The translations under genes and the position numbers were made by a program. Below are positions 1 through 64,000 of a stretch of 64,000 bases of DNA, in pieces. The stretch covers positions 1 to 64,000 of the forward strand of contig CAISEB010000032.1 in the NCBI GenBank assembly GCA_903884235.1. The letters run 5' to 3'. Position 1 is the first letter of the stretch; the number at the start of each line of letters is the position of its first letter. The DNA is from an uncultured Pseudomonadota bacterium. GTDB taxonomy: Bacteria; Pseudomonadota; Gammaproteobacteria; Steroidobacterales; Steroidobacteraceae. The notes beneath the pieces were generated by a model. The model did no database searches. It saw nothing but the letters and a program-made list of their open reading frames with translations, and was not told the DNA's origin.

Positions 1-257
<257 letters not shown>

Positions 258-309
258 ACCCGCACGCCGAGCGGGGGGGCGGCGCCGCGACGGCCGCCTG
301 GCGCGGACG

Positions 310-2427
310 TCAGTCCATCAGCAGGCGCGTGAAGTAGGTCCACTCGAGCGCCGTCGTGTGCGCCTTCTCGACCAGGTTCGCGCCGTAGTCGTGCCCGCCC
401 TCGATCACCTCGTAATAGAGGTACGGCTTGCCGAGCGCGGCGAGCCGGGCCGCGAACTTGCGCGCGTGCTGCGGACCGACGCGATCATCCTTGGTCGTCG
501 TCCATACGAACGCGAGCGGGTACTTGGCGGCCTTGCGCAGCTGGTGGTAGGGCGAGGTGCCCTCCAGGAAGCGCCGCTCCTCGGGCACGGACACGCTGCC
601 GTATTCGCCGACCCAGGACGCACCGGCCGCGATCTTCTCGTAGCGCAGCATGTCGAGCAGCGGCACCTGGATGTCGATCGCGGTCCACATCTCGGGGTGC
701 TGCGTCATCTCGACCCCCATCAGCAGGCCACCGTTCGACCCGCCCTGAATGCCGAGCCGCCGCGGCGAGGTGAGCCCGGTGGCGACGAGGTCGCGGCCCA
801 CCGCGGCGAAGTCGTCGTAGATCCGCTGCCGGTGCGTCTTGAGGCCGGCCTCGTGCCAGGCCGGCCCGAACTCCGCCCCGCCCCGGATGTTGGCGAGCAC
901 GAACGCGCCGCCGCGCTCCACCCACAGCTTGCCGGCGCGCCCGAGGTAGAACGGCAGCTCCGAGGCCATGAAGCCGCCGTAGGCGTACAGCACGGTCGGC
1001 GTCGATCCGTCGCCCTTCGCTGCGCGTGGCCGGATCACGAAGTACGGAATCCGGGTGGCGTCGGTGGACGTCGCCTCGTGCTGCTCGACCACCGCGCCGC
1101 TGCCGTCGAACTGCGCCGGCAGCGCGCGGATCGCGGTCATCGCGCCGCTGCCGGCGTCGACCGCGTACTGCGTCGGTGGCGTCAGGAACCCCTGCACGCG
1201 CACGTAGGCGGCGTCGCTGCGCGGCTCGGTGGCCTCGAGCGACACCGAGGACAGGTCGGCGACCGGCAGGTCGCGCCGAGCCCAGCCGCCCTCGCCGTCC
1301 GGCGTGAACACGGCGATCCGGCCGCGCACGTTCTCGTACAGCCCGACCAGCAGGTGCGAGCGGGTCGCGGCGATCTCCTCCACCGACTCGCGCGGACCGG
1401 GCGCATAGACGAGCCGCGGCGCGAGGGCGCCGGGCGCGGCCAGGACCCGCTCGAGCGACAGCGCGACGAGGGCACCCGAGGCGAAGCGCGCGCCACCGAC
1501 CACCCAGTCCTCGGCGAGCTGCACGACCAGTTGCCCCGCGACCAGCTCGACGCCCGCGACCTTGCCCGGCAGCGCGAGCCTCGCGACGTCGCCGCCGCGA
1601 ACGATGAAGCGCTCGGATTCGAAGAAGGTCACGTTGCGCTCGACCAGCGTCAGCGCGTGGCCATCGCCGTCGTCGAGCCGCCTCAGGACCACGCCGACGT
1701 CGGAGCGGGACCCGCGGTACACCTCGGTCGCGGCCGACAGGGGCTCGCCGCGCCGCAGCCGCTTGGCGATGAACGGATAGCCGGACGGGGTCAGCGTCCC
1801 GGGGCCCCAGTCGCGCGCCACGAGGACCGTGTCCGGGCCCTCCCAGACGGCCTCCTGCTTGCTCGTCGGCAGCACGAACCCGTCCGGCACGAACGCGCGC
1901 GTCGCAAGGTCGAACTCGCGCACGGTCGAGGCATCCTCGCCGCCGTCCGACAGCGACACGAGGCAGCGGGTCTCGCGCGGTCGCTCGCAGTCGGCGCCGT
2001 GCCAGACCCAGTGGGCGTGCTCCGCGGCCGCGATGGCGTCGAGGTCGAGGACGGTCTCCCAGACCGGCTGCGCCGCGGCGAACCCGGCGCGCGAGGTGCG
2101 CCGCCAGATGCCGCGCACGTGCTCCGCGTCCTGCCAGAACGTGTAGACGTCCCCGCCGATCAGCTGAGCATCCGGCAGGCGATCCTTGCTCTGGACGAGC
2201 GCGAGCGCATCGGCGTGCAGCCTCGCGAAGCGCGGGTCCTGCTCGAGCACGCCGAGGGTCCGGGCGTTCTCGGCGCGGACCCACTGCATGGCGCGGGCAC
2301 CATCGACCTGCTCGAGCCAGAGGAAGGGGTCTGCAGGCGCCCTCGCCGCCGAGGCCGCACCAGAAGCGATCCACGCCAGCAGCGCCACGCCACGGCTCCA
2401 TCCGCCCCACGGGTATCGTGCACGCAT
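310..2427 (-). CDS. Prolyl oligopeptidase family (S9A) serine peptidase, exported
   Basis: A 705-residue serine peptidase of the prolyl oligopeptidase family, which cuts short peptides, classically after proline. An N-terminal beta-propeller domain is followed by an alpha/beta-hydrolase domain. The nucleophile is Ser564 in GIQGGSNGG, the aspartate lies in TTKDDRVGP and the histidine in EGGHDYG. A signal peptide (MRARYPWGGWSRGVALLAW, then an Ala-rich cleavage region) suggests a periplasmic enzyme. The start at 2427 was chosen because GAGGAG precedes it at good spacing; a longer reading from 2466 would add 13 residues before the signal peptide. It stands alone between leuB and the methionine genes. 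The family is certain; the true substrate is not known. Confidence 0.93.
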   Translation of the reverse strand: MRARYPWGGWSRGVALLAWIASGAASAARAPADPFLWLEQVDGARAMQWVRAENARTLGVLEQDPRFARLHADALALVQSKDRLPDAQLIGGDVYTFWQDAEHVRGIWRRTSRAGFAAAQPVWETVLDLDAIAAAEHAHWVWHGADCERPRETRCLVSLSDGGEDASTVREFDLATRAFVPDGFVLPTSKQEAVWEGPDTVLVARDWGPGTLTPSGYPFIAKRLRRGEPLSAATEVYRGSRSDVGVVLRRLDDGDGHALTLVERNVTFFESERFIVRGGDVARLALPGKVAGVELVAGQLVVQLAEDWVVGGARFASGALVALSLERVLAAPGALAPRLVYAPGPRESVEEIAATRSHLLVGLYENVRGRIAVFTPDGEGGWARRDLPVADLSSVSLEATEPRSDAAYVRVQGFLTPPTQYAVDAGSGAMTAIRALPAQFDGSGAVVEQHEATSTDATRIPYFVIRPRAAKGDGSTPTVLYAYGGFMASELPFYLGRAGKLWVERGGAFVLANIRGGAEFGPAWHEAGLKTHRQRIYDDFAAVGRDLVATGLTSPRRLGIQGGSNGGLLMGVEMTQHPEMWTAIDIQVPLLDMLRYEKIAAGASWVGEYGSVSVPEERRFLEGTSPYHQLRKAAKYPLAFVWTTTKDDRVGPQHARKFAARLAALGKPYLYYEVIEGGHDYGANLVEKAHTTALEWTYFTRLLMD

Positions 2428-2541
2428 CGAGTCACTCCTCGGGCCGCAATGCGGGCTCACCGCCATCCCGCATGGAACGGTAACCCGTCCCGAGGCGTGC
2501 GTGAACCCCGGGAACGGGCGGTGACGCGAGGACCCGCCGGC

Positions 2542-3708
2542 TCAGCTCGCCCGTGCGGCGATGTCGAGGCCCGCGCGCAGGTCGTCCACGAGATCGTCCG
2601 CGGACTCGATGCCGACCGAGAGGCGCAGCAGGCTGTCGGTGATGCCCGCGCGCGCGCGTGCCTCCGGTGCCATGGCCGCATGCGTCATCGTCGCCGGGTG
2701 CGCGATCAGGCTCTCGACGCCGCCGAGCGACTCGGCGAGCGAGAAGTACTCGACGCCCTCGACCAGCGCCTTGACTGCCGCGACGCCGCCCTTGAGTTCG
2801 AAGCTGACCATCGCGCCGAATGCCTTCTGCTGGCGCGCGGCGAGCGCGTGGCCCGGGTGGTCCGGCAGGCCCGGGTAGTAGGTGCGCGCGACCGCCGGGT
2901 GCGAGGCCAGCAGGTCGACGATGCGCTCGGCATTGGCGAGGTGCTGCTGCAGGCGCGGATGCAGGGTCCGCAGGCCGCGCAACGTCAGGAAGCTGTCGAA
3001 GGCGGCGCCCGTGAGGCCGAGGCAGTTGCCCCACCAGGCGAGTTCCTCGTGCAGGGCCTGGGTCGCGGCGATCACCGCGCCGCCGACGACGTCCGAATGG
3101 CCGTTCAGGTACTTGGTGGTCGAGTGCACGACGATGTCGGCGCCGAGCGCGATCGGCTGCTGCCAGACGGGCGACAGGAACGTGTTGTCGACGACGACGA
3201 GGGCACCGGCGGCCTTCGCGAGCGCGCTCGCCTGCTCGAGGTCGGTGATGCGCAGCAGCGGGTTCGATGGCGTCTCGAGCCAGACGAAGCGCGGCTTCGT
3301 GGCGAGCGCCGCCGCAAAGGCCCTGAGGTCGGTTGGATCGACGAACTCGACCTTCAGGATCCCCTGCCGCTCGAAGCCCGTGAACAGCCGGAACGTGCCG
3401 CCATAGCAATCGCGGGGCACGAGCACGGTCTCCCCCGCCCGGCACAGGTGCGCGACCAGCGCGACGGCGGCCATGCCGGAGGCGGTCACGACCGCGCCCG
3501 CACCACCCTCGAGGTCGGCGAGCGCGCCGCCGAGCGCGTCGCGCGTCGGGTTGCCGGAGCGCGAGTAGTCGTAGCCGCGCTTCACGCCGAACGACTCGAA
3601 CGAGAATGTGGACGTCAGGTGGATCGGCGGCACGACGGCGCCGTGCTGCGTGTCGGAATCGAGCGCGGCACGGACGAGGCGGGTACGGGAATCGGCGGGA
3701 CGGGTCAT
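2542..3708 (-). CDS. metB: Cystathionine gamma-synthase / O-succinylhomoserine thiol-lyase
   Basis: A 388-residue PLP enzyme of the Cys/Met metabolism family. It is expected to condense an O-acylhomoserine with cysteine, or with sulfide, in methionine synthesis. The PLP lysine is Lys199 in VVHSTTKYLNG, and the substrate-binding motifs YDYSRSGNPT and VDNTFLSP are present. The start codon overlaps the stop of metX by four bases (ATGA), so the two are translationally coupled and lie behind the same SAM riboswitch. MetB, MetC, MetZ and gamma-lyases are hard to separate by sequence. The metX neighbour and the missing trans-sulfuration partner favour MetB or MetZ. Confidence 0.92.
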   Translation of the reverse strand: MTRPADSRTRLVRAALDSDTQHGAVVPPIHLTSTFSFESFGVKRGYDYSRSGNPTRDALGGALADLEGGAGAVVTASGMAAVALVAHLCRAGETVLVPRDCYGGTFRLFTGFERQGILKVEFVDPTDLRAFAAALATKPRFVWLETPSNPLLRITDLEQASALAKAAGALVVVDNTFLSPVWQQPIALGADIVVHSTTKYLNGHSDVVGGAVIAATQALHEELAWWGNCLGLTGAAFDSFLTLRGLRTLHPRLQQHLANAERIVDLLASHPAVARTYYPGLPDHPGHALAARQQKAFGAMVSFELKGGVAAVKALVEGVEYFSLAESLGGVESLIAHPATMTHAAMAPEARARAGITDSLLRLSVGIESADDLVDDLRAGLDIAARAS

Positions 3709-4718
3709 CGAGCGGGTCCTTCGAGGCAGTCGGCGAAGATCGGCCGCAGCGCGTCGCCTTCCTTCAGGAACGCGTCGTGGCCGTAGATGGAATCGAGGGT
3801 GGCGAGCCGGCCGCACGGCAGGCGCGCGACGAAGGCCTGCATGTCGGCGTACGGGACGAGCTCGTCCTCGCGCACCGCGACCGCGGTGACCGCGGGCCGG
3901 ACGCTCGTCGCGTCGATGCGGAACAGGTCGATGGACTCCGACAGCGCGACGAACGACTCCGGCTTGTACTGGGCGACGTAGGCGTCGCCGCGCGCGAACA
4001 GGTAGTCCTCGATCGGCAGGCGGAAGCGATCCGCGTCGCTCCGCGCCTCGCCGGAGAACCGCGCCTCGAACTCGCGCGGCGTGCGGTAGGTGCACATCGC
4101 GAGCGCGCGCGCGAGCTTGAGGCCGCCATTGGCGTCCCCGGTGCGGATCCCGAAGCGGACGATCTCGCGCTCGACGGCGCGCCAGCCGGACGCCATGGGA
4201 TGCACGCGATCGGCGGCGGAGATCACGAGCAGCCGCGGCGCGATAGTCGGGTGGCGCGAGCCGATCGCGAGCGCGACCTGCGCGCCGTAGGAGGCCCCGA
4301 CGACCGCATGCAGCGGCTCGCCGATCGCGGCGACGACCGCGGCGATCGCGTCCGCCTGGTCGAAGGCCGACAGCGACGGGAACGTCGCCCCGCCGCGCTC
4401 GGGCGCCGTCGAATCCCCGCTGCCGCCGAGGTAATCGACGCCGAGCACCCGGAACCGGTCGGTGTCGAGCGCACGACCGCGGCCGACGACCGGCGACCAC
4501 CAGCCGCGGTCCTCGGCGCCGACGCGCCGGTATCCCGAGATGCCGCCGATCGCGAGCACGAGCGGTGCGCCCGCGGGACCGACGATCCGCCAGGCCATCT
4601 GCCCGTGCTCGAGCGCGCCGCCGTGGAAGAGCGGGAACGGCATCGGCAGCCGCACGATCCCCTCGACGGGTTCGTCGATGGACGCCAGGGTGGCGGGCAA
4701 TTCGGCGGGGGCGCTCAT
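3705..4718 (-). CDS. metX: Homoserine O-acyltransferase, MetX family (probably O-succinyltransferase)
   Basis: A 337-residue alpha/beta-hydrolase-fold enzyme that acylates the hydroxyl of homoserine, the first step of methionine synthesis. The nucleophile elbow is GASYGAQ with Ser143. The other triad members are probably Asp285 (VREDELVP) and His314 (YGHDAFL). GAGGAG sits just upstream of the ATG at 4718. Xanthomonad members of this family have been reported to use succinyl-CoA, and this protein, divergent and shorter than classical MetX, may do the same; that is an inference. It heads a two-gene unit with metB under an S-box riboswitch, so high S-adenosylmethionine should shut it down. Confidence 0.9.
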   Translation of the reverse strand: MSAPAELPATLASIDEPVEGIVRLPMPFPLFHGGALEHGQMAWRIVGPAGAPLVLAIGGISGYRRVGAEDRGWWSPVVGRGRALDTDRFRVLGVDYLGGSGDSTAPERGGATFPSLSAFDQADAIAAVVAAIGEPLHAVVGASYGAQVALAIGSRHPTIAPRLLVISAADRVHPMASGWRAVEREIVRFGIRTGDANGGLKLARALAMCTYRTPREFEARFSGEARSDADRFRLPIEDYLFARGDAYVAQYKPESFVALSESIDLFRIDATSVRPAVTAVAVREDELVPYADMQAFVARLPCGRLATLDSIYGHDAFLKEGDALRPIFADCLEGPAR

Positions 4719-4780
4719 CGTTCACTCCTCGGGACCATGCGCTGGCGCATTCTCCCGACCGCCCCGGGGGCGGTACCGGT
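4719..4780 (-). promoter_or_regulatory. Candidate expression platform between SAM aptamer and metX
   Basis: Between the aptamer and the metX start are two strong hairpin-forming stretches. One is ACCGCCC-CCG-GGGCGGT (4758-4774). The other is ATGCGCTGGCGCAT (4737-4750), which sits about 18 bases before the start codon. Neither is followed by a U-tract, so a classical intrinsic terminator is not evident. Control by sequestering the GAGGAG ribosome site or by Rho is more likely. This is inference from base pairing only. Confidence 0.4.
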
Positions 4781-4810
4781 CCGGCCCGGGATGACCCGGT
4801 CGGACGGCGA

Positions 4811-4912
4811 CCCATCTACCGGACCCGTGGGGTCCGCAGGAGTTGGCACCTGGACGCTTCGCGCAGGTTGCCCCGGCTTCAAAGGGCCAGTCCCTCAGCC
4901 GGTCTAGATGGG
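4811..4912 (-). ncRNA. SAM-I (S-box) riboswitch aptamer
   Basis: Read on the minus strand, this leader holds the conserved S-box core blocks in order: GAGGGACTGGCCC, TGAAGCC, GGGCAACC and AGGTGCCAACTCC. A P4 stem CGGACCC-CAC-GGGTCCG follows. The ends close with P1, CCCATCTA pairing with TAGATGGG. The aptamer binds S-adenosylmethionine and controls the metX-metB mRNA that begins about 90 bases downstream. S-boxes are typical of Firmicutes and known from only some Gram-negative groups, including Xanthomonads. Confidence 0.87.
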
Positions 4913-4979
4913 CGCGCGAAGTCTACGGAGGCCCCCCGCGCGCCGTCAAGAAGCCTTGCCGGGTGCGCGTGGTTGTATT

Positions 4980-5003
4980 AATGTATTAGCACGTTAATAC
5001 ATT
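4980..5003. promoter_or_regulatory. Palindromic operator of the histidine operon
   Basis: A perfect inverted repeat with 9-base arms, AATGTATTA and TAATACATT, separated by GCACGT. The TGTATTA element also occurs as a direct repeat immediately before it (4974-4980). It is AT-rich in very GC-rich surroundings and ends 9 bases before the start of the TrpR-fold repressor gene. It probably overlaps the promoter (TTGTAT at 4973 is a weak -35 candidate). It is most simply the binding site through which that repressor controls itself and hisGDCBHAFI. Confidence 0.75.
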
Positions 5004-5012
5004 GGCTCAACG

Positions 5013-5321
5013 ATGAAGATCCACCGCCCCTTGAGCCCCCGCCAGGAGGCCCTCGCCGAACGGGCGCTCTATCAGGCGATCCTGACGCTCGAGACCGCCG
5101 ACGAGTGCCGGGCCTTCTTCCGCGACCTGTGCACGCCTGCCGAACTGCAGGCCCTGGCGGACCGCTGGTCCGTCGTCGAACTGCTCCGGCAGGACCTCCC
5201 CTACCGGGAGATCCACCGCCTGACCGGGGTCAGCGTGACGACGATCGGTCGCGTGGCCCGGTACCTGATCGCCGGCAACGGCGGCTACGAGCTCGCCGCC
5301 GACCGGACCCGGGAGACCTGA
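5013..5321 (+). CDS. hisR: TrpR/YerC-YecD family repressor, probable histidine regulator
   Basis: A 102-residue all-helical DNA-binding protein of the TrpR-like YerC/YecD family. The helix-turn-helix is in the C-terminal half, around PYREIHRLTGVSVTTIGRVA. Homologues next to hisG in Xanthomonads and Firmicutes are predicted histidine-operon repressors. Here the gene is the first of the operon, three bases before hisG, and a perfect palindrome lies just upstream. No Shine-Dalgarno sequence is visible before the ATG (GGCTCAACG), so the mRNA may be leaderless or nearly so. Whether histidine itself is the co-repressor cannot be told from sequence. The symbol is by analogy with predicted regulons. 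Confidence 0.82.
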   Translation: MKIHRPLSPRQEALAERALYQAILTLETADECRAFFRDLCTPAELQALADRWSVVELLRQDLPYREIHRLTGVSVTTIGRVARYLIAGNGGYELAADRTRET

Positions 5322-5324
5322 ACC

Positions 5325-6224
5325 ATGGATCGTGAAGAACGCCTGCGCGTCGCCGTGCAGAAGAGCGGCCGGCTGACCGACCATTCGCTCGACCTGATGA
5401 GTCGCTGCGGCCTCAAGTACAGCCGCGGCAAGGACCAGCTTCTGTGCTACGGCGAGAACATGCCGCTCGACGTGCTGCTGGTGCGCGACGACGACATCCC
5501 CGACCTCGTGCGCGAGGACGTCTGCGACCTCGGCATCGTCGGCGGCAACGTCGTGCACGAGAAGCGCCTCGGCTTCATGGCACGCGGCGTGGAGCCGCTG
5601 TTCGAGGTCCTGCAGCCGCTCGACTTCGGCCGCTGCCGGCTGTCGATCGCGGTGCCGGACCAGTTCCGCTACGAGGGCCCGGCCAGCATCGATGGCCTTC
5701 GGATTGCGACCACGTACCCGCACACGGTCGCCGACTGGCTCGAGCGCACGGGCATCAAGGCCGAGGTCGTCACCCTCTCCGGTGCCGTCGAGATCGCGCC
5801 GCGACTCGGGCGCGCCGACGTCATCTGCGACCTGGTCTCCACCGGCAGCACGCTGCAGGCCAATCACCTGCGCGAGGTCGAGGTCGTGCTGCAGAGCCAG
5901 GCGATGCTGATCCGCACGCCGGTGCCGCTGCCGCAGGCCAAGGAGGACTGGCTGCGCCGGATCCTGCTGCGCATCGATGGCGTGCAGCTGGTCACGGAGA
6001 GCAAGTACATCATGCTGCACGCGCCGCGCGCGGCGCTGCCGGAGATCCGGCGCCTGCTGCCCGGTTCCGAATACCCGACGATCGTCCCGCTCGAGGGCAC
6101 CACCGAGAAGGTCGCGGTGCATGCCGTGTGCCGCGAGAACGTCTTCTGGGAAACCCTCGAGAGCCTGAAGGCCGCCGGGGCGAGCGCGCTGCTCGTGCTG
6201 CCGGTCGAGAAGATGCTGCCGTGA
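5325..6224 (+). CDS. hisG: ATP phosphoribosyltransferase, long form
   Basis: A 299-residue HisG that condenses ATP with phosphoribosyl pyrophosphate, the committed step of histidine synthesis. Its length and the C-terminal part after about residue 225 show it is the long form, with an ACT-like regulatory domain that binds histidine for feedback inhibition. Typical features are VAVQKSGRL at the N terminus, DLGIVGGNV, and the pyrophosphate-binding region DLVSTGSTLQANHL. It sits three bases behind the repressor gene and overlaps hisD. Long-form HisG does not need HisZ, and none is present. Confidence 0.97.
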   Translation: MDREERLRVAVQKSGRLTDHSLDLMSRCGLKYSRGKDQLLCYGENMPLDVLLVRDDDIPDLVREDVCDLGIVGGNVVHEKRLGFMARGVEPLFEVLQPLDFGRCRLSIAVPDQFRYEGPASIDGLRIATTYPHTVADWLERTGIKAEVVTLSGAVEIAPRLGRADVICDLVSTGSTLQANHLREVEVVLQSQAMLIRTPVPLPQAKEDWLRRILLRIDGVQLVTESKYIMLHAPRAALPEIRRLLPGSEYPTIVPLEGTTEKVAVHAVCRENVFWETLESLKAAGASALLVLPVEKMLP

Positions 6225-7531
6225 CGCTCGCGACCTACCGCTGGTCCGGGCTCGACGCCGCCGCGAGGGCGGCGCTGCTGCGCCGTCCCGCCCAGGACGA
6301 CAGCGCCGCGCTCGCCGCGCGCGTCGAGTCCATCGTCGCCGACGTGCGCGCGCGCGGCGATGCGGCACTCGCCGAGCTCACGGAGCGCTACGACGGCGTC
6401 ACCCTCGAGACATTGCAGGTCGGCGCGGTGGAGTTCCTGGCGGCCGAGGCCGCGCTGCCGGACGTGGCGCACGCGGCAATCGACCGCGCCATCGCCAACG
6501 TGCGCCGCTTCCACGAGGCGCAGCGCCTCCCGCCGCTGTCCATCGAGACGAGCCCGGGGGTCCGCTGCGAGCGGATCGAGGTCCCGATCGAGGCGGTGGG
6601 CCTGTACGTGCCGGCCGGCTCCGCGCCGCTGCCCTCCGCCGCGATCATGACCGCGGTCCCGGCGGCGATCGCCGGCTGCGCGGTGCGCGTGCTGTGCACG
6701 CCGCCGCGGCGCGACGGTCGCGCCGACCCCGCGGTGCTCGTCGCGGCCCGGCGCGCCGGCATCACGGAGGTCTACAAGGTCGGCGGCGCACAGGCGATCG
6801 CCGCGATGGCCTACGGCACCGCTTCGATTCCCAAGGTCGACAAGATCTGCGGACCGGGCAACGCCTGGGTGACCGCGGCGAAGCTCGTCGTCGCGCGCGA
6901 CCCGCTCGGCGCCGCGCTCGACCTGCCGGCCGGCCCGTCCGAGGTCCTCGTGATCGCCGACGACTCGGCGCGCCCCGCCTTCGTCGCCGCGGACCTGCTT
7001 GCGCAGGCCGAGCACGACCCCTCCGCGCAGGTGATCCTGGTGACGACCTCGGCGGCGCTCGGCGCGGCGGTCGTCGCGGACGTGGAGCGCCAGCAGGCCT
7101 CGCTCAGCCGGCGCGCGATCACCACCGCGGCGCTCAAGGCCAGTCGCGTGATCCTCGTCGAGGACCTGCCGACCGCGTTCGCCGTCAGCAATGCCTATGC
7201 GCCGGAACACCTGATCCTCGAGATCGACGGGGCGCGGGACTGGCTGCCGTCCGTGCGCGCCGCCGGATCCGTGTTCCTCGGGCACTGGTCGCCGGAGTCG
7301 ATCGGCGACTACTGCAGCGGGACGAACCACGTCCTGCCGACCTATGGCTATGCGCGCGCGTTCTCGGGGCTGTCCGTCGGCGACTTCATGCGCCGCATCA
7401 CCGTGCAGGAACTGACCCCGGCGGGGCTCGCCGATCTCGGGCCCGTGGCCCAGACCCTCGCCGGACTCGAGGGCCTCGATGCCCACGCCGCGGCGGTCAC
7501 GGTGCGCCTCGCGGCGCTCGGCGCGCCATGA
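6221..7531 (+). CDS. hisD: Histidinol dehydrogenase
   Basis: A 436-residue zinc enzyme that oxidises histidinol to histidine in two NAD-dependent steps, the end of the pathway. Motifs seen include GLYVPAGSAPLPSA, the KVDKICGPGNAWV nucleotide-binding region, DLPAGPSEVLVIAD, and SGTNHVLPTYGYAR near the zinc site. The start is a GTG at 6221 that overlaps the hisG stop in the arrangement GTGA. The frame stays open far upstream, but that extension only shadows hisG. The stop overlaps the hisC start (ATGA), so translation of the three genes is coupled. Confidence 0.96.
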   Translation: MTLATYRWSGLDAAARAALLRRPAQDDSAALAARVESIVADVRARGDAALAELTERYDGVTLETLQVGAVEFLAAEAALPDVAHAAIDRAIANVRRFHEAQRLPPLSIETSPGVRCERIEVPIEAVGLYVPAGSAPLPSAAIMTAVPAAIAGCAVRVLCTPPRRDGRADPAVLVAARRAGITEVYKVGGAQAIAAMAYGTASIPKVDKICGPGNAWVTAAKLVVARDPLGAALDLPAGPSEVLVIADDSARPAFVAADLLAQAEHDPSAQVILVTTSAALGAAVVADVERQQASLSRRAITTAALKASRVILVEDLPTAFAVSNAYAPEHLILEIDGARDWLPSVRAAGSVFLGHWSPESIGDYCSGTNHVLPTYGYARAFSGLSVGDFMRRITVQELTPAGLADLGPVAQTLAGLEGLDAHAAAVTVRLAALGAP

Positions 7532-8586
7532 GCCTCGTCGAGCGCCTCGCGCGACCCGAGATCCTCGCGCTCGAGCCGTACTCGCATGCGAGCTGGGATC
7601 CGACGCTCGAGCGCCTGCATGCCAACGAAAACCCGTGGCCGGCGTACGGGGATGGCACGCCATCCGGCCTGAACCGCTACCCCGAGCCGCACCCGCACGA
7701 GGTCGAGGCACGGCTCGCGGCGCTGTACGGCGTGCGGCCCGACCAGCTGATCGCGGGCCGGGGCTCGGACGAGGCGATCGACCTGCTGACGCGGGCGTTC
7801 CTCGCGGCCGGGCGCGATGCGGCGATCGTGTGCCCGCCGACGTTCGGCATGTACGCGGTCGCGACCCGCATCCAGGGCGCGCGCATCGTCGAAGTGCCGC
7901 TCAGGACTGCAGATTGGTCGCTCGACGAGCCGGCACTGCTCGCGGCAGCGACCGAGGACGTCAAGCTCGTGTTCCTGTGCTCGCCCGGCAATCCCACGGG
8001 GTGTGCGCTTTCGAAGGAGTCGATCGAGCGGCTGCTGGGCGCCCTCGCCGGCCGCGCGTTCGTCGTCGTCGACGAGGCCTACGCGGAATTCTCCAGCGAG
8101 GCCTCGTTCGCAAGCCGCCTCGCCGAGTTCCCGAACCTCGTCGTGCTGCGCACGCTGTCGAAGGCCTATGGTCTCGCCGGCGCGCGCTGCGGCGCACTGC
8201 TCGCGGATGCCGCACTCGTCGCGCTGCTCGGCCGGATCATCCCGCCGTACTCGATGGCGACCCCGACCTGCGACGCGGTCCTCGCGGCGCTCGCCCCGGC
8301 TGGGCTCGCCGAGGCCGCGACGCGCATCGACCTGCTGAAGGGCGAGCGCTCGCGCCTCGCCCAAGGCCTCGCCGGCCTCGCACTCGTCCGGCACGTGCAT
8401 CCGAGCGACGCCAACTTCCTCTACGTCGAGTGCATGGACGCGAGCGTCGTCCTCGCACGCGCCCGCGATGCGGGCCTGCTCATCCGGGACTTCAGCCGTG
8501 GCGCCCGCACCCCCGGCGCGGTGCGCATCACCGTCGGCACGCCCGCCCAGAACGACCGCCTGCTCGAGGCCCTCGCACGACCATGA
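7528..8586 (+). CDS. hisC: Histidinol-phosphate aminotransferase
   Basis: A 352-residue class I/II PLP aminotransferase that converts imidazole-acetol phosphate to histidinol phosphate. Recognisable parts are LHANENPWPAYG at the N terminus, CSPGNPTG, VVDEAYAEF and the PLP lysine Lys212 in TLSKAYGLAGAR. The ATG at 7528 overlaps the hisD stop and the TGA overlaps the hisB start. Members of this fold can also act on aromatic amino acids, but the position between hisD and hisB fixes the assignment. Confidence 0.97.
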   Translation: MSLVERLARPEILALEPYSHASWDPTLERLHANENPWPAYGDGTPSGLNRYPEPHPHEVEARLAALYGVRPDQLIAGRGSDEAIDLLTRAFLAAGRDAAIVCPPTFGMYAVATRIQGARIVEVPLRTADWSLDEPALLAAATEDVKLVFLCSPGNPTGCALSKESIERLLGALAGRAFVVVDEAYAEFSSEASFASRLAEFPNLVVLRTLSKAYGLAGARCGALLADAALVALLGRIIPPYSMATPTCDAVLAALAPAGLAEAATRIDLLKGERSRLAQGLAGLALVRHVHPSDANFLYVECMDASVVLARARDAGLLIRDFSRGARTPGAVRITVGTPAQNDRLLEALARP

Positions 8587-9653
8587 CCCCCACCCTCTTC
8601 ATCGACCGCGACGGCACGCTCGTCGAGGAACCCCGCGACCAGCAGGTCGACCGACTCGACAAGGTGCGCCTGGTCCCGGGCGTGATCCCGGCGCTGCTCG
8701 CCATCCAGGCCGCCGGCTACCGGCTCGTCATGGTGACCAACCAGGACGGCCTCGGCACCGCGAGCTTCCCTGAGCCCGCGTTCCGCGAGACCCAGGACTT
8801 CATCCTCGCGCTGTTCGCCTCGCAGGGCATCACCTTCGAGGCGGTGCTCGTCTGCCCGCACTTCGCGGCGGATGGCTGCGACTGCCGCAAGCCGAAGACG
8901 CGCCTCGTCGACGAGTACCTCGCCAGCCATCCGATGGAACGGGCCCGCTCGGCCGTCATCGGGGATCGCGACACCGACCTCGAGCTCGCGGCCCGCCTCG
9001 GCATCGCCGGCATGCGCATCGCGACCGGCGGCGACCCGAGGCACACCTGGCCCGTCGTCATGGGCTGCCTGACCGAGCGCCATCGCATCGCCAGCGTCGA
9101 GCGCCGCACGCGCGAGACCGCGATCAGCGTCCGCGTCGACCTCGACCACGAGAGCCCGGCGCGCATCGCCACCGGCATCGGCTTCTTCGACCACATGCTC
9201 GAGCAGGTGGCGAAGCACGGCGGCTTCGGCCTCGAGCTCGAGTGCAACGGCGACCTTGCCGTCGACGAGCACCACACCGTCGAGGACTGCGCGCTCGCGC
9301 TCGGCCAGGCGCTGCGCCAGGCACTCGGCGACAAGCTCGGCATCGCCCGGTACGGCTTCCTGCTGGCGATGGACGAGGCCGAGGCGCAGGTCGCGATCGA
9401 CCTGTCGGGACGCGCCTACTTCGTGTTCGAGGGCTCCTTCGGCCGCGACGCGGTCGGTGGCCTGCCGACGGAGCTCGTGCCGCACTTCTTCCGCAGCCTG
9501 GCCGACTCGCTCGGCTGCGCCCTGCACCTCAGCGTGCGTGGCGAGAACACGCACCACATGGTCGAGAGCTGCTTCAAGGGCGTCGGCCGGGCGCTGCGCC
9601 AGGCGTTCCGCATCGAAGGCTCGACGCTGCCCTCGAGCAAGGGCGTGCTGTGA
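8583..9653 (+). CDS. hisB: Bifunctional histidinol-phosphatase / imidazoleglycerol-phosphate dehydratase
   Basis: A 356-residue fusion. The N-terminal 165 or so residues are a HAD phosphatase, with LFIDRDGT carrying Asp8 and Asp10 and the zinc-binding loop CPHFAADGCDCRKPK. The remainder is the dehydratase, with GFFDHMLEQ, DEHHTVEDCALALG and ENTHHMVESCFKG supplying the metal-binding histidines. It catalyses two non-consecutive steps of histidine synthesis. The fusion is characteristic of gammaproteobacteria and a few other groups. It overlaps hisC at its start and hisH at its stop. Confidence 0.98.
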   Translation: MTPTLFIDRDGTLVEEPRDQQVDRLDKVRLVPGVIPALLAIQAAGYRLVMVTNQDGLGTASFPEPAFRETQDFILALFASQGITFEAVLVCPHFAADGCDCRKPKTRLVDEYLASHPMERARSAVIGDRDTDLELAARLGIAGMRIATGGDPRHTWPVVMGCLTERHRIASVERRTRETAISVRVDLDHESPARIATGIGFFDHMLEQVAKHGGFGLELECNGDLAVDEHHTVEDCALALGQALRQALGDKLGIARYGFLLAMDEAEAQVAIDLSGRAYFVFEGSFGRDAVGGLPTELVPHFFRSLADSLGCALHLSVRGENTHHMVESCFKGVGRALRQAFRIEGSTLPSSKGVL

Positions 9654-10249
9654 GCGACGTCGCGATCATCGACAACGGCGGCGGCAACGTCGCCTCCGTG
9701 CGCTATGCGCTCGGCCGGCTCGGCGTCGAGGCAGCGGTCACGACCGACCCGGCGTTGATCCGTGGCGCGCGTCGCGTGATCCTGCCCGGCGTCGGCGCGG
9801 CGGCCGATGCCATGCAGCGCCTGCGCGCCGCGGGACTCGACGCGCTGGTGCCGACGCTGCGCCAGCCGGTGCTCGGCATCTGCCTCGGCATGCAGCTCCT
9901 GTTCGAGTCCTCCGCGGAGGGCGACACCAACTGCCTCGGCGTCATCCCCGGACGCGTATCGCGCCTCGCGGGCGGCCCGGGACTGCGCGTGCCCCACATG
10001 GGCTGGACGCGCCTGCTGCCGGTGCAGGAGTCGCCACTGCTCGCCGGCATCGGCGCGGACGGGTACGCTTACTTCGTGCACAGCTTCGCCGCACCCGTGG
10101 GACCCGCGACCGTCGCGAGCGCCGACCATGGTGGCCCGTTCACGGCGATCGTCAGCCACGGCAACTTCCACGGCGCGCAGTGCCACCCCGAACGCTCCGG
10201 CGCGACCGGCGCGCGGCTGCTGCGCAACTTCCTCGAACTCGACGGCTGA
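9650..10249 (+). CDS. hisH: Imidazole glycerol phosphate synthase, glutamine amidotransferase subunit
   Basis: A 199-residue class I glutamine amidotransferase that passes ammonia to HisF. The catalytic cysteine is Cys78 in GICLGMQLLFESS, and the histidine-glutamate pair lies in QCHPERSG near the C terminus. The oxyanion-strand region VILPGVGAAADAM is present. The start is GTG at 9650, overlapping the hisB stop as GTGA. The gene ends four bases before hisA, so its partner hisF is one gene away, the usual gammaproteobacterial order. Confidence 0.96.
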   Translation: MSDVAIIDNGGGNVASVRYALGRLGVEAAVTTDPALIRGARRVILPGVGAAADAMQRLRAAGLDALVPTLRQPVLGICLGMQLLFESSAEGDTNCLGVIPGRVSRLAGGPGLRVPHMGWTRLLPVQESPLLAGIGADGYAYFVHSFAAPVGPATVASADHGGPFTAIVSHGNFHGAQCHPERSGATGARLLRNFLELDG

Positions 10250-10253
10250 GCCC

Positions 10254-10994
10254 ATGCAACTGATACCCGCGATCGACTTGAAGGGCGGCCGCTGCGTGCG
10301 CCTGTACCAGGGCGACTTCGGCGCCGAGACGCGCTACGCGGTCACCCCGGAGGGGCTCTACGAGCGCTTCGCGGACTTGGGCGCCCGCTGGCTGCACGTC
10401 GTCGACCTCGACGGCGCCAAGGATGGCGCGCAGGCGCACCTGCCGGTGATCGCCGCCCTCGCCGCGCGTGGCCGCCTGAAGCTGCAGGTCGGCGGCGGGC
10501 TGCGCGAGCGCGCGGCCGTGGAGCGCACGCTCGCGGCCGGTGCATCCCGCGCCGTCATCGGCTCGCTCGCCGTCACCGACCCCGACCTCGTCGCCGCCTG
10601 GCTGCGGCACTTCGGACCCGAGGCCATCGTGCTCGCGCTCGATGTGCGCATCGCGGCGGACGGCGTGCCGCGCCTCGCGACGCACGGCTGGGTCGAGCAG
10701 TCGCCGGTCGCGCTCTGGGACGCGGTCGCCCGCTACCTGCCGGCGGGGCTGCGGCACGTGCTGTGCACCGATGTCGGCTGCGACGGCGCGCTCGCCGGCC
10801 CGAACTTCGACCTGTACGTGGAGGCGACGCGTCGCTTCCCGGGCATCGAATGGCAGGCCTCCGGTGGCGTGCGCCACGCGCGCGACCTGTGGACGCTGCA
10901 CGGCGGCGGCCTCGCCGCGGCGGTCAGTGGCCGCGCGCTGCTCGAGGGACTGATGACTGCAGAGGAGCTCTCGCCATTCCTGCCCGCCGCCTGA
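10254..10994 (+). CDS. hisA: ProFAR isomerase
   Basis: A 246-residue (beta/alpha)8 barrel that isomerises ProFAR to PRFAR. The catalytic Asp8 lies in [12 protein letters not shown], the second acidic residue is in [15 protein letters not shown], and phosphate-binding loops are QVGGGLRE and ASGGVR. The [11 protein letters not shown] strand is typical. Its last 19 bases overlap the proposed hisF start and carry the Shine-Dalgarno for that gene (AGAGGAG at 10961-10967). Confidence 0.97.
10961..10978 (+). promoter_or_regulatory. Ribosome binding site and ATT start codon of hisF
   Basis: AGAGGAG, then nine bases, then ATT at 10976-10978. No ATG, GTG or TTG in the hisF frame lies anywhere that would give a normal HisF N terminus. 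The spacing and the match of the Shine-Dalgarno to the 16S tail make this a convincing non-canonical initiation site. Confidence 0.75.
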
Positions 10995-11755
10995 TTCCCT
11001 GCCTCGACGTCCGCGACGGCGCCGTCGTCAAGGGCGTGCGGTTCCGCGACCATCGGGTGGTCGGCGAAATCGAGGAACTCGCCGCGCGCTACCGCGATGC
11101 CGGCGCCGACGAACTCGTGTTCTACGACATCACCGCGAGCCCCCATGGCCGCACGGTGGATCGCTCGTGGGTGTCGCGTGTCGCACGCCTGCTCGACATC
11201 CCGTTCTGCGTCGCCGGAGGCATCCGCTCGGTCGCGGACGCCGAAGCCGTGCTCGGTGCCGGGGCGGAGAAGATCTCGGTGAACTCACCCGCCCTGTCGG
11301 ACCCCGCGCTGATCACCGCGCTCGCCGAGCGCTTCGGCTCGCAGTGCGTGGTGGTCGGCATCGACAGCCAGACCGTCGCCGGCAACGGCGGTACGCGCTG
11401 GGAGGTGCACCAGTTCACGGGCGACCCCGCGCGCAGCCGCGCGACGCCGCGCGACACGCTCGCCTGGGTCCGCGAGGCGCAGGAGCGCGGCGCGGGCGAG
11501 ATCGTCCTCAACTGCATGGCGAGCGATGGCGTGCGCTCGGGCTACGACCTGCTGCAGCTCGCCGCCGTGCGCGCGGTGTGCGAGGTGCCGCTGATCGCCT
11601 CCGGCGGCGCAGGCGCGATGGAGCACTTCCGCGACGTGTTCCGCGCCGCGGACGTCGACGGCGCGCTCGCCGCGAGCGTGTTCCACCTCGGCACCATCGC
11701 GATCCCGGACCTGAAACGCTACCTGACCCACGCAGGCATCGAGGTGAGGCCATGA
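10976..11755 (+). CDS. hisF: Imidazole glycerol phosphate synthase, cyclase subunit (ATT start)
   Basis: A 259-residue (beta/alpha)8 barrel that uses HisH-derived ammonia to make imidazole glycerol phosphate and AICAR. With initiation at ATT 10976 the protein reads [15 protein letters not shown], aligning residue for residue with E. coli HisF (MLAKRIIPCLDV) and placing the catalytic aspartate at position 11. The second catalytic aspartate is in [14 protein letters not shown]. The nearest upstream in-frame ATG would add about 42 residues of hisA shadow. Later starts would delete the first barrel strand and its aspartate. An ATT start is very rare outside infC. The stop overlaps hisI by ATGA. 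Confidence 0.93.
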
Positions 11756-12381
11756 ACGCCGCGGACATCGACGGACTCGACTGGACCAAGGGCGGCGGAC
11801 TGCTGCCCGCGATCGTGCAGGATGCCGACGACGGCCAGGTGCTGATGCTCGGCTACATGAACCGCGACGCGCTCACCGCCACGCTCGGCGGCGGACGCGT
11901 GACGTTCTGGAGCCGCAGCCGCGCCGAGCTCTGGGTCAAGGGCGACACCTCCGGCAACACGATCGAGGTGCAGGGCGTCACCGCGGACTGCGACCGCGAC
12001 ACGATCCTCGTGCTCGGCCGCCCGGCGGGCCCCGTCTGCCACACGGGCGCACCGACCTGCTTCCACGGTCAGCCGTCCTCGGCCGCCACGGACCTCGGCT
12101 TCCTGCTGCACCTCGAGAAGATCATCGCGGCCCGGATCGCCGAGCACCCGGATTCGAGCTACACGGCGACGCTGCATGCGCGGGGCCTGACGCGCATGGC
12201 GCAGAAGGTCGGCGAGGAGGGCCTCGAAGTCGCGCTCGCGGCGGTCACGGCCGGGGACGGCGAATTCATCGGCGAGTCCGCGGATCTCGTGTTCCACCTG
12301 CTGCTGCTGCTGCGCGCACGCGGCCTCGCGATCGCGGACGTCGTGAAGGAACTGGTCGACCGCCACGCCGCGCGCCCCTGA
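11752..12381 (+). CDS. hisI: Bifunctional phosphoribosyl-AMP cyclohydrolase / phosphoribosyl-ATP pyrophosphatase
   Basis: A 209-residue HisIE fusion performing steps two and three of histidine synthesis. The N-terminal cyclohydrolase carries [27 protein letters not shown] and the metal-binding CDRDTILV and GPVCHTG regions. The C-terminal MazG-like pyrophosphatase, from about residue 110, carries [13 protein letters not shown] and [13 protein letters not shown]. The start overlaps the hisF stop. It is the last gene of the his operon; a GC-rich hairpin follows within 20 bases. Confidence 0.97.
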
Positions 12382-12395
12382 CCCCAGCGCGGCTC

Positions 12396-12418
12396 GCGGC
12401 CTCCAGGGGCGAGGCCGC
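12396..12418 (+). terminator. GC-rich hairpin after the his operon
   Basis: GCGGCCTC and GAGGCCGC form an 8-base-pair stem with a 7-base loop, 14 bases after the hisI stop. There is no U-tract, so it is either a Rho-assisted terminator or an mRNA-stabilising stem. Confidence 0.4.
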
Positions 12419-12557
12419 CGGCCGGCTGTCGCGCCGGCGCGAGTCCGCGCTACCATCGCGCACCCGGATTGAACCCGACCGCCCGGGCGCGGTCGTACCC
12501 GGAGCCGCGCCTGCGCGGCAATGACGCAAAGCGGAGCCGGGAAGGACAGACACGACG

Positions 12558-15044
12558 ATGCGAGTGCCGACCGACCCGACGGGACGATGCGCCGCGCACA
12601 CCAGGACCCCTTGGTTCGGCGCCATGACGCTGCTGCTCGGCCTGTTCGGGGGCCTGACTGGCGCGGCGCCCGCGGGCGGAGCCGATGCGGCACCCTTCGA
12701 TCTCGTCGGCCCGCAGCTCGAGGTGCAGGTCACGCGCGGCACCGAGACCCTGCCGCTGACGCGCGTGCCCTCGCTCGCGGCGCATGACCGGCTCACGTTG
12801 AAGGCGATCCTGCCGGACTCGCAGGGCACGCATTACCTGATGGTCGCGGCGTTCCTGCGCGGCCCGACCAACCCGCCGCCGGAGAGCTGGTTCATCCGCT
12901 GCGACACCTGGAAGCCGCCGTGCGACCGCGCCGGGCTCACCATCACGGTGCCGCAGGACGCCCAGCAGCTGCTCGTGTTCTTCGCGCCGCAGACCGGGGG
13001 CGACTTCACGACCCTCGTCGGCGCCGTGCGCGGCCGTCCGGGCGCGTTCGTGCGCGCCTCGCAGCAGCTGTTCCAGGCCGCGCTCGACCGCGGCCGCCTC
13101 GATCGCTACCTGGCCGGGCTGCAGGCCCTCACCGCCAGCGACCCGGGTCGGGTCAAGACCGCCGCGCCGCTGATGGCGCGCAGCCTCGCGATCAAGGTCG
13201 AGGACAAGTGCCTCGACCGCATCCCCTCGCTGCAGGCCGCGTGCCTGATGCAGGGCCAGGACGCGCTGATCCTCAACGACGGCCACAGTGCCTCGCTGGT
13301 GTCGATGGTCACGCAGGGTCCGGGCCGCGACCTCGCGATGAACGCGGTCGGCACCTCGATGCTGGGCTCCGGCGCCTACAACTCGTTCGTCGGCTCGATC
13401 CTCGACCTCGGCCGACTGATGGACTCGATCCACACCGCCCAGTACCAGTACATCCCCGCGCTCACCTCCGCGCGCGGCGACCGCCTCGTGCTGATGCTCA
13501 ACACACCACCGTCGTTCCACAACCCGCTGTCGGTGCTGGTCGCGGCACTGCCGCCGATCGACCACTCGACGCTGCCACCGCTTCGGACCGTCGACGGCGA
13601 CACGGCGCGCTGCATCGATCGCCCGCCGATCGTGCTGCCGGTCGAGGGCGCGCCGCTCGTGTTCGCGTCCGGCTTCGCCCACGGCTTCACGCTCGAGGGC
13701 CACACCGACGACGGCAAGCCGTTCGCGGTGCCGACCCATCCGGATCCCGAGAACGGCGGCTTCGTGGTGGACCCGGCGGCGGTCGCGGGACTCGCGATCG
13801 ACGAGGAGCAGCCGGCGACCCTGCACGGCCGCTGGGGTTTCGATGTGTTCCGGGGCCCGACGTTCAGGCTCGTGAACTCGCATGCACGGGCCTGGTCGAT
13901 GGATTCGGCCGAACAGACGGCCGTCATCGCCGATCGCGAGAACGTCGTGCACCTGAAGGCGAACGCGGTCAGCTGCGTCGAGCACGTCAGCGTGCGCGAC
14001 GTCGCCGGCCGGGTTCAGGACGTGCCGTGGAAGCTCCTCAACCCGGGCGAGCTCGAGCTGCGCCTGCCGCTTGCGGGCTCCCCGCCCGGACCCCTGACGC
14101 TGACGGTCGACCAGTCCGGGGGCATCGCAAGCCCTGCCCTCGACCTGACCGCGTTCGCGGACCCGAGCCACGTCGACGGCATCCACCTGCACGCCGGCGA
14201 CAGCGAGGCGCTGGTCCGCGGACGCGGCCTCGACCAGGTGGCGAGCCTCGACATCGACGGGCGCACGTTCGAGCCGGCCGAGCACTCGAGCGTGGCGACC
14301 GGCGAGGAGCTGCGCCTGGTCGCGACGGGCGAGCCGCCGCCGTGGCGGGCGGGCGAGATCCACGCGGCGACCGTGCACCTGCACGACGGGCGCCGGATCC
14401 CGGCGAAGCTGAAGCTGCTGCCGCCGCGCCCGCGCGTGAAGGTCGTCGCGCGCAACCTGCGCCGCGAACCCGAATCCCACCCGATCGCGCTCGGCGATCC
14501 GAACGACCTGCCGCTCGGCGCGCTGCTGACGTTCTCGATCCGCGTCGAGGCACCGGCGACGCTCGGACGCGGCTCCTACCTCGACGTCGCGACCCAGGAT
14601 GGCGCGTTCACGGCCCGCCTCGACCTCGCCAACGGCGGGCTCGCGCTGATCGACGCGAGCCTTGCGGTCGCGACGCTCGACCTCGCGAAGGCGTTCGGGC
14701 CCTCGGCGTTCGGGTCGCTGCAGTTCAGGATCGGCGCCAATGACGACAGCGGCGAGTGGCAGCCGCTCGGCCGGCTGGTGCGGCTGCCGGCGCTGAAGCG
14801 GCTGAGCTGCCGCGCCGAACCCGACGGGCGCTGCGAGCTCGCCGGCTCCAAGCTGTTCCTCGTCGAATCGGTCGCCTCGTCGTCGCAGTACACGGATGCG
14901 GTGCGGCTGCCCGACGGGTTCCCCGGGTTCTCGGTGACGGTGCCCCGCCCCCAGGACGGCAGGCTGTACCTGCGCCTGCGCGATGACCCGGAGGCCATCA
15001 ACGTGGTCCGGATCGCGCCGCAGGACAGCCGCGCGCCGGAGTGA
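12558..15044 (+). CDS. Large exported protein of unknown function
   Basis: An 828-residue protein I do not recognise. An N-terminal hydrophobic segment (WFGAMTLLLGLFGGLTGAA), followed by an Ala/Gly cleavage region, suggests export to the periplasm or outer surface. The rest is rich in beta-strand-like patterns and has no transmembrane segment or catalytic motif that I can name. Cysteines occur in spaced pairs (IRCDTWKPPC; later LSCRAEPDGRC), suggesting disulfides. A region around residues 210-320 (TQGPGRDLAMNAVGTSMLG and after) resembles an alpha-helical insert. GGAAGGA lies before the ATG. It follows the his operon on the same strand after 176 bases, which hold a hairpin and no clear promoter. 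Confidence 0.85.
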   Translation: MRVPTDPTGRCAAHTRTPWFGAMTLLLGLFGGLTGAAPAGGADAAPFDLVGPQLEVQVTRGTETLPLTRVPSLAAHDRLTLKAILPDSQGTHYLMVAAFLRGPTNPPPESWFIRCDTWKPPCDRAGLTITVPQDAQQLLVFFAPQTGGDFTTLVGAVRGRPGAFVRASQQLFQAALDRGRLDRYLAGLQALTASDPGRVKTAAPLMARSLAIKVEDKCLDRIPSLQAACLMQGQDALILNDGHSASLVSMVTQGPGRDLAMNAVGTSMLGSGAYNSFVGSILDLGRLMDSIHTAQYQYIPALTSARGDRLVLMLNTPPSFHNPLSVLVAALPPIDHSTLPPLRTVDGDTARCIDRPPIVLPVEGAPLVFASGFAHGFTLEGHTDDGKPFAVPTHPDPENGGFVVDPAAVAGLAIDEEQPATLHGRWGFDVFRGPTFRLVNSHARAWSMDSAEQTAVIADRENVVHLKANAVSCVEHVSVRDVAGRVQDVPWKLLNPGELELRLPLAGSPPGPLTLTVDQSGGIASPALDLTAFADPSHVDGIHLHAGDSEALVRGRGLDQVASLDIDGRTFEPAEHSSVATGEELRLVATGEPPPWRAGEIHAATVHLHDGRRIPAKLKLLPPRPRVKVVARNLRREPESHPIALGDPNDLPLGALLTFSIRVEAPATLGRGSYLDVATQDGAFTARLDLANGGLALIDASLAVATLDLAKAFGPSAFGSLQFRIGANDDSGEWQPLGRLVRLPALKRLSCRAEPDGRCELAGSKLFLVESVASSSQYTDAVRLPDGFPGFSVTVPRPQDGRLYLRLRDDPEAINVVRIAPQDSRAPE

Positions 15045-15047
15045 GCC

Positions 15048-16235
15048 TCAGGCGCGTGCGCCGGCGCGCGCCGACCAGGCCATGCCCGAGGCCGCGACGG
15101 CGGTGACGACGGCCGCGGCGAGGAAGGCGCTCGCCGACCCCGCCCGCTCCCAGAGGAGGCCGAACAGCACCGCGCCCGGCAGCACGAACAGGCCCGACGC
15201 GAGGTGGTAGAGCCCGAACGCCGTGCCGCGCCGCGCTGCGGGCGCCGCATCGCCGATCAGCGAGCGCTCCGCGGGCTCCGTCAGCACGAGCGACGCCGAG
15301 TAGCCGAGGAACAGCGCCCAGACGCCGGCACCGGTGGCCGGCACGAGCGCGAGTGCGGCGAGCGCGGCGACGCGCGCCGACCAGCCGGTGACCAGCAGCG
15401 GCACGCGCCCGAAGCGGTCGGTCGCGACCCCCGCGGGATAGGCGAGCAGCATCTTCACGAGGCTCGCCGCCGCCCAGACGAGCGGCACGCGGGCGAGCGG
15501 CAGGCCCGCATCCCGCGCCCACAGCACGACGAAGACCTCCGGCACTGTGGCGAAGGCGAGCACGCCCGCGGCCAGCAAGAGCGCGCGCAGGCGCGCATCC
15601 AGGAGCGCGAACGACAGCGGCGCCGCAGCCTGGGTCGGCGTCGTCGCCGCATCGCGCTTCACGCCGAGCGCGACCAGCGACACGACCGCGATCCCCGGCA
15701 CCACCGACAGCAGGAACACCGAGCGCAGCGGCACCGCCGCGGCCAGCAGCGCGTACGCGATCAGCGGCCCGATCATGGCGCCGGCGTGGTCCATCGCGCG
15801 ATGGAAGCCGAAGGCGCGACCCCGCGCGGCCGCATCGGTGGCGCCCGCGATCAGCGCATCACGCGGCGCGGTGCGGATGCCCTTGCCGATGCGGTCGGTG
15901 AAGCGCAGCGCCAGCACCGCGGGCCAGCTGGCGGCGAGCCCGATGAGGGGCCGCGCGACGTTGGCGAGCCCGTAGCCGCCGATGACGAGGTGCTTCGGCG
16001 GCACGCCGCGATCGGCGAGCCGCCCGGCGACGAGCTTGACCACCGAGGCGGTGGCCTCGGCGAGGCCCTCGACGAGGCCGACGATCGCGGGCCCCGCGCC
16101 GAGCGTCGCGGTGAGGAACAGCGGCAGCAGCGGCGTGATCATCTCGCTCGCCGCGTCGTTGAGCAGCGAGACGAAGCCGAGCACGACGACGGTGCGCGGG
16201 AGCGGCCTCGGGGTGGGCGGACGCTCCCGGCCCAC
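15048..16235 (-). CDS. Major facilitator superfamily transporter
   Basis: A 395-residue inner-membrane protein with about 12 hydrophobic segments, of the MFS fold. It has the loop motif GRLADRGVPPKHLV after the second segment and the corresponding DRFGRVPLLV repeat in the second half, which supports a 6+6 architecture. The segment FGFHRAMDHAGAMIGP resembles a group of MFS proteins often annotated as multidrug or metabolite exporters. It begins 7 bases after asd on the same strand, so it may be co-transcribed with the lysine/aspartate genes. An export role for an amino acid of that pathway is possible, but nothing in the sequence fixes the substrate. Confidence 0.88.
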   Translation of the reverse strand: MGRERPPTPRPLPRTVVVLGFVSLLNDAASEMITPLLPLFLTATLGAGPAIVGLVEGLAEATASVVKLVAGRLADRGVPPKHLVIGGYGLANVARPLIGLAASWPAVLALRFTDRIGKGIRTAPRDALIAGATDAAARGRAFGFHRAMDHAGAMIGPLIAYALLAAAVPLRSVFLLSVVPGIAVVSLVALGVKRDAATTPTQAAAPLSFALLDARLRALLLAAGVLAFATVPEVFVVLWARDAGLPLARVPLVWAAASLVKMLLAYPAGVATDRFGRVPLLVTGWSARVAALAALALVPATGAGVWALFLGYSASLVLTEPAERSLIGDAAPAARRGTAFGLYHLASGLFVLPGAVLFGLLWERAGSASAFLAAAVVTAVAASGMAWSARAGARA

Positions 16236-16242
16236 GCGAGCG

Positions 16243-17355
16243 CTAGCCCCGCTCGAGCAGGATGCGCAGCATCCGGCGCAGCGGCTCGGCGGCGCCCCAC
16301 AGCAGCTGGTCGCCGACCGTGAACGCCGACAGGTACTCGCCCCCCATCGGCAGCTTGCGCAGCCGCCCGACCGGGATCTCGAGCGTGCCGGAAACCTGGA
16401 CCGGGGCGAGCTCGCGGATCGACGCCTCGCGCTCGTTCGGCACCACGCGCACCCAGTCGTTCGCCGAGGCGACCAGCCGCTCGATCTCGGCGAGCGGCAC
16501 GTCGCGCCTGAGCTTGATCGTCAGCGCCTGGCTGTGGCAGCGCATCGCGCCGATGCGCACGCACAGGCCGTCGACCGGGATCGGCCTGGGACCGGTCCCG
16601 AGGATCTTGTTGGCCTCGGCGCCGCCCTTCCATTCCTCGCGGCTCTGGCCGTTGCCGAGGTCCTTGTCGATCCAGGGGATCAGGTTGCCGGCGAGCGCGG
16701 TGCCGAACTCCGCATGCGGCAGCGCGTCGCTGCGCAGCGCATCGCCGACGACGCGATCGAGCTCGAGGATCGAGCTCGAGGAATCCTCGAGCAGCGCCCG
16801 CGCCCGGGCGTGGACCGCGCCCATCTGCGCGACGAGCTCGCGCATGTTGGCGGCACCGGCGCCGGAGGCCGCCTGGTAGGTCATCGCGCTCACCCACTCG
16901 ACGAGATCGGCCCGGAACAGGCCGCCGAGCCCCATCAGCATCAGCGACACCGTGCAGTTGCCGCCGATGTAGTCGCGCAGGCCCGCGGCGAGCGCGGCGT
17001 CGATGACCGGGCGGTTCACCGGATCGAGGATGATCACCGCGTCCTGGTGCATGCGCAGCGTCGAGGCCGCGTCGATCCAGTAGCCGGTCCAGCCCGCGGC
17101 CCGCAGCCGCGGGTGGATCGCGGTCGTGTAGTCACCGCCCTGGCAGGAGAGGATCGCGTCCATGCGCGCGAGCGATGCGACGTCGCCGGCGTCCGCGACC
17201 GGCGCGAGGGGCCGGCCGACGTCCGGCGCCGCACGGCCCGCCTGCGTCGTGCTGAAGAACACCGGCTCGATGACCTCGAAGTCCTGCTCGGCCCGCATCC
17301 GGTCCACGAGCACCGACCCGACCATCCCGCGCCAACCGACGATTCCGACCTTCAT
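16243..17355 (-). CDS. asd: Aspartate-semialdehyde dehydrogenase
   Basis: A 370-residue NADPH enzyme that reduces beta-aspartyl phosphate to aspartate semialdehyde, the branch point to lysine, methionine, threonine and peptidoglycan diaminopimelate. The N-terminal [20 protein letters not shown] is the nucleotide fold of the long, Gram-negative type. The active-site cysteine is Cys134 in [11 protein letters not shown], and [16 protein letters not shown] carries the substrate-binding histidine. It follows the lysC-lysA fusion after 28 bases and so supplies the next enzyme of the same pathway. Confidence 0.96.
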
Positions 17356-17383
17356 CCGATGTCTCCCAGGGCCCCGGGCCAGC

Positions 17384-19969
17384 CTACAGCAGCAGCTCCT
17401 CGGCCGGCTCGCGCAGGTTGTAGCGCGAACTCATCGCGTGGCCGTAGGCGCCGGCCGTCGCGATCAGCATCACGTCGCCCTCGCGGCCGACCGGCAGGAC
17501 CCGCTCGTGGCCGAGCACGTCCGCCGACTCGCAGATGGGGCCGACGATCTCGTAGGTCGTCGTCGCCGGCTCCGCGATGCGGGTCAGGTTCACGATGTCA
17601 TGGTGCGCGCCATACAGCGCCGGCCGGATCAGCGAGTTCATGCCGGTCGCGATGCCGAGGTACTGCTTGGCGCCCTTGCCCTTCAGCTGGGTGACGCGCG
17701 CGAGCAGCACGCCGGCCGCGGCGACCAGGTAGCGCCCGGGCTCGAGCCACAGCCGGTAGCGGGGGTTGCGCGCGCGGAACGCCGCGAGCGTCGCGCCGAG
17801 CCCGGCGAGGTCGACCGGCCGGCGGCTCGCCTTGTCCGGGACGCCGAAGCCGCCGCCGAGGTCGAGGACCTCGACCTCGGGGAAGCCCGCGGCCACGCGC
17901 GCGAGCGTCTCGGCGACCTCGAGCCAGGTGTCGATCGCGAAGATGCCGCTGCCGGTGTGCGCGTGCAGGCCGACGATCCGCGCGCCGGCGACGGCGGCGA
18001 GCCGCGCGAGCTCGTCCATCTCGAACAGCGGCACGCCGAACTTGGCGTGCTGCCCGGCGGTGCGCACGTGCTGGTGGTGGCCATGACCGCGTCCGGTGTC
18101 GATGCGCACGAACACGGCGGCGCCGTGGAACAGCGCCGGCCACTCGCGCAGCGGGTGCAGGTTGTCGAGGGTGACGGTCAGGCCCGCGTCGAGTGCCCAG
18201 GCATACTCGTGGCGCGGCGCGAAGTTGGGCGTGTACAGGATCCGCTCGCGTCCGACCGAGGGCACGCAGGCGAGCAGGTGCTCGACCTCGCCGCGCGACA
18301 CGCAGTCGAAGCCGATGCCCTCGCCGGCGAGCGCCGCCAGCACCGCCGGGTGCGGATTCGCCTTCATGGCGAAGTGCACTTCGGACACGGCGGCGACGCC
18401 GAGGATCTCGCGCGCGGCCGCGCGCACCGTGTCGAGGTCGTAGACGTAGGCGGCGTCGCGCTCGCCGAGGCGCGCGAGCAGCGCCTCGCGGCGCACCTGC
18501 CACCAGGGTGCCGCGACCTCGACGGGCGTCGCCGGCCCCTGCAGCTCGGCCCAGGTGGGGCCGAGCACGAGGTCGTTGACCGAGGCGCGGATCAGCAGCT
18601 CGTGCAGCTGGCCGACCAGCTTGTCGCCCTGCGCCTCGTCGATGACGAACGTGAAGTTGAGATCGTTGGCCGCCTGGCTGACGAGGTAGATGCGCTCCTC
18701 CTCGAACAGCGCGAGCGCCGCGCCGAGGTCGTGCAGGATGCCGCGGATGTTGCGACCGAGCAGCGACAGCGCGGCGCACGGGCCGATGATCTCGGCACGG
18801 CACAGCGGCCCGAGCGCCTCGAGCAGCGAGCCGACCGTTGCCGCGTCGAGCGTGTTGGCCTGCGGATCCAGCGAGACGGTGACGTTGGTCTCGGACGTCG
18901 AGACGAGGTCGACCGACAGGCCCTTCGCCTTGAACACCTGGAACACGTCGGCGAGGAAGCCGACCTGGTGCCACATGCCGGGACTGTCCATCGAGACGAG
19001 CGTGATGCCCTTCTTGAGGGCGATCGCCTTGACCTGAGCCGCGTCGCCGCCGGCGGGGCTGCCGCTGATGTGCGTGCCCTCCGCGTTCGGCGACTGCGTC
19101 GCGTACACGTACAGCGGGATGTCGTACTGCTTGACCGGCATCAGGCAGCGCGGATGCAGCACCTTGGCCCCGCTCGAGGCGATCTCCTGGGCCTCGTCGT
19201 AGTGCAGCTGCCGGAGCAGGCGGGCATTCGGCACGCCCTTCGGATTGGCGCTGAACATGCCGGGCACGTCGGTCCAGATCTCGAGGCGCACCGCGGCGAG
19301 CTTGGCGGCGAAGTACGCGCCCGAGGTGTCCGAGCCGCCCCGGCCGAGCAGCACCGTGTTGCCCTGTGCGTCCGCCGCGATGAAGCCCTGGCTCACGAAC
19401 ACGGTGCCGGGGCGGCCGAGGCGCGCGCGCAGCGCGGGGTCCGGGGCGTAGTCGCAGGTCGCGGAGAGGATCGCGGCGCGTTCGGAGGCCCCCGCCCGCT
19501 CCTCGGCGCGCAGCACCGTGCGCGCGTCGATCCACTCGACCGCGAGCCCCTGGGTCGCGAGCCAGGCGGCGCCGAGTTCGGTGGCCATCAGCTCGCCGGT
19601 GGCCATCACGCGCGCCCGCACCCGATCGCTCGTCTCCTTGACGAGCGCGATGCCGGCGGCGATCTGTCCCAGTTCGTCCAGGTGGCGCTGCACGCCGGCA
19701 GGCAGCGGCAGGCCGAGCTCGGCGGCGAGCGCCGCGTGGCGCGCCGCGATGGCGGCGAGCGCCTCGGCATGGCGGCCGGCCGCCGCGGCCGCCAGCAGCG
19801 CCTCCAGGCGGTCCGTGATGCCCGACAGCGCGGAATGGACGACCACCGGCTGCAACCCGTCGGCCAGCCGGGCCTTCAGCACGTCGCGGATGTTGCGCCA
19901 GGTGGCGGCGGACGAGACGCTCGTACCGCCGAACTTCAGGACGACAAACGAAGGGGGCTTGGGCGTCAT
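17384..19969 (-). CDS. lysC-lysA: Bifunctional aspartate kinase / diaminopimelate decarboxylase
   Basis: An 861-residue fusion joining the first and last enzymes of lysine synthesis. Residues 1 to about 290 are the aspartokinase domain ([31 protein letters not shown]). Two ACT regulatory domains follow ([31 protein letters not shown]). From about residue 490 comes a fold-III PLP decarboxylase with the PLP lysine Lys536 in [10 protein letters not shown], phosphate loop [11 protein letters not shown] and ICESADVLG at the C-terminal end. This architecture is known from Xanthomonads and some relatives. The ACT domains predict feedback by lysine or threonine. asd follows directly. I saw no lysine riboswitch in the 110-base leader. 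Confidence 0.97.
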
Positions 19970-20079
19970 GGCGGTGTCGGGGCGGTGGAGGCCTCTCGGG
20001 GCCGGGCTACGGGACGGAATTCGGGGTGGGGACGGGGTTGCGGCGCGATGCTGCGTGCCGCCGGGACGCGAAGACGGCC

Positions 20080-20295
20080 TCAGGCGTCGTCTTCGAAGTC
20101 CTCGAGCTCTTTTTTGAGGCGGCGCTCGGCGAGCACGTCCTCGAGCTTGCTCCAGGCAGCCTTGCCCTTCTTGCCTGGCTGGGCCTTCTTACGATCCACC
20201 CTGTCAATCAGGCGATCGTAGTCAGGCTCCTCCGCCTCGGCGTCGGCGAGGAACTCTTCGTCCAGTTCGAAGTGCTCTTCGTCCCGTTCTGTCAT
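20080..20295 (-). CDS. Small acidic conserved protein
   Basis: A 71-residue, soluble, highly charged protein: acidic N terminus (ERDEEHFELDEEFLADAEAE), basic middle (DRKKAQPGKKGKAAW) and a helical C terminus (KLEDVLAERRLKKELEDFED). The W-x-KLEDxxAERRLKxELxDF pattern resembles the short PA3496-type family found in gammaproteobacteria, whose function is not established; this match is from memory and tentative. It lies 110 bases upstream of the lysC-lysA fusion on the same strand and has a good sigma-70-like promoter, so it may be the first gene of that transcript. Confidence 0.75.
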   Translation of the reverse strand: MTERDEEHFELDEEFLADAEAEEPDYDRLIDRVDRKKAQPGKKGKAAWSKLEDVLAERRLKKELEDFEDDA

Positions 20296-20319
20296 GGCCC
20301 GTGTGCCTAAATTTTCTCA

Positions 20320-20340
20320 ATCAGATCAATGAGATCTGAT
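20320..20340. promoter_or_regulatory. Inverted repeat in the leader of the small acidic protein
   Basis: ATCAGATC and GATCTGAT form a perfect 8-base inverted repeat around AATGA, in an unusually AT-rich stretch. It lies downstream of the proposed promoter and 25 bases before the start codon on the minus strand. It may be a repressor operator or a leader hairpin. Confidence 0.5.
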
Positions 20341-20366
20341 GATTTTTGCAATTGCGAAGCACCCGA

Positions 20367-20394
20367 ACTATACAGAAAAGAGGCGCGCTTGCAA
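20367..20394 (-). promoter_or_regulatory. Sigma-70-type promoter for the small acidic protein
   Basis: On the minus strand TTGCAA, 16 bases, TATAGT. The -10 box matches consensus at five of six positions and the -35 at four. Transcription would begin near 20360 and read into the 71-residue gene and possibly lysC-lysA. Confidence 0.65.
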
Positions 20395-20403
20395 CAGCTC
20401 CCC

Positions 20404-20435
20404 CAAAAACGAAGGCCCCGGACGGTGCCGGGGCC
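20404..20435 (-). terminator. Intrinsic terminator after the cysteine-rich miniprotein gene
   Basis: On the minus strand GGCCCCGG-CACCGT-CCGGGGCC is followed by TTCGTTTTT. An 8-base-pair GC stem with a U-tract is a textbook Rho-independent terminator, 40 bases after the stop of the miniprotein gene. Confidence 0.85.
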
Positions 20436-20474
20436 CTGATTTAGACGCGCCGGCCCCGGTCCCGGGGCGGCGGG

Positions 20475-20681
20475 TCAGCCACACTTGCGCAGGCAATCGT
20501 CCATCTGCGAGTCGCACTGCCGCTGCTTCGAACTGTCCTTGCCGGCCGCCATCATGCAGCGGTCGGTCTCCTCGTCGCACTGTGCCGTGCACTTCTCGTC
20601 AGCCGCGTGGCCGACGCCGGGCAGGGCGAGCGCAAAGCTGAGCAGGAGCGCGCCGTGGCGCGGCCGAAAGCCGATCTTCAT
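20475..20681 (-). CDS. Exported six-cysteine miniprotein
   Basis: A 68-residue protein with a clear signal peptide (MKIGFRPRHGALLLSFALAL then GVGHA). The mature part is about 41 residues and contains six cysteines in a mirror arrangement: C-x3-C-x6-C, a 14-residue linker, then C-x6-C-x3-C. This suggests a helical hairpin held by disulfides, formed in the periplasm. TGGAGGAAACGAC precedes the ATG, a strong ribosome site, and an intrinsic terminator follows, so it is a self-standing gene. I do not recognise the family. Metal binding or a structural or toxin-like role are possible, none of them shown. Confidence 0.8.
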   Translation of the reverse strand: MKIGFRPRHGALLLSFALALPGVGHAADEKCTAQCDEETDRCMMAAGKDSSKQRQCDSQMDDCLRKCG

Positions 20682-20777
20682 GTCGTTTCCTCCAGTGCCG
20701 CCGGCCGCATGGCCGGTCGCGGTGCGCCGATCATGATTCGCCGCCCGGGTCGTTGCAACCCGGTAGTTTCCGCCGGC

Positions 20778-22550
20778 TCAGGCTGAATACTGTTCCGCCG
20801 TCAGGGCCGGCAGCGAGGCGGCGCCGGCCCGCACGCCGGCGGCGAACGTCCGGGCGCGCGGCAGCAGGTGCTCGAAGTAGAAGCGCGCCGCGGCGAGCTT
20901 CGCCTCGTAGTACGGCCGCTCCGCGCCGCCGGCCGCGAGCTGTCGCGCGGCGACCCGCGCCATGCGCACCCAGCACCAGCCCACCAGCACGTAGCCGGCG
21001 TACTGCAGGTAGTCGACCGCGACCGCGCCCATCTCGTCCGGATCCTTCGCGGCGCGCGTCCCGACCAGCGTGCTGAGCTCGCCCCACTCCGCGAGGCGCG
21101 CGCCGATCTCGGCGGCCCACGGCGCGAGCTCCGCGGGCAGGTCGCCCGCGAGCGAGGCGGCGATGTCCGCGCCGAGCAGCTTCAGCGTCGCGCCGCCGTT
21201 CATCAGCACCTTGCGCCCGAGCAGGTCGAGGGCCTGGATGCCGTTCGTGCCCTCGTAGATGCAGGTGATCTTCGCGTCGCGCAGGTACTGCTCGACGCCG
21301 GTGTCGCGGATGAAGCCCGCGCCGCCGTGCACCTGCACGGCGAGCGAGGTCGTCTCCATCGCGGTCTCGGTCAGCAGCGCCTTGACGATCGGCACCAAGA
21401 GCGCGACGACTTCCTCCGCGCGCTCGCGCTCGGCGGCGTCGGCGCTGCTGCGGGCGACATCCTCGAGCAGGTAGGTGTGGTACGCGAGCAGCCGCTGGCC
21501 CTCGGTCAGCGCCTTCTGCGTCATGACCATCCGGCGCACGTCGGCGTGGGCGATGATCGGGTCACCGCCGGCGCGACCGCTCGGGCCGCGCGCCGGGCGA
21601 CCCTGCACGCGCTCGAAGGCGTAGCGCACCGAGGCCTGCAGCGCGCGTTCGCTGAGGCCGAGCCCCTGCAGCCCGACGCCGAGCCGTGCGTGGTTCATCA
21701 TGGTGAACATGCACGCGAGGCCACCGCCGGGATTGCCGACGAGCCAGCCCTCGGCGCCGGCGAAGTTCATCACGCAGGTCGGCGAGCCGTGGATGCCCAT
21801 CTTGTGCTCGACGGCGCTGCAGCTGACGCCGTTGTCGGCGCCCTCGAGGCGGCGCGGCACCATGAACAGGCTGATGCCCTTGGTGCCGGCCGGCGCATCC
21901 GGCAGGCGCGCAAGCACCAGGTGGACGATGTTCTCGGTGAGGTCGTGCTCGCCCCAGCTGATGTAGATCTTGGTGCCGGTGATCCGGTAGCGGCCGTCGG
22001 CCGAGGGCTCGGCGCGGGTGCGCAGCTGCGCGAGGTCCGTGCCGGCCTGGGGCTCGGTCAGGCACATCGTGCCGGTCCATTCGCCCTTCACCATCTGGCC
22101 GAGCACGCGTGCCTTGACATCCTCGCTCGCGTGCAGCGCGAGCGCGGCCGTTGCGCCCTCCGACAGCCCGCTCGCCATGCGCCAGGCCATCGCCGCGCCG
22201 CACAGCATCTCGCCGACCGGGATGTACGCCACGGCGGGCAGGCCCTGGCCACCGTACGCCGGGTCCGCGGCCATGCCGGCCCAGCCGTCCCGGCAGAACT
22301 GATCGTAGGCCGCCTTGAAGCCGTCCGGCGCCACGACGCCGCCCTCCTGCAGGCGCACGCCCTGCTGGTCGCCCTGCCAGTTGAGCGGCGAGAGCACCGT
22401 CTCGCTGAACTTCGCGGCCTCCTCGTGGATGCTGTCGATCAGGTCGCGGCCCACGTCGTCGCGGCCGAGCCGCGCGAGCGTGCCGGCGGCGTCGAGCACC
22501 TCGTGCAGGATGAACTGGAACTCGCGCCGCGGAGCACGGTATTCGTACAT
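20778..22550 (-). CDS. Acyl-CoA dehydrogenase, large form with extended C terminus
   Basis: A 590-residue flavoprotein of the acyl-CoA dehydrogenase superfamily, catalysing the first oxidation of fatty-acid beta-oxidation. The N-terminal MYEYRAPRREFQFILHEVL, the central CLTEPQAGTDLAQLRT and ITGTKIYISWGEHD, and the C-terminal IYEGTNGIQALDLLGRK belong to the group with an extra C-terminal domain. That group is often annotated FadE5-like and acts on longer acyl chains. The ATG at 22550 is preferred because relatives begin M-x-E-Y-x-A-P; a GTG at 22565 is an alternative. It stands alone, divergent from the RND efflux operon. Confidence 0.93.
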   Translation of the reverse strand: MYEYRAPRREFQFILHEVLDAAGTLARLGRDDVGRDLIDSIHEEAAKFSETVLSPLNWQGDQQGVRLQEGGVVAPDGFKAAYDQFCRDGWAGMAADPAYGGQGLPAVAYIPVGEMLCGAAMAWRMASGLSEGATAALALHASEDVKARVLGQMVKGEWTGTMCLTEPQAGTDLAQLRTRAEPSADGRYRITGTKIYISWGEHDLTENIVHLVLARLPDAPAGTKGISLFMVPRRLEGADNGVSCSAVEHKMGIHGSPTCVMNFAGAEGWLVGNPGGGLACMFTMMNHARLGVGLQGLGLSERALQASVRYAFERVQGRPARGPSGRAGGDPIIAHADVRRMVMTQKALTEGQRLLAYHTYLLEDVARSSADAAERERAEEVVALLVPIVKALLTETAMETTSLAVQVHGGAGFIRDTGVEQYLRDAKITCIYEGTNGIQALDLLGRKVLMNGGATLKLLGADIAASLAGDLPAELAPWAAEIGARLAEWGELSTLVGTRAAKDPDEMGAVAVDYLQYAGYVLVGWCWVRMARVAARQLAAGGAERPYYEAKLAAARFYFEHLLPRARTFAAGVRAGAASLPALTAEQYSA

Positions 22551-22692
22551 GATGCTGGTCCACACGATTCCCGGCCCGCCGGCTGGCGCGCCTGGCCCAT
22601 ATTAACAGCCGGCGCCGCGCCGCGACGCGCACCGGGAACTTCAGATCCTTAACGACGGTCCGAACCCGGCGATTCCGTCATGGACCCTTGCG

Positions 22693-22698
22693 TATAAT
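22693..22698 (+). promoter_or_regulatory. Candidate -10 box for the RND operon
   Basis: TATAAT occurs exactly, in CTTGCGTATAATCAG, 37 bases before the likely GTG start of the adaptor gene. No good -35 box lies at the right distance, so an activator may be required. Confidence 0.5.
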
Positions 22699-22734
22699 CA
22701 GCGGATTCCCACCGCCCCTTTGCCAGGCCGACAC

Positions 22735-23925
22735 GTGAACGAGCAGTCTCCGCTATTTCCCGCCCCCCGGACACGGTTGCGCGGGGCGGTCCTCCTGATC
22801 GGGGCGCTTGCGATCGCCGCAATCGGCGGGTGGCGCCTGTGGCCCCGCCCCGTGGTGTCCGCGGCACCGCAACCACCGAGCCACTCGTTCCAGCCCAGTG
22901 CGGAGCAACTGAAGGCCCTCGGCGTCACCGCGGTCCAGCCGCGCAGCTTCCGCAGCCTGGTCCGCGCCGAAGGCACGGTCGGGTTCGACGAGGAATCGAT
23001 GACGCCGGTCTACTCGCCATACTCGGGTCGGGTGGTCCGGGTTGCCGCTCGCCTCGGCGACCGGGTGAAGCGTGGCCAGGCGCTGTTCGTAGTTGCCGCA
23101 GGCGAGTTCACCCAGGGTCGCAGCGACGTCGCGACGGCCAGAGCCGCCCTCGAGACGGCGCGCGCGACCGAACGCCGCCAGCGCGAGATGTTCGACGCCG
23201 GCGCGGCGTCCGAGCGGGACTGGCAGCAGGCGCAGTCCGACCGCATCGCCGCGGAGGCCGCGTGGAACGCCGCCCGTGGCCGGCTGCGCATCCTCGGTCG
23301 CAGCGATCGGGAAGTTGACGAGCTCGAGCGCACGCCGGATGGCGGCCCGGAAAGCCCGGTCGGCGCGCCGATCGACGGCACCGTCACGCAGCGCGCCGTC
23401 AGCGAGGGCCAGTACATCCAGAGTGCGGCGGGCGGTGCCGGCAACCCCGTGTTCGTCATCGCGGACCTTCGCCACCTCTGGGTGCTCGCGTTCGTGCGCG
23501 AGACGGACGCCGGATCCGTCCGCGTCGGGCAGGCCGTGGAGATCCGCGTGCCGGCGCTCGGCGACCGCAGCTTCCACGGACGGCTGGAATGGGTCGCCGC
23601 GCAGCTGGATGCGACCAACCACCGGCTCGCAGCGCGTGCCGTCGTCGACAACCCGGCGGGCGAGCTCAAGCCGCAGATGTTCGCCGACCTCGAGATCGCG
23701 ACGTCGAACCCGACGTCCGCGCCGGCGGTCCCTGAGGCGGCGGTGGTCTACGACGGCAGCGTCCGGCGGGTGTTCGTCGAATCGGGCGGCACGATTCGCG
23801 GCCGCGAGGTCCGCCTCGGACGCAGTGCCGAGGGCTATGTCGAAGTGCTCGAGGGCCTGCACACGGGCGAACGCATCGTCACCTCGGCCACGCTGTTCGT
23901 CGACCACACGCCGGCCGGGGACTGA
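22735..23925 (+). CDS. RND efflux periplasmic adaptor (membrane fusion protein)
   Basis: A protein of about 396 residues linking an inner-membrane RND pump to an outer-membrane channel. One N-terminal membrane segment (AVLLIGALAIAAIGGWRLW) anchors it. The lipoyl/barrel-sandwich halves are seen in VYSPYSGRVVRVAARLGDRVKRGQ and GAPIDGTVTQRAVSEGQYI. Between them is a helical hairpin rich in Ala, Arg and Glu, and beta-barrel and proximal domains follow. It resembles CzcB/CusB-type adaptors. The GTG at 22735 is the likely start; TTG at 22720 would add five residues. It is the first gene of a three-gene efflux operon. Confidence 0.92.
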   Translation: MNEQSPLFPAPRTRLRGAVLLIGALAIAAIGGWRLWPRPVVSAAPQPPSHSFQPSAEQLKALGVTAVQPRSFRSLVRAEGTVGFDEESMTPVYSPYSGRVVRVAARLGDRVKRGQALFVVAAGEFTQGRSDVATARAALETARATERRQREMFDAGAASERDWQQAQSDRIAAEAAWNAARGRLRILGRSDREVDELERTPDGGPESPVGAPIDGTVTQRAVSEGQYIQSAAGGAGNPVFVIADLRHLWVLAFVRETDAGSVRVGQAVEIRVPALGDRSFHGRLEWVAAQLDATNHRLAARAVVDNPAGELKPQMFADLEIATSNPTSAPAVPEAAVVYDGSVRRVFVESGGTIRGREVRLGRSAEGYVEVLEGLHTGERIVTSATLFVDHTPAGD

Positions 23926-23928
23926 AGC

Positions 23929-26900
23929 GTGAATCGGGTCGTCGAGTTCGCGCTCAAGCAGCGCTTCTTTGTCCTGATGATGCTCGCCGCGACGCTCGCG
24001 ATCGGTGCGTTCAGCTTCTGGCGCCTGAACATCGAGGCGTACCCGGACCCGGTCCCACCCCTGGTCGACATCATCGCGCAGAGCCCGGGACTCTCCGCGG
24101 AGGAGATGGAGCGCTACGTCACGATCCCGATCGAGGTGCAGATGGCGGGGATCCCGCACGTCACGGCGATCCGGACGATCTCGCTGTTCGGGCTCTCGGA
24201 CGTGAAGCTGCAGTTCACGTACGACTTCACCTACGAGCAGGCCGAGCAGTGGGTGATCAACCGGCTCGCGCAGCTGCCCCCGTTGCCGAATGGCGTGCAA
24301 CCGCAGATCTCGCCGTCCAGTCCCATCGGTGAAATCTACCGATTCCGCATCGTCGCGCCGCCCGGCTACCCGGTCGCCGACCTGAAGACACTGCAGGACT
24401 GGGTGCTGCAGCGACGCTTCAAGGCCATCCCGGGCGTCATCGACGTCAACGGCTGGGGTGGCAAGACCAAGACCTACGAGATCGCGATCGACGCGCACCG
24501 GCTCAGCGAGCACGGCCTCACCGTACCGCAGGTGCTCGCGGCCATCGGCAATGCGAACATCAACGTCGGCGGCCAGACGGTGGACATCGGACCACAGGCG
24601 GCAGTCGTGCGCGGCGTCGGCCAGATCCACTCGCTGGACGACATCCGCAACACCGCGATCACCACAGTGCATGGCGTCCCGGTGCTGGTCGGCGACGTGG
24701 CGACGGTGGCGATCGGCAACCAGCCGAGGCTCGGCATCGCCGGCCACGACGCCGATGACGACATCGTCGAGGGAATTGTACTGATGCGCCGCGGCGCGCA
24801 AAGCATGCCGACGATCGCGCGCGTCAATGCCGAGGTCGAGCGAATCAATGCCTCCAACGTACTGCCGCCCGGCGTGCGCCTGGAGCGCATCTACGACCGC
24901 GCCGACCTCATCCACCTGACGACCCACACCGTCGTCCACAACATGATCCTCGGCATCGCGCTGATCTTCGCGCTGCAGTGGCTGTTCCTCGGCAACCTGC
25001 GCAGCGCAGTCATCGTCGCGATGACGATCCCCTTCGCACTGTCCTTCGCGATCGCGCTGATGGTCGGGATGGGCGAGTCCGCGAACCTGCTGTCGGTCGG
25101 CGCGATCGATTTCGGCCTGGTCGTCGACGCCTCGGTCATCATGGTCGAGAACATCTTCCGACACCTGAGCCAGCACGCCAGCCAGCACCAGGAGACGGGA
25201 CCCGCCCTTCATCGCCTGCGCACGACAGTCGGGCTGCGCGGCAAGTTCGGGGTCATCGCGAACTCCGCGACCGAGGTCAACAAGGCGATCCTGTTCTCCG
25301 CCGCGATCATCATCGCCGGCTTCGTCCCGCTGTTCACGATGGCCGGCATCGAGGGCCACATCTTCGGCCCGATGGCGAAGACCTACGCCTATGCCATCAC
25401 CGGCGGCCTGATCGCGACGTTCACGATCTCGCCCGCGCTGAGTTCGCTGCTGCTGACGCGCAACGAGACCGGCGCGGCCGCCGAGGACACGTGGATCGAG
25501 CGCAAGCTGCGCGCGGTGTACACGCCCGTGGTCGAATTCGCCCTCGCCCACCGCCGCGAGACATTCGCGGCGGTGGCGCTGGTACTCGTCCTCGCCGTCA
25601 TTGCCGCCCGCGGGCTCGGGCTCGAGTTCCTGCCCAAGCTCGAGGAGGGCAACCTCTGGATCCGCGCCACGATGCCGCCGTCGATTTCGCTCGCCGAGGG
25701 CGACGCCCCGGTCAACGGCATGCGCAGGATCATCGGCTCGTTCCCCGAGGTCCAGACCGTCGTCTCGCAGCATGGTCGGCCGGACGACGGCACCGACGCG
25801 ACCGGCTTCTTCAACGCCGAGTTCTTCGTTCCGCTCAAGCCCGCCGAAGCCTGGCCGGCCGGCGAGGACAAGGACGCCCTAACGCAGCGCATGACCCAGG
25901 CACTCAGCAGCGCCTACCCCGGCGTCGAGTTCAACTTCTCGCAGTACATCCAGGACAACGTCGAGGAAGCCGCCTCCGGCGTCAAGGGCGAGAATTCGAT
26001 TAAGCTTTACGGCCCGGATCTCGCGACGCTGGAACGCACGGCCGGCCAGATCAAGGCGGTCCTCGCCGACGTGCCCGGCATCACCGACCTCGCCGTGCTC
26101 GAATCACTGGGCCAGCCGACCGTCAAGATCGACATCGACCGCGCGCGCGCGGCGCGTTACGGACTCGCCACGGGCGACATCAACGCCACGGTCCAGGCCG
26201 CCATCGGCGGACAGTCGGCCGGCGACCTGTACGAGCCTGGCAGCGACCGCCACTTCCAGATCGTCGTGCGCCTGAAGCCCGAGTTCCGCGACAGCGTCGA
26301 TTCGATTTCCAGGATCATGATCGGCGTGCAGGGCCCGGACGGCCCCTACCAGGTGCCGCTCGCCGAGGTGGCGAAGGTCCAGCTCGTCTCGGGTGCGTCG
26401 TTCATCTACCGGGAGCAGCAGGAGCGCTACATCCCGATCAAGTTCAGCGTCCGTGGCCGCGACCTCGGCAGCGCGGTGCTCGACGCGCAGAAGCGCGTCG
26501 ACGCGCAGATCGCGCTCCCCCCCGGCTATCACGCCGAGTGGGTGGGTGAGTTCGGCAACCTGCAGGAGGCACTGCAGCGACTGGCGATCATGGTCCCGAT
26601 CAGCATCATGCTGATCTGCCTGCTGCTGTACGTGAATTTCGGCAACCTGATCGACGTGCTGCTGGCCGCCAGCGTGATCCCGATGGCGCTGGTCGGCGGC
26701 ATCTTCGCGCTGTACCTGACCGGCACGCCGTTCAGTGTCTCGGCGGCGATCGGCTTCGTCGCGCTGTTCGGCATCGCGGCGATGGACGGCATCATCGTGC
26801 TGTCCTACTACAACCAGAACCTCGACGTCGGCATGGGACGTGTGCAGGCCATCCGCCGCACCTGCGAGGTCCAGATGCGTCCGGTCGTGATGACCTGCGT

Positions 26901-27108
26901 CGTGGCCTGCGTCGGCCTCGTCCCGGCCGCGCTGTCGAGCGGCATCGGCTCGCAGGTGCAGAAGCCGCTGGCACTCGTGGTGGTCGGCGGCATCCTGCTC
27001 GCCCCGGTGCTGATCCTCGTCGTGCTTCCGGTGCTGATCGACGCGTTCTCCGCGCCCGGCCGGCCAAGCGCGGGTGGCGCGCCCGCCGACGAGGAGGTGG
27101 CACGGTGA
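23929..27108 (+). CDS. RND efflux pump, heavy-metal-type subfamily
   Basis: A 1059-residue inner-membrane proton antiporter with the RND layout: one N-terminal segment, a large periplasmic loop, six segments, a second loop and five more. The fourth-segment motif AIDFGLVVDASVIMVEN carries Asp394, Asp400 and Glu407, the D-D-E set described for CzcA-type divalent-cation pumps. That argues for a metal rather than a drug exporter. The long periplasmic methionine clusters of Cu/Ag pumps are not obvious. The start is GTG at 23929, four bases after the adaptor stop. The last four bases overlap the outer-membrane factor gene. Several HME-like pumps of this lineage have unknown substrates. Confidence 0.93.
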   Translation: MNRVVEFALKQRFFVLMMLAATLAIGAFSFWRLNIEAYPDPVPPLVDIIAQSPGLSAEEMERYVTIPIEVQMAGIPHVTAIRTISLFGLSDVKLQFTYDFTYEQAEQWVINRLAQLPPLPNGVQPQISPSSPIGEIYRFRIVAPPGYPVADLKTLQDWVLQRRFKAIPGVIDVNGWGGKTKTYEIAIDAHRLSEHGLTVPQVLAAIGNANINVGGQTVDIGPQAAVVRGVGQIHSLDDIRNTAITTVHGVPVLVGDVATVAIGNQPRLGIAGHDADDDIVEGIVLMRRGAQSMPTIARVNAEVERINASNVLPPGVRLERIYDRADLIHLTTHTVVHNMILGIALIFALQWLFLGNLRSAVIVAMTIPFALSFAIALMVGMGESANLLSVGAIDFGLVVDASVIMVENIFRHLSQHASQHQETGPALHRLRTTVGLRGKFGVIANSATEVNKAILFSAAIIIAGFVPLFTMAGIEGHIFGPMAKTYAYAITGGLIATFTISPALSSLLLTRNETGAAAEDTWIERKLRAVYTPVVEFALAHRRETFAAVALVLVLAVIAARGLGLEFLPKLEEGNLWIRATMPPSISLAEGDAPVNGMRRIIGSFPEVQTVVSQHGRPDDGTDATGFFNAEFFVPLKPAEAWPAGEDKDALTQRMTQALSSAYPGVEFNFSQYIQDNVEEAASGVKGENSIKLYGPDLATLERTAGQIKAVLADVPGITDLAVLESLGQPTVKIDIDRARAARYGLATGDINATVQAAIGGQSAGDLYEPGSDRHFQIVVRLKPEFRDSVDSISRIMIGVQGPDGPYQVPLAEVAKVQLVSGASFIYREQQERYIPIKFSVRGRDLGSAVLDAQKRVDAQIALPPGYHAEWVGEFGNLQEALQRLAIMVPISIMLICLLLYVNFGNLIDVLLAASVIPMALVGGIFALYLTGTPFSVSAAIGFVALFGIAAMDGIIVLSYYNQNLDVGMGRVQAIRRTCEVQMRPVVMTCVVACVGLVPAALSSGIGSQVQKPLALVVVGGILLAPVLILVVLPVLIDAFSAPGRPSAGGAPADEEVAR

Positions 27109-28550
27109 GCCGACTGTCGATCCTCTGCGGCGCAGCGCTGCTGCTCAGCGGCTGCGCCGTTGGTCCCGACTTCCACCGCCCGGCGGCGCCGCCGGTGCAT
27201 GCGCTGACCCCCGCGCCGATACCCGCCACGCTCGGCGCGGGGCCTGACCGCGAGGCGGTGGCAGCCGGCGCCGAGGTACCGCGCGACTGGTGGCTCGGGT
27301 TCGGCTCCGAAACCCTCGACGGCGCCGTGGCACGCGCTCTCGCCGCGAACGCGGACCTCGACGCGGCGCGCGCTGCGCTTCGCGTTGCCGAGGAGCAGGC
27401 GCGCGCGCAACGCGGCGCACTGCTGCCGACGCTGGGTGCGGACGCCTCGATCGCCCGCCAGCGCTCGGCGGATGCGCTCAGCCCGACCCTCGACTCCGGC
27501 CAGAACCCGTACACGCTGCGAACGGCACAACTCAGCATCGGCTATGCCCTCGATCTCTTCGGAGGCCAGCGCCGCGCGCTCGAATCCTCGCTGGCGCTCG
27601 TCGAGTACCAGCGCTTCGAGGCCGAGGCGGCCCGCACGACGGTCGTGGCGAACCTGGTCGTCGCGCTGATGCGCGCGGCGGCGCTGCGCGGCGAGGTCGA
27701 TGCGGCCGCACGGACCGTCGCGCTGCAGGAGCGCATCGTCACGCTGGCGCGCCGCCAGCGCGAACTCGGCGCGGCGAGCACGGCGGCCGTCATCGCCCAG
27801 GAATCGGCCCTGGCGCTCGACCGCGGCGCGTTGGCGCCGCTGCAGAAGTCACTCGCCCAGACGCGGGACCTCGTGACGGCGCTCGAGGGCGGCTATCCGG
27901 ATGGCCGGACTGAGCCCGCGCTCGATCTCGACACGCTGGCGCTGCCGCCCGTCCCGCTTGCCCTGCCCTCCCGCCTCGTCGAGATGCGACCGGATGTCCG
28001 GGCGGCCGAGGCGCTCTGCCACTCGGCAAGCGCCTCGATCGGCGTCGCGACCGCCGCGATGCTCCCGGACGTCACGCTGAGCGCGAACACCGGTCGCCTC
28101 AGCGAGCAGGCGGGCTCGTTGTTCGCCGCCGGCAACCGCTTCTACGGGGCCGCGGGAGACCTGGCCCAGCCGCTGTTTGCGGGTGGCGCGCTGCTGCATC
28201 ACCGGCGTGCGGCCGTGGCCGCGTATGAGCAGTCGCTCGCGCAGTACCGCTCGACCGTGATCGGCGCATTCCAGAACGTGGCCGACGTCCTGCAGGCGCT
28301 CGAGGCGGACGCGGCGGCGCTCGAGGCCGCGCGATCCGCCGAGTCGACGGCGCAGCGCACCTGGGAGCTGGTGCAGCGGCAGGTCGGCGCCGGCGACGCC
28401 TCTCACCTCACGGACATGCAGGCCGAGATCGCCTACCTCTCCGCCCGTGCGGCGCGCCTGGACGTGCAGGCCACGCGCTTCGGGGACGTGGTGGCCCTGT
28501 ACCAGGCGCTCGGCGGGAGCTGGAGCGAACCGGCGGCACCAGGCCGCTGA
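27105..28550 (+). CDS. Outer-membrane efflux lipoprotein, NodT/OprM family
   Basis: A 481-residue TolC-like channel of the efflux system. The lipobox LLLSGCAVGPDFHRP, cleaved before Cys17, is the signature of NodT-type outer-membrane factors. Two structural repeats follow, each with a long helical region, including DWWLGFGSETLDGAVARALA near the start and MRPDVRAAEALCHSASASIG at the head of the second repeat. The GTG start overlaps the pump stop (GTGA), so the channel is translationally coupled to it. It completes the tripartite pump. Confidence 0.93.
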   Translation: MSRLSILCGAALLLSGCAVGPDFHRPAAPPVHALTPAPIPATLGAGPDREAVAAGAEVPRDWWLGFGSETLDGAVARALAANADLDAARAALRVAEEQARAQRGALLPTLGADASIARQRSADALSPTLDSGQNPYTLRTAQLSIGYALDLFGGQRRALESSLALVEYQRFEAEAARTTVVANLVVALMRAAALRGEVDAAARTVALQERIVTLARRQRELGAASTAAVIAQESALALDRGALAPLQKSLAQTRDLVTALEGGYPDGRTEPALDLDTLALPPVPLALPSRLVEMRPDVRAAEALCHSASASIGVATAAMLPDVTLSANTGRLSEQAGSLFAAGNRFYGAAGDLAQPLFAGGALLHHRRAAVAAYEQSLAQYRSTVIGAFQNVADVLQALEADAAALEAARSAESTAQRTWELVQRQVGAGDASHLTDMQAEIAYLSARAARLDVQATRFGDVVALYQALGGSWSEPAAPGR

Positions 28551-28634
28551 CGCTCTGCCGGGGCCCCGCTCGGACGGGCGCCCGTCGTATGCGAAGATCG
28601 GCCGGTCGCGAGAGCGCGATGACCGGAGATCTGG

Positions 28635-29429
28635 ATGCGAACGTTCTGCCTGATGCTGCTCGCCGCGGGCCTCATCGCCGCGCCGGCCCGAACCACCGCG
28701 GCCGAAGACCCGATCTGCACGGACCGCCCGACGAAGTCGACCGGCACCTGCACCGCAGAGGAGGGTCACCCGCAGGTCGAGGCAGAACTGGTGAACTTCA
28801 GCGAGTCGACCACCGATGGGGTGCGGACGCGCACATGGGTCGGCCTCAACCCCACCGTGAAGGTCGGCATCGGCCCCACGCTGGATGCGGAACTGAACCT
28901 GCCGACGTGGATCGACACCCGGGTCCACGACGCATCCGGCGCCACGACCAGCGCTCACGGCGTGGGCGATCTCACGGCGAGGGTGAAGTGGAAGCTCCAT
29001 GCGGACCCGCGTCTGGAGGTCGCGCTGATGCCCTCGATCAAGGTGCCGAGCGCGGGCCGCGCCGTCGGCAACGGCCAGTGGGAGGGCGGCCTGATGCTGC
29101 CCGTGGTCGTCGATCTGGATGAGGAGTGGGTGTTGAACCTCAGCCCGGAATTCGATTCTATCGCCAATGCGTCGGGGCGCGGTCACCACTTCGCAACGGC
29201 CCAATTGATCAACCTGAGCCGTTCACTGCCGCACGACATCACCTTGTCGGCCGAACTCTGGGCCGCCTGGGATGCGGATCCGGACGGCCATCACCGCCAA
29301 CGCTCTTTCGACGCCGGCATCGCCTGGCTGGTCACGCGTTCGCTGCAATTAGACACCGGCGTCAATCTCGGGCTGGATCGCGAAACCCCGCCCCTGCAGG
29401 CCTACGCCGGCGTCTCGCGGCGCTTCTGA
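28635..29429 (+). CDS. Exported beta-barrel protein, MetA-pathway-of-phenol-degradation-like
   Basis: A 264-residue protein with a signal peptide (MRTFCLMLLAAGLIAAPA) and an alternating beta-strand pattern. It ends with an aromatic residue (AYAGVSRRF), the signature of an outer-membrane barrel. The early ICTDRPTKSTGTC and the internal HGVGDLTARVKWKL strongly recall the putative phenol-degradation outer-membrane family, members of which are thought to be channels for hydrophobic molecules. GGAG precedes the ATG. It lies 84 bases after the RND operon on the same strand and could be its last gene, although no function in efflux is established. Confidence 0.8.
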   Translation: MRTFCLMLLAAGLIAAPARTTAAEDPICTDRPTKSTGTCTAEEGHPQVEAELVNFSESTTDGVRTRTWVGLNPTVKVGIGPTLDAELNLPTWIDTRVHDASGATTSAHGVGDLTARVKWKLHADPRLEVALMPSIKVPSAGRAVGNGQWEGGLMLPVVVDLDEEWVLNLSPEFDSIANASGRGHHFATAQLINLSRSLPHDITLSAELWAAWDADPDGHHRQRSFDAGIAWLVTRSLQLDTGVNLGLDRETPPLQAYAGVSRRF

Positions 29430-29462
29430 CCTCTCGGAACGCACTGCACGCGCGCGCACCGA

Positions 29463-29545
29463 AACTGTGCAACCATCGGGCCGTGCCTGACCCGCCGCGC
29501 GCGCCGCCGTTCCGGCATTTACTCGGGCAGCGTGCCGACGCGCGG
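29463..29545 (+). repeat. Diverged copy of the acyltransferase 5' end (copy A)
   Basis: The 15 bases AACTGTGCAACCATC are identical to those before the acyltransferase gene at 31702. After five bases (six in copy B) comes GTG and a 48-base stretch aligning without gaps to the acyltransferase start, with about two thirds of bases identical by hand count. The encoded MPDPPRAPPFRHLLGQ compares with MPDRQNSPPFRSSLAQ. The frame then loses similarity and stops near the protease start. It looks like the remnant of a duplicated gene. Confidence 0.6.
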
Positions 29546-29643
29546 CAGTCGGCCGCCAGAGGTGGGCGCGGCGCAGGGGCTCTGCAGCACTCGGAAATCG
29601 ATCGTCGACAAGGATTTGATCCGCATCTGAAAGGGAGTTCCGC

Positions 29644-31622
29644 ATGAGCCGTGCCCGCATTACGCGCACGCTGGTCGCGATTGTCTGCCTCGTGTCCAGC
29701 CTGTCGGCGGCCGAGGCCGCCGCCCCCTCCGCCGCCGTGCAGGCGAAGCTCGCCGCATCGACCTTCGAGGTCGTCGCCGCCAAGCCCGAGGCCGACCCGC
29801 TCACCTACGAGAAGCCGCTGCCCCTCGACCTGCTGCCCTTCAAGGAGCGCAACGACAAGTTCCAGTCGATCGGAACGGCGTTCCTGATCGCACCGAACCA
29901 GTTCGTCACGGCCGCACACGTGCTCGGCGCCGCGGCCGGCAGCCAGTACGGCGCGCTGTCGCTGCGGGATGCGAGCGGCAGGACCTACCCCATCGCCGAG
30001 GTGCTCAAGTACTCGAGTTCGAAGGACCTCGCCGTGTTCTCCGTGCAGCACGCGCCCGAGGTCGCGCCGCTCGAGATCCGCGGCCGGCCGCCGCTGAATT
30101 CGCCGGTGTTCGCCGTGGGCAACGCGTTCGGCGAAGGCATCGTCATCCGCGACGGCCTGTACACCTCCGATTCGCCCGAGGAACTCGAGGGGCGCTGGAA
30201 CTGGCTGCGCTTCTCGGCCGCCGCCTCGCCCGGCAACAGTGGCGGCCCGCTGGTCGACCAGCTCGGCCGGGTCATCGGCGTCGTGCTCAGGAAGTCACCG
30301 AGCGAGAACCTGAATTTCGCGATCGCGATGGATCAGGTCACCGGGGCATCCACGTCGCAGGCGACGTTCGAGGCGCGCAGCACCTACCACCCAGCCGTCG
30401 CCAAGGCCAGCGACACGGTGCGACTGGTCGAGACCCTGCCACTGCCGCAGCGACTGGACGCGTTCTACGCCGCGGCACTCGCGATCCTGCGAAGTCGAGC
30501 CGCCAGTGGCGCGCGGACTACCTGAGCGCGCACGCGGCGACGATGTTCCCGCGTGGCGCCGGATCGGAGGAGCTGCTCCACTCGCTCTACGTCGCCACCT
30601 TGCCACGCCTCGTCCTCGAGGACGACGGCGGGCACTGGATCGCCACCGAGCCGAACTACGAGCGGCAGAACCTCGAGGCCAACGGATTCGTCAGCTTCGG
30701 CCAGGCCAACGGCGTCGCGCTCGCGCGCCTGCGCGTGCCGGACGACATGACGCTGGTGCAGATGCTCACGGACTCGAAGGCCTTCATGGACCTGCTGCTG
30801 AAGGTCGTGCCCATACAGCGGCCGGTCGGGCCGGACAAGGTGCGCGTGACCTCCGCGGGCACGGCAAGCTACGAGGAATGGTGTGCCGACCGCTATGGAC
30901 GGCGCTGGTTGCGCCGCGCCTGGAAGTTCCCGTTCAGCGATTCGATCATCGAGGTCGATGCCCTGCCGACGCCGGAGGGCGCGATCCTGAAGCTGATGAC
31001 CGGACCCGGCGGCCTGATGGAGGTCGCGCGCGACGAGGGCGACCTCGCCAAGGACCATGTGTACTTCTCCTACACGGGGTCGCTGAAGCGCTGGCAGGAA
31101 TTCCTGGCGCACCGCGACTGGCAGCCGGCGGCATTCGCGACGGACGCGATCCAGGTCGACCTCGCGCGCGGCGTCGCGGTCAAGACCGACCGCTTCAAGC
31201 TCGCGATCCCGGTTGCGCTGCAGGGCATGAAGGACGATGCCCGCCTCACGCTCAAGTACACCTTCCTGCGCGCGGGGGAATCCGCGACGTGGTCGCTTGC
31301 AGGCGTGTTCCTGTCGGATGCCGAAGACGAGAAGCACTACGTCGACGTGCTCAGGCGCGAGAAGCCGCCGGAGAACCTGCCCACGAGCTTCCAGCACTAC
31401 TGGCAGTCGCTGGTGACCAGGGAAGCCCCCTACGGTGCGGTGCCGTTCGTCAAGGATGGCGCCCGCTTCATCAAGTCGGCGACCTTCCCGGAAGGGCCGC
31501 GCGGCGCGAGCCCGACCGTCGCGTACGTCATCACCGCGCGCGCACCGGAGACCGAATCCGACCGGCACATGCGCAGTGAGCTGTCGACGATCCTGCAGGG
31601 ACTGACGATCCTCGCGCCGTAG
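29644..31622 (+). pseudogene. Trypsin-like serine protease with C-terminal domain, split by one frameshift
   Basis: The 5' part (29644-30525) encodes a signal peptide and a trypsin-like domain with the triad His92 (TAAHVLG), Asp128 (SSSKDLAVF) and Ser199 (SPGNSGGPL), as in periplasmic Deg/HtrA-like proteases. The frame then runs into RSRAASGARTT and a stop. From 30489 a second frame is open and reads AKSSRQWRADYLSAHAATMF, continuing to 31622 as a roughly 380-residue C-terminal domain that I do not recognise. Restoring one base near 30486-30491 gives a continuous 659-residue protein. Either the gene is broken in this strain or the read has an indel; no slippery heptamer suggests programmed frameshifting. 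GGGAG precedes the ATG. Confidence 0.8.
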
Positions 31623-31701
31623 CACGGCGGGCGCGCGACCCCATCGGCGGCGTCCCGAGCGACCTCCCGGTCCCGGGCCTGCCGCGTGCGCGACACGCCT
31701 G

Positions 31702-31786
31702 AACTGTGCAACCATCCACCGCGTGCCGGACCGACAGAACTCACCGCCGTTTCGTAGTTCCCTCGCGCAGCGCGTCGCCGCATCGC
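31702..31786 (+). repeat. Copy B of the repeat: native acyltransferase 5' end
   Basis: This is the intact partner of the remnant at 29463-29545: the same 15-base AACTGTGCAACCATC, then GTG and the first codons of the acyltransferase. The pair brackets the protease locus in direct orientation, about 2.2 kb apart. Confidence 0.6.
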
Positions 31787-32319
31787 TGCTCGCCCGCGCC
31801 GGATGGCGCAGCGTGTACGTCGCGCCGCCGGCGCCCAAGGGCGTGATCGTCATCTATCCGCACACGTCCAACTGGGACTTCATCGTCGGGATGCTCTACA
31901 AGCTCGGCATCGGCCTGCCGGTCCGCTGGATGGGCAAGGACACGCTCTTCCGCTGGCCGCTCGGGCCGCTGTTCCGCAGGCTCGGCGGGATCGCGGTCAA
32001 TCGGCGCGCGCACACCGGTTTCGTCGAGACGATGCTCGCCGAATTCGCGCGCGAGGACTGGATGTGGCTCGTGATCGCACCGGAGGGCACGCGCTCGCGC
32101 ACGGACCACTGGAAGAGCGGCTTCTACCGCATCGCGGTGGCAGGTCGCCTGCCGCTCGGTCTCGCCTACCTCGACTGGGGCACGCGCACGGTCGGCGTGG
32201 ACACGTACATCGAGCTCAGCGGCGATGCGGATGCGGACTTCGGGAGGATTCGCGCGTACTACGAGGGCAAGCGCGGCCGTCGCCCCGCGCAGGCGAGCGA
32301 CATCCGCCTGCGCGCCTGA
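31723..32319 (+). CDS. 1-acylglycerol-3-phosphate acyltransferase-like protein (PlsC family)
   Basis: A 198-residue membrane-associated acyltransferase. The catalytic HX4D motif appears as HTSNWD (His47, Asp52) and the phosphate-binding motif as APEGTRSR around Glu121. This short variety, with IYPHTSNWDF in place of NHxSxxD, is widespread in proteobacteria and its acceptor lipid is often unknown, so it need not be the housekeeping PlsC. The GTG start at 31723 has no evident Shine-Dalgarno. The preceding AACTGTGCAACCATC is repeated 2.2 kb upstream. It follows the protease after 100 bases. Confidence 0.87.
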   Translation: MPDRQNSPPFRSSLAQRVAASLLARAGWRSVYVAPPAPKGVIVIYPHTSNWDFIVGMLYKLGIGLPVRWMGKDTLFRWPLGPLFRRLGGIAVNRRAHTGFVETMLAEFAREDWMWLVIAPEGTRSRTDHWKSGFYRIAVAGRLPLGLAYLDWGTRTVGVDTYIELSGDADADFGRIRAYYEGKRGRRPAQASDIRLRA

Positions 32320-32331
32320 GGCGCAGCGCGA

Positions 32332-32658
32332 CTACTCCTCGTCGGCCGGGCTCGGCTCGCGGTGCCATTCACCGCCGACGACGTCGCGATACGCTTCCCA
32401 GCCGCGCGGCAGGTCGGCGATCTCGGCGAGCGTGGGGTCGAGCTCCAGCAGGCAGCCGAGGCACGTCAGCCGACCGTCATCCGGCTCGTTGGTCGTGCCG
32501 CACAGCACCTGCCACATGCCGTCGTCCGCATCGTGGGACACGAGCAGGATCGGCTCCTCGTCCTCGAGCACGCGGATCGTCGTCAACGCGTCCGCGAACT
32601 GATCGTCCTTGAACGGCCAGGGACGGCCCTCGAAATCGTGCACGTGGGGTTCGATCAT
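32332..32658 (-). CDS. Small conserved protein of unknown function
   Basis: A 108-residue soluble acidic protein. The core ILLVSHDADDGMWQVLCGT followed by LGCLLELDPTLAEIADLPRG and a final EW motif matches a pattern I have seen in many small uncharacterised bacterial proteins, but I cannot name the family. GGAAGG precedes the ATG at 32658; a longer open frame upstream only shadows the glycosidase gene. It converges on the acyltransferase gene and begins 40 bases after the GH31 stop on the same strand. Confidence 0.75.
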   Translation of the reverse strand: MIEPHVHDFEGRPWPFKDDQFADALTTIRVLEDEEPILLVSHDADDGMWQVLCGTTNEPDDGRLTCLGCLLELDPTLAEIADLPRGWEAYRDVVGGEWHREPSPADEE

Positions 32659-32698
32659 CGGATGCCTTCCCGGGCGGCCGCGGGCCGCGAGCGTCCCA

Positions 32699-35176
32699 TC
32701 ATAGCCGAGCCCTCGCCGCCGGCGCCGCATCCCGGTCGAAGCGCAGGTGGGCGCCCGCGACCGGATCGACGAGGTCCACCGTGGTGTCGCGCGTCGGCGC
32801 CCGCAGCCCGGCACCGACCGCGGGCGTCCCGGCGGGCCTCAGGCCCGGCGCGTCGTGGACGGTGACGCGCACGCCGCGCCACCAGGGCGTGAACGTCCCC
32901 TCGCGTGGCGCGAAGTCGACCGAAAGCCCGTCCGCGTCCTCGGTGCAGGTGACGAGCTGGCGCAGGTACGCGCCGTGCTGGTAGCCGAGGCTGTGGCCGT
33001 CGTCGAGGTAGATCGTGCCGGTGCACTCCGGCCCCGGGTAGACCTCGAGCGTCAGCGGCCCGTCCGGCCGGTCCGCGGTGCTCTGCACGAGCGGCTGCCG
33101 CGGCAGGATCGTCCCTGCGCGCACGAACACGGGCAGGGTGTCGAGTGCCGGCGTCAGCTTGAACTTCTGGGCACCCAGGGCGGGTCCGGATGCCGTCGCG
33201 CCGACCGCGCGGCCGGTCCAGTAGTCGTACCAGCCGCCCTTGGGCAGGCAGACGTCGTAGTCGGCGACCGCATCGAGGTCCGGCGGCGGCGCGACCAGCA
33301 GGCTCGCGCCGAGCAGGAACGTGGTGGACTGCTCGCACGGCGCGGTGCGCGCCTCCTCGAACTCGTAGAACACGGGCCTGACCAGCGGCGCGCCGTGGCG
33401 CGCCTGCTCGTCCGCGAGCGCGTACCAGTACGGCAGCAGGCGATAGCGCTCCTCGATGAAATGGCGGCGGATGTCGAGCTGGGCCTTGCCGTCGACCCAC
33501 GGCTCGTGGCCGGGCCAGCCCTTGCCGTAGTGATCCCGGAACACGGGCAGGAACGCGCCGATCTCGAGCCAGCGCGTCAGCAGCTCCGGGCTCGGCGCGC
33601 CGGCGAACCCGCCGACGTCGGCCCCGGCATACGCGACGCCGCTGAGGCCGAGGTTGAGGATCATCGGCACCGACAGCTTCAGGTGATCCCACGTGCCACG
33701 GTTGTCGCCGGTCCAGGTCACGGCGTAGCGCTGGGTGCCCGCGAACATCGCCCGCGTCATCACGTACGGCCGTTCGCCGGGCTGCAGTCGCTGCAGGCCC
33801 TCGAAGGTCGCCCGCACGTTCTGCATGCCGTACACGTTGTGGATCTCGGCATGCGGCGCGAGCCGCACCGTGCCGCCCTCCGCCTCGACCCGATGCACCA
33901 CGTCCGCGGGCATCGTCTTGGTGGGCGTCTCGAAGATCGCCGGCTCGTTCATGTCGTTCCAGAACCCGTCGACGCCCGCCTCGACGAGCGGACGGAACAG
34001 CGTGCCCCACCAGGCCCGCGTCGCCGCGCGCGTGAAGTCCGGGAACACGCAGGCGCCGGGCCAGACCTTGCCCACGTAGGTCGTGCCGTCGGCGCGGTGC
34101 AGGAAGTGATCCCCGGCCATGCCCGATTCGTACGGCGCGTAGCCCTCGCCCTCCACCTGGGCGACGTGCAGGTCCGTGATCGCGACCAGGTGGAACCGAT
34201 CCGCCGCGAGGCGGCGCGCGAGATCCTTCAGGTCCGGGAACGTCGTGCGGTTGACGGTGAACGGCCTGAGGTGGTCCTGGAAGTCGATGTCCAGCCACAG
34301 CGCGTCCGTGGGGATGCGCTCGGCACGCAGGCGCGAGGCCTCCGCCAGCGCTTCGGTGGCGCTCATGAAGCTGTACTTCGACTGCTGGAACCCGAACGAC
34401 CACAACGGCGGCAGCGGTGCGCGCCCGGCGATGTCGGAGAAGCGCTCGACCACGCGCTTCAGCGTCGGCCCGTAGATCAGGTAGTAGTCGATCGGGCCGC
34501 CCTCGGCGCCGAAGGCGAGCGTCCCCGGATCGCGCTGGCCGAGGTCGAAGTGGCTGCGCCAGGTGTTGTCGAGGTAGATCCCGTAGCTGCCGCCGGCACC
34601 GCCGACCGAGACCACGAACGGGATCGACTTGTAGATGGGGTCGTCACCGGAGGTGAAGCGGTACGCGTCGGTGTTCCAGTTCACGAAGGTGCGGCCGCGA
34701 CGGTCGAGGGGACCCGTCTTGTCGCCGAGCCCGTACAGGCCCTCGCCGTCCTGCAGGCGCTTGCGCAGCGTGAAGTCGTCGTCGTGCCATTCGAGCGACC
34801 GGTCGGCGACGTCGGTGCTGACGATGCGACCGTCGCGGTCCGTCACGGTCAGCACGCCGAGCTCCCGGTCGAACTCGACCTCCAGCAGCCCGGTCGTGAA
34901 GCCCGCGCGCCCCGGCTCCGCGAGCGGCTCGCCGACATCGGCGGAGCGCAGCGCCTCGTCGACGACCCACGACGGCGGCGGCGCGGGCGATCCTGGCGGC
35001 GCGAGCGTCACGCGCAGCACGTCGGCGGCCACCGCTGCGATGCGCACGTGGATGGCACCATCGCGCATCGCGATCGTGTCGTCGATCGTCGCTGCATGAG
35101 CCGCGCCTGCCGCGAGCAACCCGACACCCAGGAGCACGGCGCCGCACCGCACCGCATACCGCATCGCCGTCCGCAT
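32699..35176 (-). CDS. Exported alpha-glucosidase, glycoside hydrolase family 31
   Basis: An 825-residue retaining alpha-glycosidase. The signal peptide (RYAVRCGAVLLGVGLLAAG) is followed by the N-terminal beta-domain, the catalytic barrel and C-terminal beta-domains. The nucleophile is Asp408 in DGFWNDMNEPAIF and the acid/base Asp491 in TGDNRGTWDHL. LWLDIDFQDHLRPFTVN is the conserved substrate region. The ATG at 35176 was chosen because GGAGGGGCAAGGG precedes it and the signal peptide starts there; the frame extends another 133 codons upstream as a shadow. GH31 includes alpha-glucosidases, alpha-xylosidases and sulfoquinovosidases; the exact sugar is not fixed. It is divergent from the six-hairpin glycosidase gene. 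Confidence 0.94.
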   Translation of the reverse strand: MRTAMRYAVRCGAVLLGVGLLAAGAAHAATIDDTIAMRDGAIHVRIAAVAADVLRVTLAPPGSPAPPPSWVVDEALRSADVGEPLAEPGRAGFTTGLLEVEFDRELGVLTVTDRDGRIVSTDVADRSLEWHDDDFTLRKRLQDGEGLYGLGDKTGPLDRRGRTFVNWNTDAYRFTSGDDPIYKSIPFVVSVGGAGGSYGIYLDNTWRSHFDLGQRDPGTLAFGAEGGPIDYYLIYGPTLKRVVERFSDIAGRAPLPPLWSFGFQQSKYSFMSATEALAEASRLRAERIPTDALWLDIDFQDHLRPFTVNRTTFPDLKDLARRLAADRFHLVAITDLHVAQVEGEGYAPYESGMAGDHFLHRADGTTYVGKVWPGACVFPDFTRAATRAWWGTLFRPLVEAGVDGFWNDMNEPAIFETPTKTMPADVVHRVEAEGGTVRLAPHAEIHNVYGMQNVRATFEGLQRLQPGERPYVMTRAMFAGTQRYAVTWTGDNRGTWDHLKLSVPMILNLGLSGVAYAGADVGGFAGAPSPELLTRWLEIGAFLPVFRDHYGKGWPGHEPWVDGKAQLDIRRHFIEERYRLLPYWYALADEQARHGAPLVRPVFYEFEEARTAPCEQSTTFLLGASLLVAPPPDLDAVADYDVCLPKGGWYDYWTGRAVGATASGPALGAQKFKLTPALDTLPVFVRAGTILPRQPLVQSTADRPDGPLTLEVYPGPECTGTIYLDDGHSLGYQHGAYLRQLVTCTEDADGLSVDFAPREGTFTPWWRGVRVTVHDAPGLRPAGTPAVGAGLRAPTRDTTVDLVDPVAGAHLRFDRDAAPAARARL

Positions 35177-35249
35177 CCCTTGCCCCTCCAGCGGCATCAC
35201 TTTAGAGTCGCTCGATCCGCCACCATGCCACATTCCACCGGCGACGAGC

Positions 35250-37181
35250 ATGCACCCGAATCCACTCAGTCTGCTATCGGCGCTGGCCGTCCTGATCGTC
35301 GGTACTGCCGGTGCGTCGGGGACCCCGATCGGTCCGGAGGCGGACGAGGTGATCGCAACAGGCAACGAGTGGCTGGCGTTGCCGGAGATTCGTGGCAGCG
35401 ATGCCGCGCTCGTGAGCTTCAACGTCCTGTCCGCGCGCGATCGAGGCCTGCTCGAGGTCCGTGGTGACGGCACCCGGGCGGCGCTCGAGCCGCATTTCGA
35501 GGTCGACGGGCACCCGGTCGCGTTCCATGACCCCACCTGGCGCCTGCGTGCCGAGTGGATACCGGAGGCCACCAAGACGATCGAGGGCCTGGACTACACG
35601 GTCACGTACTGCGCACCGAACGGCTACCGGGCGGCCTTCCTGCGACTCGCGGTGGTCAACCGGCGCGCGACTCCCGTGTCCGTGCGCCTCGGCGTGCGCT
35701 CCTCGTTCGGCGCGCTGCGCCGGGTGACCTACGTGCCGGTCGCGCTGCGCGGCGAGCGCCGGGTCGGGCCCGCCCCGTGGGTGGGACCCGGCGAGGCCTA
35801 CAGCTTCGTCACGGACGACACGCGCTTCAGCTGGGCGCTGATCCATCCTGGATCCGGCGCGACGCTCGGCGTGCCGCCGGCCTCCTCCGCGCCGGAGGCG
35901 GATGCGTTGCACGAGCAGTCACTCGCACCGGCCGAGCGTGCCGAGGCCGTGTTCGTGCTGTCGGTCGGCATGGAGGAGTTCAGCGCCGCGCACGCCGCAC
36001 GCGCGCTGCGCGAGGCGCTCGATCGCGCCGGCACGGAAGCCGTCCTCGCGCGCGCGGCGGCCTGGTGCGAGGCGCGACACCGCACGACCGGGCGCGCGGA
36101 CCTCGACACCCTGATGAACCGCAACCTGCTGTTCACGCGCCTGTATGCCTGGGGCCGCACGCTCGACACGGAGCAGCTCGTCGGCGTGACCTCCCGCAGT
36201 CCCCGCTACTACGTGGCGGCCGCCTACTGGGACCGGGACGCGATGCTCTGGAGCTTCCCGGGGATCCTCGACGCCGACCCGGCGTTCGCGCGCGAGGCGC
36301 TCGGCTATGCCCTCGGCGTGCAACTGCGCAACACCGGCACGCACAGCCGCTTCATCGATGGCACGGTGCTGGAGGACGGCTTCCAGCTCGACCAGGCGGC
36401 GGCGCCGCTCGTCGCACTCGCCGGCTACCTGCGGGCGACCGGCGACGCCGCGTTCCTCGCCGCGCACAAGGAGGCGATCGACGAACTCGAGGCGCGCCTG
36501 CTGTCGCACCACGAGCCGGCGACCGGCCTGTACGAATCGATGCAGGACGCGCAGGACGAGTACCAGAAGCGACCCTACATCACCTACGACAACGTGCTCG
36601 TCTGGCGCGCGTTCAACGATCTCGCCGACATTCGCCTGAGACTGCACGATCGACCGGGCGCCGCCGCGGCGACCCGCCGCGCCGTGGCGCTGCGCGCCGC
36701 GATCCTCGCCCGCATGCTCGTCGGTCCGCCCGGCGCGGAACGCCTCGTCGCGGCGACCGACGGTGCGGACTCGGTGCAGGCGGACATCCCGCCCGGCTCG
36801 CTGATGACGCTGCCCTCGCTCGGCTTCCTGCGCGAGGATGACCCGCGCTTCCGCCGCACCTACGACTGGCTGCACTCGGATGCGTACCGATACTCGTACT
36901 CGACGCTCCCCTACGGACTGCCCGGCAGCTATCGGCTCCCGTTCACGCCGGTGTGGACCGTCGCCGCGGAGCTTGGCCTCGCGCGCGGCAGGGCCCGCGC
37001 CCTGGCCATCCTCACCGCGAGCCGCTGGGACCATGGCATCGCGACCGAGGGCGTCGATCCCACGACCGGGCAGGCCGATCCGGCCGGGCGGGCGTTCGCG
37101 ACGGCCGCCGGCCAACTCGCGCACGCGATCTGCGACAATTTCTGCATCGCTGCACCTCGCCCCCGGAGTCCGTCGCCATGA
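35250..37181 (+). CDS. Exported six-hairpin ((alpha/alpha)6) glycosidase, GH63/MGH1-like
   Basis: A 643-residue protein with a signal peptide (LSLLSALAVLIVGTAGASG), an N-terminal beta-sandwich of about 250 residues and an (alpha/alpha)6 catalytic domain. The catalytic domain shows YYVAAAYWDRDAMLWSFPG, HSRFIDGTVLEDGFQLDQAA and RPYITYDNVLVWRAF. Paired acidic residues there, as in glucan and mannoglycerate hydrolases, are probably catalytic. The family is inferred from these patterns; a GH125-like or GH37-like enzyme is possible. Its TGA overlaps the ATG of the GH39 gene, so the two are coupled, and GH31 is transcribed away from it. Confidence 0.8.
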   Translation: MHPNPLSLLSALAVLIVGTAGASGTPIGPEADEVIATGNEWLALPEIRGSDAALVSFNVLSARDRGLLEVRGDGTRAALEPHFEVDGHPVAFHDPTWRLRAEWIPEATKTIEGLDYTVTYCAPNGYRAAFLRLAVVNRRATPVSVRLGVRSSFGALRRVTYVPVALRGERRVGPAPWVGPGEAYSFVTDDTRFSWALIHPGSGATLGVPPASSAPEADALHEQSLAPAERAEAVFVLSVGMEEFSAAHAARALREALDRAGTEAVLARAAAWCEARHRTTGRADLDTLMNRNLLFTRLYAWGRTLDTEQLVGVTSRSPRYYVAAAYWDRDAMLWSFPGILDADPAFAREALGYALGVQLRNTGTHSRFIDGTVLEDGFQLDQAAAPLVALAGYLRATGDAAFLAAHKEAIDELEARLLSHHEPATGLYESMQDAQDEYQKRPYITYDNVLVWRAFNDLADIRLRLHDRPGAAAATRRAVALRAAILARMLVGPPGAERLVAATDGADSVQADIPPGSLMTLPSLGFLREDDPRFRRTYDWLHSDAYRYSYSTLPYGLPGSYRLPFTPVWTVAAELGLARGRARALAILTASRWDHGIATEGVDPTTGQADPAGRAFATAAGQLAHAICDNFCIAAPRPRSPSP

Positions 37182-38767
37182 ACCCGATCCGTTCCCTGCC
37201 GCGCCTCGCGTGCCTCGCAGCGTTGATCGCGACCCCGGTCACGCTGGCGGCGGCCGAGCCCATCCGCGTGGCGATCCGCCCGGAGGCCGAGGGTCAGGCC
37301 TTCCCGCACTTCTGGGAATCCATGTTCGGTTCGGGGCGTGCGATCCTCGCGCTGCGCGAGAGCTACCGCGACGACATCCGGCTGATGAAGAAGGCGGCGG
37401 ACTTCAAGTACGTGCGCTTCCACGCGATCTTCCACGACGAGGTCGGGCTCTACAACGAGGGTGATGCGGGCACGCCGTTCTACAACCCCAAGGAGCCGGA
37501 CCGGCCCTTCTACAACTTCTCGTACATCGACCAGATCTACGACGGGCTGCTCGCCAACGGCGTGCGCCCCTTCGTCGAGCTGAGCTTCATGCCGCGCAAG
37601 CTGTCCAGCGCCCCGAAGATCGACTTCGGCTTCTGGTACAAGCCGAACCACATGCCGCCGAAGGACTACGCGAAGTGGGACGCGATGATCACCGCGTTCA
37701 CCCGCCACCTCGTCGATCGCTACGGCATCGAGGAAGTGGCGCAGTGGTACTTCGAGGTCTGGAACGAACCGAACATCGGCTTCTGGGGCGGCAAGCCCTA
37801 CCAGAAGACGTACTTCGAGCTGTACGACCATACGGCGCGGGCGATCAAGGCCGTGAACGCCCGCCTGCGGGTCGGCGGCCCGTCGACGGCGCAGGCGGCG
37901 TGGGCGGGTGACTTCGTGGCGCATGTCGTGCGGGAGAACATCCCGGCGGACTTCGTCTCCTCCCATGTCTACGCGAACGACACGGTCGAGAACGTGTTCA
38001 ACACCAAGGGCATGGCGCCGGTCCCGCGCGACAAGATGGTCTGCACGGCGGTGCGCAAGGTCCGTGACGAGGTGTCCCGGTCGGCAAGGCCGACGCTGCC
38101 GGTCATCTTCTCCGAATACAACGCGAGCTACGCGAACGAGCCGAATGTCACCGACGACGTGTACATGGCGGCCTGGCTCGCGACGACCGTGCGCCAGTGC
38201 GACGGCCTGACCGAGGGCATGAGCTACTGGTCGTTCTCGGACGTCTTCGAGGAAGGCGGCGTCGTGAAGACGCCGTTCTACGGCGGCTTCGGCGCGATCG
38301 CGGCCGGCAACATCCCGAAGCCCGCGTACAACGCCTTCGCGTTGCTGCACAAGCTCGGCGACACGCGGCTCGCGTCCGACTCCGACTCGACGCTCGTCAC
38401 GCGCCGCGCTGACGGGACGCTCGTCGTCGCGCTGTGGAACTATGCGCCGCCAGACGCGACCGGACCGAAGTACGCTCCACCGGCGCCGCCGGGTCCACCG
38501 CTGCATTTCGTGCTGGAGCTGCCCGCCGCACGGGAAGGGGCGAAGGTCGCGCTGTCGCGGGTCGATGCGGACCACGGCAACGTCGTCTCGGCCTTCGATT
38601 CGATGGGGCGCCCGCCGTTCCCGACCCGGGAGCAGGCCGCGGCCCTGCGGGGGATGGCGCGCCTGCCGGCACCGGAATCCATGACGGTGCGCCGCGGCCG
38701 GCTGGAGCTGGACGTGCCGACCCACGGGCTGGCGGTCCTCGAGATCCCACCGGCCGCCGCGCACTGA
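37178..38767 (+). CDS. Exported GH39-like beta-xylosidase
   Basis: A 529-residue glycoside hydrolase with a signal peptide (LPRLACLAALIATPVTLAAA) and a clan-A (beta/alpha)8 barrel followed by a C-terminal beta-domain. The acid/base is Glu197 in WYFEVWNEPNIGFW and the nucleophile Glu313 in VIFSEYNASYAN, the two glutamates on strands 4 and 7 expected for GH39. Family members cut beta-xylosides or iduronides. GGAG precedes the ATG, which overlaps the previous stop. Together with the two preceding glycosidases it points to trimming of a plant or microbial heteropolysaccharide outside the cytoplasm. Confidence 0.88.
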   Translation: MNPIRSLPRLACLAALIATPVTLAAAEPIRVAIRPEAEGQAFPHFWESMFGSGRAILALRESYRDDIRLMKKAADFKYVRFHAIFHDEVGLYNEGDAGTPFYNPKEPDRPFYNFSYIDQIYDGLLANGVRPFVELSFMPRKLSSAPKIDFGFWYKPNHMPPKDYAKWDAMITAFTRHLVDRYGIEEVAQWYFEVWNEPNIGFWGGKPYQKTYFELYDHTARAIKAVNARLRVGGPSTAQAAWAGDFVAHVVRENIPADFVSSHVYANDTVENVFNTKGMAPVPRDKMVCTAVRKVRDEVSRSARPTLPVIFSEYNASYANEPNVTDDVYMAAWLATTVRQCDGLTEGMSYWSFSDVFEEGGVVKTPFYGGFGAIAAGNIPKPAYNAFALLHKLGDTRLASDSDSTLVTRRADGTLVVALWNYAPPDATGPKYAPPAPPGPPLHFVLELPAAREGAKVALSRVDADHGNVVSAFDSMGRPPFPTREQAAALRGMARLPAPESMTVRRGRLELDVPTHGLAVLEIPPAAAH

Positions 38768-38823
38768 ACCCGCTGCGTGACGGACCGTGAACCCGACCAA
38801 TCCAACTGCATCATGAGGTCGAG

Positions 38824-39831
38824 ATGAACCTGGGACGCTTCCCCCGCATCCGGCTCGCGCACCTGCCGACGCCGCTCGAGCACCTGCCGAACCTGTCGCG
38901 TGCGCTGGATGGACCCGAGATCTGGATCAAGCGCGACGACTGCACCGGCATGTCGAGCGGCGGCAACAAGACCCGCAAGCTCGAGTTCCTGCTCGCCGAG
39001 GCCCGCGCGCAGGGCGCGGACCTGATCCTGACGCAGGGCGCGACGCAGTCGAACCATGCCCGGCAGACCGCCGCCTGTGCCGCACGGCTCGGACTCGCCT
39101 GCCACCTGCTGCTCGAGGACCGCACCGGCCGGACCGACGCCGACTACACGGCCAACGGCAACGTGCTGCTCGACCACCTGCACGGGGCGACGATCGAGCA
39201 CCACGCCGCGAATCCCGACATGAACGGCGTGATGGCCGGCGTCGCGGCGCGCTTCGCCGCCGAGGGTCGCCGTCCGTACGCGATCCCCGGTGGCGGATCG
39301 AACCCCATCGGCGCGCTCGGCTACGTCAACGCCGCCATCGAACTCGTCGCGCAGGCGAACGACCTGGGGCTGCGCATCGACCACGTCGTGCACGCGACCG
39401 GCAGCGCCGGCACGCAGGCCGGCCTCGTCGCCGGCCTCGCCGGCATCCGCTCCGGCGTCCCGCTGCTCGGCATCGGCGTGCGCGCGCCCCGGGACCGCCA
39501 GGAGGAGAACGTGTTCCGCCTCGCCACCCAGACGGCGGAACTCTGCGGCTGCCCGGGTGCCGTCGCCCGCGGCGACGTCGTCGCCAACTGCGACTACGTC
39601 GGCGCGGGGTACGGGATCTCGACGCCCGGCTCCGTCGAGGCGATCCGCATGCTCGCCCGCCTCGAGGGCATCCTGCTCGACCCGGTCTACTCGGGGAAGG
39701 GCATGGCGGGGTTGATCGACCTCATCCGCCGTGGACGGTTCAGGCGCGACGAGAACGTGGTGTTCATCCACACCGGCGGCAGCGTCGGCCTGTTCGCGTA
39801 CGCAGGCGACTTCGCCCCGGAACCGGCCTGA
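38824..39831 (+). CDS. D-cysteine desulfhydrase / cysteate sulfo-lyase-like PLP enzyme
   Basis: A 335-residue fold-II PLP enzyme of the ACC deaminase/D-cysteine desulfhydrase group. The PLP lysine is Lys49 in [12 protein letters not shown], and [20 protein letters not shown] and the C-terminal [14 protein letters not shown] are characteristic. DcyD makes pyruvate, sulfide and ammonia from D-cysteine; the homologue CuyA releases sulfite from L-cysteate. Motifs seen by eye do not separate them. The next gene, an amino-acid racemase, starts 5 bases later, which favours a D-amino-acid substrate. A purine-rich GAGGTCGAG precedes the ATG. Confidence 0.88.
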
Positions 39832-39836
39832 GCCCG

Positions 39837-40574
39837 ATGGCACCAACCGCACCCGCTGTCGCCCACGCGGTCGTCGGCATCATCGGCGGCATGGGTCCGG
39901 AGGCGACGGTGGAGCTGATGCGACGCGTGATCGCGCGCACGCCAGCCACCGACGACGTCGACCACGTGCACATGCTGGTCGAGAGCAATCCCAAGATCCC
40001 CTCGCGGATCGCCCACCTGCTCGAGGGCTCCGGCGTCGATCCGACCCCGGAGCTCGTGCGCATCGCGCGCAACCTCGAGGCGGGCGGCGCCAGCCTGCTC
40101 GCGATGCCCTGCAACACCGCCCATGCCTACGCGCCGGCGATCCGGGCGGCAATTTCGATCCCACTGCTCGACATGGTCGAGCTCGCGGCAGCACGCGTGC
40201 TGGCGACGAGCACGGGCACGGGTACGCGGGTCGGGCTGCTCGCCTCGACCGCGGTGCACCGACTGCGCCTGTACGAGGACGCGTTCGCGCGACTCTGCGC
40301 GCGGGACGGCGGGCGCCCACCGGACGTGGTCGCACCCGAGGACCAGGACGCGGTCATGGACCTGATCCGGGCGGTGAAGCGCGGCGACGGCGGGGACGCC
40401 GCGCAGGCGCGGTTCCGGGCGCTCGCCGCCGGGCTCGCGGCGCAGTCGGACCTGATCCTCGTCGCCTGCACCGAGCTGTCGGTGCTCGCCTCGGACCGCA
40501 ACCGTCCCGCGGGGATCCCGGTCGTCGACGCACTCGACGAACTCTGCGAGCGGATCCTCGCCCCCTCCGCCTGA
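39837..40574 (+). CDS. Aspartate/glutamate racemase family protein
   Basis: A 245-residue cofactor-independent racemase fold with the paired catalytic cysteines Cys92 (MPCNTAHAY) and Cys211 (VACTELSVL), so it should be active. The N-terminal VGIIGGMGPEATVELMRRV is the family signature. It is closely coupled to the D-cysteine desulfhydrase-like gene (5 bases), suggesting a two-gene unit for interconverting and breaking down a D-amino acid. Aspartate is the commonest substrate for this subgroup. It could also act in cell-wall-derived amino-acid recycling. Confidence 0.9.
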   Translation: MAPTAPAVAHAVVGIIGGMGPEATVELMRRVIARTPATDDVDHVHMLVESNPKIPSRIAHLLEGSGVDPTPELVRIARNLEAGGASLLAMPCNTAHAYAPAIRAAISIPLLDMVELAAARVLATSTGTGTRVGLLASTAVHRLRLYEDAFARLCARDGGRPPDVVAPEDQDAVMDLIRAVKRGDGGDAAQARFRALAAGLAAQSDLILVACTELSVLASDRNRPAGIPVVDALDELCERILAPSA

Positions 40575-40765
40575 GCCCACCGCGCGACAGCCCGGGGCCC
40601 CGTGCGGGCGCCCGGGCATGCGGTCGCGGCCAGGCCGCCGGCGCGCCGCCATTTTGTTGGGCAATGGCTGCCGCCGCGGCCCGGGAATTGATAAATTGGG
40701 GTCATAACTAGCGACCCCCATCTCCAGCGGTGCGGGGTCTTCGTCCGACCGAGGGGAGAAACGTG

Positions 40766-43700
40766 ATGAGGCACTGCTCTAAGACCCGTGGCAGCCTGCT
40801 GCGGGTCCTGATTCCATGCGTCGCGATCGGCCTGACCGTCTTCGGTGGCCGCGCCGGCGCCCAATCCGCCGAAGCGGCCCTGCGCGGCACGGCGCCGCTT
40901 CGCAGCACGGTCACGGCGCGCAACATCGCCACCGGACTCGTGCGCCACACCACGGTGTCGGACGATGGCACCTACGTCCTCGTCGGACTTCCCTCGGGAA
41001 CCTACGACGTGGATGCTGGTCCCGGCACCCAGACGCGGGTGACGCTGTCGGTCGCCTCGACCACGACCCTCATGCTCGCGGCGCAGATCGACGACATCAC
41101 CGTCAAGGGTCGCCGCGAGTTGGGTCCCGGCGCACCCGAGGTCCGCACCCCGGAGGTGTCCTTCGTCGTCTCGCTGCATGACATCGAGACGCTGCCGCAG
41201 GTCACCCGCAACTTCCTCGAGTTCGCCGACACGGTGCCGGGCATGCAGTTCACGGTGGATGCGAACGGCAACTCGCAGCTGCGCGGCGGCGGCCAGAACA
41301 GCAGCGCGTTGAACGTGTTCATCGACGGCGTCGGCCAGAAGAGCTACGTCAAGGACGGCGGCATCACCGGCCAGGTGCAGACGCAGGGCAATCCGTTCCC
41401 GCAGCTCGCGATCGGCTCCTACAAGGTGATCACCTCGAACTACAAGGCCGAGTACGACCAGGTCTCGAGCGCGGCGGTGACGGCGGAGACCAAGTCCGGC
41501 ACCAACGAGTTCCACGGCGAGGCGTTCATCGACTACACCGACCAGGGACTGCGCACGAAGACCAGCGCCGAGGAAGCCGCCGGCATCAAGACGCCGTCGC
41601 GCAACAACGAGTACGGGTTCGCCGTCGGCGGTCCGATCATCGTCGACAAGATGCACTTCTTCGCGACCTACGAGGGCAAGCGCTTCAAGACGCCGGCGTC
41701 CATCGAACCGGGGATCTCGACCACCGGGACCGGCGCCCCGATCTCGTCGGTGCTGCCGCCGGGCGTGAGCTCGCAGTTCGGCCCGACCGTGCGACCGTTC
41801 AACTCGGACCTGTACTTCGCGAAGGTGGACTGGGAGATCACGGACCAGGACCGGCTGGAGATCTCGGGCAAGTGGCGCAAGGACAGCCAGGCGAACTTCG
41901 GCTCCGGCATCTACGCCCCGGAACATGGCACGAACCAGGAGAACACGGACAACCGGCTCACCGCGCGCTGGCAGCACACCGCCGACCGCTGGACGAACGA
42001 GCTGCTGCTCACCTACGAGGACGCCTTCTTCACGTCCCGGCCGCGCATCGGCGGCAACGGCGCGATCTACGATTACTACTCCTGCTCGGGCGTCGCCGGG
42101 GCGTGCAACCCGGGGGCGTACCAGACCGAGTTCTTCTACGCCGGGTCGGCCGGCCCGCTCGACACGCAGGACAAGGGCCAGCGTGGCCCCGCGATCCAGG
42201 ACGACCTGACCTTCAGCAACCTGTCCTGGCACGGCGACCACACGGTCAAGACCGGCTTCAAGTTCAAGTCGGTGGACCTCACGGCGATCGACGCCGGCGG
42301 ACAGGGCCCGCAGTTCTACTACATCGTCACCGATGGCGGGACCGACCCGCAGCCCTACTACGCCTTCTTCGCCTACCCGTCGCCCGGGCAGACGCCGGTC
42401 GTCAAGACCACGGATCGCCAGCTCGGCCTGTACCTGCAGGACGATTGGCAGGTCACCGACCGGCTGATGCTGAACGTCGGCCTGCGCTGGGACCAGGAGA
42501 AGGCGCCGTCGTACCTCGACTACGTGACGCCGGCCGCGGTCGTCGCCGGCATGAACGCCCAGGACCCGAGCGCCCCGCTCGGCCAGACCTACGCACAGAC
42601 GCTGGCACTGGGCGGCATCGACATCTCGAAGTACCTGTCGAACGGCCACAACCGCAAGGCACCGAGCGACGAGTGGCAGCCGCGGCTCGGTTTCTCCTAT
42701 GACCTCGAAGCCGACCAGAAGCACGTGGTCTTCGGCGGCTTCGGCCGCTCCTACGATCGCGACCTGTTCGACTACCTGCAGCTGGAGAACAACAAGGGCG
42801 CCCTGCCCCAGTACACGGTGGCGTTCCAGTCGGCGCAGTTCGGTGGCGACTGCTACCCGGGCGTGCCGTGCTTCGCCTGGGATCCTTCGTACCTGAATGG
42901 CGCCGGCAGCCTCGGCCCGCTCGCGGCCGGGGCGCACCCCGAGACCGACCTGCTGCCGAACAACCTGAAGGTGCCCTACTCCGACCAGTTCAGCATCGGC
43001 ATGCGCAACCGGTTCGGCGAGTGGAACACCAGCGTGACGCTCTCCTACGTCCACTCGAAGGACGGCTTCGTGTTCAGCTGGGGCAACCGCGAGGCCGATG
43101 GCTCGCCCTACAGCGGCGGCTACAATTCTGGCAACCCGATCCCCGGTCTCGGCCAGCTGATCCTCGGCGACAACGGCGCCGAGACCAAGACCAAGCAGCT
43201 GCTGCTATCGATCGAGAAGCCGTACTCGAAGGAATCGGGCTGGGGGATGTCCGTCGCCTACACCTACTCGAGCGCGACGATGAACCGCAGCATCAGCGAG
43301 CACTACTCGAGCGAGTACCCGACCATCCGCGACTACCCGTTCATCCTCTCCAACGCGGTGCCGAAGTCCCGCCTCGTCATGACGGGCAGCCTGAACGTGC
43401 CGTGGGACATGGTGCTCGGCGCGAAGCTGACGCTCGCGACGCCGACGCCCATCGCCTACGACGCCAACGTCAACAGCAATGGCGACACGTCGTGGTACCG
43501 ACCGGTGTCGCTGCTGCCGACCGGAGGCATCGGCTACAAGGACCTGGACCTGCAGCTGACGAAGAACTTCAACCTGCCCCGCGGCCAGATGCTGTACCTG
43601 CGCGCGGACTGGCTGAACGTGTTCAACGCGTTCAACCCGGATCCGAACAACAATGGCTACAGCATCGACTATGGCGACTGGACCTCGTTCGACACGAGCA

Positions 43701-43786
43701 ACCTGCGTCGTCCGACACCGAACCGCCTCGGCAACATCCTCGGGACACCGTCGACGCTGAAGCTGTCGTTCGGCTACAAGTTCTGA
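40766..43786 (+). CDS. TonB-dependent outer-membrane receptor, Oar-like
   Basis: A 1006-residue receptor with a signal peptide and a short carboxypeptidase-regulatory-like beta-domain (RSTVTARNIATGLVRHTTVS, then GTYVLVGLPSGTYDV). A plug domain follows (LPQVTRNFLEFADTVPGM; GNSQLRGGGQNSSALNVFIDG) and then a 22-strand barrel ending in LKLSFGYKF. This architecture is that of Oar-like receptors in Xanthomonads and Bacteroidetes, which import large or poorly known ligands. GAGGGGAG precedes the ATG. The ligand is not known; the neighbouring racemase pair and secreted glycosidases are clues only. Its 3' end is followed by a strong hairpin. Confidence 0.93.
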   Translation: MRHCSKTRGSLLRVLIPCVAIGLTVFGGRAGAQSAEAALRGTAPLRSTVTARNIATGLVRHTTVSDDGTYVLVGLPSGTYDVDAGPGTQTRVTLSVASTTTLMLAAQIDDITVKGRRELGPGAPEVRTPEVSFVVSLHDIETLPQVTRNFLEFADTVPGMQFTVDANGNSQLRGGGQNSSALNVFIDGVGQKSYVKDGGITGQVQTQGNPFPQLAIGSYKVITSNYKAEYDQVSSAAVTAETKSGTNEFHGEAFIDYTDQGLRTKTSAEEAAGIKTPSRNNEYGFAVGGPIIVDKMHFFATYEGKRFKTPASIEPGISTTGTGAPISSVLPPGVSSQFGPTVRPFNSDLYFAKVDWEITDQDRLEISGKWRKDSQANFGSGIYAPEHGTNQENTDNRLTARWQHTADRWTNELLLTYEDAFFTSRPRIGGNGAIYDYYSCSGVAGACNPGAYQTEFFYAGSAGPLDTQDKGQRGPAIQDDLTFSNLSWHGDHTVKTGFKFKSVDLTAIDAGGQGPQFYYIVTDGGTDPQPYYAFFAYPSPGQTPVVKTTDRQLGLYLQDDWQVTDRLMLNVGLRWDQEKAPSYLDYVTPAAVVAGMNAQDPSAPLGQTYAQTLALGGIDISKYLSNGHNRKAPSDEWQPRLGFSYDLEADQKHVVFGGFGRSYDRDLFDYLQLENNKGALPQYTVAFQSAQFGGDCYPGVPCFAWDPSYLNGAGSLGPLAAGAHPETDLLPNNLKVPYSDQFSIGMRNRFGEWNTSVTLSYVHSKDGFVFSWGNREADGSPYSGGYNSGNPIPGLGQLILGDNGAETKTKQLLLSIEKPYSKESGWGMSVAYTYSSATMNRSISEHYSSEYPTIRDYPFILSNAVPKSRLVMTGSLNVPWDMVLGAKLTLATPTPIAYDANVNSNGDTSWYRPVSLLPTGGIGYKDLDLQLTKNFNLPRGQMLYLRADWLNVFNAFNPDPNNNGYSIDYGDWTSFDTSNLRRPTPNRLGNILGTPSTLKLSFGYKF

Positions 43787-43793
43787 GGACGTC

Positions 43794-43819
43794 CCGCCCC
43801 CGGCATCCGCCGGGGGCGG
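43794..43819. terminator. Perfect 11-bp hairpin after the Oar-like receptor
   Basis: CCGCCCCCGGC-ATCC-GCCGGGGGCGG, an 11-base-pair perfect stem, 8 bases after the receptor stop and between convergent genes. It lacks a U-tract but is very stable and may end transcription from both sides. Confidence 0.6.
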
Positions 43820-43870
43820 TGCAGCGACACCGCCGCGAATGCCCGTCCGGCGCGTCCTGCGCCGGAAGCC

Positions 43871-44737
43871 TCAGCCCGCGAGCGCCTCGAGCGCGCTCCA
43901 GTCGGGACCCGGACCGCCGTCGGTGCGCAGCGCCTGGACGACGACCTGGTCGGCGCCGGCTTCCGAGTACGCGCGCAGCTTCGCGCGGATCTGCGCTGGC
44001 GTGCCCCAGTAGACCATCGCGTCCATCAATCGATCGCTGCCCTCGCCCGCCCAGTCCTCGGGCGTGAACCCGAGCCTGAGCCAGTTCTGGGAGTAGTTGG
44101 GCAGGCCGAGGTACATCTTGAGGACCGCACGCGCCGTCTGCCGCGCCACCACCGGGTCCTCGCTGAGCACGACCTTCTGCTCGCAGATGAGCAGTCCCGT
44201 GCCGCCCATCGCGGCACGTGACAGCGCGACCTGCGCGGGCGTGATGTTGTACGGGAACGCGCCCTTGGTGCGCTCGGCCGCGAGGCGCGACATGTGCGGA
44301 CCGAGTGCGGCGAGCACGACGCGCCGGTCGGTGGTTCCGGGCATCATCGACCAGGCGCGGTCCATGCCGTCGAGGTAGCCACGCATGGTCGCGACCGGCT
44401 TGCCGTAGGCGTGGCCACGCGCGTCGGTGACGAGGGGGACGTGCGAGACCCCGAGCCCGAGCACGAAGCGCCCGCCGTAGAGTGCGTTGAGCGCGTTGTG
44501 GCCCATCACGGCCGACATCGGATCGCGCGCGTAGATGTTGGCGATGCCGCTGCCGACGACGAGATGCTTGCTGTGGGCGAGCAGGTAGCCCGCGACCGTG
44601 AAGCTCTCGAACCCGAACGCCTCCGGGTACCACAGCGTGCCATAGCCGAGTTCCTCGACGCGGCGCGCGCAGTGCGCAAGCTCGGGCGCCGACAGCGCGT
44701 CGGTGAAGACGAAGACGCCGGTCTTGCCGATGTTCAT
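43871..44737 (-). CDS. Luciferase-like monooxygenase (LLM class)
   Basis: A 288-residue flavin-dependent oxidoreductase with the LLM (beta/alpha)8 fold. Typical blocks are RRVEELGYGTLWYPEAFGFES, GSGIANIYARDP and LGLGVSHVPLV. Many relatives are annotated F420-dependent. Gammaproteobacteria generally lack F420, so an FMN enzyme is likelier here. The physiological substrate is unknown. The gene is convergent with the Oar-like receptor and separated by a hairpin; upstream on the same strand there is no close partner. Confidence 0.85.
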   Translation of the reverse strand: MNIGKTGVFVFTDALSAPELAHCARRVEELGYGTLWYPEAFGFESFTVAGYLLAHSKHLVVGSGIANIYARDPMSAVMGHNALNALYGGRFVLGLGVSHVPLVTDARGHAYGKPVATMRGYLDGMDRAWSMMPGTTDRRVVLAALGPHMSRLAAERTKGAFPYNITPAQVALSRAAMGGTGLLICEQKVVLSEDPVVARQTARAVLKMYLGLPNYSQNWLRLGFTPEDWAGEGSDRLMDAMVYWGTPAQIRAKLRAYSEAGADQVVVQALRTDGGPGPDWSALEALAG

Positions 44738-44924
44738 GCCCGATCCCCGTGATGAAGGTTGGCTCGCAGCATAGCGAGCGGACTCCGCGCCCGCATCGGG
44801 GCCGTCCGTGTCGCCAGGGGCGTTAATCGATGCGCCGCATCGGCGTCCGTGCGGTCGAGCCCGGAACGGTCGCCCGGTTGCCGAACGTGATGTGCGAGTG
44901 CGGGCATGCCGGAAGCGGGCACGC

Positions 44925-44950
44925 GCCTCGCATGCGAGGATGCGCGCCTG
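44925..44950. terminator. Palindrome after the serine hydrolase gene
   Basis: CCTCGCATGCGAGG is a perfect 14-base palindrome, flanked by GCGC arms that lengthen it, just beyond the stop of the serine hydrolase (minus strand). No U-tract follows. Otherwise the 213 bases between the two minus-strand genes contain nothing I recognise. Confidence 0.35.
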
Positions 44951-46396
44951 CTACGGCCCGACCACCTGGAAGTCCAGCACCCGGCCGGCGCCGTCGAGCC
45001 GAAACCGCAGGCGTGTATCGCCACCCGGTCCTTCGAGCAGCGCATCGGTCGAGCGGACGGTGCCGTCGGACATCGCGGTGACGGCCGCCTTCGAAAGCTC
45101 GTCCGACCCCAGCAGACGCAGGCTGCGCGCCGTGCGCAGCAGCGTCGCGATGTGCTGGCGTCCGTGCGCCTCGACCGCGCTGCCGGTCGACCGCCTCGCC
45201 AGCGCCGGCGCCATCGCGGGGCTCGTCCGGTAATGACCCCAGGCCTCGAGGACATCGAGCAGCCGCGCCGCACGCTCGGGGTCGGTGGAGCCGCCGGCCT
45301 CGCCGGAGGGGCGTTCGGCGAGCCTGGGCTCGACCAACCCGGCCACCGTGGAGGCGATCCGTCCGGCATCCGCGTGCGCCGCATTGGCCATCACCAGGAC
45401 CGCCAGCTGCTGGTCCGGGTAGCGCACGATGGCCGCCTTGAAGCCTTGCCAGGAACCACCGTGCTCGATGACGCGCTCGCCACGCTGCTCCGCAAGGTGC
45501 CATCCGAAGCCGTACGGGAAGCGGGTGCCATCGTTGAGGCGCACCGGCGTCCACCACGACACGAAGTCATCCGCGCGCATGAACTTGCCGGCGTCGAGGG
45601 CCCGCTCCCATGCCTCGAGGTCCCGCAACGAGTAGTACAGCGAGCCGTCGGCCGTCCGATTGAGTCCGGGCGCGACCCAGGCCTGGTTGCCGAGCACGCC
45701 CTTCTCGTCGCGCTCGTATCCCGCGGCGCGGTTCGGCGTGATCCTGCGCTCGCTGATCAGCTGGATGGTCGGCATCCCGAGCGGCCGGAACAGCCGCTCC
45801 GCGAGGAACTCGCTGTAGTCCTTGCCGGCCAGCTTCGAGACGAGCAGCCCGAGGATCACGTAGCCCGAATTCGAGTAGCTCCACTGCGCGCCCGGCTCGA
45901 AGTCGAGCGGCAGCTTCTGCATCGCGGCCAGCAGTTCGTCGTCGGTGTAGTCCTTCCGGTAGTCGAGGTCGCCGGAATTGATTTCCGCGTAGTCCTTGAT
46001 GCCGGACGTATGCGTCAGCAGCTGACGGATCGTGATCCGGTGCCAGGCGGATGGCGCATCCGGGTAGTACGCGGACAGCGGGTCGTCGAGCCTCAGCGCG
46101 CCGTCATCGGCAAGGCGCAGCACCGCGACCGCCGTGAACATCTTGCCCGTCGAACCCGACTGGAACAGGGTGTCGGGCGTCACGCGCACCTGGTGCTCGA
46201 GGTTCGCGAACCCGTAGCCCTGCTCCTTCACGACGCGTCCACCCTGCATCACGAGCAGGGCGACGCCCGGAATCCCGGCACTGTGGAGTTGCTGCTCGAT
46301 GTAGCCGTCAATCGCGTCACCGGCGCACGCCGCGCGCGAACTGCACAGGAGTACCAGCCAGGCGAGCATCGATGGTTTGAATCGGCACAGGATCAT
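44951..46396 (-). CDS. Exported serine hydrolase, class C beta-lactamase fold
   Basis: A 481-residue protein of the beta-lactamase/D-alanyl-D-alanine carboxypeptidase family. The signal peptide (SMLAWLVLLCSSRAACA) leads into SxxK as SGSTGKMFTA (Ser82, Lys85), YxN as WSYSNSGYV and the HxG as EHGGSWQG. After about residue 340 there is an extra C-terminal beta-domain. Members include esterases, penicillin-binding-like peptidases and amidases, so activity on beta-lactams should not be assumed. GAGGAGG precedes the tandem GTG-ATG; ATG at 46396 is taken as the start. It is a monocistronic gene upstream of tRNA-Pro. Confidence 0.88.
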   Translation of the reverse strand: MILCRFKPSMLAWLVLLCSSRAACAGDAIDGYIEQQLHSAGIPGVALLVMQGGRVVKEQGYGFANLEHQVRVTPDTLFQSGSTGKMFTAVAVLRLADDGALRLDDPLSAYYPDAPSAWHRITIRQLLTHTSGIKDYAEINSGDLDYRKDYTDDELLAAMQKLPLDFEPGAQWSYSNSGYVILGLLVSKLAGKDYSEFLAERLFRPLGMPTIQLISERRITPNRAAGYERDEKGVLGNQAWVAPGLNRTADGSLYYSLRDLEAWERALDAGKFMRADDFVSWWTPVRLNDGTRFPYGFGWHLAEQRGERVIEHGGSWQGFKAAIVRYPDQQLAVLVMANAAHADAGRIASTVAGLVEPRLAERPSGEAGGSTDPERAARLLDVLEAWGHYRTSPAMAPALARRSTGSAVEAHGRQHIATLLRTARSLRLLGSDELSKAAVTAMSDGTVRSTDALLEGPGGDTRLRFRLDGAGRVLDFQVVGP

Positions 46397-46575
46397 CACG
46401 CCTCCTCGTCACGGGATGCGCGCCGGGACGCCCGGCGATCGAGCGGCCGCACGGTCTGCGCGATCCGTGCGAAATCTAGCACTGGAGGCCGCGACCGGCA
46501 CGATCCCCGACGGGGCGGGACGTCGGCACGACGCACCGCGGACCCGGGGTCAAATATCCACGCGAGGAAGGAAAT

Positions 46576-46653
<78 letters not shown>

Positions 46654-46739
46654 CCGGAGGCCGCATCGCGGGAACCGCGACACGTCTGAGAACTTGGAAG
46701 TCTAATCGAACGCGCTGGCCTCGGCCACCGCGGATGCGT

Positions 46740-47096
46740 TCAACGACGCAGGTACTTGAGCAGGTCCTCGAGCTCCGTGCGCACCTGGCGCACGATCTGC
46801 TGGCTCTGCGAGACGTCCTCGCGCGCCTCGTCGCCGGCGAGACGCTGGCGCGCACCGCCGATCGTGAAACCCTGGTCGTACAGCAGCGCGCGGATCTGGC
46901 GGATCACGAGCACGTCCTGGCGCTGGTAGTAGCGGCGGTTGCCGCGGCGCTTCACCGGCTTCAGCTGCGGGAATTCCTGCTCCCAGTAGCGCAGCACGTG
47001 CGGCTTGACGCCACACAGCTCACTGACCTCGCCGATCGTGAAGTAGCGCTTGCCCGGAATCGCCGGCAATTCGGCGTTATTGCTTGGTTCCAACAT
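46740..47096 (-). CDS. MerR-family transcriptional regulator
   Basis: A 118-residue regulator with an N-terminal MerR winged helix-turn-helix ([21 protein letters not shown], then [16 protein letters not shown]) and a short C-terminal coiled segment. No effector-domain cysteines are visible, so it is not a metal sensor of the classical type. It matches the conserved small MerR protein found after ihfA in gammaproteobacteria, whose target is not established. Its start lies inside ihfA, with 20 bases of overlap in another frame, so expression depends on the ihfA transcript. Confidence 0.92.
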
Positions 47097-47376
47097 AGGC
47101 TTCGACTCGCGCCTTCAACTTCTGACCCGGACGGAACGTCACGACGCGACGTGCGCTGATCGGGATCTCCTCGCCGGTCTTGGGATTGCGACCCGGGCGC
47201 TGGTTCTTGTCGCGCAGATCGAAGTTGCCGAAACCGGAGAGCTTGACCTGCTCGCCGTGGGAGAGCGCCGCACGCACCTCCTCGAAGAAGAGGTCCACGA
47301 GCTCGCGGGCTTCGCGCTTGTTCAGACCGAGCTGGTCGAACAGCGCCTCGGCCATTTCTGCCTTCGTCAGTGCCAT
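47077..47376 (-). CDS. ihfA: Integration host factor alpha subunit
   Basis: A 99-residue DNA-bending protein that forms a heterodimer with IHF-beta. [23 protein letters not shown] and the DNA-minor-groove beta-arm region ([21 protein letters not shown]) are diagnostic, with the conserved proline in RPGRNP. It is 18 bases downstream of pheT, the order found across gammaproteobacteria, and a candidate promoter lies inside the 3' end of pheT. Confidence 0.97.
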
Positions 47377-47394
47377 CTGTCCTGAAGCTCTCGA

Positions 47395-49767
47395 TCAGTC
47401 GCGGAAGGCCGCCTGGAGGTCCTGCTGCAATCGCTGCCGCACCGCCGCCATCACGGCATCCACGTCAGCGTCGGTCAGGGTCTTAGTTTTATCCTGCAAA
47501 ATCAAGCCCAACGCAACACTTTTTCGACCTGTTTCTATACCCGGCCCGCGGTATACGTCGAAAACAGTGAGTTCCCGCAACAAGCTTGATGACGCCACAG
47601 TAACAGATTCGCGTAACTGGTTGAAAGTCAGTGTTTCTGCTACCACAACCGCGAGATCGCGGCGTACTGCGGGGAACCGCGACAGCTCCTGCGCACGCGG
47701 CAGTGCCGCCGCGGCGGCGATCCCCACCTCGAGCTCGAACACGACCGGCGCCGGCATGAGGGCGAGGTCCCGGGCGAGTTCCGGATGCAGCTCGCCGATC
47801 CAGCCGCAGGGCTCCGTTCCCCGGTAGATCCGGGCACTGCGACCCGGATGCAGGCAGGGCTGGGACGCCGCCTCGAAGCGGAACCCGCCGCCACTCGCGC
47901 CGAGCAGCGCCTCGACGTCCGCCTTGACGTCGTAGAAGTCGACGGCCGGGGTCTGGATCCCCCACTGCTCGCCGAGCGCGCTGCCCCAGGCGATGCCAGA
48001 GATGCACTCAATTTCTTTTAATTCAGATCCTTGCATGACGAACTTCGCGCCATGCTCGAACAACCGTGCCCGCCCCTGCTGGCGTCGAACGTTGTCCGCG
48101 AGGGACTTCACGAGCCCGGTCCACAGCGACACGCGCATCTCGGCGAGCTCCGCCGAGATCGGGTTCGCGAGCGCGAGCGCCGGGACCCCGGGGTGCAGGC
48201 GGCGCTGCAGCGCGGGGTCCACGAAGGTGTAGTTGATCGCCTCGTACCAGCCACGATCGACCATGGCGAGCGCGAGCCGGGCGGTCGGGATTCGCCCCTC
48301 CGGCACGCTGCCGGGGCGCTGCGGGATCGGCGCCGGGATCTCCGGGATCTCGTTGTAGCCGTAGACGCGGGCGACCTCCTCGACGAGGTCCGCCTGCTGG
48401 GTGACGTCGAACCGCCAGCTCGGCGGCGTGACCGTCCAGCCCGCATCGGTGGCCTCGACCCGCATGCCGAGCGCCGCGAGGATCGAGCCGACGCGTGCGG
48501 CCGGGATCTCGATGCCGATCAGGCGGCGCAGCGTGCGCGGCGTGAGCGCGATCGGCGAACGCACCGGCAGGTGCGCGATCGACTCGGTGACGTCGGTCGG
48601 GCCCACGCGACCGCCGGCGATCGCGACCAGGAGCTCGGTCGCGCGCTCGATCGCGCGCACCCCGCCCTCGGGATCCACGCCGCGCTCGAAGCGCTGCGAG
48701 GCGTCGGTGAGGACGCCGAAGCGCCGGCCCCGGCCGGCGATGACGTCCGGCGCGAACCAGGCACTCTCGAGGAAGACGTCGGTTGTGTCGTCCGCGATGC
48801 CACTCTTCCTGCCGCCCATGATGCCCGCGAGGCCCACGGGAGCCGTGGCATCGGCGATCACGAGCATGTCGGGGGCGAGTTCGATCTCGGTGCCGTCGAG
48901 CAGCTCGAGCTTCTCGCCCGCACGCGCGTAGCGCACGTCGATGCGCTCGGCGAGCTGCCGGAGGTCGTAGGCATGCATCGGCTGGCCGAGCTCGAGCATC
49001 ACGTAGTTGGTGACGTCGACGAGCGGACCCAGGCTGCGCAGGCCCGCGCGCCGCAGTCGCTCGCGCATCCACAGCGGCGTCGGCGCCGCGGGATCGACGC
49101 CACGGATCACGCGGCCGGCGAAGCGCGCGCAACCGTCCGGTGCCTCGAGCCTGACGGGCAGCCGCTCGTCATGGGTCGCAGGCACGGTCGCGAGTCGCGG
49201 GCCTGTGAGGGCGCTCTGGCCGAGCACCGCGAGCTCGCGCGCGAGGCCGAGCACCGACAGCGCGTCACCGCGGTTCGGCGTGAAGTTGATCTCGAGGATG
49301 GTGTCGTCGAGCGCGAGCGCGGCGCGAAAGTCCGTGCCGACCACCGCATCGGCGAGCAGCTCCATCAGGCCGTCGTGGTCCTCGCCGAGGCCGAGCTCGC
49401 GCGAGGAGCAGAGCATGCCCTCGGACTCGACACCGCGCAGCTTCGCGCGCTTGATCGCGATGCCGCCGGGCAGCTTCGCGCCGATGCGCGCGAGCGGCGC
49501 CTTGAGGCCTGCGCGCGCGTTCGGCGCACCACAGACGATCGTGAGGCGCTCGCCGTCGGGACCGGCGACCGAGCAGACGCGCAGCTTGTCGGCCTGCGGG
49601 TGCTTTTCGGCGGCGAGGATCTCGCCGATGACGACGCCCTCGAACGCGGGCGCGGCGAGGCTACGGCCCTCGACCTCGAAGCCGGCCATGGTCAGCTGGT
49701 GCGCGAGCGCAGCCACGTCCGGGTTGAACGCGACCCAGTCGCTGAGCCACTCGAGGCCGACCTTCAT
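47395..49767 (-). CDS. pheT: Phenylalanine-tRNA ligase beta subunit
   Basis: A 790-residue subunit of the alpha2-beta2 enzyme that charges tRNA-Phe and carries editing activity. In order are the tRNA-binding EMAP-like domain (VVIGEILAAEKHPQADKLRV), the B1 and B3/B4 editing region, the B5 domain and the anticodon-binding B8 domain at the C terminus. Bases 47480-47660 near the 3' end are markedly AT-rich compared with the rest of the gene. It follows pheS after 19 bases. Confidence 0.98.
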   Translation of the reverse strand: MKVGLEWLSDWVAFNPDVAALAHQLTMAGFEVEGRSLAAPAFEGVVIGEILAAEKHPQADKLRVCSVAGPDGERLTIVCGAPNARAGLKAPLARIGAKLPGGIAIKRAKLRGVESEGMLCSSRELGLGEDHDGLMELLADAVVGTDFRAALALDDTILEINFTPNRGDALSVLGLARELAVLGQSALTGPRLATVPATHDERLPVRLEAPDGCARFAGRVIRGVDPAAPTPLWMRERLRRAGLRSLGPLVDVTNYVMLELGQPMHAYDLRQLAERIDVRYARAGEKLELLDGTEIELAPDMLVIADATAPVGLAGIMGGRKSGIADDTTDVFLESAWFAPDVIAGRGRRFGVLTDASQRFERGVDPEGGVRAIERATELLVAIAGGRVGPTDVTESIAHLPVRSPIALTPRTLRRLIGIEIPAARVGSILAALGMRVEATDAGWTVTPPSWRFDVTQQADLVEEVARVYGYNEIPEIPAPIPQRPGSVPEGRIPTARLALAMVDRGWYEAINYTFVDPALQRRLHPGVPALALANPISAELAEMRVSLWTGLVKSLADNVRRQQGRARLFEHGAKFVMQGSELKEIECISGIAWGSALGEQWGIQTPAVDFYDVKADVEALLGASGGGFRFEAASQPCLHPGRSARIYRGTEPCGWIGELHPELARDLALMPAPVVFELEVGIAAAAALPRAQELSRFPAVRRDLAVVVAETLTFNQLRESVTVASSSLLRELTVFDVYRGPGIETGRKSVALGLILQDKTKTLTDADVDAVMAAVRQRLQQDLQAAFRD
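47488..47516 (-). promoter_or_regulatory. Candidate ihfA promoter inside pheT
   Basis: On the minus strand TTGCGT, 17 bases, GATAAA, in the AT-rich patch of pheT about 110 bases before the ihfA start. E. coli ihfA is known to have a promoter inside pheT, which supports the idea. The -35 match is only moderate. Confidence 0.45.
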
Positions 49768-49786
49768 GCGTGCTCACCCATGGGCA

Positions 49787-50809
<1,023 letters not shown>

Positions 50810-51181
50810 CTACTTCGCAGCTGCGGCGGGAAGGACCGCCTTCACCTGCGCGACGATCGCGGCGAACGCACCGGGCTCGTGCACGGCGATCTCGGCGAGC
50901 GCCTTGCGGTCGATGCCGAGGCCCGCGAGCTTGAGGCCGTTGATGAGGCGGCTGTAGCTCAGGCCGTGCACGCGGGCAGCCGCGTTCAGGCGCTGGATCC
51001 ACAGCGAACGGTAGTCGCGCTTCTTGAGCTTGCGGCCCACGTACGCGTACTGGCCAGCCTTGATGACCGCCTGCTTCGCAACGCGGAACACCTTGCGGCG
51101 GGCGTTGTAGTAGCCCTTGGCCTTCTTGAGGATCTTCTTGTGACGGCGTCCAGCAATGACGCCACGCTTAACTCTTGCCAT
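50810..51181 (-). CDS. rplT: 50S ribosomal protein L20
   Basis: A 123-residue, very basic ribosomal protein that binds 23S rRNA early in assembly. [21 protein letters not shown] is the conserved N-terminal extension. In E. coli L20 also represses its own operon by binding the rpmI leader. It is 25 bases after rpmI and three before pheS. Confidence 0.99.
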
Positions 51182-51206
51182 TTCAGTCTCCTAACGGGGC
51201 GTCGAT

Positions 51207-51401
51207 TTAATGGTTCGGAAGCAGCTGGGTGACCCGGCCGACGTCCGTCTCGTGAACCATCTTTCCGGAGCGCAGCTGGCGCTTACGCTTCGACGGCTTC
51301 TTCGTCAGGATGTGACGCTTGTGGGACTGGCCACGCTTGAAGCCGCTCGCAGTCTTGCGAAAACGCTTCGAGGCAGCCTTGTTGGTCTTCAACTTAGGCA
51401 T
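51207..51401 (-). CDS. rpmI: 50S ribosomal protein L35
   Basis: A 64-residue basic ribosomal protein starting [20 protein letters not shown]. The ATG at 51401 is preferred over an upstream GTG at 51431, because L35 always begins MPKxKT and TAGGAG lies before it. The 168 bases between it and infC form a leader that could host the L20 translational operator. Confidence 0.98.
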
Positions 51402-51569
51402 TACTTCACTCCTACCGGATGGGGTCGCCACCGGCGCTTCTTATGACCCTGTCGCGACGGCGGGACTCGCGTCCTGCCGCACTCGGGGCGGGCCCGGCGA
51501 CGGCGATCCTAAGTCGCTGCCACCGGTCACTTGTGTCGCAGGCCCTTGGGCACCTGCGTCAGCAAACTC
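51402..51569 (-). promoter_or_regulatory. infC-rpmI intergenic leader, candidate L20 control region
   Basis: A 168-base gene-free leader before rpmI on the minus strand. It contains repeated CCGGTGGC elements near both ends and several GC-rich pairing possibilities. In gammaproteobacteria L20 binds such a leader and represses rpmI-rplT. The position fits; the fold was not computed. Confidence 0.4.
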
Positions 51570-52088
51570 CTACTTCTTCTTCGGGCCGAACATCATCACG
51601 AGCTGCTTGCCTTCCATCAGCGGCACCTGCTCGATCGCCGCGTATTCCGCGAGATCCTTGGCCAGCCGATCCAGCAACCTGCGCCCCACCTCGGTGTGCG
51701 CGAGCTCGCGGCCACGGTAACGCAGCGTCACCTTGGCCTTGTCGCCCTCGGTCAGGAACCGAATGATGTTACGCAGCTTGATCTGGTAATCATTTTCGTC
51801 GGTCCCAGGCCGGAACTTCACTTCCTTGACCTGTATCTGCTTCTGCTTGCGCTTCGCCGCGTGCGCCTTCTTGTTCTGTTCGAACAGGAATTTGCCGAAG
51901 TCCATGACCCGGCAGACCGGCGGCTCGGCCGTCGGCGACACCTCAACGAGATCCAGTTGCTGCGATTTGGCCAGCTCCAGGGCTTCCGCCCGGCTCATGA
52001 CTCCCGCCTGGCTTCCGTCGTCCGCGATCACCCGCAGCTGCGGCGCAAGAATTTCTTCGTTACGCCGTACGCGCTTCGTAGTAGAGAT
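51570..52088 (-). CDS. infC: Translation initiation factor IF-3 (ATC start)
   Basis: A 172-residue factor that keeps 30S subunits free and rejects non-canonical start codons. Starting at ATC 52088 it reads [20 protein letters not shown], a normal IF-3 N terminus. The N-domain, the lysine-rich linker ([20 protein letters not shown]) and the C-domain ([29 protein letters not shown]) follow. The only later common start, GTG at 52031, would remove the first 19 residues. GGAGG lies 8 bases before the ATC, overlapping the thrS stop. E. coli infC uses ATT and is autoregulated through it; the same logic should apply here. Confidence 0.95.
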
Positions 52089-52091
52089 AAA

Positions 52092-54017
52092 TCAATCCTC
52101 CAAAGAATGACGGCCGCGGCTCGCGATCTCGGACCGGATCAGCTCGGCCACCTTTTCGAGGGGCATCGAACCCAGATCCTTTCCAGACCGCGTGCGCACG
52201 GCCAATGACCGGGACTCGACCTCCCGGTCCCCCGCCACGAGCAGGTACGGGACCCGCTTCAGCGTGTGTTCGCGGATTTTAAAGCCGACCTTTTCGTTCC
52301 GCAAGTCGGTCTCGACCCGAACCCCCTGATTTTTCAGGAAATCAGCACATTCCTGCACAAAAGGGGCCTGCCGGTCGGTGATATTGATGGCCACGGCCTG
52401 CACCGGGGCGAGCCACGGCGGGAACTTCCCGGCGTAATTCTCGATCAGGATGGCCAGGAATCGCTCGAAGGACCCCAGGATCGCCCGGTGCAGCATGACC
52501 GGGCGCTTGCGGCTGCCGTCCTCCGCCACGTACTCGGCATCCAGGCGCTCCGGCAGCACGAAATCCACCTGCAGCGTGCCGCACTGCCAGTCCCGGCCGA
52601 TGGCGTCCCGGAGCACGAATTCCAGCTTCGGACCGTAGAACGCGCCCTCGCCCGGGTTCAGCGTGTAGGCGAGCCCCGCCGCCTCGACGGCCGACTTCAG
52701 GGCCCCTTCGGCGCGATCCCAGGTCTCGTCTGAGCCGGCCCGCTTGGCGGGCCGGTCGGAGAACTTGACGTGGACGTCCTTGAAGCCGAAATCGGCGTAG
52801 ATCGACTGCAGAAGCCTGCAGAAGTCGACCGTTTCGCCGTTGATCTGCTCTTCCGTGCAGAAGATGTGCGCGTCGTCCTGGGTGAACGCCCGGACCCGCA
52901 TCAGGCCATGCAGCGCGCCCGAGGGCTCGTTGCGGTGGCAGGACCCGAACTCCGCGATGCGCATCGGCAGGTCGCGGTAGCTCTTCATCCCCTGCTTGTA
53001 GATCAGGATGTGGCCCGGGCAGTTCATCGGCTTGACCGCCAGCATCCGGTTCTCGGACTCGGCGATGAACATGTTCTCGCGGTAGTTGTCCCAGTGACCC
53101 GTCTTCTCCCACAGGGAGCGATCCAGCAGCTGCGGGCTCTTGACCTCGACGTAGCCCGTGGCGCCCAGGCGTTCGCGCATGTAGCGCTCGACCTCGCGCC
53201 AGATCGTCCAGCCGGCCGGGTGCCAGAACACGCTGCCCACCGCCTCTTCCTGCTGGTGGAACAGCCCGAGTTCGCGGCCGATGCGCCGGTGGTCGCGCTT
53301 CTCGGCTTCCTCGAGGCGGGTCAGGTAGTCCTTGAGCTCCGTCTCGTTGCGCCAGGCGGTGCCATAGACGCGCTGGAGCATCTCGTTCTTGGAATCGCCG
53401 CGCCAGTAGGCGCCGGCGAGCTTCATCAGCTTGAAGGCCTTCAGCTTGCCGGTCGAGGGGACGTGCGGGCCGCGGCACAGGTCGAACCACTCGCCCTGCC
53501 CGTACAGGCTGATGTCCTCGTTCGCGGGGATCGAGGCGATGATCTCGGCCTTGTAGTGCTCGCCCATGCCCTTGAAGAGCTGGACCGCCTCGTCGCGCGG
53601 CATCACGCGGCGCGTGACCTTGTGGTCCGCCTTCGCGAGCTCCTTCATGCGCGCCTCGAACTTCTCGAGGTCCTCCGGCGTGAACGGCCGCTCGAACGCG
53701 AAGTCGTAGAAGAAGCCATCCTCGATGACCGGGCCGATCGTGACCTGCGCGGTCGGGTAGATCGACTGCACGGCCTGCGCGAGCAGGTGCGCGGTCGAGT
53801 GGCGGATCACCTCGAGCGCGGCGGGATCCTTGTCGGTGACGATCGCGAGCGTCGCGTCGCGGTCGATCAGGTACGAGGTGTCGACGAGCACGCCATCCAC
53901 GCGCCCGGCGAGCGCCGCCTTGGCGAGCCCCGCACCAATGCTGGCGGCCACCTCAGCCACCGTCACCGGCTGGTCGAAGGAACGCTGGCTGCCGTCGGGA
54001 AGCGTGATCACGGGCAT
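52092..54017 (-). CDS. thrS: Threonine-tRNA ligase
   Basis: A 641-residue class II synthetase with all domains of the bacterial enzyme. These are TGS ([20 protein letters not shown]), the SAD editing domain with [11 protein letters not shown], the catalytic core ([60 protein letters not shown]) and the C-terminal anticodon-binding domain. Zinc ligands include the cysteine of MNCPGH and downstream histidines. Its stop lies three bases before the infC ATC codon, and it heads the translation cluster. Confidence 0.99.
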
Positions 54018-54052
54018 GGACCGGGGCCTCGTCGCAAAGCACGGCAGTCTAG

Positions 54053-54074
54053 CAAAAGGCGCCGCGCCCCGGCG
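54053..54074 (-). terminator. Terminator between the AttH-like gene and thrS
   Basis: On the minus strand CGCCG-GGGCG-CGGCG followed by CCTTTTGC. The stem is short, but the U-run and the position just after the AttH-like gene make it a likely terminator separating the export cluster from thrS. Confidence 0.5.
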
Positions 54075-54080
54075 TTTCGC

Positions 54081-55148
54081 TCAACGAAGCCGCAGCGGAT
54101 CCCCGTATCCGGTCAGTTCCAGGTAGCCCCGGCCGAGGATCCGCGCGCCCGCCTTCGCGGTGACGGCACCCTCCCAGTAGACGGCGCCCGTCGACAGGCG
54201 CGAGTCGCTCTCCTGGTCATCCATCAGCGGCACGAGCTCGAGCGCGAGCCCGCCGGCGCCGAGCCGCCACTCGACCGGGTACTCGATGGCCGTGCGCGGC
54301 GAGCGCCAGCGCCGACCCGGCGTGAACGACACCGCCGCCGGCGCCAGTGCCTCGACGCGCCCGTCCGGCCAGCGCCGCGTGCCGCCCGCCCAGCGCACGG
54401 CGCCGCGTGGATCCCGGATCCGGAACGCCATCAGCGCCCCGCCGTCGTCGAGGTTGAGCCCGACCCAGTCCCAACCGACGGACTCGGCATCGAGCGGCGC
54501 GCTCGACCACTCGTGGTCGAGCCAGGCCCGGCCGGTCACGGCGACCGGCACGCCGGCACGGCGGACGGTGCCGCGGACCGCGAGCCCGGGCAGGCTGTAG
54601 TAGTAGCTCGCGGAGCCCGTAGCCGGCCCCTTCTGGCTGTAGCCGTCGCGCCCGTTCAGCACGACGCTGGTCGGCTCGAAGGCGAGGTCGAGGCCGAAGC
54701 CATCCGCCGGCACCGTCGCGTGCAGCCGCGCGCCCTCCGTCGAGAGCGACCAGTCCCGGATCGCGACGTCGGTACGCCCGACGGCGGCCTCGGCGATCCC
54801 GAAGCCCGCGCGCGCGATGCGCTGGTCATGCCACAGGCGCGCACGCGCGGGATCGCTGATCGCGGCGTGCGCGATCAGCACCTGGCCGGTCGCGAAGCGA
54901 CTCGGATTGCCGGTCGCGAGTGTCGGCCGGCTGCGGAAGAACGTGACCTGGAACCCGAGCGGCGCGCCGTCCGGCATCGAGAGCCAGCCCGTCACGTACC
55001 ACCACTCGGTGCGGAACGCCGGATGCGAACCCGCATCCGCCGGCAGCTGCACCGGGGTGCCGGGTCGCACCTCGGGGTAGCCATCGGCCTGCGCGGCCTG
55101 CCCGGGCAGCAGCGCGGCGAGGAGCAGGAGCAGGGTCGCGATTCGCAT
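54081..55148 (-). CDS. AttH/CrtC-like predicted secreted hydrolase
   Basis: A 355-residue protein with a signal peptide (MRIATLLLLLAALLPGQAAQ) and two lipocalin-like beta-barrel domains. The start of the mature part (FRTEWWYVTGWL) and YYYSLPGLAVRGTVRRAGV, RAWLDHEWSSAPL and WDWVGLNLDDGGALMAFR are the signature of the AttH / carotenoid 1,2-hydratase family. The function is unproven; despite the name no hydrolase motif is visible, and lipid binding is likely. It overlaps the FtsX-like permease gene by ATGA, and this permease-AttH pairing recurs in proteobacteria. Confidence 0.9.
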   Translation of the reverse strand: MRIATLLLLLAALLPGQAAQADGYPEVRPGTPVQLPADAGSHPAFRTEWWYVTGWLSMPDGAPLGFQVTFFRSRPTLATGNPSRFATGQVLIAHAAISDPARARLWHDQRIARAGFGIAEAAVGRTDVAIRDWSLSTEGARLHATVPADGFGLDLAFEPTSVVLNGRDGYSQKGPATGSASYYYSLPGLAVRGTVRRAGVPVAVTGRAWLDHEWSSAPLDAESVGWDWVGLNLDDGGALMAFRIRDPRGAVRWAGGTRRWPDGRVEALAPAAVSFTPGRRWRSPRTAIEYPVEWRLGAGGLALELVPLMDDQESDSRLSTGAVYWEGAVTAKAGARILGRGYLELTGYGDPLRLR

Positions 55149-57649
55149 CACCAGTCCTCCCGGACGGCACGCACCACCGCATCCGAGGTCGCGATGCGAC
55201 CCGTGAGCCCCGCGGTCACCGCGGCCGCCGCCACGAGTGCGGTCGCGACGATGCCGAGCGAGCCGATCGGCACGACGTAGTCGAGCGTCCAGTGGAACGA
55301 CTGCCGGTTGACGACGTGCACCAGCACGACGCTGAGCCCGAGCCCGAGCAGGAGACCATAGACGACGCCCACCGCCGCCATGAACGCGCCCTCGCCGGCC
55401 AGCATGCCGAGCACCTCGCGACGCCTGAGCCCCAGGTGGCGCAGCATCCCGAACTCGGCACGCCGCGCGAGCGCCTGCACCGCGAACGCGAGCACGACGC
55501 CGAGCAGGCCGATGCCGACCGCGACCGCCTCGATCGCGTAGGTGATCGCGAACGCGCGGTCGAAGGCCTCGAGCGCCCGGGCCCGCAGGGTCCCGGTCGT
55601 CGTGACCTGCAGCGCCTCGCCACCACCGAGCCGGGCGGCAACCGCCGCGCGCACGGCCTCGCCGTCCGCACCGGGCGCGAGCCACACGGAGCCTTCGGTG
55701 TAGCGGCGCGTGCCGGAGAGCCGCTCGAAGTCCAGGAGGTCGACGACGATGGATCCGGTGCTGCGCGCGTAGTCGCGCCACAGGCCCGCGACCGCGAAGC
55801 GCACCGGCTTGCCGCCGACCGGCACCGTGACGCTGCCGCCGGGCACGACGCCGTACAGGTCGCGCAGCGCCTCCGACACGTACGCGCGCGGCAGCGAGGC
55901 ATCCAGCGAGGCCGCGCGGGCGATGACCGGCAGCCCGCCCGCCTCGCCGCCCAGCGGGCGCGCGATCAGCGTCACCGGTGGCTGCTCGCGTGCCAGCGAC
56001 ACCGGCAGCGTGCGTCGCAACTCGACGCGCGCGACGCCCGGCAGCGCCGCGAGCGCGGCGCCTTCCGCAGGACCGAGGTCCCAGGTGTCCGCGCCCGGCG
56101 CGAGCCGCAGGTAGACGTCCGCCGGCAGCACCTCGCCGAGCCAGCGCTCGAACGAGTCGCGGAACGAGTGCACCATCGTCGCCATCGCGACCATCAGGCT
56201 GAAGCTGACGACGATCGCGGCGAGGCTGACGGCGGACTGGGCGATCGCGCCGCGCAGGCGCGCGAGGACCAGCCCCGCGATCGGCGCGCGCGGGGCGCCG
56301 GCATGGGCGAGCGCGACGCCGACGAACGCCGGCACGAGCAGCACGCCACCGGCCAGCAGCAGCGCGATCGAGGCGTAGCCACCGAGCGGCAGGCCGTGCA
56401 TGGGCGGCAGGAACGCGGCGCCGGCGCCGGCCGCGAGCAGGACACCGGCGAGCGGCAGGCGCGCGACGGGGCCCGGGATCGCCTCGTCGTCGCCGGCCTT
56501 CAATGCGCGCGCCGGCGCGATCGTCGCGGCATGGCGTGCCGGCATCCACGCCCCGGCGACGGCGACGAACACGCCGAGCAGCACGAACGCGACCAGCACG
56601 ACGGGTCGCGCCGTGACCGCGACGGTCGAGGCCTGCAGCAGGCCCGAGCCGAGGTCGCCACCGAGCAGGCGCAGCGTGAGGACCGCGATCATCCAGCCGA
56701 GTGCGGTCCCGGCGAGCCCGCCCAGGGCACCGGTCAACGCCCCCTCGACGATGACCGCGACGCGCACCTCGGTCGCGCGCACGCCGAGCGCGCGCAGCAG
56801 CGCAAGCTGGCGTCGCCGGCGCATCACGGCGAGCGCCTGCGTCGCGTAGACGAGGAACGCGCCGGTCAGCAGCGCGACCAGCGCCAGCATGTCGAGGTTG
56901 ACCCGGTACGCGCGCGTCAGGTTCGAGGCGCGCGTCTCCTCGACGTCCGGCGTCAGCGCATCGACGCCACTCGGCAGGCGCAGCGTCGTCGCGTAGCGCG
57001 CCGGATCGACGCCCGACCGGAGCCTGAGGTCGATGCGACTCAACTGGCCAAGGCCCGCCGCGAACCACTGCAGCGAGCCGACGTCCATGTAGCCGATGCG
57101 CCGCCCCGTCGCGCCCTCGGGCAGCACCGCGACGACGCGCAGAGTTCGCGCGCCCGCGGGACCCTGCACGGCCACCGTGCCGCCCTGCCGGACGCCGAGT
57201 TCGCGCGCCGCCCGCGCCGAGAGCACGAGTGCGTCCGGCTCCTGCAGCGCGACGTAGAGCCCGGCGAGTTCGCCGTAGAGGGCCGGTCGGATCGCGGCAG
57301 CCGCGAGCGGATCGACGCCCTCGAGCGGCAGCGAGCCGCCGCCGACGAGCGGCGCCTCGCGCGCGAGCACGGGGCTCGCGACGGCGACGCCGTCGAGCTT
57401 CGCGAGCTGCGGGTAGAGCGCCTCGTCGAACCCCGCACGGGTGCCGCGCACGACGAGATCGGCGGACCCCGACAGCTCGCGGGTGGCGCGCGAGAACTCC
57501 GCGAGCGCACTCTCGTTGACGAGGTGCACGGCGGCCGCCAGCGCGACACCGACCGCGATCGCGCCGATCGACACCAGCAGGCGCAGCGGCCGATCGCGCA
57601 CCTGGGCGGCGAACACGGCGAACGCGACGCGCAGGGTCGCGGACACCAT
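55148..57649 (-). CDS. FtsX-type ABC transporter permease, duplicated
   Basis: An 833-residue inner-membrane protein of the FtsX/MacB/LolCE type, with two copies of the unit of one segment, periplasmic domain and three segments, and further central segments. RRRRQLALLRALGVRATEVR and RRAEFGMLRHLGLRRREVLG are the two conserved cytoplasmic coupling-helix motifs. Such permeases do not move solutes through a pore but use ATP to do work in the periplasm, often on lipids or lipoproteins. The ATG at 57649 overlaps the ATPase stop. Together with the ATPase and AttH-like protein it forms one machine. Confidence 0.92.
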   Translation of the reverse strand: MVSATLRVAFAVFAAQVRDRPLRLLVSIGAIAVGVALAAAVHLVNESALAEFSRATRELSGSADLVVRGTRAGFDEALYPQLAKLDGVAVASPVLAREAPLVGGGSLPLEGVDPLAAAAIRPALYGELAGLYVALQEPDALVLSARAARELGVRQGGTVAVQGPAGARTLRVVAVLPEGATGRRIGYMDVGSLQWFAAGLGQLSRIDLRLRSGVDPARYATTLRLPSGVDALTPDVEETRASNLTRAYRVNLDMLALVALLTGAFLVYATQALAVMRRRRQLALLRALGVRATEVRVAVIVEGALTGALGGLAGTALGWMIAVLTLRLLGGDLGSGLLQASTVAVTARPVVLVAFVLLGVFVAVAGAWMPARHAATIAPARALKAGDDEAIPGPVARLPLAGVLLAAGAGAAFLPPMHGLPLGGYASIALLLAGGVLLVPAFVGVALAHAGAPRAPIAGLVLARLRGAIAQSAVSLAAIVVSFSLMVAMATMVHSFRDSFERWLGEVLPADVYLRLAPGADTWDLGPAEGAALAALPGVARVELRRTLPVSLAREQPPVTLIARPLGGEAGGLPVIARAASLDASLPRAYVSEALRDLYGVVPGGSVTVPVGGKPVRFAVAGLWRDYARSTGSIVVDLLDFERLSGTRRYTEGSVWLAPGADGEAVRAAVAARLGGGEALQVTTTGTLRARALEAFDRAFAITYAIEAVAVGIGLLGVVLAFAVQALARRAEFGMLRHLGLRRREVLGMLAGEGAFMAAVGVVYGLLLGLGLSVVLVHVVNRQSFHWTLDYVVPIGSLGIVATALVAAAAVTAGLTGRIATSDAVVRAVREDW

Positions 57650-58332
57650 CAGCCGGGCGACAGGGGTCGGAACGCGCGGCCGTCGAACTCGACGGCGCGG
57701 TCGGCGGTCGCGGCCGCGGCACGCGAGTGGGTGATCAGCAGCCCACCACCGCCATAGGCGCGCACGGTGCGCGCGAGCAGCTCGAGGACCTGCGTGGCGC
57801 TGCGCGGGTCGAGGTTGCCGGTGGGCTCGTCGGCGAGCACGAGCCGTGGCCGGTGCACGAGCGCGCGCGCGATCGCGACGCGCTGCATCTCGCCACCCGA
57901 GAGTTCCCGCGGCAACCGGTCGAGCGCGTCGCCGAGCCCAACGTCCGCGAGCACGGTGGCGACGCGCGTCGCGATGCTCGCCGCCGGCACGCCGTTCAGT
58001 TCGAGCGGCAGGGCGACGTTGCGACCGACCGAGAGGTACGGCAGCACGTGGAAGGCCTGGAACACGAACCCCATCGACTCGCGCCGCAGCAGGGTCAGCG
58101 CGTCGTCGTCGAGCCCGGCGAGCTCGCGACCGTCGAGGCGGATGCTGCCGGCGTCGGGGCTGTCGAGCCCGGCGATCAGGTTCAGCAGCGTCGACTTGCC
58201 GACGCCGGACTCCCCCATCACCGCGACCCATTCACCGGGTTCAAGCGTGAACCCGAGGCCATCGATGACGGCCGGACGGTCCGCGCGGTAGCGCCGGACG
58301 AGTCCCTCGACCGCGAGCAGCGCCGCGGCCAC
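57649..58332 (-). CDS. ABC transporter ATP-binding protein, LolD/MacB-like
   Basis: A 227-residue ATPase with Walker A GESGVGKST, Q-loop FVFQAFHVLPYLSV, signature LSGGEMQRVAIARAL, Walker B LVLADEPTGNLD and the switch histidine in LLITHSR. The tight cluster and the ADEPTGNLD sequence place it with LolD/MacB-type ATPases that pair with FtsX-like permeases. The start is taken as GTG at 58332, one base after the upstream stop, because the sequence AAALLAVEGLVRRY fits the first strand; no ATG is available nearby. Its stop overlaps the permease start. Confidence 0.93.
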   Translation of the reverse strand: MAAALLAVEGLVRRYRADRPAVIDGLGFTLEPGEWVAVMGESGVGKSTLLNLIAGLDSPDAGSIRLDGRELAGLDDDALTLLRRESMGFVFQAFHVLPYLSVGRNVALPLELNGVPAASIATRVATVLADVGLGDALDRLPRELSGGEMQRVAIARALVHRPRLVLADEPTGNLDPRSATQVLELLARTVRAYGGGGLLITHSRAAAATADRAVEFDGRAFRPLSPG

Positions 58333-58333
58333 C

Positions 58334-60031
58334 TCAGGGTCCCGGCGGCACGTAGTACAGGTCGATCGTGCGACCGACACGCTCGACCGGGGCATAGGCA
58401 TCGAGCCAGCGGAAGCGATCGGGCGCGTGGATGCGCGCGAGCTCGCTGACCGCGATCCAGCCGCTCGTGCGTTCGTCCGGCCCCAGCATCCGGTACGGCG
58501 GCAGCCCCTCGTGCGGCAGGTCGGCGGTGCCGAGGTAGGCGAGCGCGACCGAGGGCACCGCGCGCGCGTGCAGCGCGGCGACGAGTCGCCTGAAGTCCTG
58601 GCCCCAGTCGAGGTCCGAATCGACGAGGATCCGTTCCGGATGCGGCGCGAGCACGTTGAACCAGGGCAGGTAGTCGGGCCACGCCGCGAGCGGCGACAGC
58701 TCGAGCACCACGGCAAGGCCCAGCGCCGCCGCGAGCGCATGGCGCTGCGGCGCGCTCGCCGTGGCGCCGATGCGCCCGACCAGCGCCGTCGCGACCACGG
58801 CCGCGCCGATCGCCAGCAGCGGGAACAGCACCAGCACGTGGCGGACGCCGATGTTGATGTGGCTGAACAGGCTCACGAACAGGAAGATCGCGACGAAGAG
58901 CTTCGGCAGCGCGAGCGGCGCCGCGCTGCGGGTGCCGAGCCCCCGTGCAACGAGCATCCCGAGGCCCGCGAGGCCGGCCACGAGCAATGGCAGCGGGGTC
59001 TTCACCGCGAGCGCGACGATGTAGAAGTAGCGCCAGCCGTGCAGCTCGAGGTCGCCGAACAGGTACGACAGGTGGCCCATGTCGTTGTGCACCTGCAGCG
59101 CCTGGATGCCACCGAGCACCCACTGGAAGGCCTCCGGCACCGGCACGTGCGCGAACACGCGGTACGCGAGGTCGTGCAGCGGCGATGGCGCGTAGCCGAA
59201 CAGGTAGCCGAGCGCCTGGTTGAACTTGTGGGTCTCGTCGGTCAGATAGATGATCCGCCCGCCATAGGCGAAGGTCAGCACGACGCCGATCGCGAGCGTG
59301 GCGAGGAGCACCCCGCCCACCCACTCGAGGCGTCGCACGGGCTCGGCCGGGCCCGCGCGCGACGGACCCTCCCAGCAGTGCAGCGCGAGCAGCACGAGCC
59401 CGCCGAGGCCGCAGAACGGCAGCGCCGAGAGCTTGGTGCCGATCGCAAGCCCGAGCGTGAGCCCCATCCACAACGCGCGCGCGAGGCGCCCGGAATCGAG
59501 CCAGCGCCGGATCGCATCCAGCGCGAGCAGGCAGGTCGCGGCCGACGGCACATCGAGCGCCGCGAGCGCGCCATGACCGAGGATCGGCGGCGCCGAGGCG
59601 ACGAGCAGCGCCGCGAACAGCGCCCCGCCCCGCCCGAGCACGGTCCGACCCCACACGTAGGTCATCACGATCAGCAGCGCGAGGAACGGCAGCGCACCGG
59701 CCCGTGCCAGCGTCAGGTACTCGTCGTAGTGGCCGCTGCCGTACAGGATCTTGATGCCCTCGGGCTTGCCATCCGGCGGCGGCGTGCCCTGCGAGCGGGC
59801 CCCGGCGAGGTAGGGCCCGAGCGCCAGCATCAGTCGCCCGAGCGGCGGGTGCTGGATGTCGTAGTCGTAGTGGCCGGTGTCGAGCAGCGCCAGTCCCGCC
59901 GCGAGGTGCTCCGGCTCGTCCCAGGTGTGCCCGAACACGCGCCACGTGGACGCGGCGAGCCCGCACCCGAGCAGCGTGACGAGCACGAGGGCGATGAGCG
60001 TCGGGGCGCGGGCGAGGGACGGCTGGGCCAT
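58334..60031 (-). CDS. Membrane glycosyltransferase, GT-C fold (PMT/ArnT-like)
   Basis: A 565-residue polytopic membrane protein with about 11 segments. The first periplasmic loop has TWDEPEHLAAG, where the paired acidic residues suit the catalytic or metal site of GT-C enzymes that use polyprenyl-phosphate sugars. GHYDYDIQHPPLGRLMLALG is a conserved motif of this class, and LVDSDLDWGQDFRR near the C terminus is shared with uncharacterised relatives. It probably transfers a sugar to a periplasmic lipid, protein or polymer. It is followed after one base by the ABC ATPase gene, so it is the first gene of the four-gene unit. Confidence 0.85.
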   Translation of the reverse strand: MAQPSLARAPTLIALVLVTLLGCGLAASTWRVFGHTWDEPEHLAAGLALLDTGHYDYDIQHPPLGRLMLALGPYLAGARSQGTPPPDGKPEGIKILYGSGHYDEYLTLARAGALPFLALLIVMTYVWGRTVLGRGGALFAALLVASAPPILGHGALAALDVPSAATCLLALDAIRRWLDSGRLARALWMGLTLGLAIGTKLSALPFCGLGGLVLLALHCWEGPSRAGPAEPVRRLEWVGGVLLATLAIGVVLTFAYGGRIIYLTDETHKFNQALGYLFGYAPSPLHDLAYRVFAHVPVPEAFQWVLGGIQALQVHNDMGHLSYLFGDLELHGWRYFYIVALAVKTPLPLLVAGLAGLGMLVARGLGTRSAAPLALPKLFVAIFLFVSLFSHINIGVRHVLVLFPLLAIGAAVVATALVGRIGATASAPQRHALAAALGLAVVLELSPLAAWPDYLPWFNVLAPHPERILVDSDLDWGQDFRRLVAALHARAVPSVALAYLGTADLPHEGLPPYRMLGPDERTSGWIAVSELARIHAPDRFRWLDAYAPVERVGRTIDLYYVPPGP

Positions 60032-60109
60032 GGTTCGGGACGTGCAAAAGAGGGAATGATAGCGAGCGTGACGTGAAGACCGGCTTAAGTTTCTCTATGC
60101 TGCGCGCCG

Positions 60110-60688
60110 ATGGAAGCCTTCCTCGTCTCGGCCGGGGTCGTCGCGCTCGCCGAGATCGGCGACAAGACCCAGCTGCTCGCCTTCGTGCTGGCGGCCCGGT
60201 ATCGCCGACCGCGCCCCATCATCCTCGGAATCCTCGTCGCCACCCTCGTCAATCACGCGATTGCCGGCGCGGTCGGCCGCTGGCTGATGCTGACGGTGGG
60301 CCCCACCCGGATGCGCTGGGCGCTCGCCGCCTCGTTCCTCGGCATGGCGGCCTGGATCCTGGTCCCGGACAAGCTGGATGACGACGAGGCGGCCCCGCGG
60401 CAGCGGTTCGGGGTGTTCGGCACCACGGTGATCGCGTTCTTCCTCGCCGAGATGGGCGACAAGACCCAGTTCGCGACGATCGCGCTCGCGGCCCGCTATC
60501 CGTCGGTCTGGATGGTCGTGGCGGGCACCACGCTCGGCATGATGCTCGCCAACGTACCGGCGGTGCTGATCAGCGACCGGCTCGCCGGGCGCCTGCCGAC
60601 CCGGCTCGTGCACGCGATCGCGGCCCTGATCTTCGCGGTACTGGGCGGATTGATGCTGTTTGCCCCGCCGGACGGGTTGCTGGGATGA
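60110..60688 (+). CDS. GDT1/UPF0016 family cation transporter, probable manganese exporter
   Basis: A 192-residue inner-membrane protein with six segments in two repeats. Each repeat carries the family motif E-x-G-D-K-[ST], seen as ALAEIGDKTQLLAF and FLAEMGDKTQFATI. Bacterial members such as MneA export Mn2+, while eukaryotic TMEM165/Gdt1 move Mn2+ and Ca2+. A manganese riboswitch (yybP-ykoY) often precedes such genes, but here the gap of 78 bases and the candidate TATGCT -10 box leave no room for one. It stands alone before tRNA-Val. Confidence 0.93.
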   Translation: MEAFLVSAGVVALAEIGDKTQLLAFVLAARYRRPRPIILGILVATLVNHAIAGAVGRWLMLTVGPTRMRWALAASFLGMAAWILVPDKLDDDEAAPRQRFGVFGTTVIAFFLAEMGDKTQFATIALAARYPSVWMVVAGTTLGMMLANVPAVLISDRLAGRLPTRLVHAIAALIFAVLGGLMLFAPPDGLLG

Positions 60689-60725
60689 CGCAGGTCCAGT
60701 ATTCTCCCGCGCCTCGCATCAGTGC

Positions 60726-60800
60726 GGGCGCGTAGCTCAGCGGTAGAGCACTTCCTTGACATGGAAGGGGTCACAGGTTCGATCCCTGTCGCGCCCACCA
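60726..60800 (+). tRNA. tRNA-Val (anticodon GAC)
   Basis: A 75-base tRNA. The acceptor stem GGGCGCG pairs with CGCGCCC, the anticodon arm is CTTCC-TTGACAT-GGAAG with anticodon GAC, and the T arm reads ACAGG-TTCGATC-CCTGT. CCA is encoded. It reads valine GUC and GUU codons. The gene-poor stretch that follows has no copy of its 3' end within the window. Confidence 0.97.
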
Positions 60801-61297
60801 AAATCAATAGTTTACGAGCGGTTCGTCTCCCGCCTCGCGCCGAACTGACAGCAACGGGGGGCGATGCCCACCGCCGTCGTACCGATCACGCGCAATAGCC
60901 GGACCCGATTCGCAAGGGAGCGATTCCCGGTTCCGGCAGTCAGCCTCGGCAGCGCCCTGCGAGCGCAGAGGTCTGAATTCGGCGCGCCGGCCGCGCATCA
61001 GCGCCCAGAACCCAATCCGTCTGCACTTCAGCGCCAAAAGACTCAGATCTTCTGCCATCCAGTGCACGAATCCGAGCGGCAAGGGCCGGCCGAAATTCTG
61101 CGACAACCGGCCTCTCCGCAGGAGGCTTCGCACGTTCGCAGTCAAAATCGTCCCTAGCGGCGATCACAGCCGTCAGGCGAGAATCCGCGCGGACATGGAA
61201 GGAACTTCCGGCGTCCGAGGAGCAGATTGCTGCCATGGGGCGGCAGACACCCCCGATAGCAATGCTTGTCCGAGCGCCATGGGCCGACGATACGACG
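60801..61297. other. About 500 bases after tRNA-Val with no recognisable gene
   Basis: Lower in GC and patchier than its surroundings. Short open frames exist on both strands (for example 60804-61145 on the minus strand), but none has a good ribosome site, a recognisable fold or steady codon bias. No repeat of the tRNA 3' end, no integrase and no inverted repeats typical of an insertion sequence were seen. It may be the decayed remains of a tRNA-linked insertion. Confidence 0.4.
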
Positions 61298-61596
61298 ATG
61301 CGCACCGCCATCCTCCTGAGCATCATTTTCATCGTAAGCCGCGCGACTGCGGAGTCCGAACCCGCTTCTCCGCCCCAAGCAGTTGCGCCGGTTTCGGTGC
61401 AGCCGTTGGCGACGACCAAGGACCAGAACAACACTCCTGCAAATCACATCGTCGCCAAGTCGCCGAGCCGCCCTCGACAGCCGAGCAAGCCTGCGCACCC
61501 GAGGCCCGCCGCCCAGGACGTGAATACCATGATTTACGTCGCGATCTCGGCAGGCGTTGGCTTCGCACTGGGAAGGCACGACAACGAGGGCACTAG
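61298..61596 (+). CDS. Possible small exported protein, 3' end doubtful
   Basis: From ATG 61298 the frame encodes MRTAILLSIIFIVSRATAES, a plausible signal peptide. A Pro/Gln-rich linker of about 60 residues and then NTMIYVAISAGVGFALGRHD, a possible membrane or glycine-zipper segment, follow. The open frame formally runs on to 62098 through the lipoprotein gene in another frame, where it turns into Arg-rich shadow sequence. In the neighbouring frame a TAG occurs at 61594-61596, just before the lipoprotein ATG. A one-base indel near 61590 would therefore give a natural end. I treat it as a small, possibly frameshifted gene; it might also be chance. Confidence 0.4.
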
Positions 61597-61598
61597 GG

Positions 61599-61871
61599 AT
61601 GAAGCTGATTTCACACGTGACGATGGCCGGCGCCGCCGCGGTACTTGCGGCAGCATGCGCGACGGTCCCGCAGGGCCAGTGGCTCAAGTCCGGCGCCTCG
61701 CAGGCGGATTTCGACCGGACCAATGGAACCTGCCAGTCCATGGCCAGCGGACCGGGCATGAACGGCAGCGCAGGCGGATGGTCGAGTGCGCAGGAGAAGC
61801 GCTTCAACGAATGCATGCAATCCGCGGGCTGGACGTGGACCGAGCACCCCGAGGGCGCCGCTTCGAAGTAG
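61599..61871 (+). CDS. Small outer-membrane lipoprotein
   Basis: A 90-residue protein with a lipoprotein signal peptide (MKLISHVTMAGAAAVLAAAC, cleaved before that cysteine). The short mature part has two further cysteines in TNGTCQSMASGPG and FNECMQSAGWTWTE, probably disulfide-linked. GAGGG lies 8 bases before the ATG. Similar small lipoproteins with a C-terminal W-x-W motif occur in proteobacteria; I cannot assign a role. It is convergent with the cyanophycinase-like gene. Confidence 0.78.
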   Translation: MKLISHVTMAGAAAVLAAACATVPQGQWLKSGASQADFDRTNGTCQSMASGPGMNGSAGGWSSAQEKRFNECMQSAGWTWTEHPEGAASK

Positions 61872-61991
61872 CCAGCGGTCAGCCCGTCGCGATACCCCGC
61901 TCGCCACGGGCCCGAGCGTCCGGTCGCATCGGGCGGGCGGGGAATGGCGGGCGCCCGACCGCCGCCACCCGGGCAGGCGTCGGAGCCAGGA

Positions 61992-62987
61992 TCAGGGCCA
62001 GACCGGCGGCGCGGCGCCACCTTTCACGTCGACGACGGTCGTGGTCGCCTGCGAGAGGGCGCGCAGCGGCGACAGGGACAGCGTCCCGCCCGCGGTGATC
62101 CGGGTGAGCAGGAAGCCCCGGGCCGCGAACGCCCGGCCCCGCTCCACCACGGCGCTCGCCGGCGGCGGGACGATGGTCACGCCCCCGCCATTGCGACTGA
62201 CCACGCGCCCCAGCCCATCGGATCCCACGAGCACCCCCGCCTCCTCGTCGATCCCGAGACCGGTGACCGGGTGGCCCTCGGATGCGAGGCGCGCCACGAA
62301 GACCATCAGGCGACCGAGTCGCCCGCGCGGCGCGAAGTGGCTGTCGGTGATGACGCCCTTCAGCGGCGCGAGATGCAGGAAGTCCCCGACGAGCGTCACC
62401 CCCGGGCCAAGCGGATCGTGCAGTCCCTCGGCGGAGGTCAGGCTGCCGCCATCCATCGATCCATAGGCCCACTCACCGAGGATCGCGAGCCCCGCGCTCG
62501 TCCCGCCGACGGGACAGCCCTCGCGGAAGCGTCGCTCGATCAGGTCCGCGACGGGCGTGCCCTTCCAGAAGCGGACGTAGTTGGCCTGGTCGCCACCGTG
62601 GATGAAGATCCCGTCCGCGCGCGCGAGGATCGCGAGCACCCTCGGGTCCGAACTCGACTCCCGATCGTGCAGCACGAGCGTCTCGAGGGAGGCGACCTCG
62701 CCCAGCGCCGCGGCAAGCTCGGCATGATCCTCCGCGTCGCCCGAGGCACCGATCATCACGACATGACCGCGCCCCGCATGCTCGGCGAACCAGGGCATGG
62801 CCTCGTCCGGCCACTCGCCTCCGCCCAGCAGCAGCAGGCCGCCCTGATGGGCGGCAGGCCGCACTTCGGCGTGTTCGGTGGAGAAGTATTCGTACGGCCC
62901 CGCATGCCCCTCGCGGGGCAGGAGCGCCGCGACGGCGGCGATCGCGATGACGCCAGTTCGAATCCAACCCGGGGTCGCTGATGTCAT
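61992..62987 (-). CDS. Exported cyanophycinase-like peptidase (family S51)
   Basis: A 331-residue peptidase with a signal peptide (GVIAIAAVAALLPREGHA). The S51 nucleophile is Ser164 in CPVGGTSAGLAIL, with the family motifs ADGIFIHGGDQANYVRFW and ITDSHFAPRGRLGRL, the last carrying the catalytic histidine. Cyanophycinases release Asp-Arg dipeptides from the storage polymer cyanophycin; other members cut N-terminal Asp-X peptides. The signal peptide shows that its substrate is outside the cytoplasm, so external polymer or peptides are likely. GGAGG precedes the ATG at 62987. It is divergent from a TonB receptor gene with a shared 135-base upstream region. Confidence 0.9.
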   Translation of the reverse strand: MTSATPGWIRTGVIAIAAVAALLPREGHAGPYEYFSTEHAEVRPAAHQGGLLLLGGGEWPDEAMPWFAEHAGRGHVVMIGASGDAEDHAELAAALGEVASLETLVLHDRESSSDPRVLAILARADGIFIHGGDQANYVRFWKGTPVADLIERRFREGCPVGGTSAGLAILGEWAYGSMDGGSLTSAEGLHDPLGPGVTLVGDFLHLAPLKGVITDSHFAPRGRLGRLMVFVARLASEGHPVTGLGIDEEAGVLVGSDGLGRVVSRNGGGVTIVPPPASAVVERGRAFAARGFLLTRITAGGTLSLSPLRALSQATTTVVDVKGGAAPPVWP

Positions 62988-63122
62988 CGATCCTCCATCA
63001 CGCAGCGCGTGCGTCCATGCCGCCGTTGTGGTGTCTCCACGGCGCATGCTACAACAGCCGCAGAAGGCATGCACGGACGCAAATTCCGTCCCAAAAATGC
63101 CACAAGACTCAGGGAGGGTTCC
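62988..63122. promoter_or_regulatory. Divergent control region between S51 peptidase and TonB receptor
   Basis: A 135-base gap between divergent starts, richer in A and T near 63085-63110. No clear -35/-10 pair or palindrome could be picked out by eye. Co-regulation of the two genes is likely from the layout. Confidence 0.35.
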
Positions 63123-64000
63123 ATGAAGAAGTCCACCGTCATCGCGGTCTCGCTGCTGGCCGCCTCGCCGCTCGCGCTCGCCGCGCCAGACGGCCCCCAG
63201 CCGACGCCGGTCGAGGGCGCGGTACTGGAGTCGGTCATCGTCACCGGCTCGCACATCCCGCGCACCGAGACCGAGGGCGCCGCGCCCATCGTCTCGATCA
63301 GCGCAGACGACCTGCGCAACAGCGGCTTCACGTCGGTGTCCCAGGCGATGTCGGCGCTGACCGGCAACCTCGGCGCACTCGAGAACAACCAGAATACCAA
63401 CGGCTTCTCGCCGGGCGCACAGGCCGTCGACCTGCACGGACTCGGCCCGAACCACACGCTGGTCCTCGTCAACGGCCGGCGCATCGCGGACTATCCGCAG
63501 CTGTACCAGGGCACCAGCAACTTCACCGACATCTCCTCGCTGCCGCTGTCGCTGGTCGATCACATCGAGATCCTGAGCGGCAGCGCCTCGGCCATCTACG
63601 GCTCGGACGCGATCTCCGGCGTCGTCAACTTCATCCTGAAGAAGAAGGCCGACGGTGTGACGCTGGACCTGCGCGGCGGGTCGACGCAGCACGGCGGCGG
63701 CACGTCGGAGCGCGCCCAGCTCACCGGCGGGTTCTCGACCGAGCACCTGGACGCGGTGTTCTCCGTGGAACTGCTCAACGAGCAGCCCGTGTGGGCCTAC
63801 AAGCGCCCGAACACGAACTCGCGCCTCAACAGCCCGAATCCGTACGCCAGCCCGGTGTTCGTCATCGAGGACCAGGACCAGAACTACTACGACCCGCCGG
63901 CAGGAACCTGCGAGGCGCTGGCCGGCCTCGACCAGGGCACCCTCATCAACGCCTACCGCAACAACTACGGCAACTACTGCGGCAGCTACCACGACATCGG
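63123..64000 (+). CDS. TonB-dependent receptor, N-terminal part (runs off the window)
   Basis: At least 292 codons, with no stop before the end. A signal peptide (MKKSTVIAVSLLAASPLALA) and the TonB-box-like segment LESVIVTGSHIPRTETEGAAP precede the plug domain. Plug motifs are PIVSISADDLRNSGFTSVSQ, LVLVNGRRIADYP and ILSGSASAIYGSDAISGVVN, which lead into the first barrel strands. AGGGAGGG lies before the ATG. The plug type, with a TGSHIPR start, is that of the large Xanthomonad-like receptors used for polymer or peptide scavenging. It is divergent from the exported cyanophycinase-like gene, so the two may serve the same substrate. The barrel, and so the ligand class, is outside the window. Confidence 0.92.
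   Translation, partial: MKKSTVIAVSLLAASPLALAAPDGPQPTPVEGAVLESVIVTGSHIPRTETEGAAPIVSISADDLRNSGFTSVSQAMSALTGNLGALENNQNTNGFSPGAQAVDLHGLGPNHTLVLVNGRRIADYPQLYQGTSNFTDISSLPLSLVDHIEILSGSASAIYGSDAISGVVNFILKKKADGVTLDLRGGSTQHGGGTSERAQLTGGFSTEHLDAVFSVELLNEQPVWAYKRPNTNSRLNSPNPYASPVFVIEDQDQNYYDPPAGTCEALAGLDQGTLINAYRNNYGNYCGSYHDI

Follow-up and report, generated by a model that had tools for sequence, protein, structure and literature searches.

A probable 28-bp tandem operator for the histidine repressor HisR upstream of the histidine operon in Steroidobacteraceae

Which protein recognizes the palindrome located directly upstream of a small TrpR-fold gene that heads a histidine biosynthesis gene cluster, and how many copies of that protein occupy the DNA at a time? 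The window analyzed here is a stretch of 64,000 nucleotides (64 kb) of contig CAISEB010000032.1, derived from an uncultured bacterium. The 80 relatives of the repressor protein in named genomes, the loci of which served for names only, were in many cases labeled merely as a Proteobacteria or Gammaproteobacteria bacterium; the finer names were mostly Steroidobacteraceae, Steroidobacter, and Povalibacter, besides a single Lysobacteraceae and a single Nevskiaceae label. By these named relatives, the host belongs to the family Steroidobacteraceae (order Steroidobacterales, Gammaproteobacteria).

The palindrome AATGTATTA-N6-TAATACATT reads AATGTATTAGCACGTTAATACATT in full, and the preliminary description of the window was accurate in presenting it as a perfect 9-base palindrome that ends 9 bases before an ATG (at 5013). 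When up to three mismatches to AATGTATTAGCACGTTAATACATT were permitted, the 64 kb contained a single match, and the 100 dinucleotide shuffles contained none. The features of the locus are summarized in Table 1.

Table 1. Features of the hisR upstream region and the adjoining gene row in the window.
Feature	Position	Strand	Basis
Palindrome AATGTATTA-N6-TAATACATT	4980..5003	.	Shuffle test
Primary 20-bp HisR site TGTATTAGCACGTTAATACA (predicted)	4982..5001	.	14/14 to TGTANTARNNNNYTANTACA; no other exact match genome-wide
Additional half-site TGTATTA, 8 bp 5' of the primary site	4974..4980	+	6/6 match; offset conserved in relatives
Second, overlapping 20-bp HisR site TGTATTAATGTATTAGCACG (predicted)	4974..4993	.	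2 mismatches to the motif; 25.6 bits by PWM
-35 hexamer TTGCCG of the hisR promoter (predicted)	4956..4961	+	TTG position in 54/88 loci
-10 hexamer TAATGT (predicted), inside the operator	4979..4984	+	TAAYGT conserved over 88 loci
Predicted transcription start (A), leader 22 nt	4991..4991	+	7 bases after the -10 hexamer; purine in 99% of 88 loci
hisR, TrpR-family repressor, 102 aa	5013..5321	+	PF01371 E 5.7e-26; TIGR02531 73.7 bits
hisG	5325..6224	+	PF01634, TIGR00070
hisD, hisC, hisB (HAD + IGPD), hisH, hisA, hisF, hisIE	6221..12381	+	Pfam match per reading frame; hisF start codon uncertain

The TrpR-fold gene noted earlier downstream of the palindrome was identified as hisR by its matches to PF01371 and TIGR02531 (YerC/YecD; cut-off 42.2 bits), whereas the protein scored only 30.9 bits against the TrpR equivalog TIGR01321, of which the cut-off is 67.25 bits. 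The closest solved relatives by profile were 3frw, 3kor, and 3g1c (E 3e-20 to 2e-19), and the best TrpR structure entry matched with an E of 0.002. 3G1C is called a HisR by Ashniev et al. (2022; PMC9413887). In the window, hisR is the first gene of the row and is followed by hisG to hisIE. We regard the locus as the putative operator-promoter of a hisR-hisGDCBHAF(IE) operon, the genes of which are presumably co-transcribed.

HisR is described from Firmicutes and from other genomes, 51 gammaproteobacterial and 11 alphaproteobacterial ones among them; the proteobacterial his operons mostly begin with hisR, and the HisR site directly precedes this gene (PMC9413887). According to the same paper, histidine-dependent DNA binding was measured only for HisR of Ruminococcus gnavus. 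The proteobacterial consensus printed there, TGTAnTArnnnnyTnTTACA, is not self-complementary, though the sites are called palindromic; the printed form is probably a misprint. We scored sites with the self-complementary form of this 20-bp motif, TGTANTARNNNNYTANTACA, which has 14 fixed positions; the window site differs by one mismatch from the motif as printed (compared by eye). The locus thus resembles the published HisR operators in having a TrpR-family HisR first in the his operon, a palindromic 20-bp site of the proteobacterial motif directly upstream, and local control (see below). Most likely, the palindrome is the binding site of HisR, a repressor known to sense histidine, which would thereby control its own gene and the his genes behind it.

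The conservation of the palindrome in relatives, named beforehand as a check, was found across the family just 5' of hisR. The exact motif TGTANTARNNNNYTANTACA occurred in 77 of 200 Steroidobacteraceae genomes (once in 74 and twice in 3), while its reversed control occurred in 1. For 41 of the 77 genomes, an exact site was confirmed within 150 bp upstream of hisR. Among the 162 HisR-positive genomes of the family, we examined 90 loci, comprising 30 (including the window) and 60 that were hand-picked for genus spread. The best site upstream of hisR matched 14, 13, 12, and 11 of the 14 fixed positions in 41, 36, 11, and 2 loci, respectively; 12 or more positions were matched in 88 of the 90 upstream regions vs. 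1 of 1800 single-base shuffles. Note that the loci are related by descent and these counts are not independent. Together with the HisR system already in print (PMC9413887), the persistence of the palindrome directly before hisR supports the autoregulation and repressor control proposed from the window alone.

The exact site was absent from all 38 family genomes in which HisR was not matched, 18 of which were inferred to be HisR-less (Fisher p 8e-10). Among 19 HisR-less genomes tested, hisG was matched in only 2 (one fragment at a contig edge and one match with an E of 9e-4) and hisD in 8, several of the hisD matches having 34-43% identity or lying at a contig edge. Because the operon and the site are mostly missing together, their co-absence is not independent evidence, and we rejected the joint loss of the site and HisR as an independent proof.

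The TGTATTA direct repeat mentioned in the preliminary description is genuine, with its copies at 4974-4980 and 4982-4988, and was underrated there: the first copy is half of a second site, the 8-bp phase of which is conserved. To score the surroundings of the primary site, every offset up to 20 was scanned in the 88 loci with a primary site of at least 12/14 (the 2 loci with 11/14 were left out), and a half-site was called strict when 5 or more of its 6 positions matched. Strict extra half-sites were found at -8 in 44 of 88 loci and at +8 in 28 of 85, and any other offset yielded 0-3. By side, 35 loci had one upstream only, 19 downstream only, 9 on both sides, and 25 on neither. With the threshold lowered to 4/6 and the count confined to the offsets -8 and +8, 85 of the 88 loci possessed an extra half-site on one side. 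At least one strict extra half-site was present in 20 of the 22 genera of the family; genus g22 had none in its 4 loci. In three loci (L018, L005, and L029), longer arrays were seen with 8-bp-spaced half-sites on both sides, leaving room by eye for three dimers.

A symmetric position weight matrix (PWM), trained on the same primary sites that it scores, had a positive mean at -8 and +8 only, besides the primary position. Of the two 8-bp-shifted sites, the higher-scoring one exceeded 5 bits in 84 of 88 loci, whereas elsewhere this was the case in only 1 locus (-16) and 2 loci (+16). The PWM columns outside the primary site, taken alone, peaked at the same two shifts. In the window, the primary site scored 33.7 bits and the downstream-shifted (+8) site -5.6 bits, such that a second site is seen on the upstream side alone. 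The strength of the primary site and that of the extra half-site showed no trade-off (Spearman -0.03), and compensation between the two was rejected. As the extra half-sites of the family loci lie at exactly 8 bp, the operator is probably a tandem of 28 bp that accommodates two overlapping dimers.

A comparable step can be seen in a well-known relative. TrpR shares the fold and the 20-bp operator geometry with the system described here, and the E. coli trp operator contains, by eye, an ACTAG repeat at 8 bp. Half-site scoring of the trp operator gave 4/6 at -8 but also at two other placements, such that the 8-bp step did not stand out. The window differs from the trp operator in carrying whole extra half-sites, by which the operator is lengthened to 28 bp, and its protein differs from TrpR in falling below the TIGR01321 cut-off; published HisR responds to histidine. 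The structure entry 1trr is a Trp repressor, and PDB 1TRR is a complex in which TrpR is bound in tandem, offset by 8 bp. Two TrpR dimers bind in tandem on synthetic operators (PMC8745587). From the tandem binding on synthetic operators and the ACTAG repeat, we infer by analogy that two HisR dimers occupy 4974-5001. The HisR operators in PMC9413887 are 20-bp sites, unlike the probable 28-bp tandem of the window; a search of the main text of that paper yielded no tandem HisR sites. Nor did we find such an architecture described in the literature searched, which consisted mostly of openly readable papers. Thus, the repressor-controlled hisR-his system is of an already published kind, and the tandem architecture is a new detail.

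Outside Steroidobacteraceae, 20 loci were fetched at the class level, of which L226 and L234 were dropped (10/14, no credible site); among the 18 retained, the primary site of 3 loci matches no more than 11 positions. In these loci from other gammaproteobacterial families, a strict extra half-site was detected in 11 of 18 (6 upstream and 6 downstream, one locus having both), vs. 4 matches at all other offsets together. In the families f13 and f163, on the other hand, only 1 of 11 loci had a strict extra half-site, though 9 of the 11 primary sites were perfect. The difference between 63/88 in Steroidobacteraceae and 1/11 in f13/f163 gave a Fisher p of 1e-4, which is descriptive only, as related sequences were treated as independent. 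The 8-bp tandem is therefore common and not universal. Since most primary sites in f13 and f163 are perfect without a second half-site, HisR control does not generally require a pair of dimers.

These single-site families bear on the main rival to two dimers, namely that only one HisR dimer sits on the 20-bp palindrome and the shifted half-sites are alternative registers for it or decayed duplicates, never occupied at the same time. Such a reading agrees with the published motif, which is one 20-bp palindrome (PMC9413887), with the mostly solitary perfect sites of f13 and f163, and with the 25 family loci devoid of a strict extra half-site. It accounts poorly, however, for a step of exactly 8 bp on either side that recurs over nearly all genera of the family and in other gammaproteobacterial families, for the signal carried by the flanking PWM columns alone, and for the same step between the ACTAG copies in E. 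coli. We consider a lone dimer with alternative registers unlikely, albeit worth keeping in mind.

Seven loci from outside the class were also inspected. L252 has an 11/14 site with a perfect +8 half-site, and the other six have no credible site of the motif used here. L241, L242, and L255-L258 were left out as their genomes had already been used, and L261-L270 as they fell under the family cut-off. No TGTANTA site was seen in the HisR loci L243, L244, L245, and L248 of the family f197, which lies outside the class; by eye, these loci carry the inverted repeat GTTCCACT-N10-AGTGGAAC just before hisR, L244 imperfectly. No site was found in the fifth f197 locus, L246. The inverted repeat suggests that the four loci may have a different operator, GTTCCACT-N10-AGTGGAAC.

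The preliminary description held that the palindrome overlaps the only promoter-like sequence. The overlap stood, as the comparison of relatives brought out a weak, conserved, predicted promoter on the + strand that overlaps the operator; the word "only" did not, as a scan of 4719-5120 with the sigma-70 consensus returned no + strand match and a single match on the - strand (4949-4920). Measured from the leftmost half-site, a TTG lay 18 bases upstream in 38 of the 88 loci and 19 bases upstream in 16, and in these 54 loci a gap of 17 or 18 bases separated it from TAAYGT. The positions of TAAYGT were conserved as T in 95%, A in 99%, A in 80%, T or C in 100%, G in 99%, and T in 92%. Anchoring on the leftmost half-site, which shifts upstream at a 4/6 match, favors the promoter pattern; the offset counts are independent of this anchor. 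TAAYGT explains why the TA of the first half-site is conserved but leaves the TGTA of that half-site and all of the downstream copies unexplained, and the direct repeat is therefore best read as operator rather than promoter.

This promoter geometry also bears on the proposal that the hisR mRNA is leaderless or nearly so, with its 5' end no more than a few bases from the ATG. The absence of a visible Shine-Dalgarno sequence before hisR, on which that proposal drew, was borne out in the window, and such sequences are rare in the relatives: a 4-base match precedes hisR in 13 of 90 family loci and a 5-base match in 1, while the corresponding figures before hisG are 38 and 12 of 79 loci, for which the start of hisG could be placed by a crude rule. 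Nevertheless, the TTG-N17/18-TAAYGT spacing predicts a 22-nt leader here and leaders of 10-58 nt (median 25) over the 88 loci. Furthermore, the distance from the primary site to the aligned start codon runs from 2 to 47 nt over the same loci, and the start codon is thus not tied to the operator. On the promoter geometry, we rejected a leaderless mRNA, which now seems very improbable; the hisR leader is probably short (about 22 nt) and free of a Shine-Dalgarno sequence.

At the Rfam gathering score, the only match in 3500-7000 was a SAM riboswitch (RF00162, 87.6 bits, 4914-4809 on the - strand). This riboswitch sits in the leader of a divergent operon composed of an alpha/beta hydrolase-fold gene, metX-like by reading, and a gene for a Cys/Met PLP enzyme. 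With the - strand promoter-like site beginning about 25 bp from the operator and the riboswitch on the same opposite strand, the palindrome might be imagined as a two-way operator shared with the metX-like operon. Such sharing is extremely improbable, however, as the operator does not overlap the promoter-like site and the metX-like operon has a SAM riboswitch of its own. The attenuator of enterics (the His leader, RF00514) likewise subjects a his operon to control by histidine supply, but no RF00514 was found in 3500-7000 at the gathering score. That a repressor governs the his genes instead of an attenuator, as first put forward for the window, is consistent with this result and is published for HisR (PMC9413887).

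How far does the predicted control by HisR extend? When up to three mismatches were allowed, a search of the 4.1-Mb genome returned 18 sites vs. 27 for the reversed control, and none beyond the operator stood out; a wider regulon was accordingly rejected. Sites with two or fewer mismatches, besides the primary site, numbered two, one of them being the overlapping site at 4974-4993 and the other looking unrelated. As the sole other site of this quality looks unrelated, control by HisR looks local and confined to a single operator region. The other site (L236, 1501-1520) is a perfect palindrome, TGTTGTAGTTAACTACAACA, upstream of a 98-aa ORF, and the next ORF resembles a GntR-type regulator by reading its translation. 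TGTTGTAGTTAACTACAACA is probably the own operator of a separate autoregulated system.

Altogether, we consider it likely that two histidine-bound HisR dimers bind the 28-bp operator and block the promoter, with local control and a short leader lacking a Shine-Dalgarno sequence. Two overlapping 20-bp palindromes, shifted by 8 bp, would form the operator at 4974-5001. Since both the -10 hexamer and the predicted start site lie within the operator, bound HisR would silence hisR and the his genes at once, and, when histidine falls, the dimers would leave the operator. What the sequences show directly is the palindrome and its conservation, the 8-bp phasing, the promoter geometry, and the identity of the genes; for the window, we infer the control by histidine, the occlusion of the promoter, the double occupancy, the start site, and the co-transcription.

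At its core, the locus exemplifies a regulatory system already in print, and the exact 8-bp tandem of half-sites is the added point. We lean towards the view that in Steroidobacteraceae and some other Gammaproteobacteria HisR dimers bind cooperatively in tandem (two and sometimes three) on 8-bp-phased half-sites over the -10 box and thereby respond more steeply to histidine than in the single-site families. If so, the tandem binding of TrpR known from synthetic operators would be written into the natural operators of its sister family, and the single-site lineages would serve as built-in controls. The tandem, common in the family and rare in f13 and f163, offers a natural comparison set for TrpR-type tandem dimers in the cell, and the same set bears on the steepness of amino-acid control.
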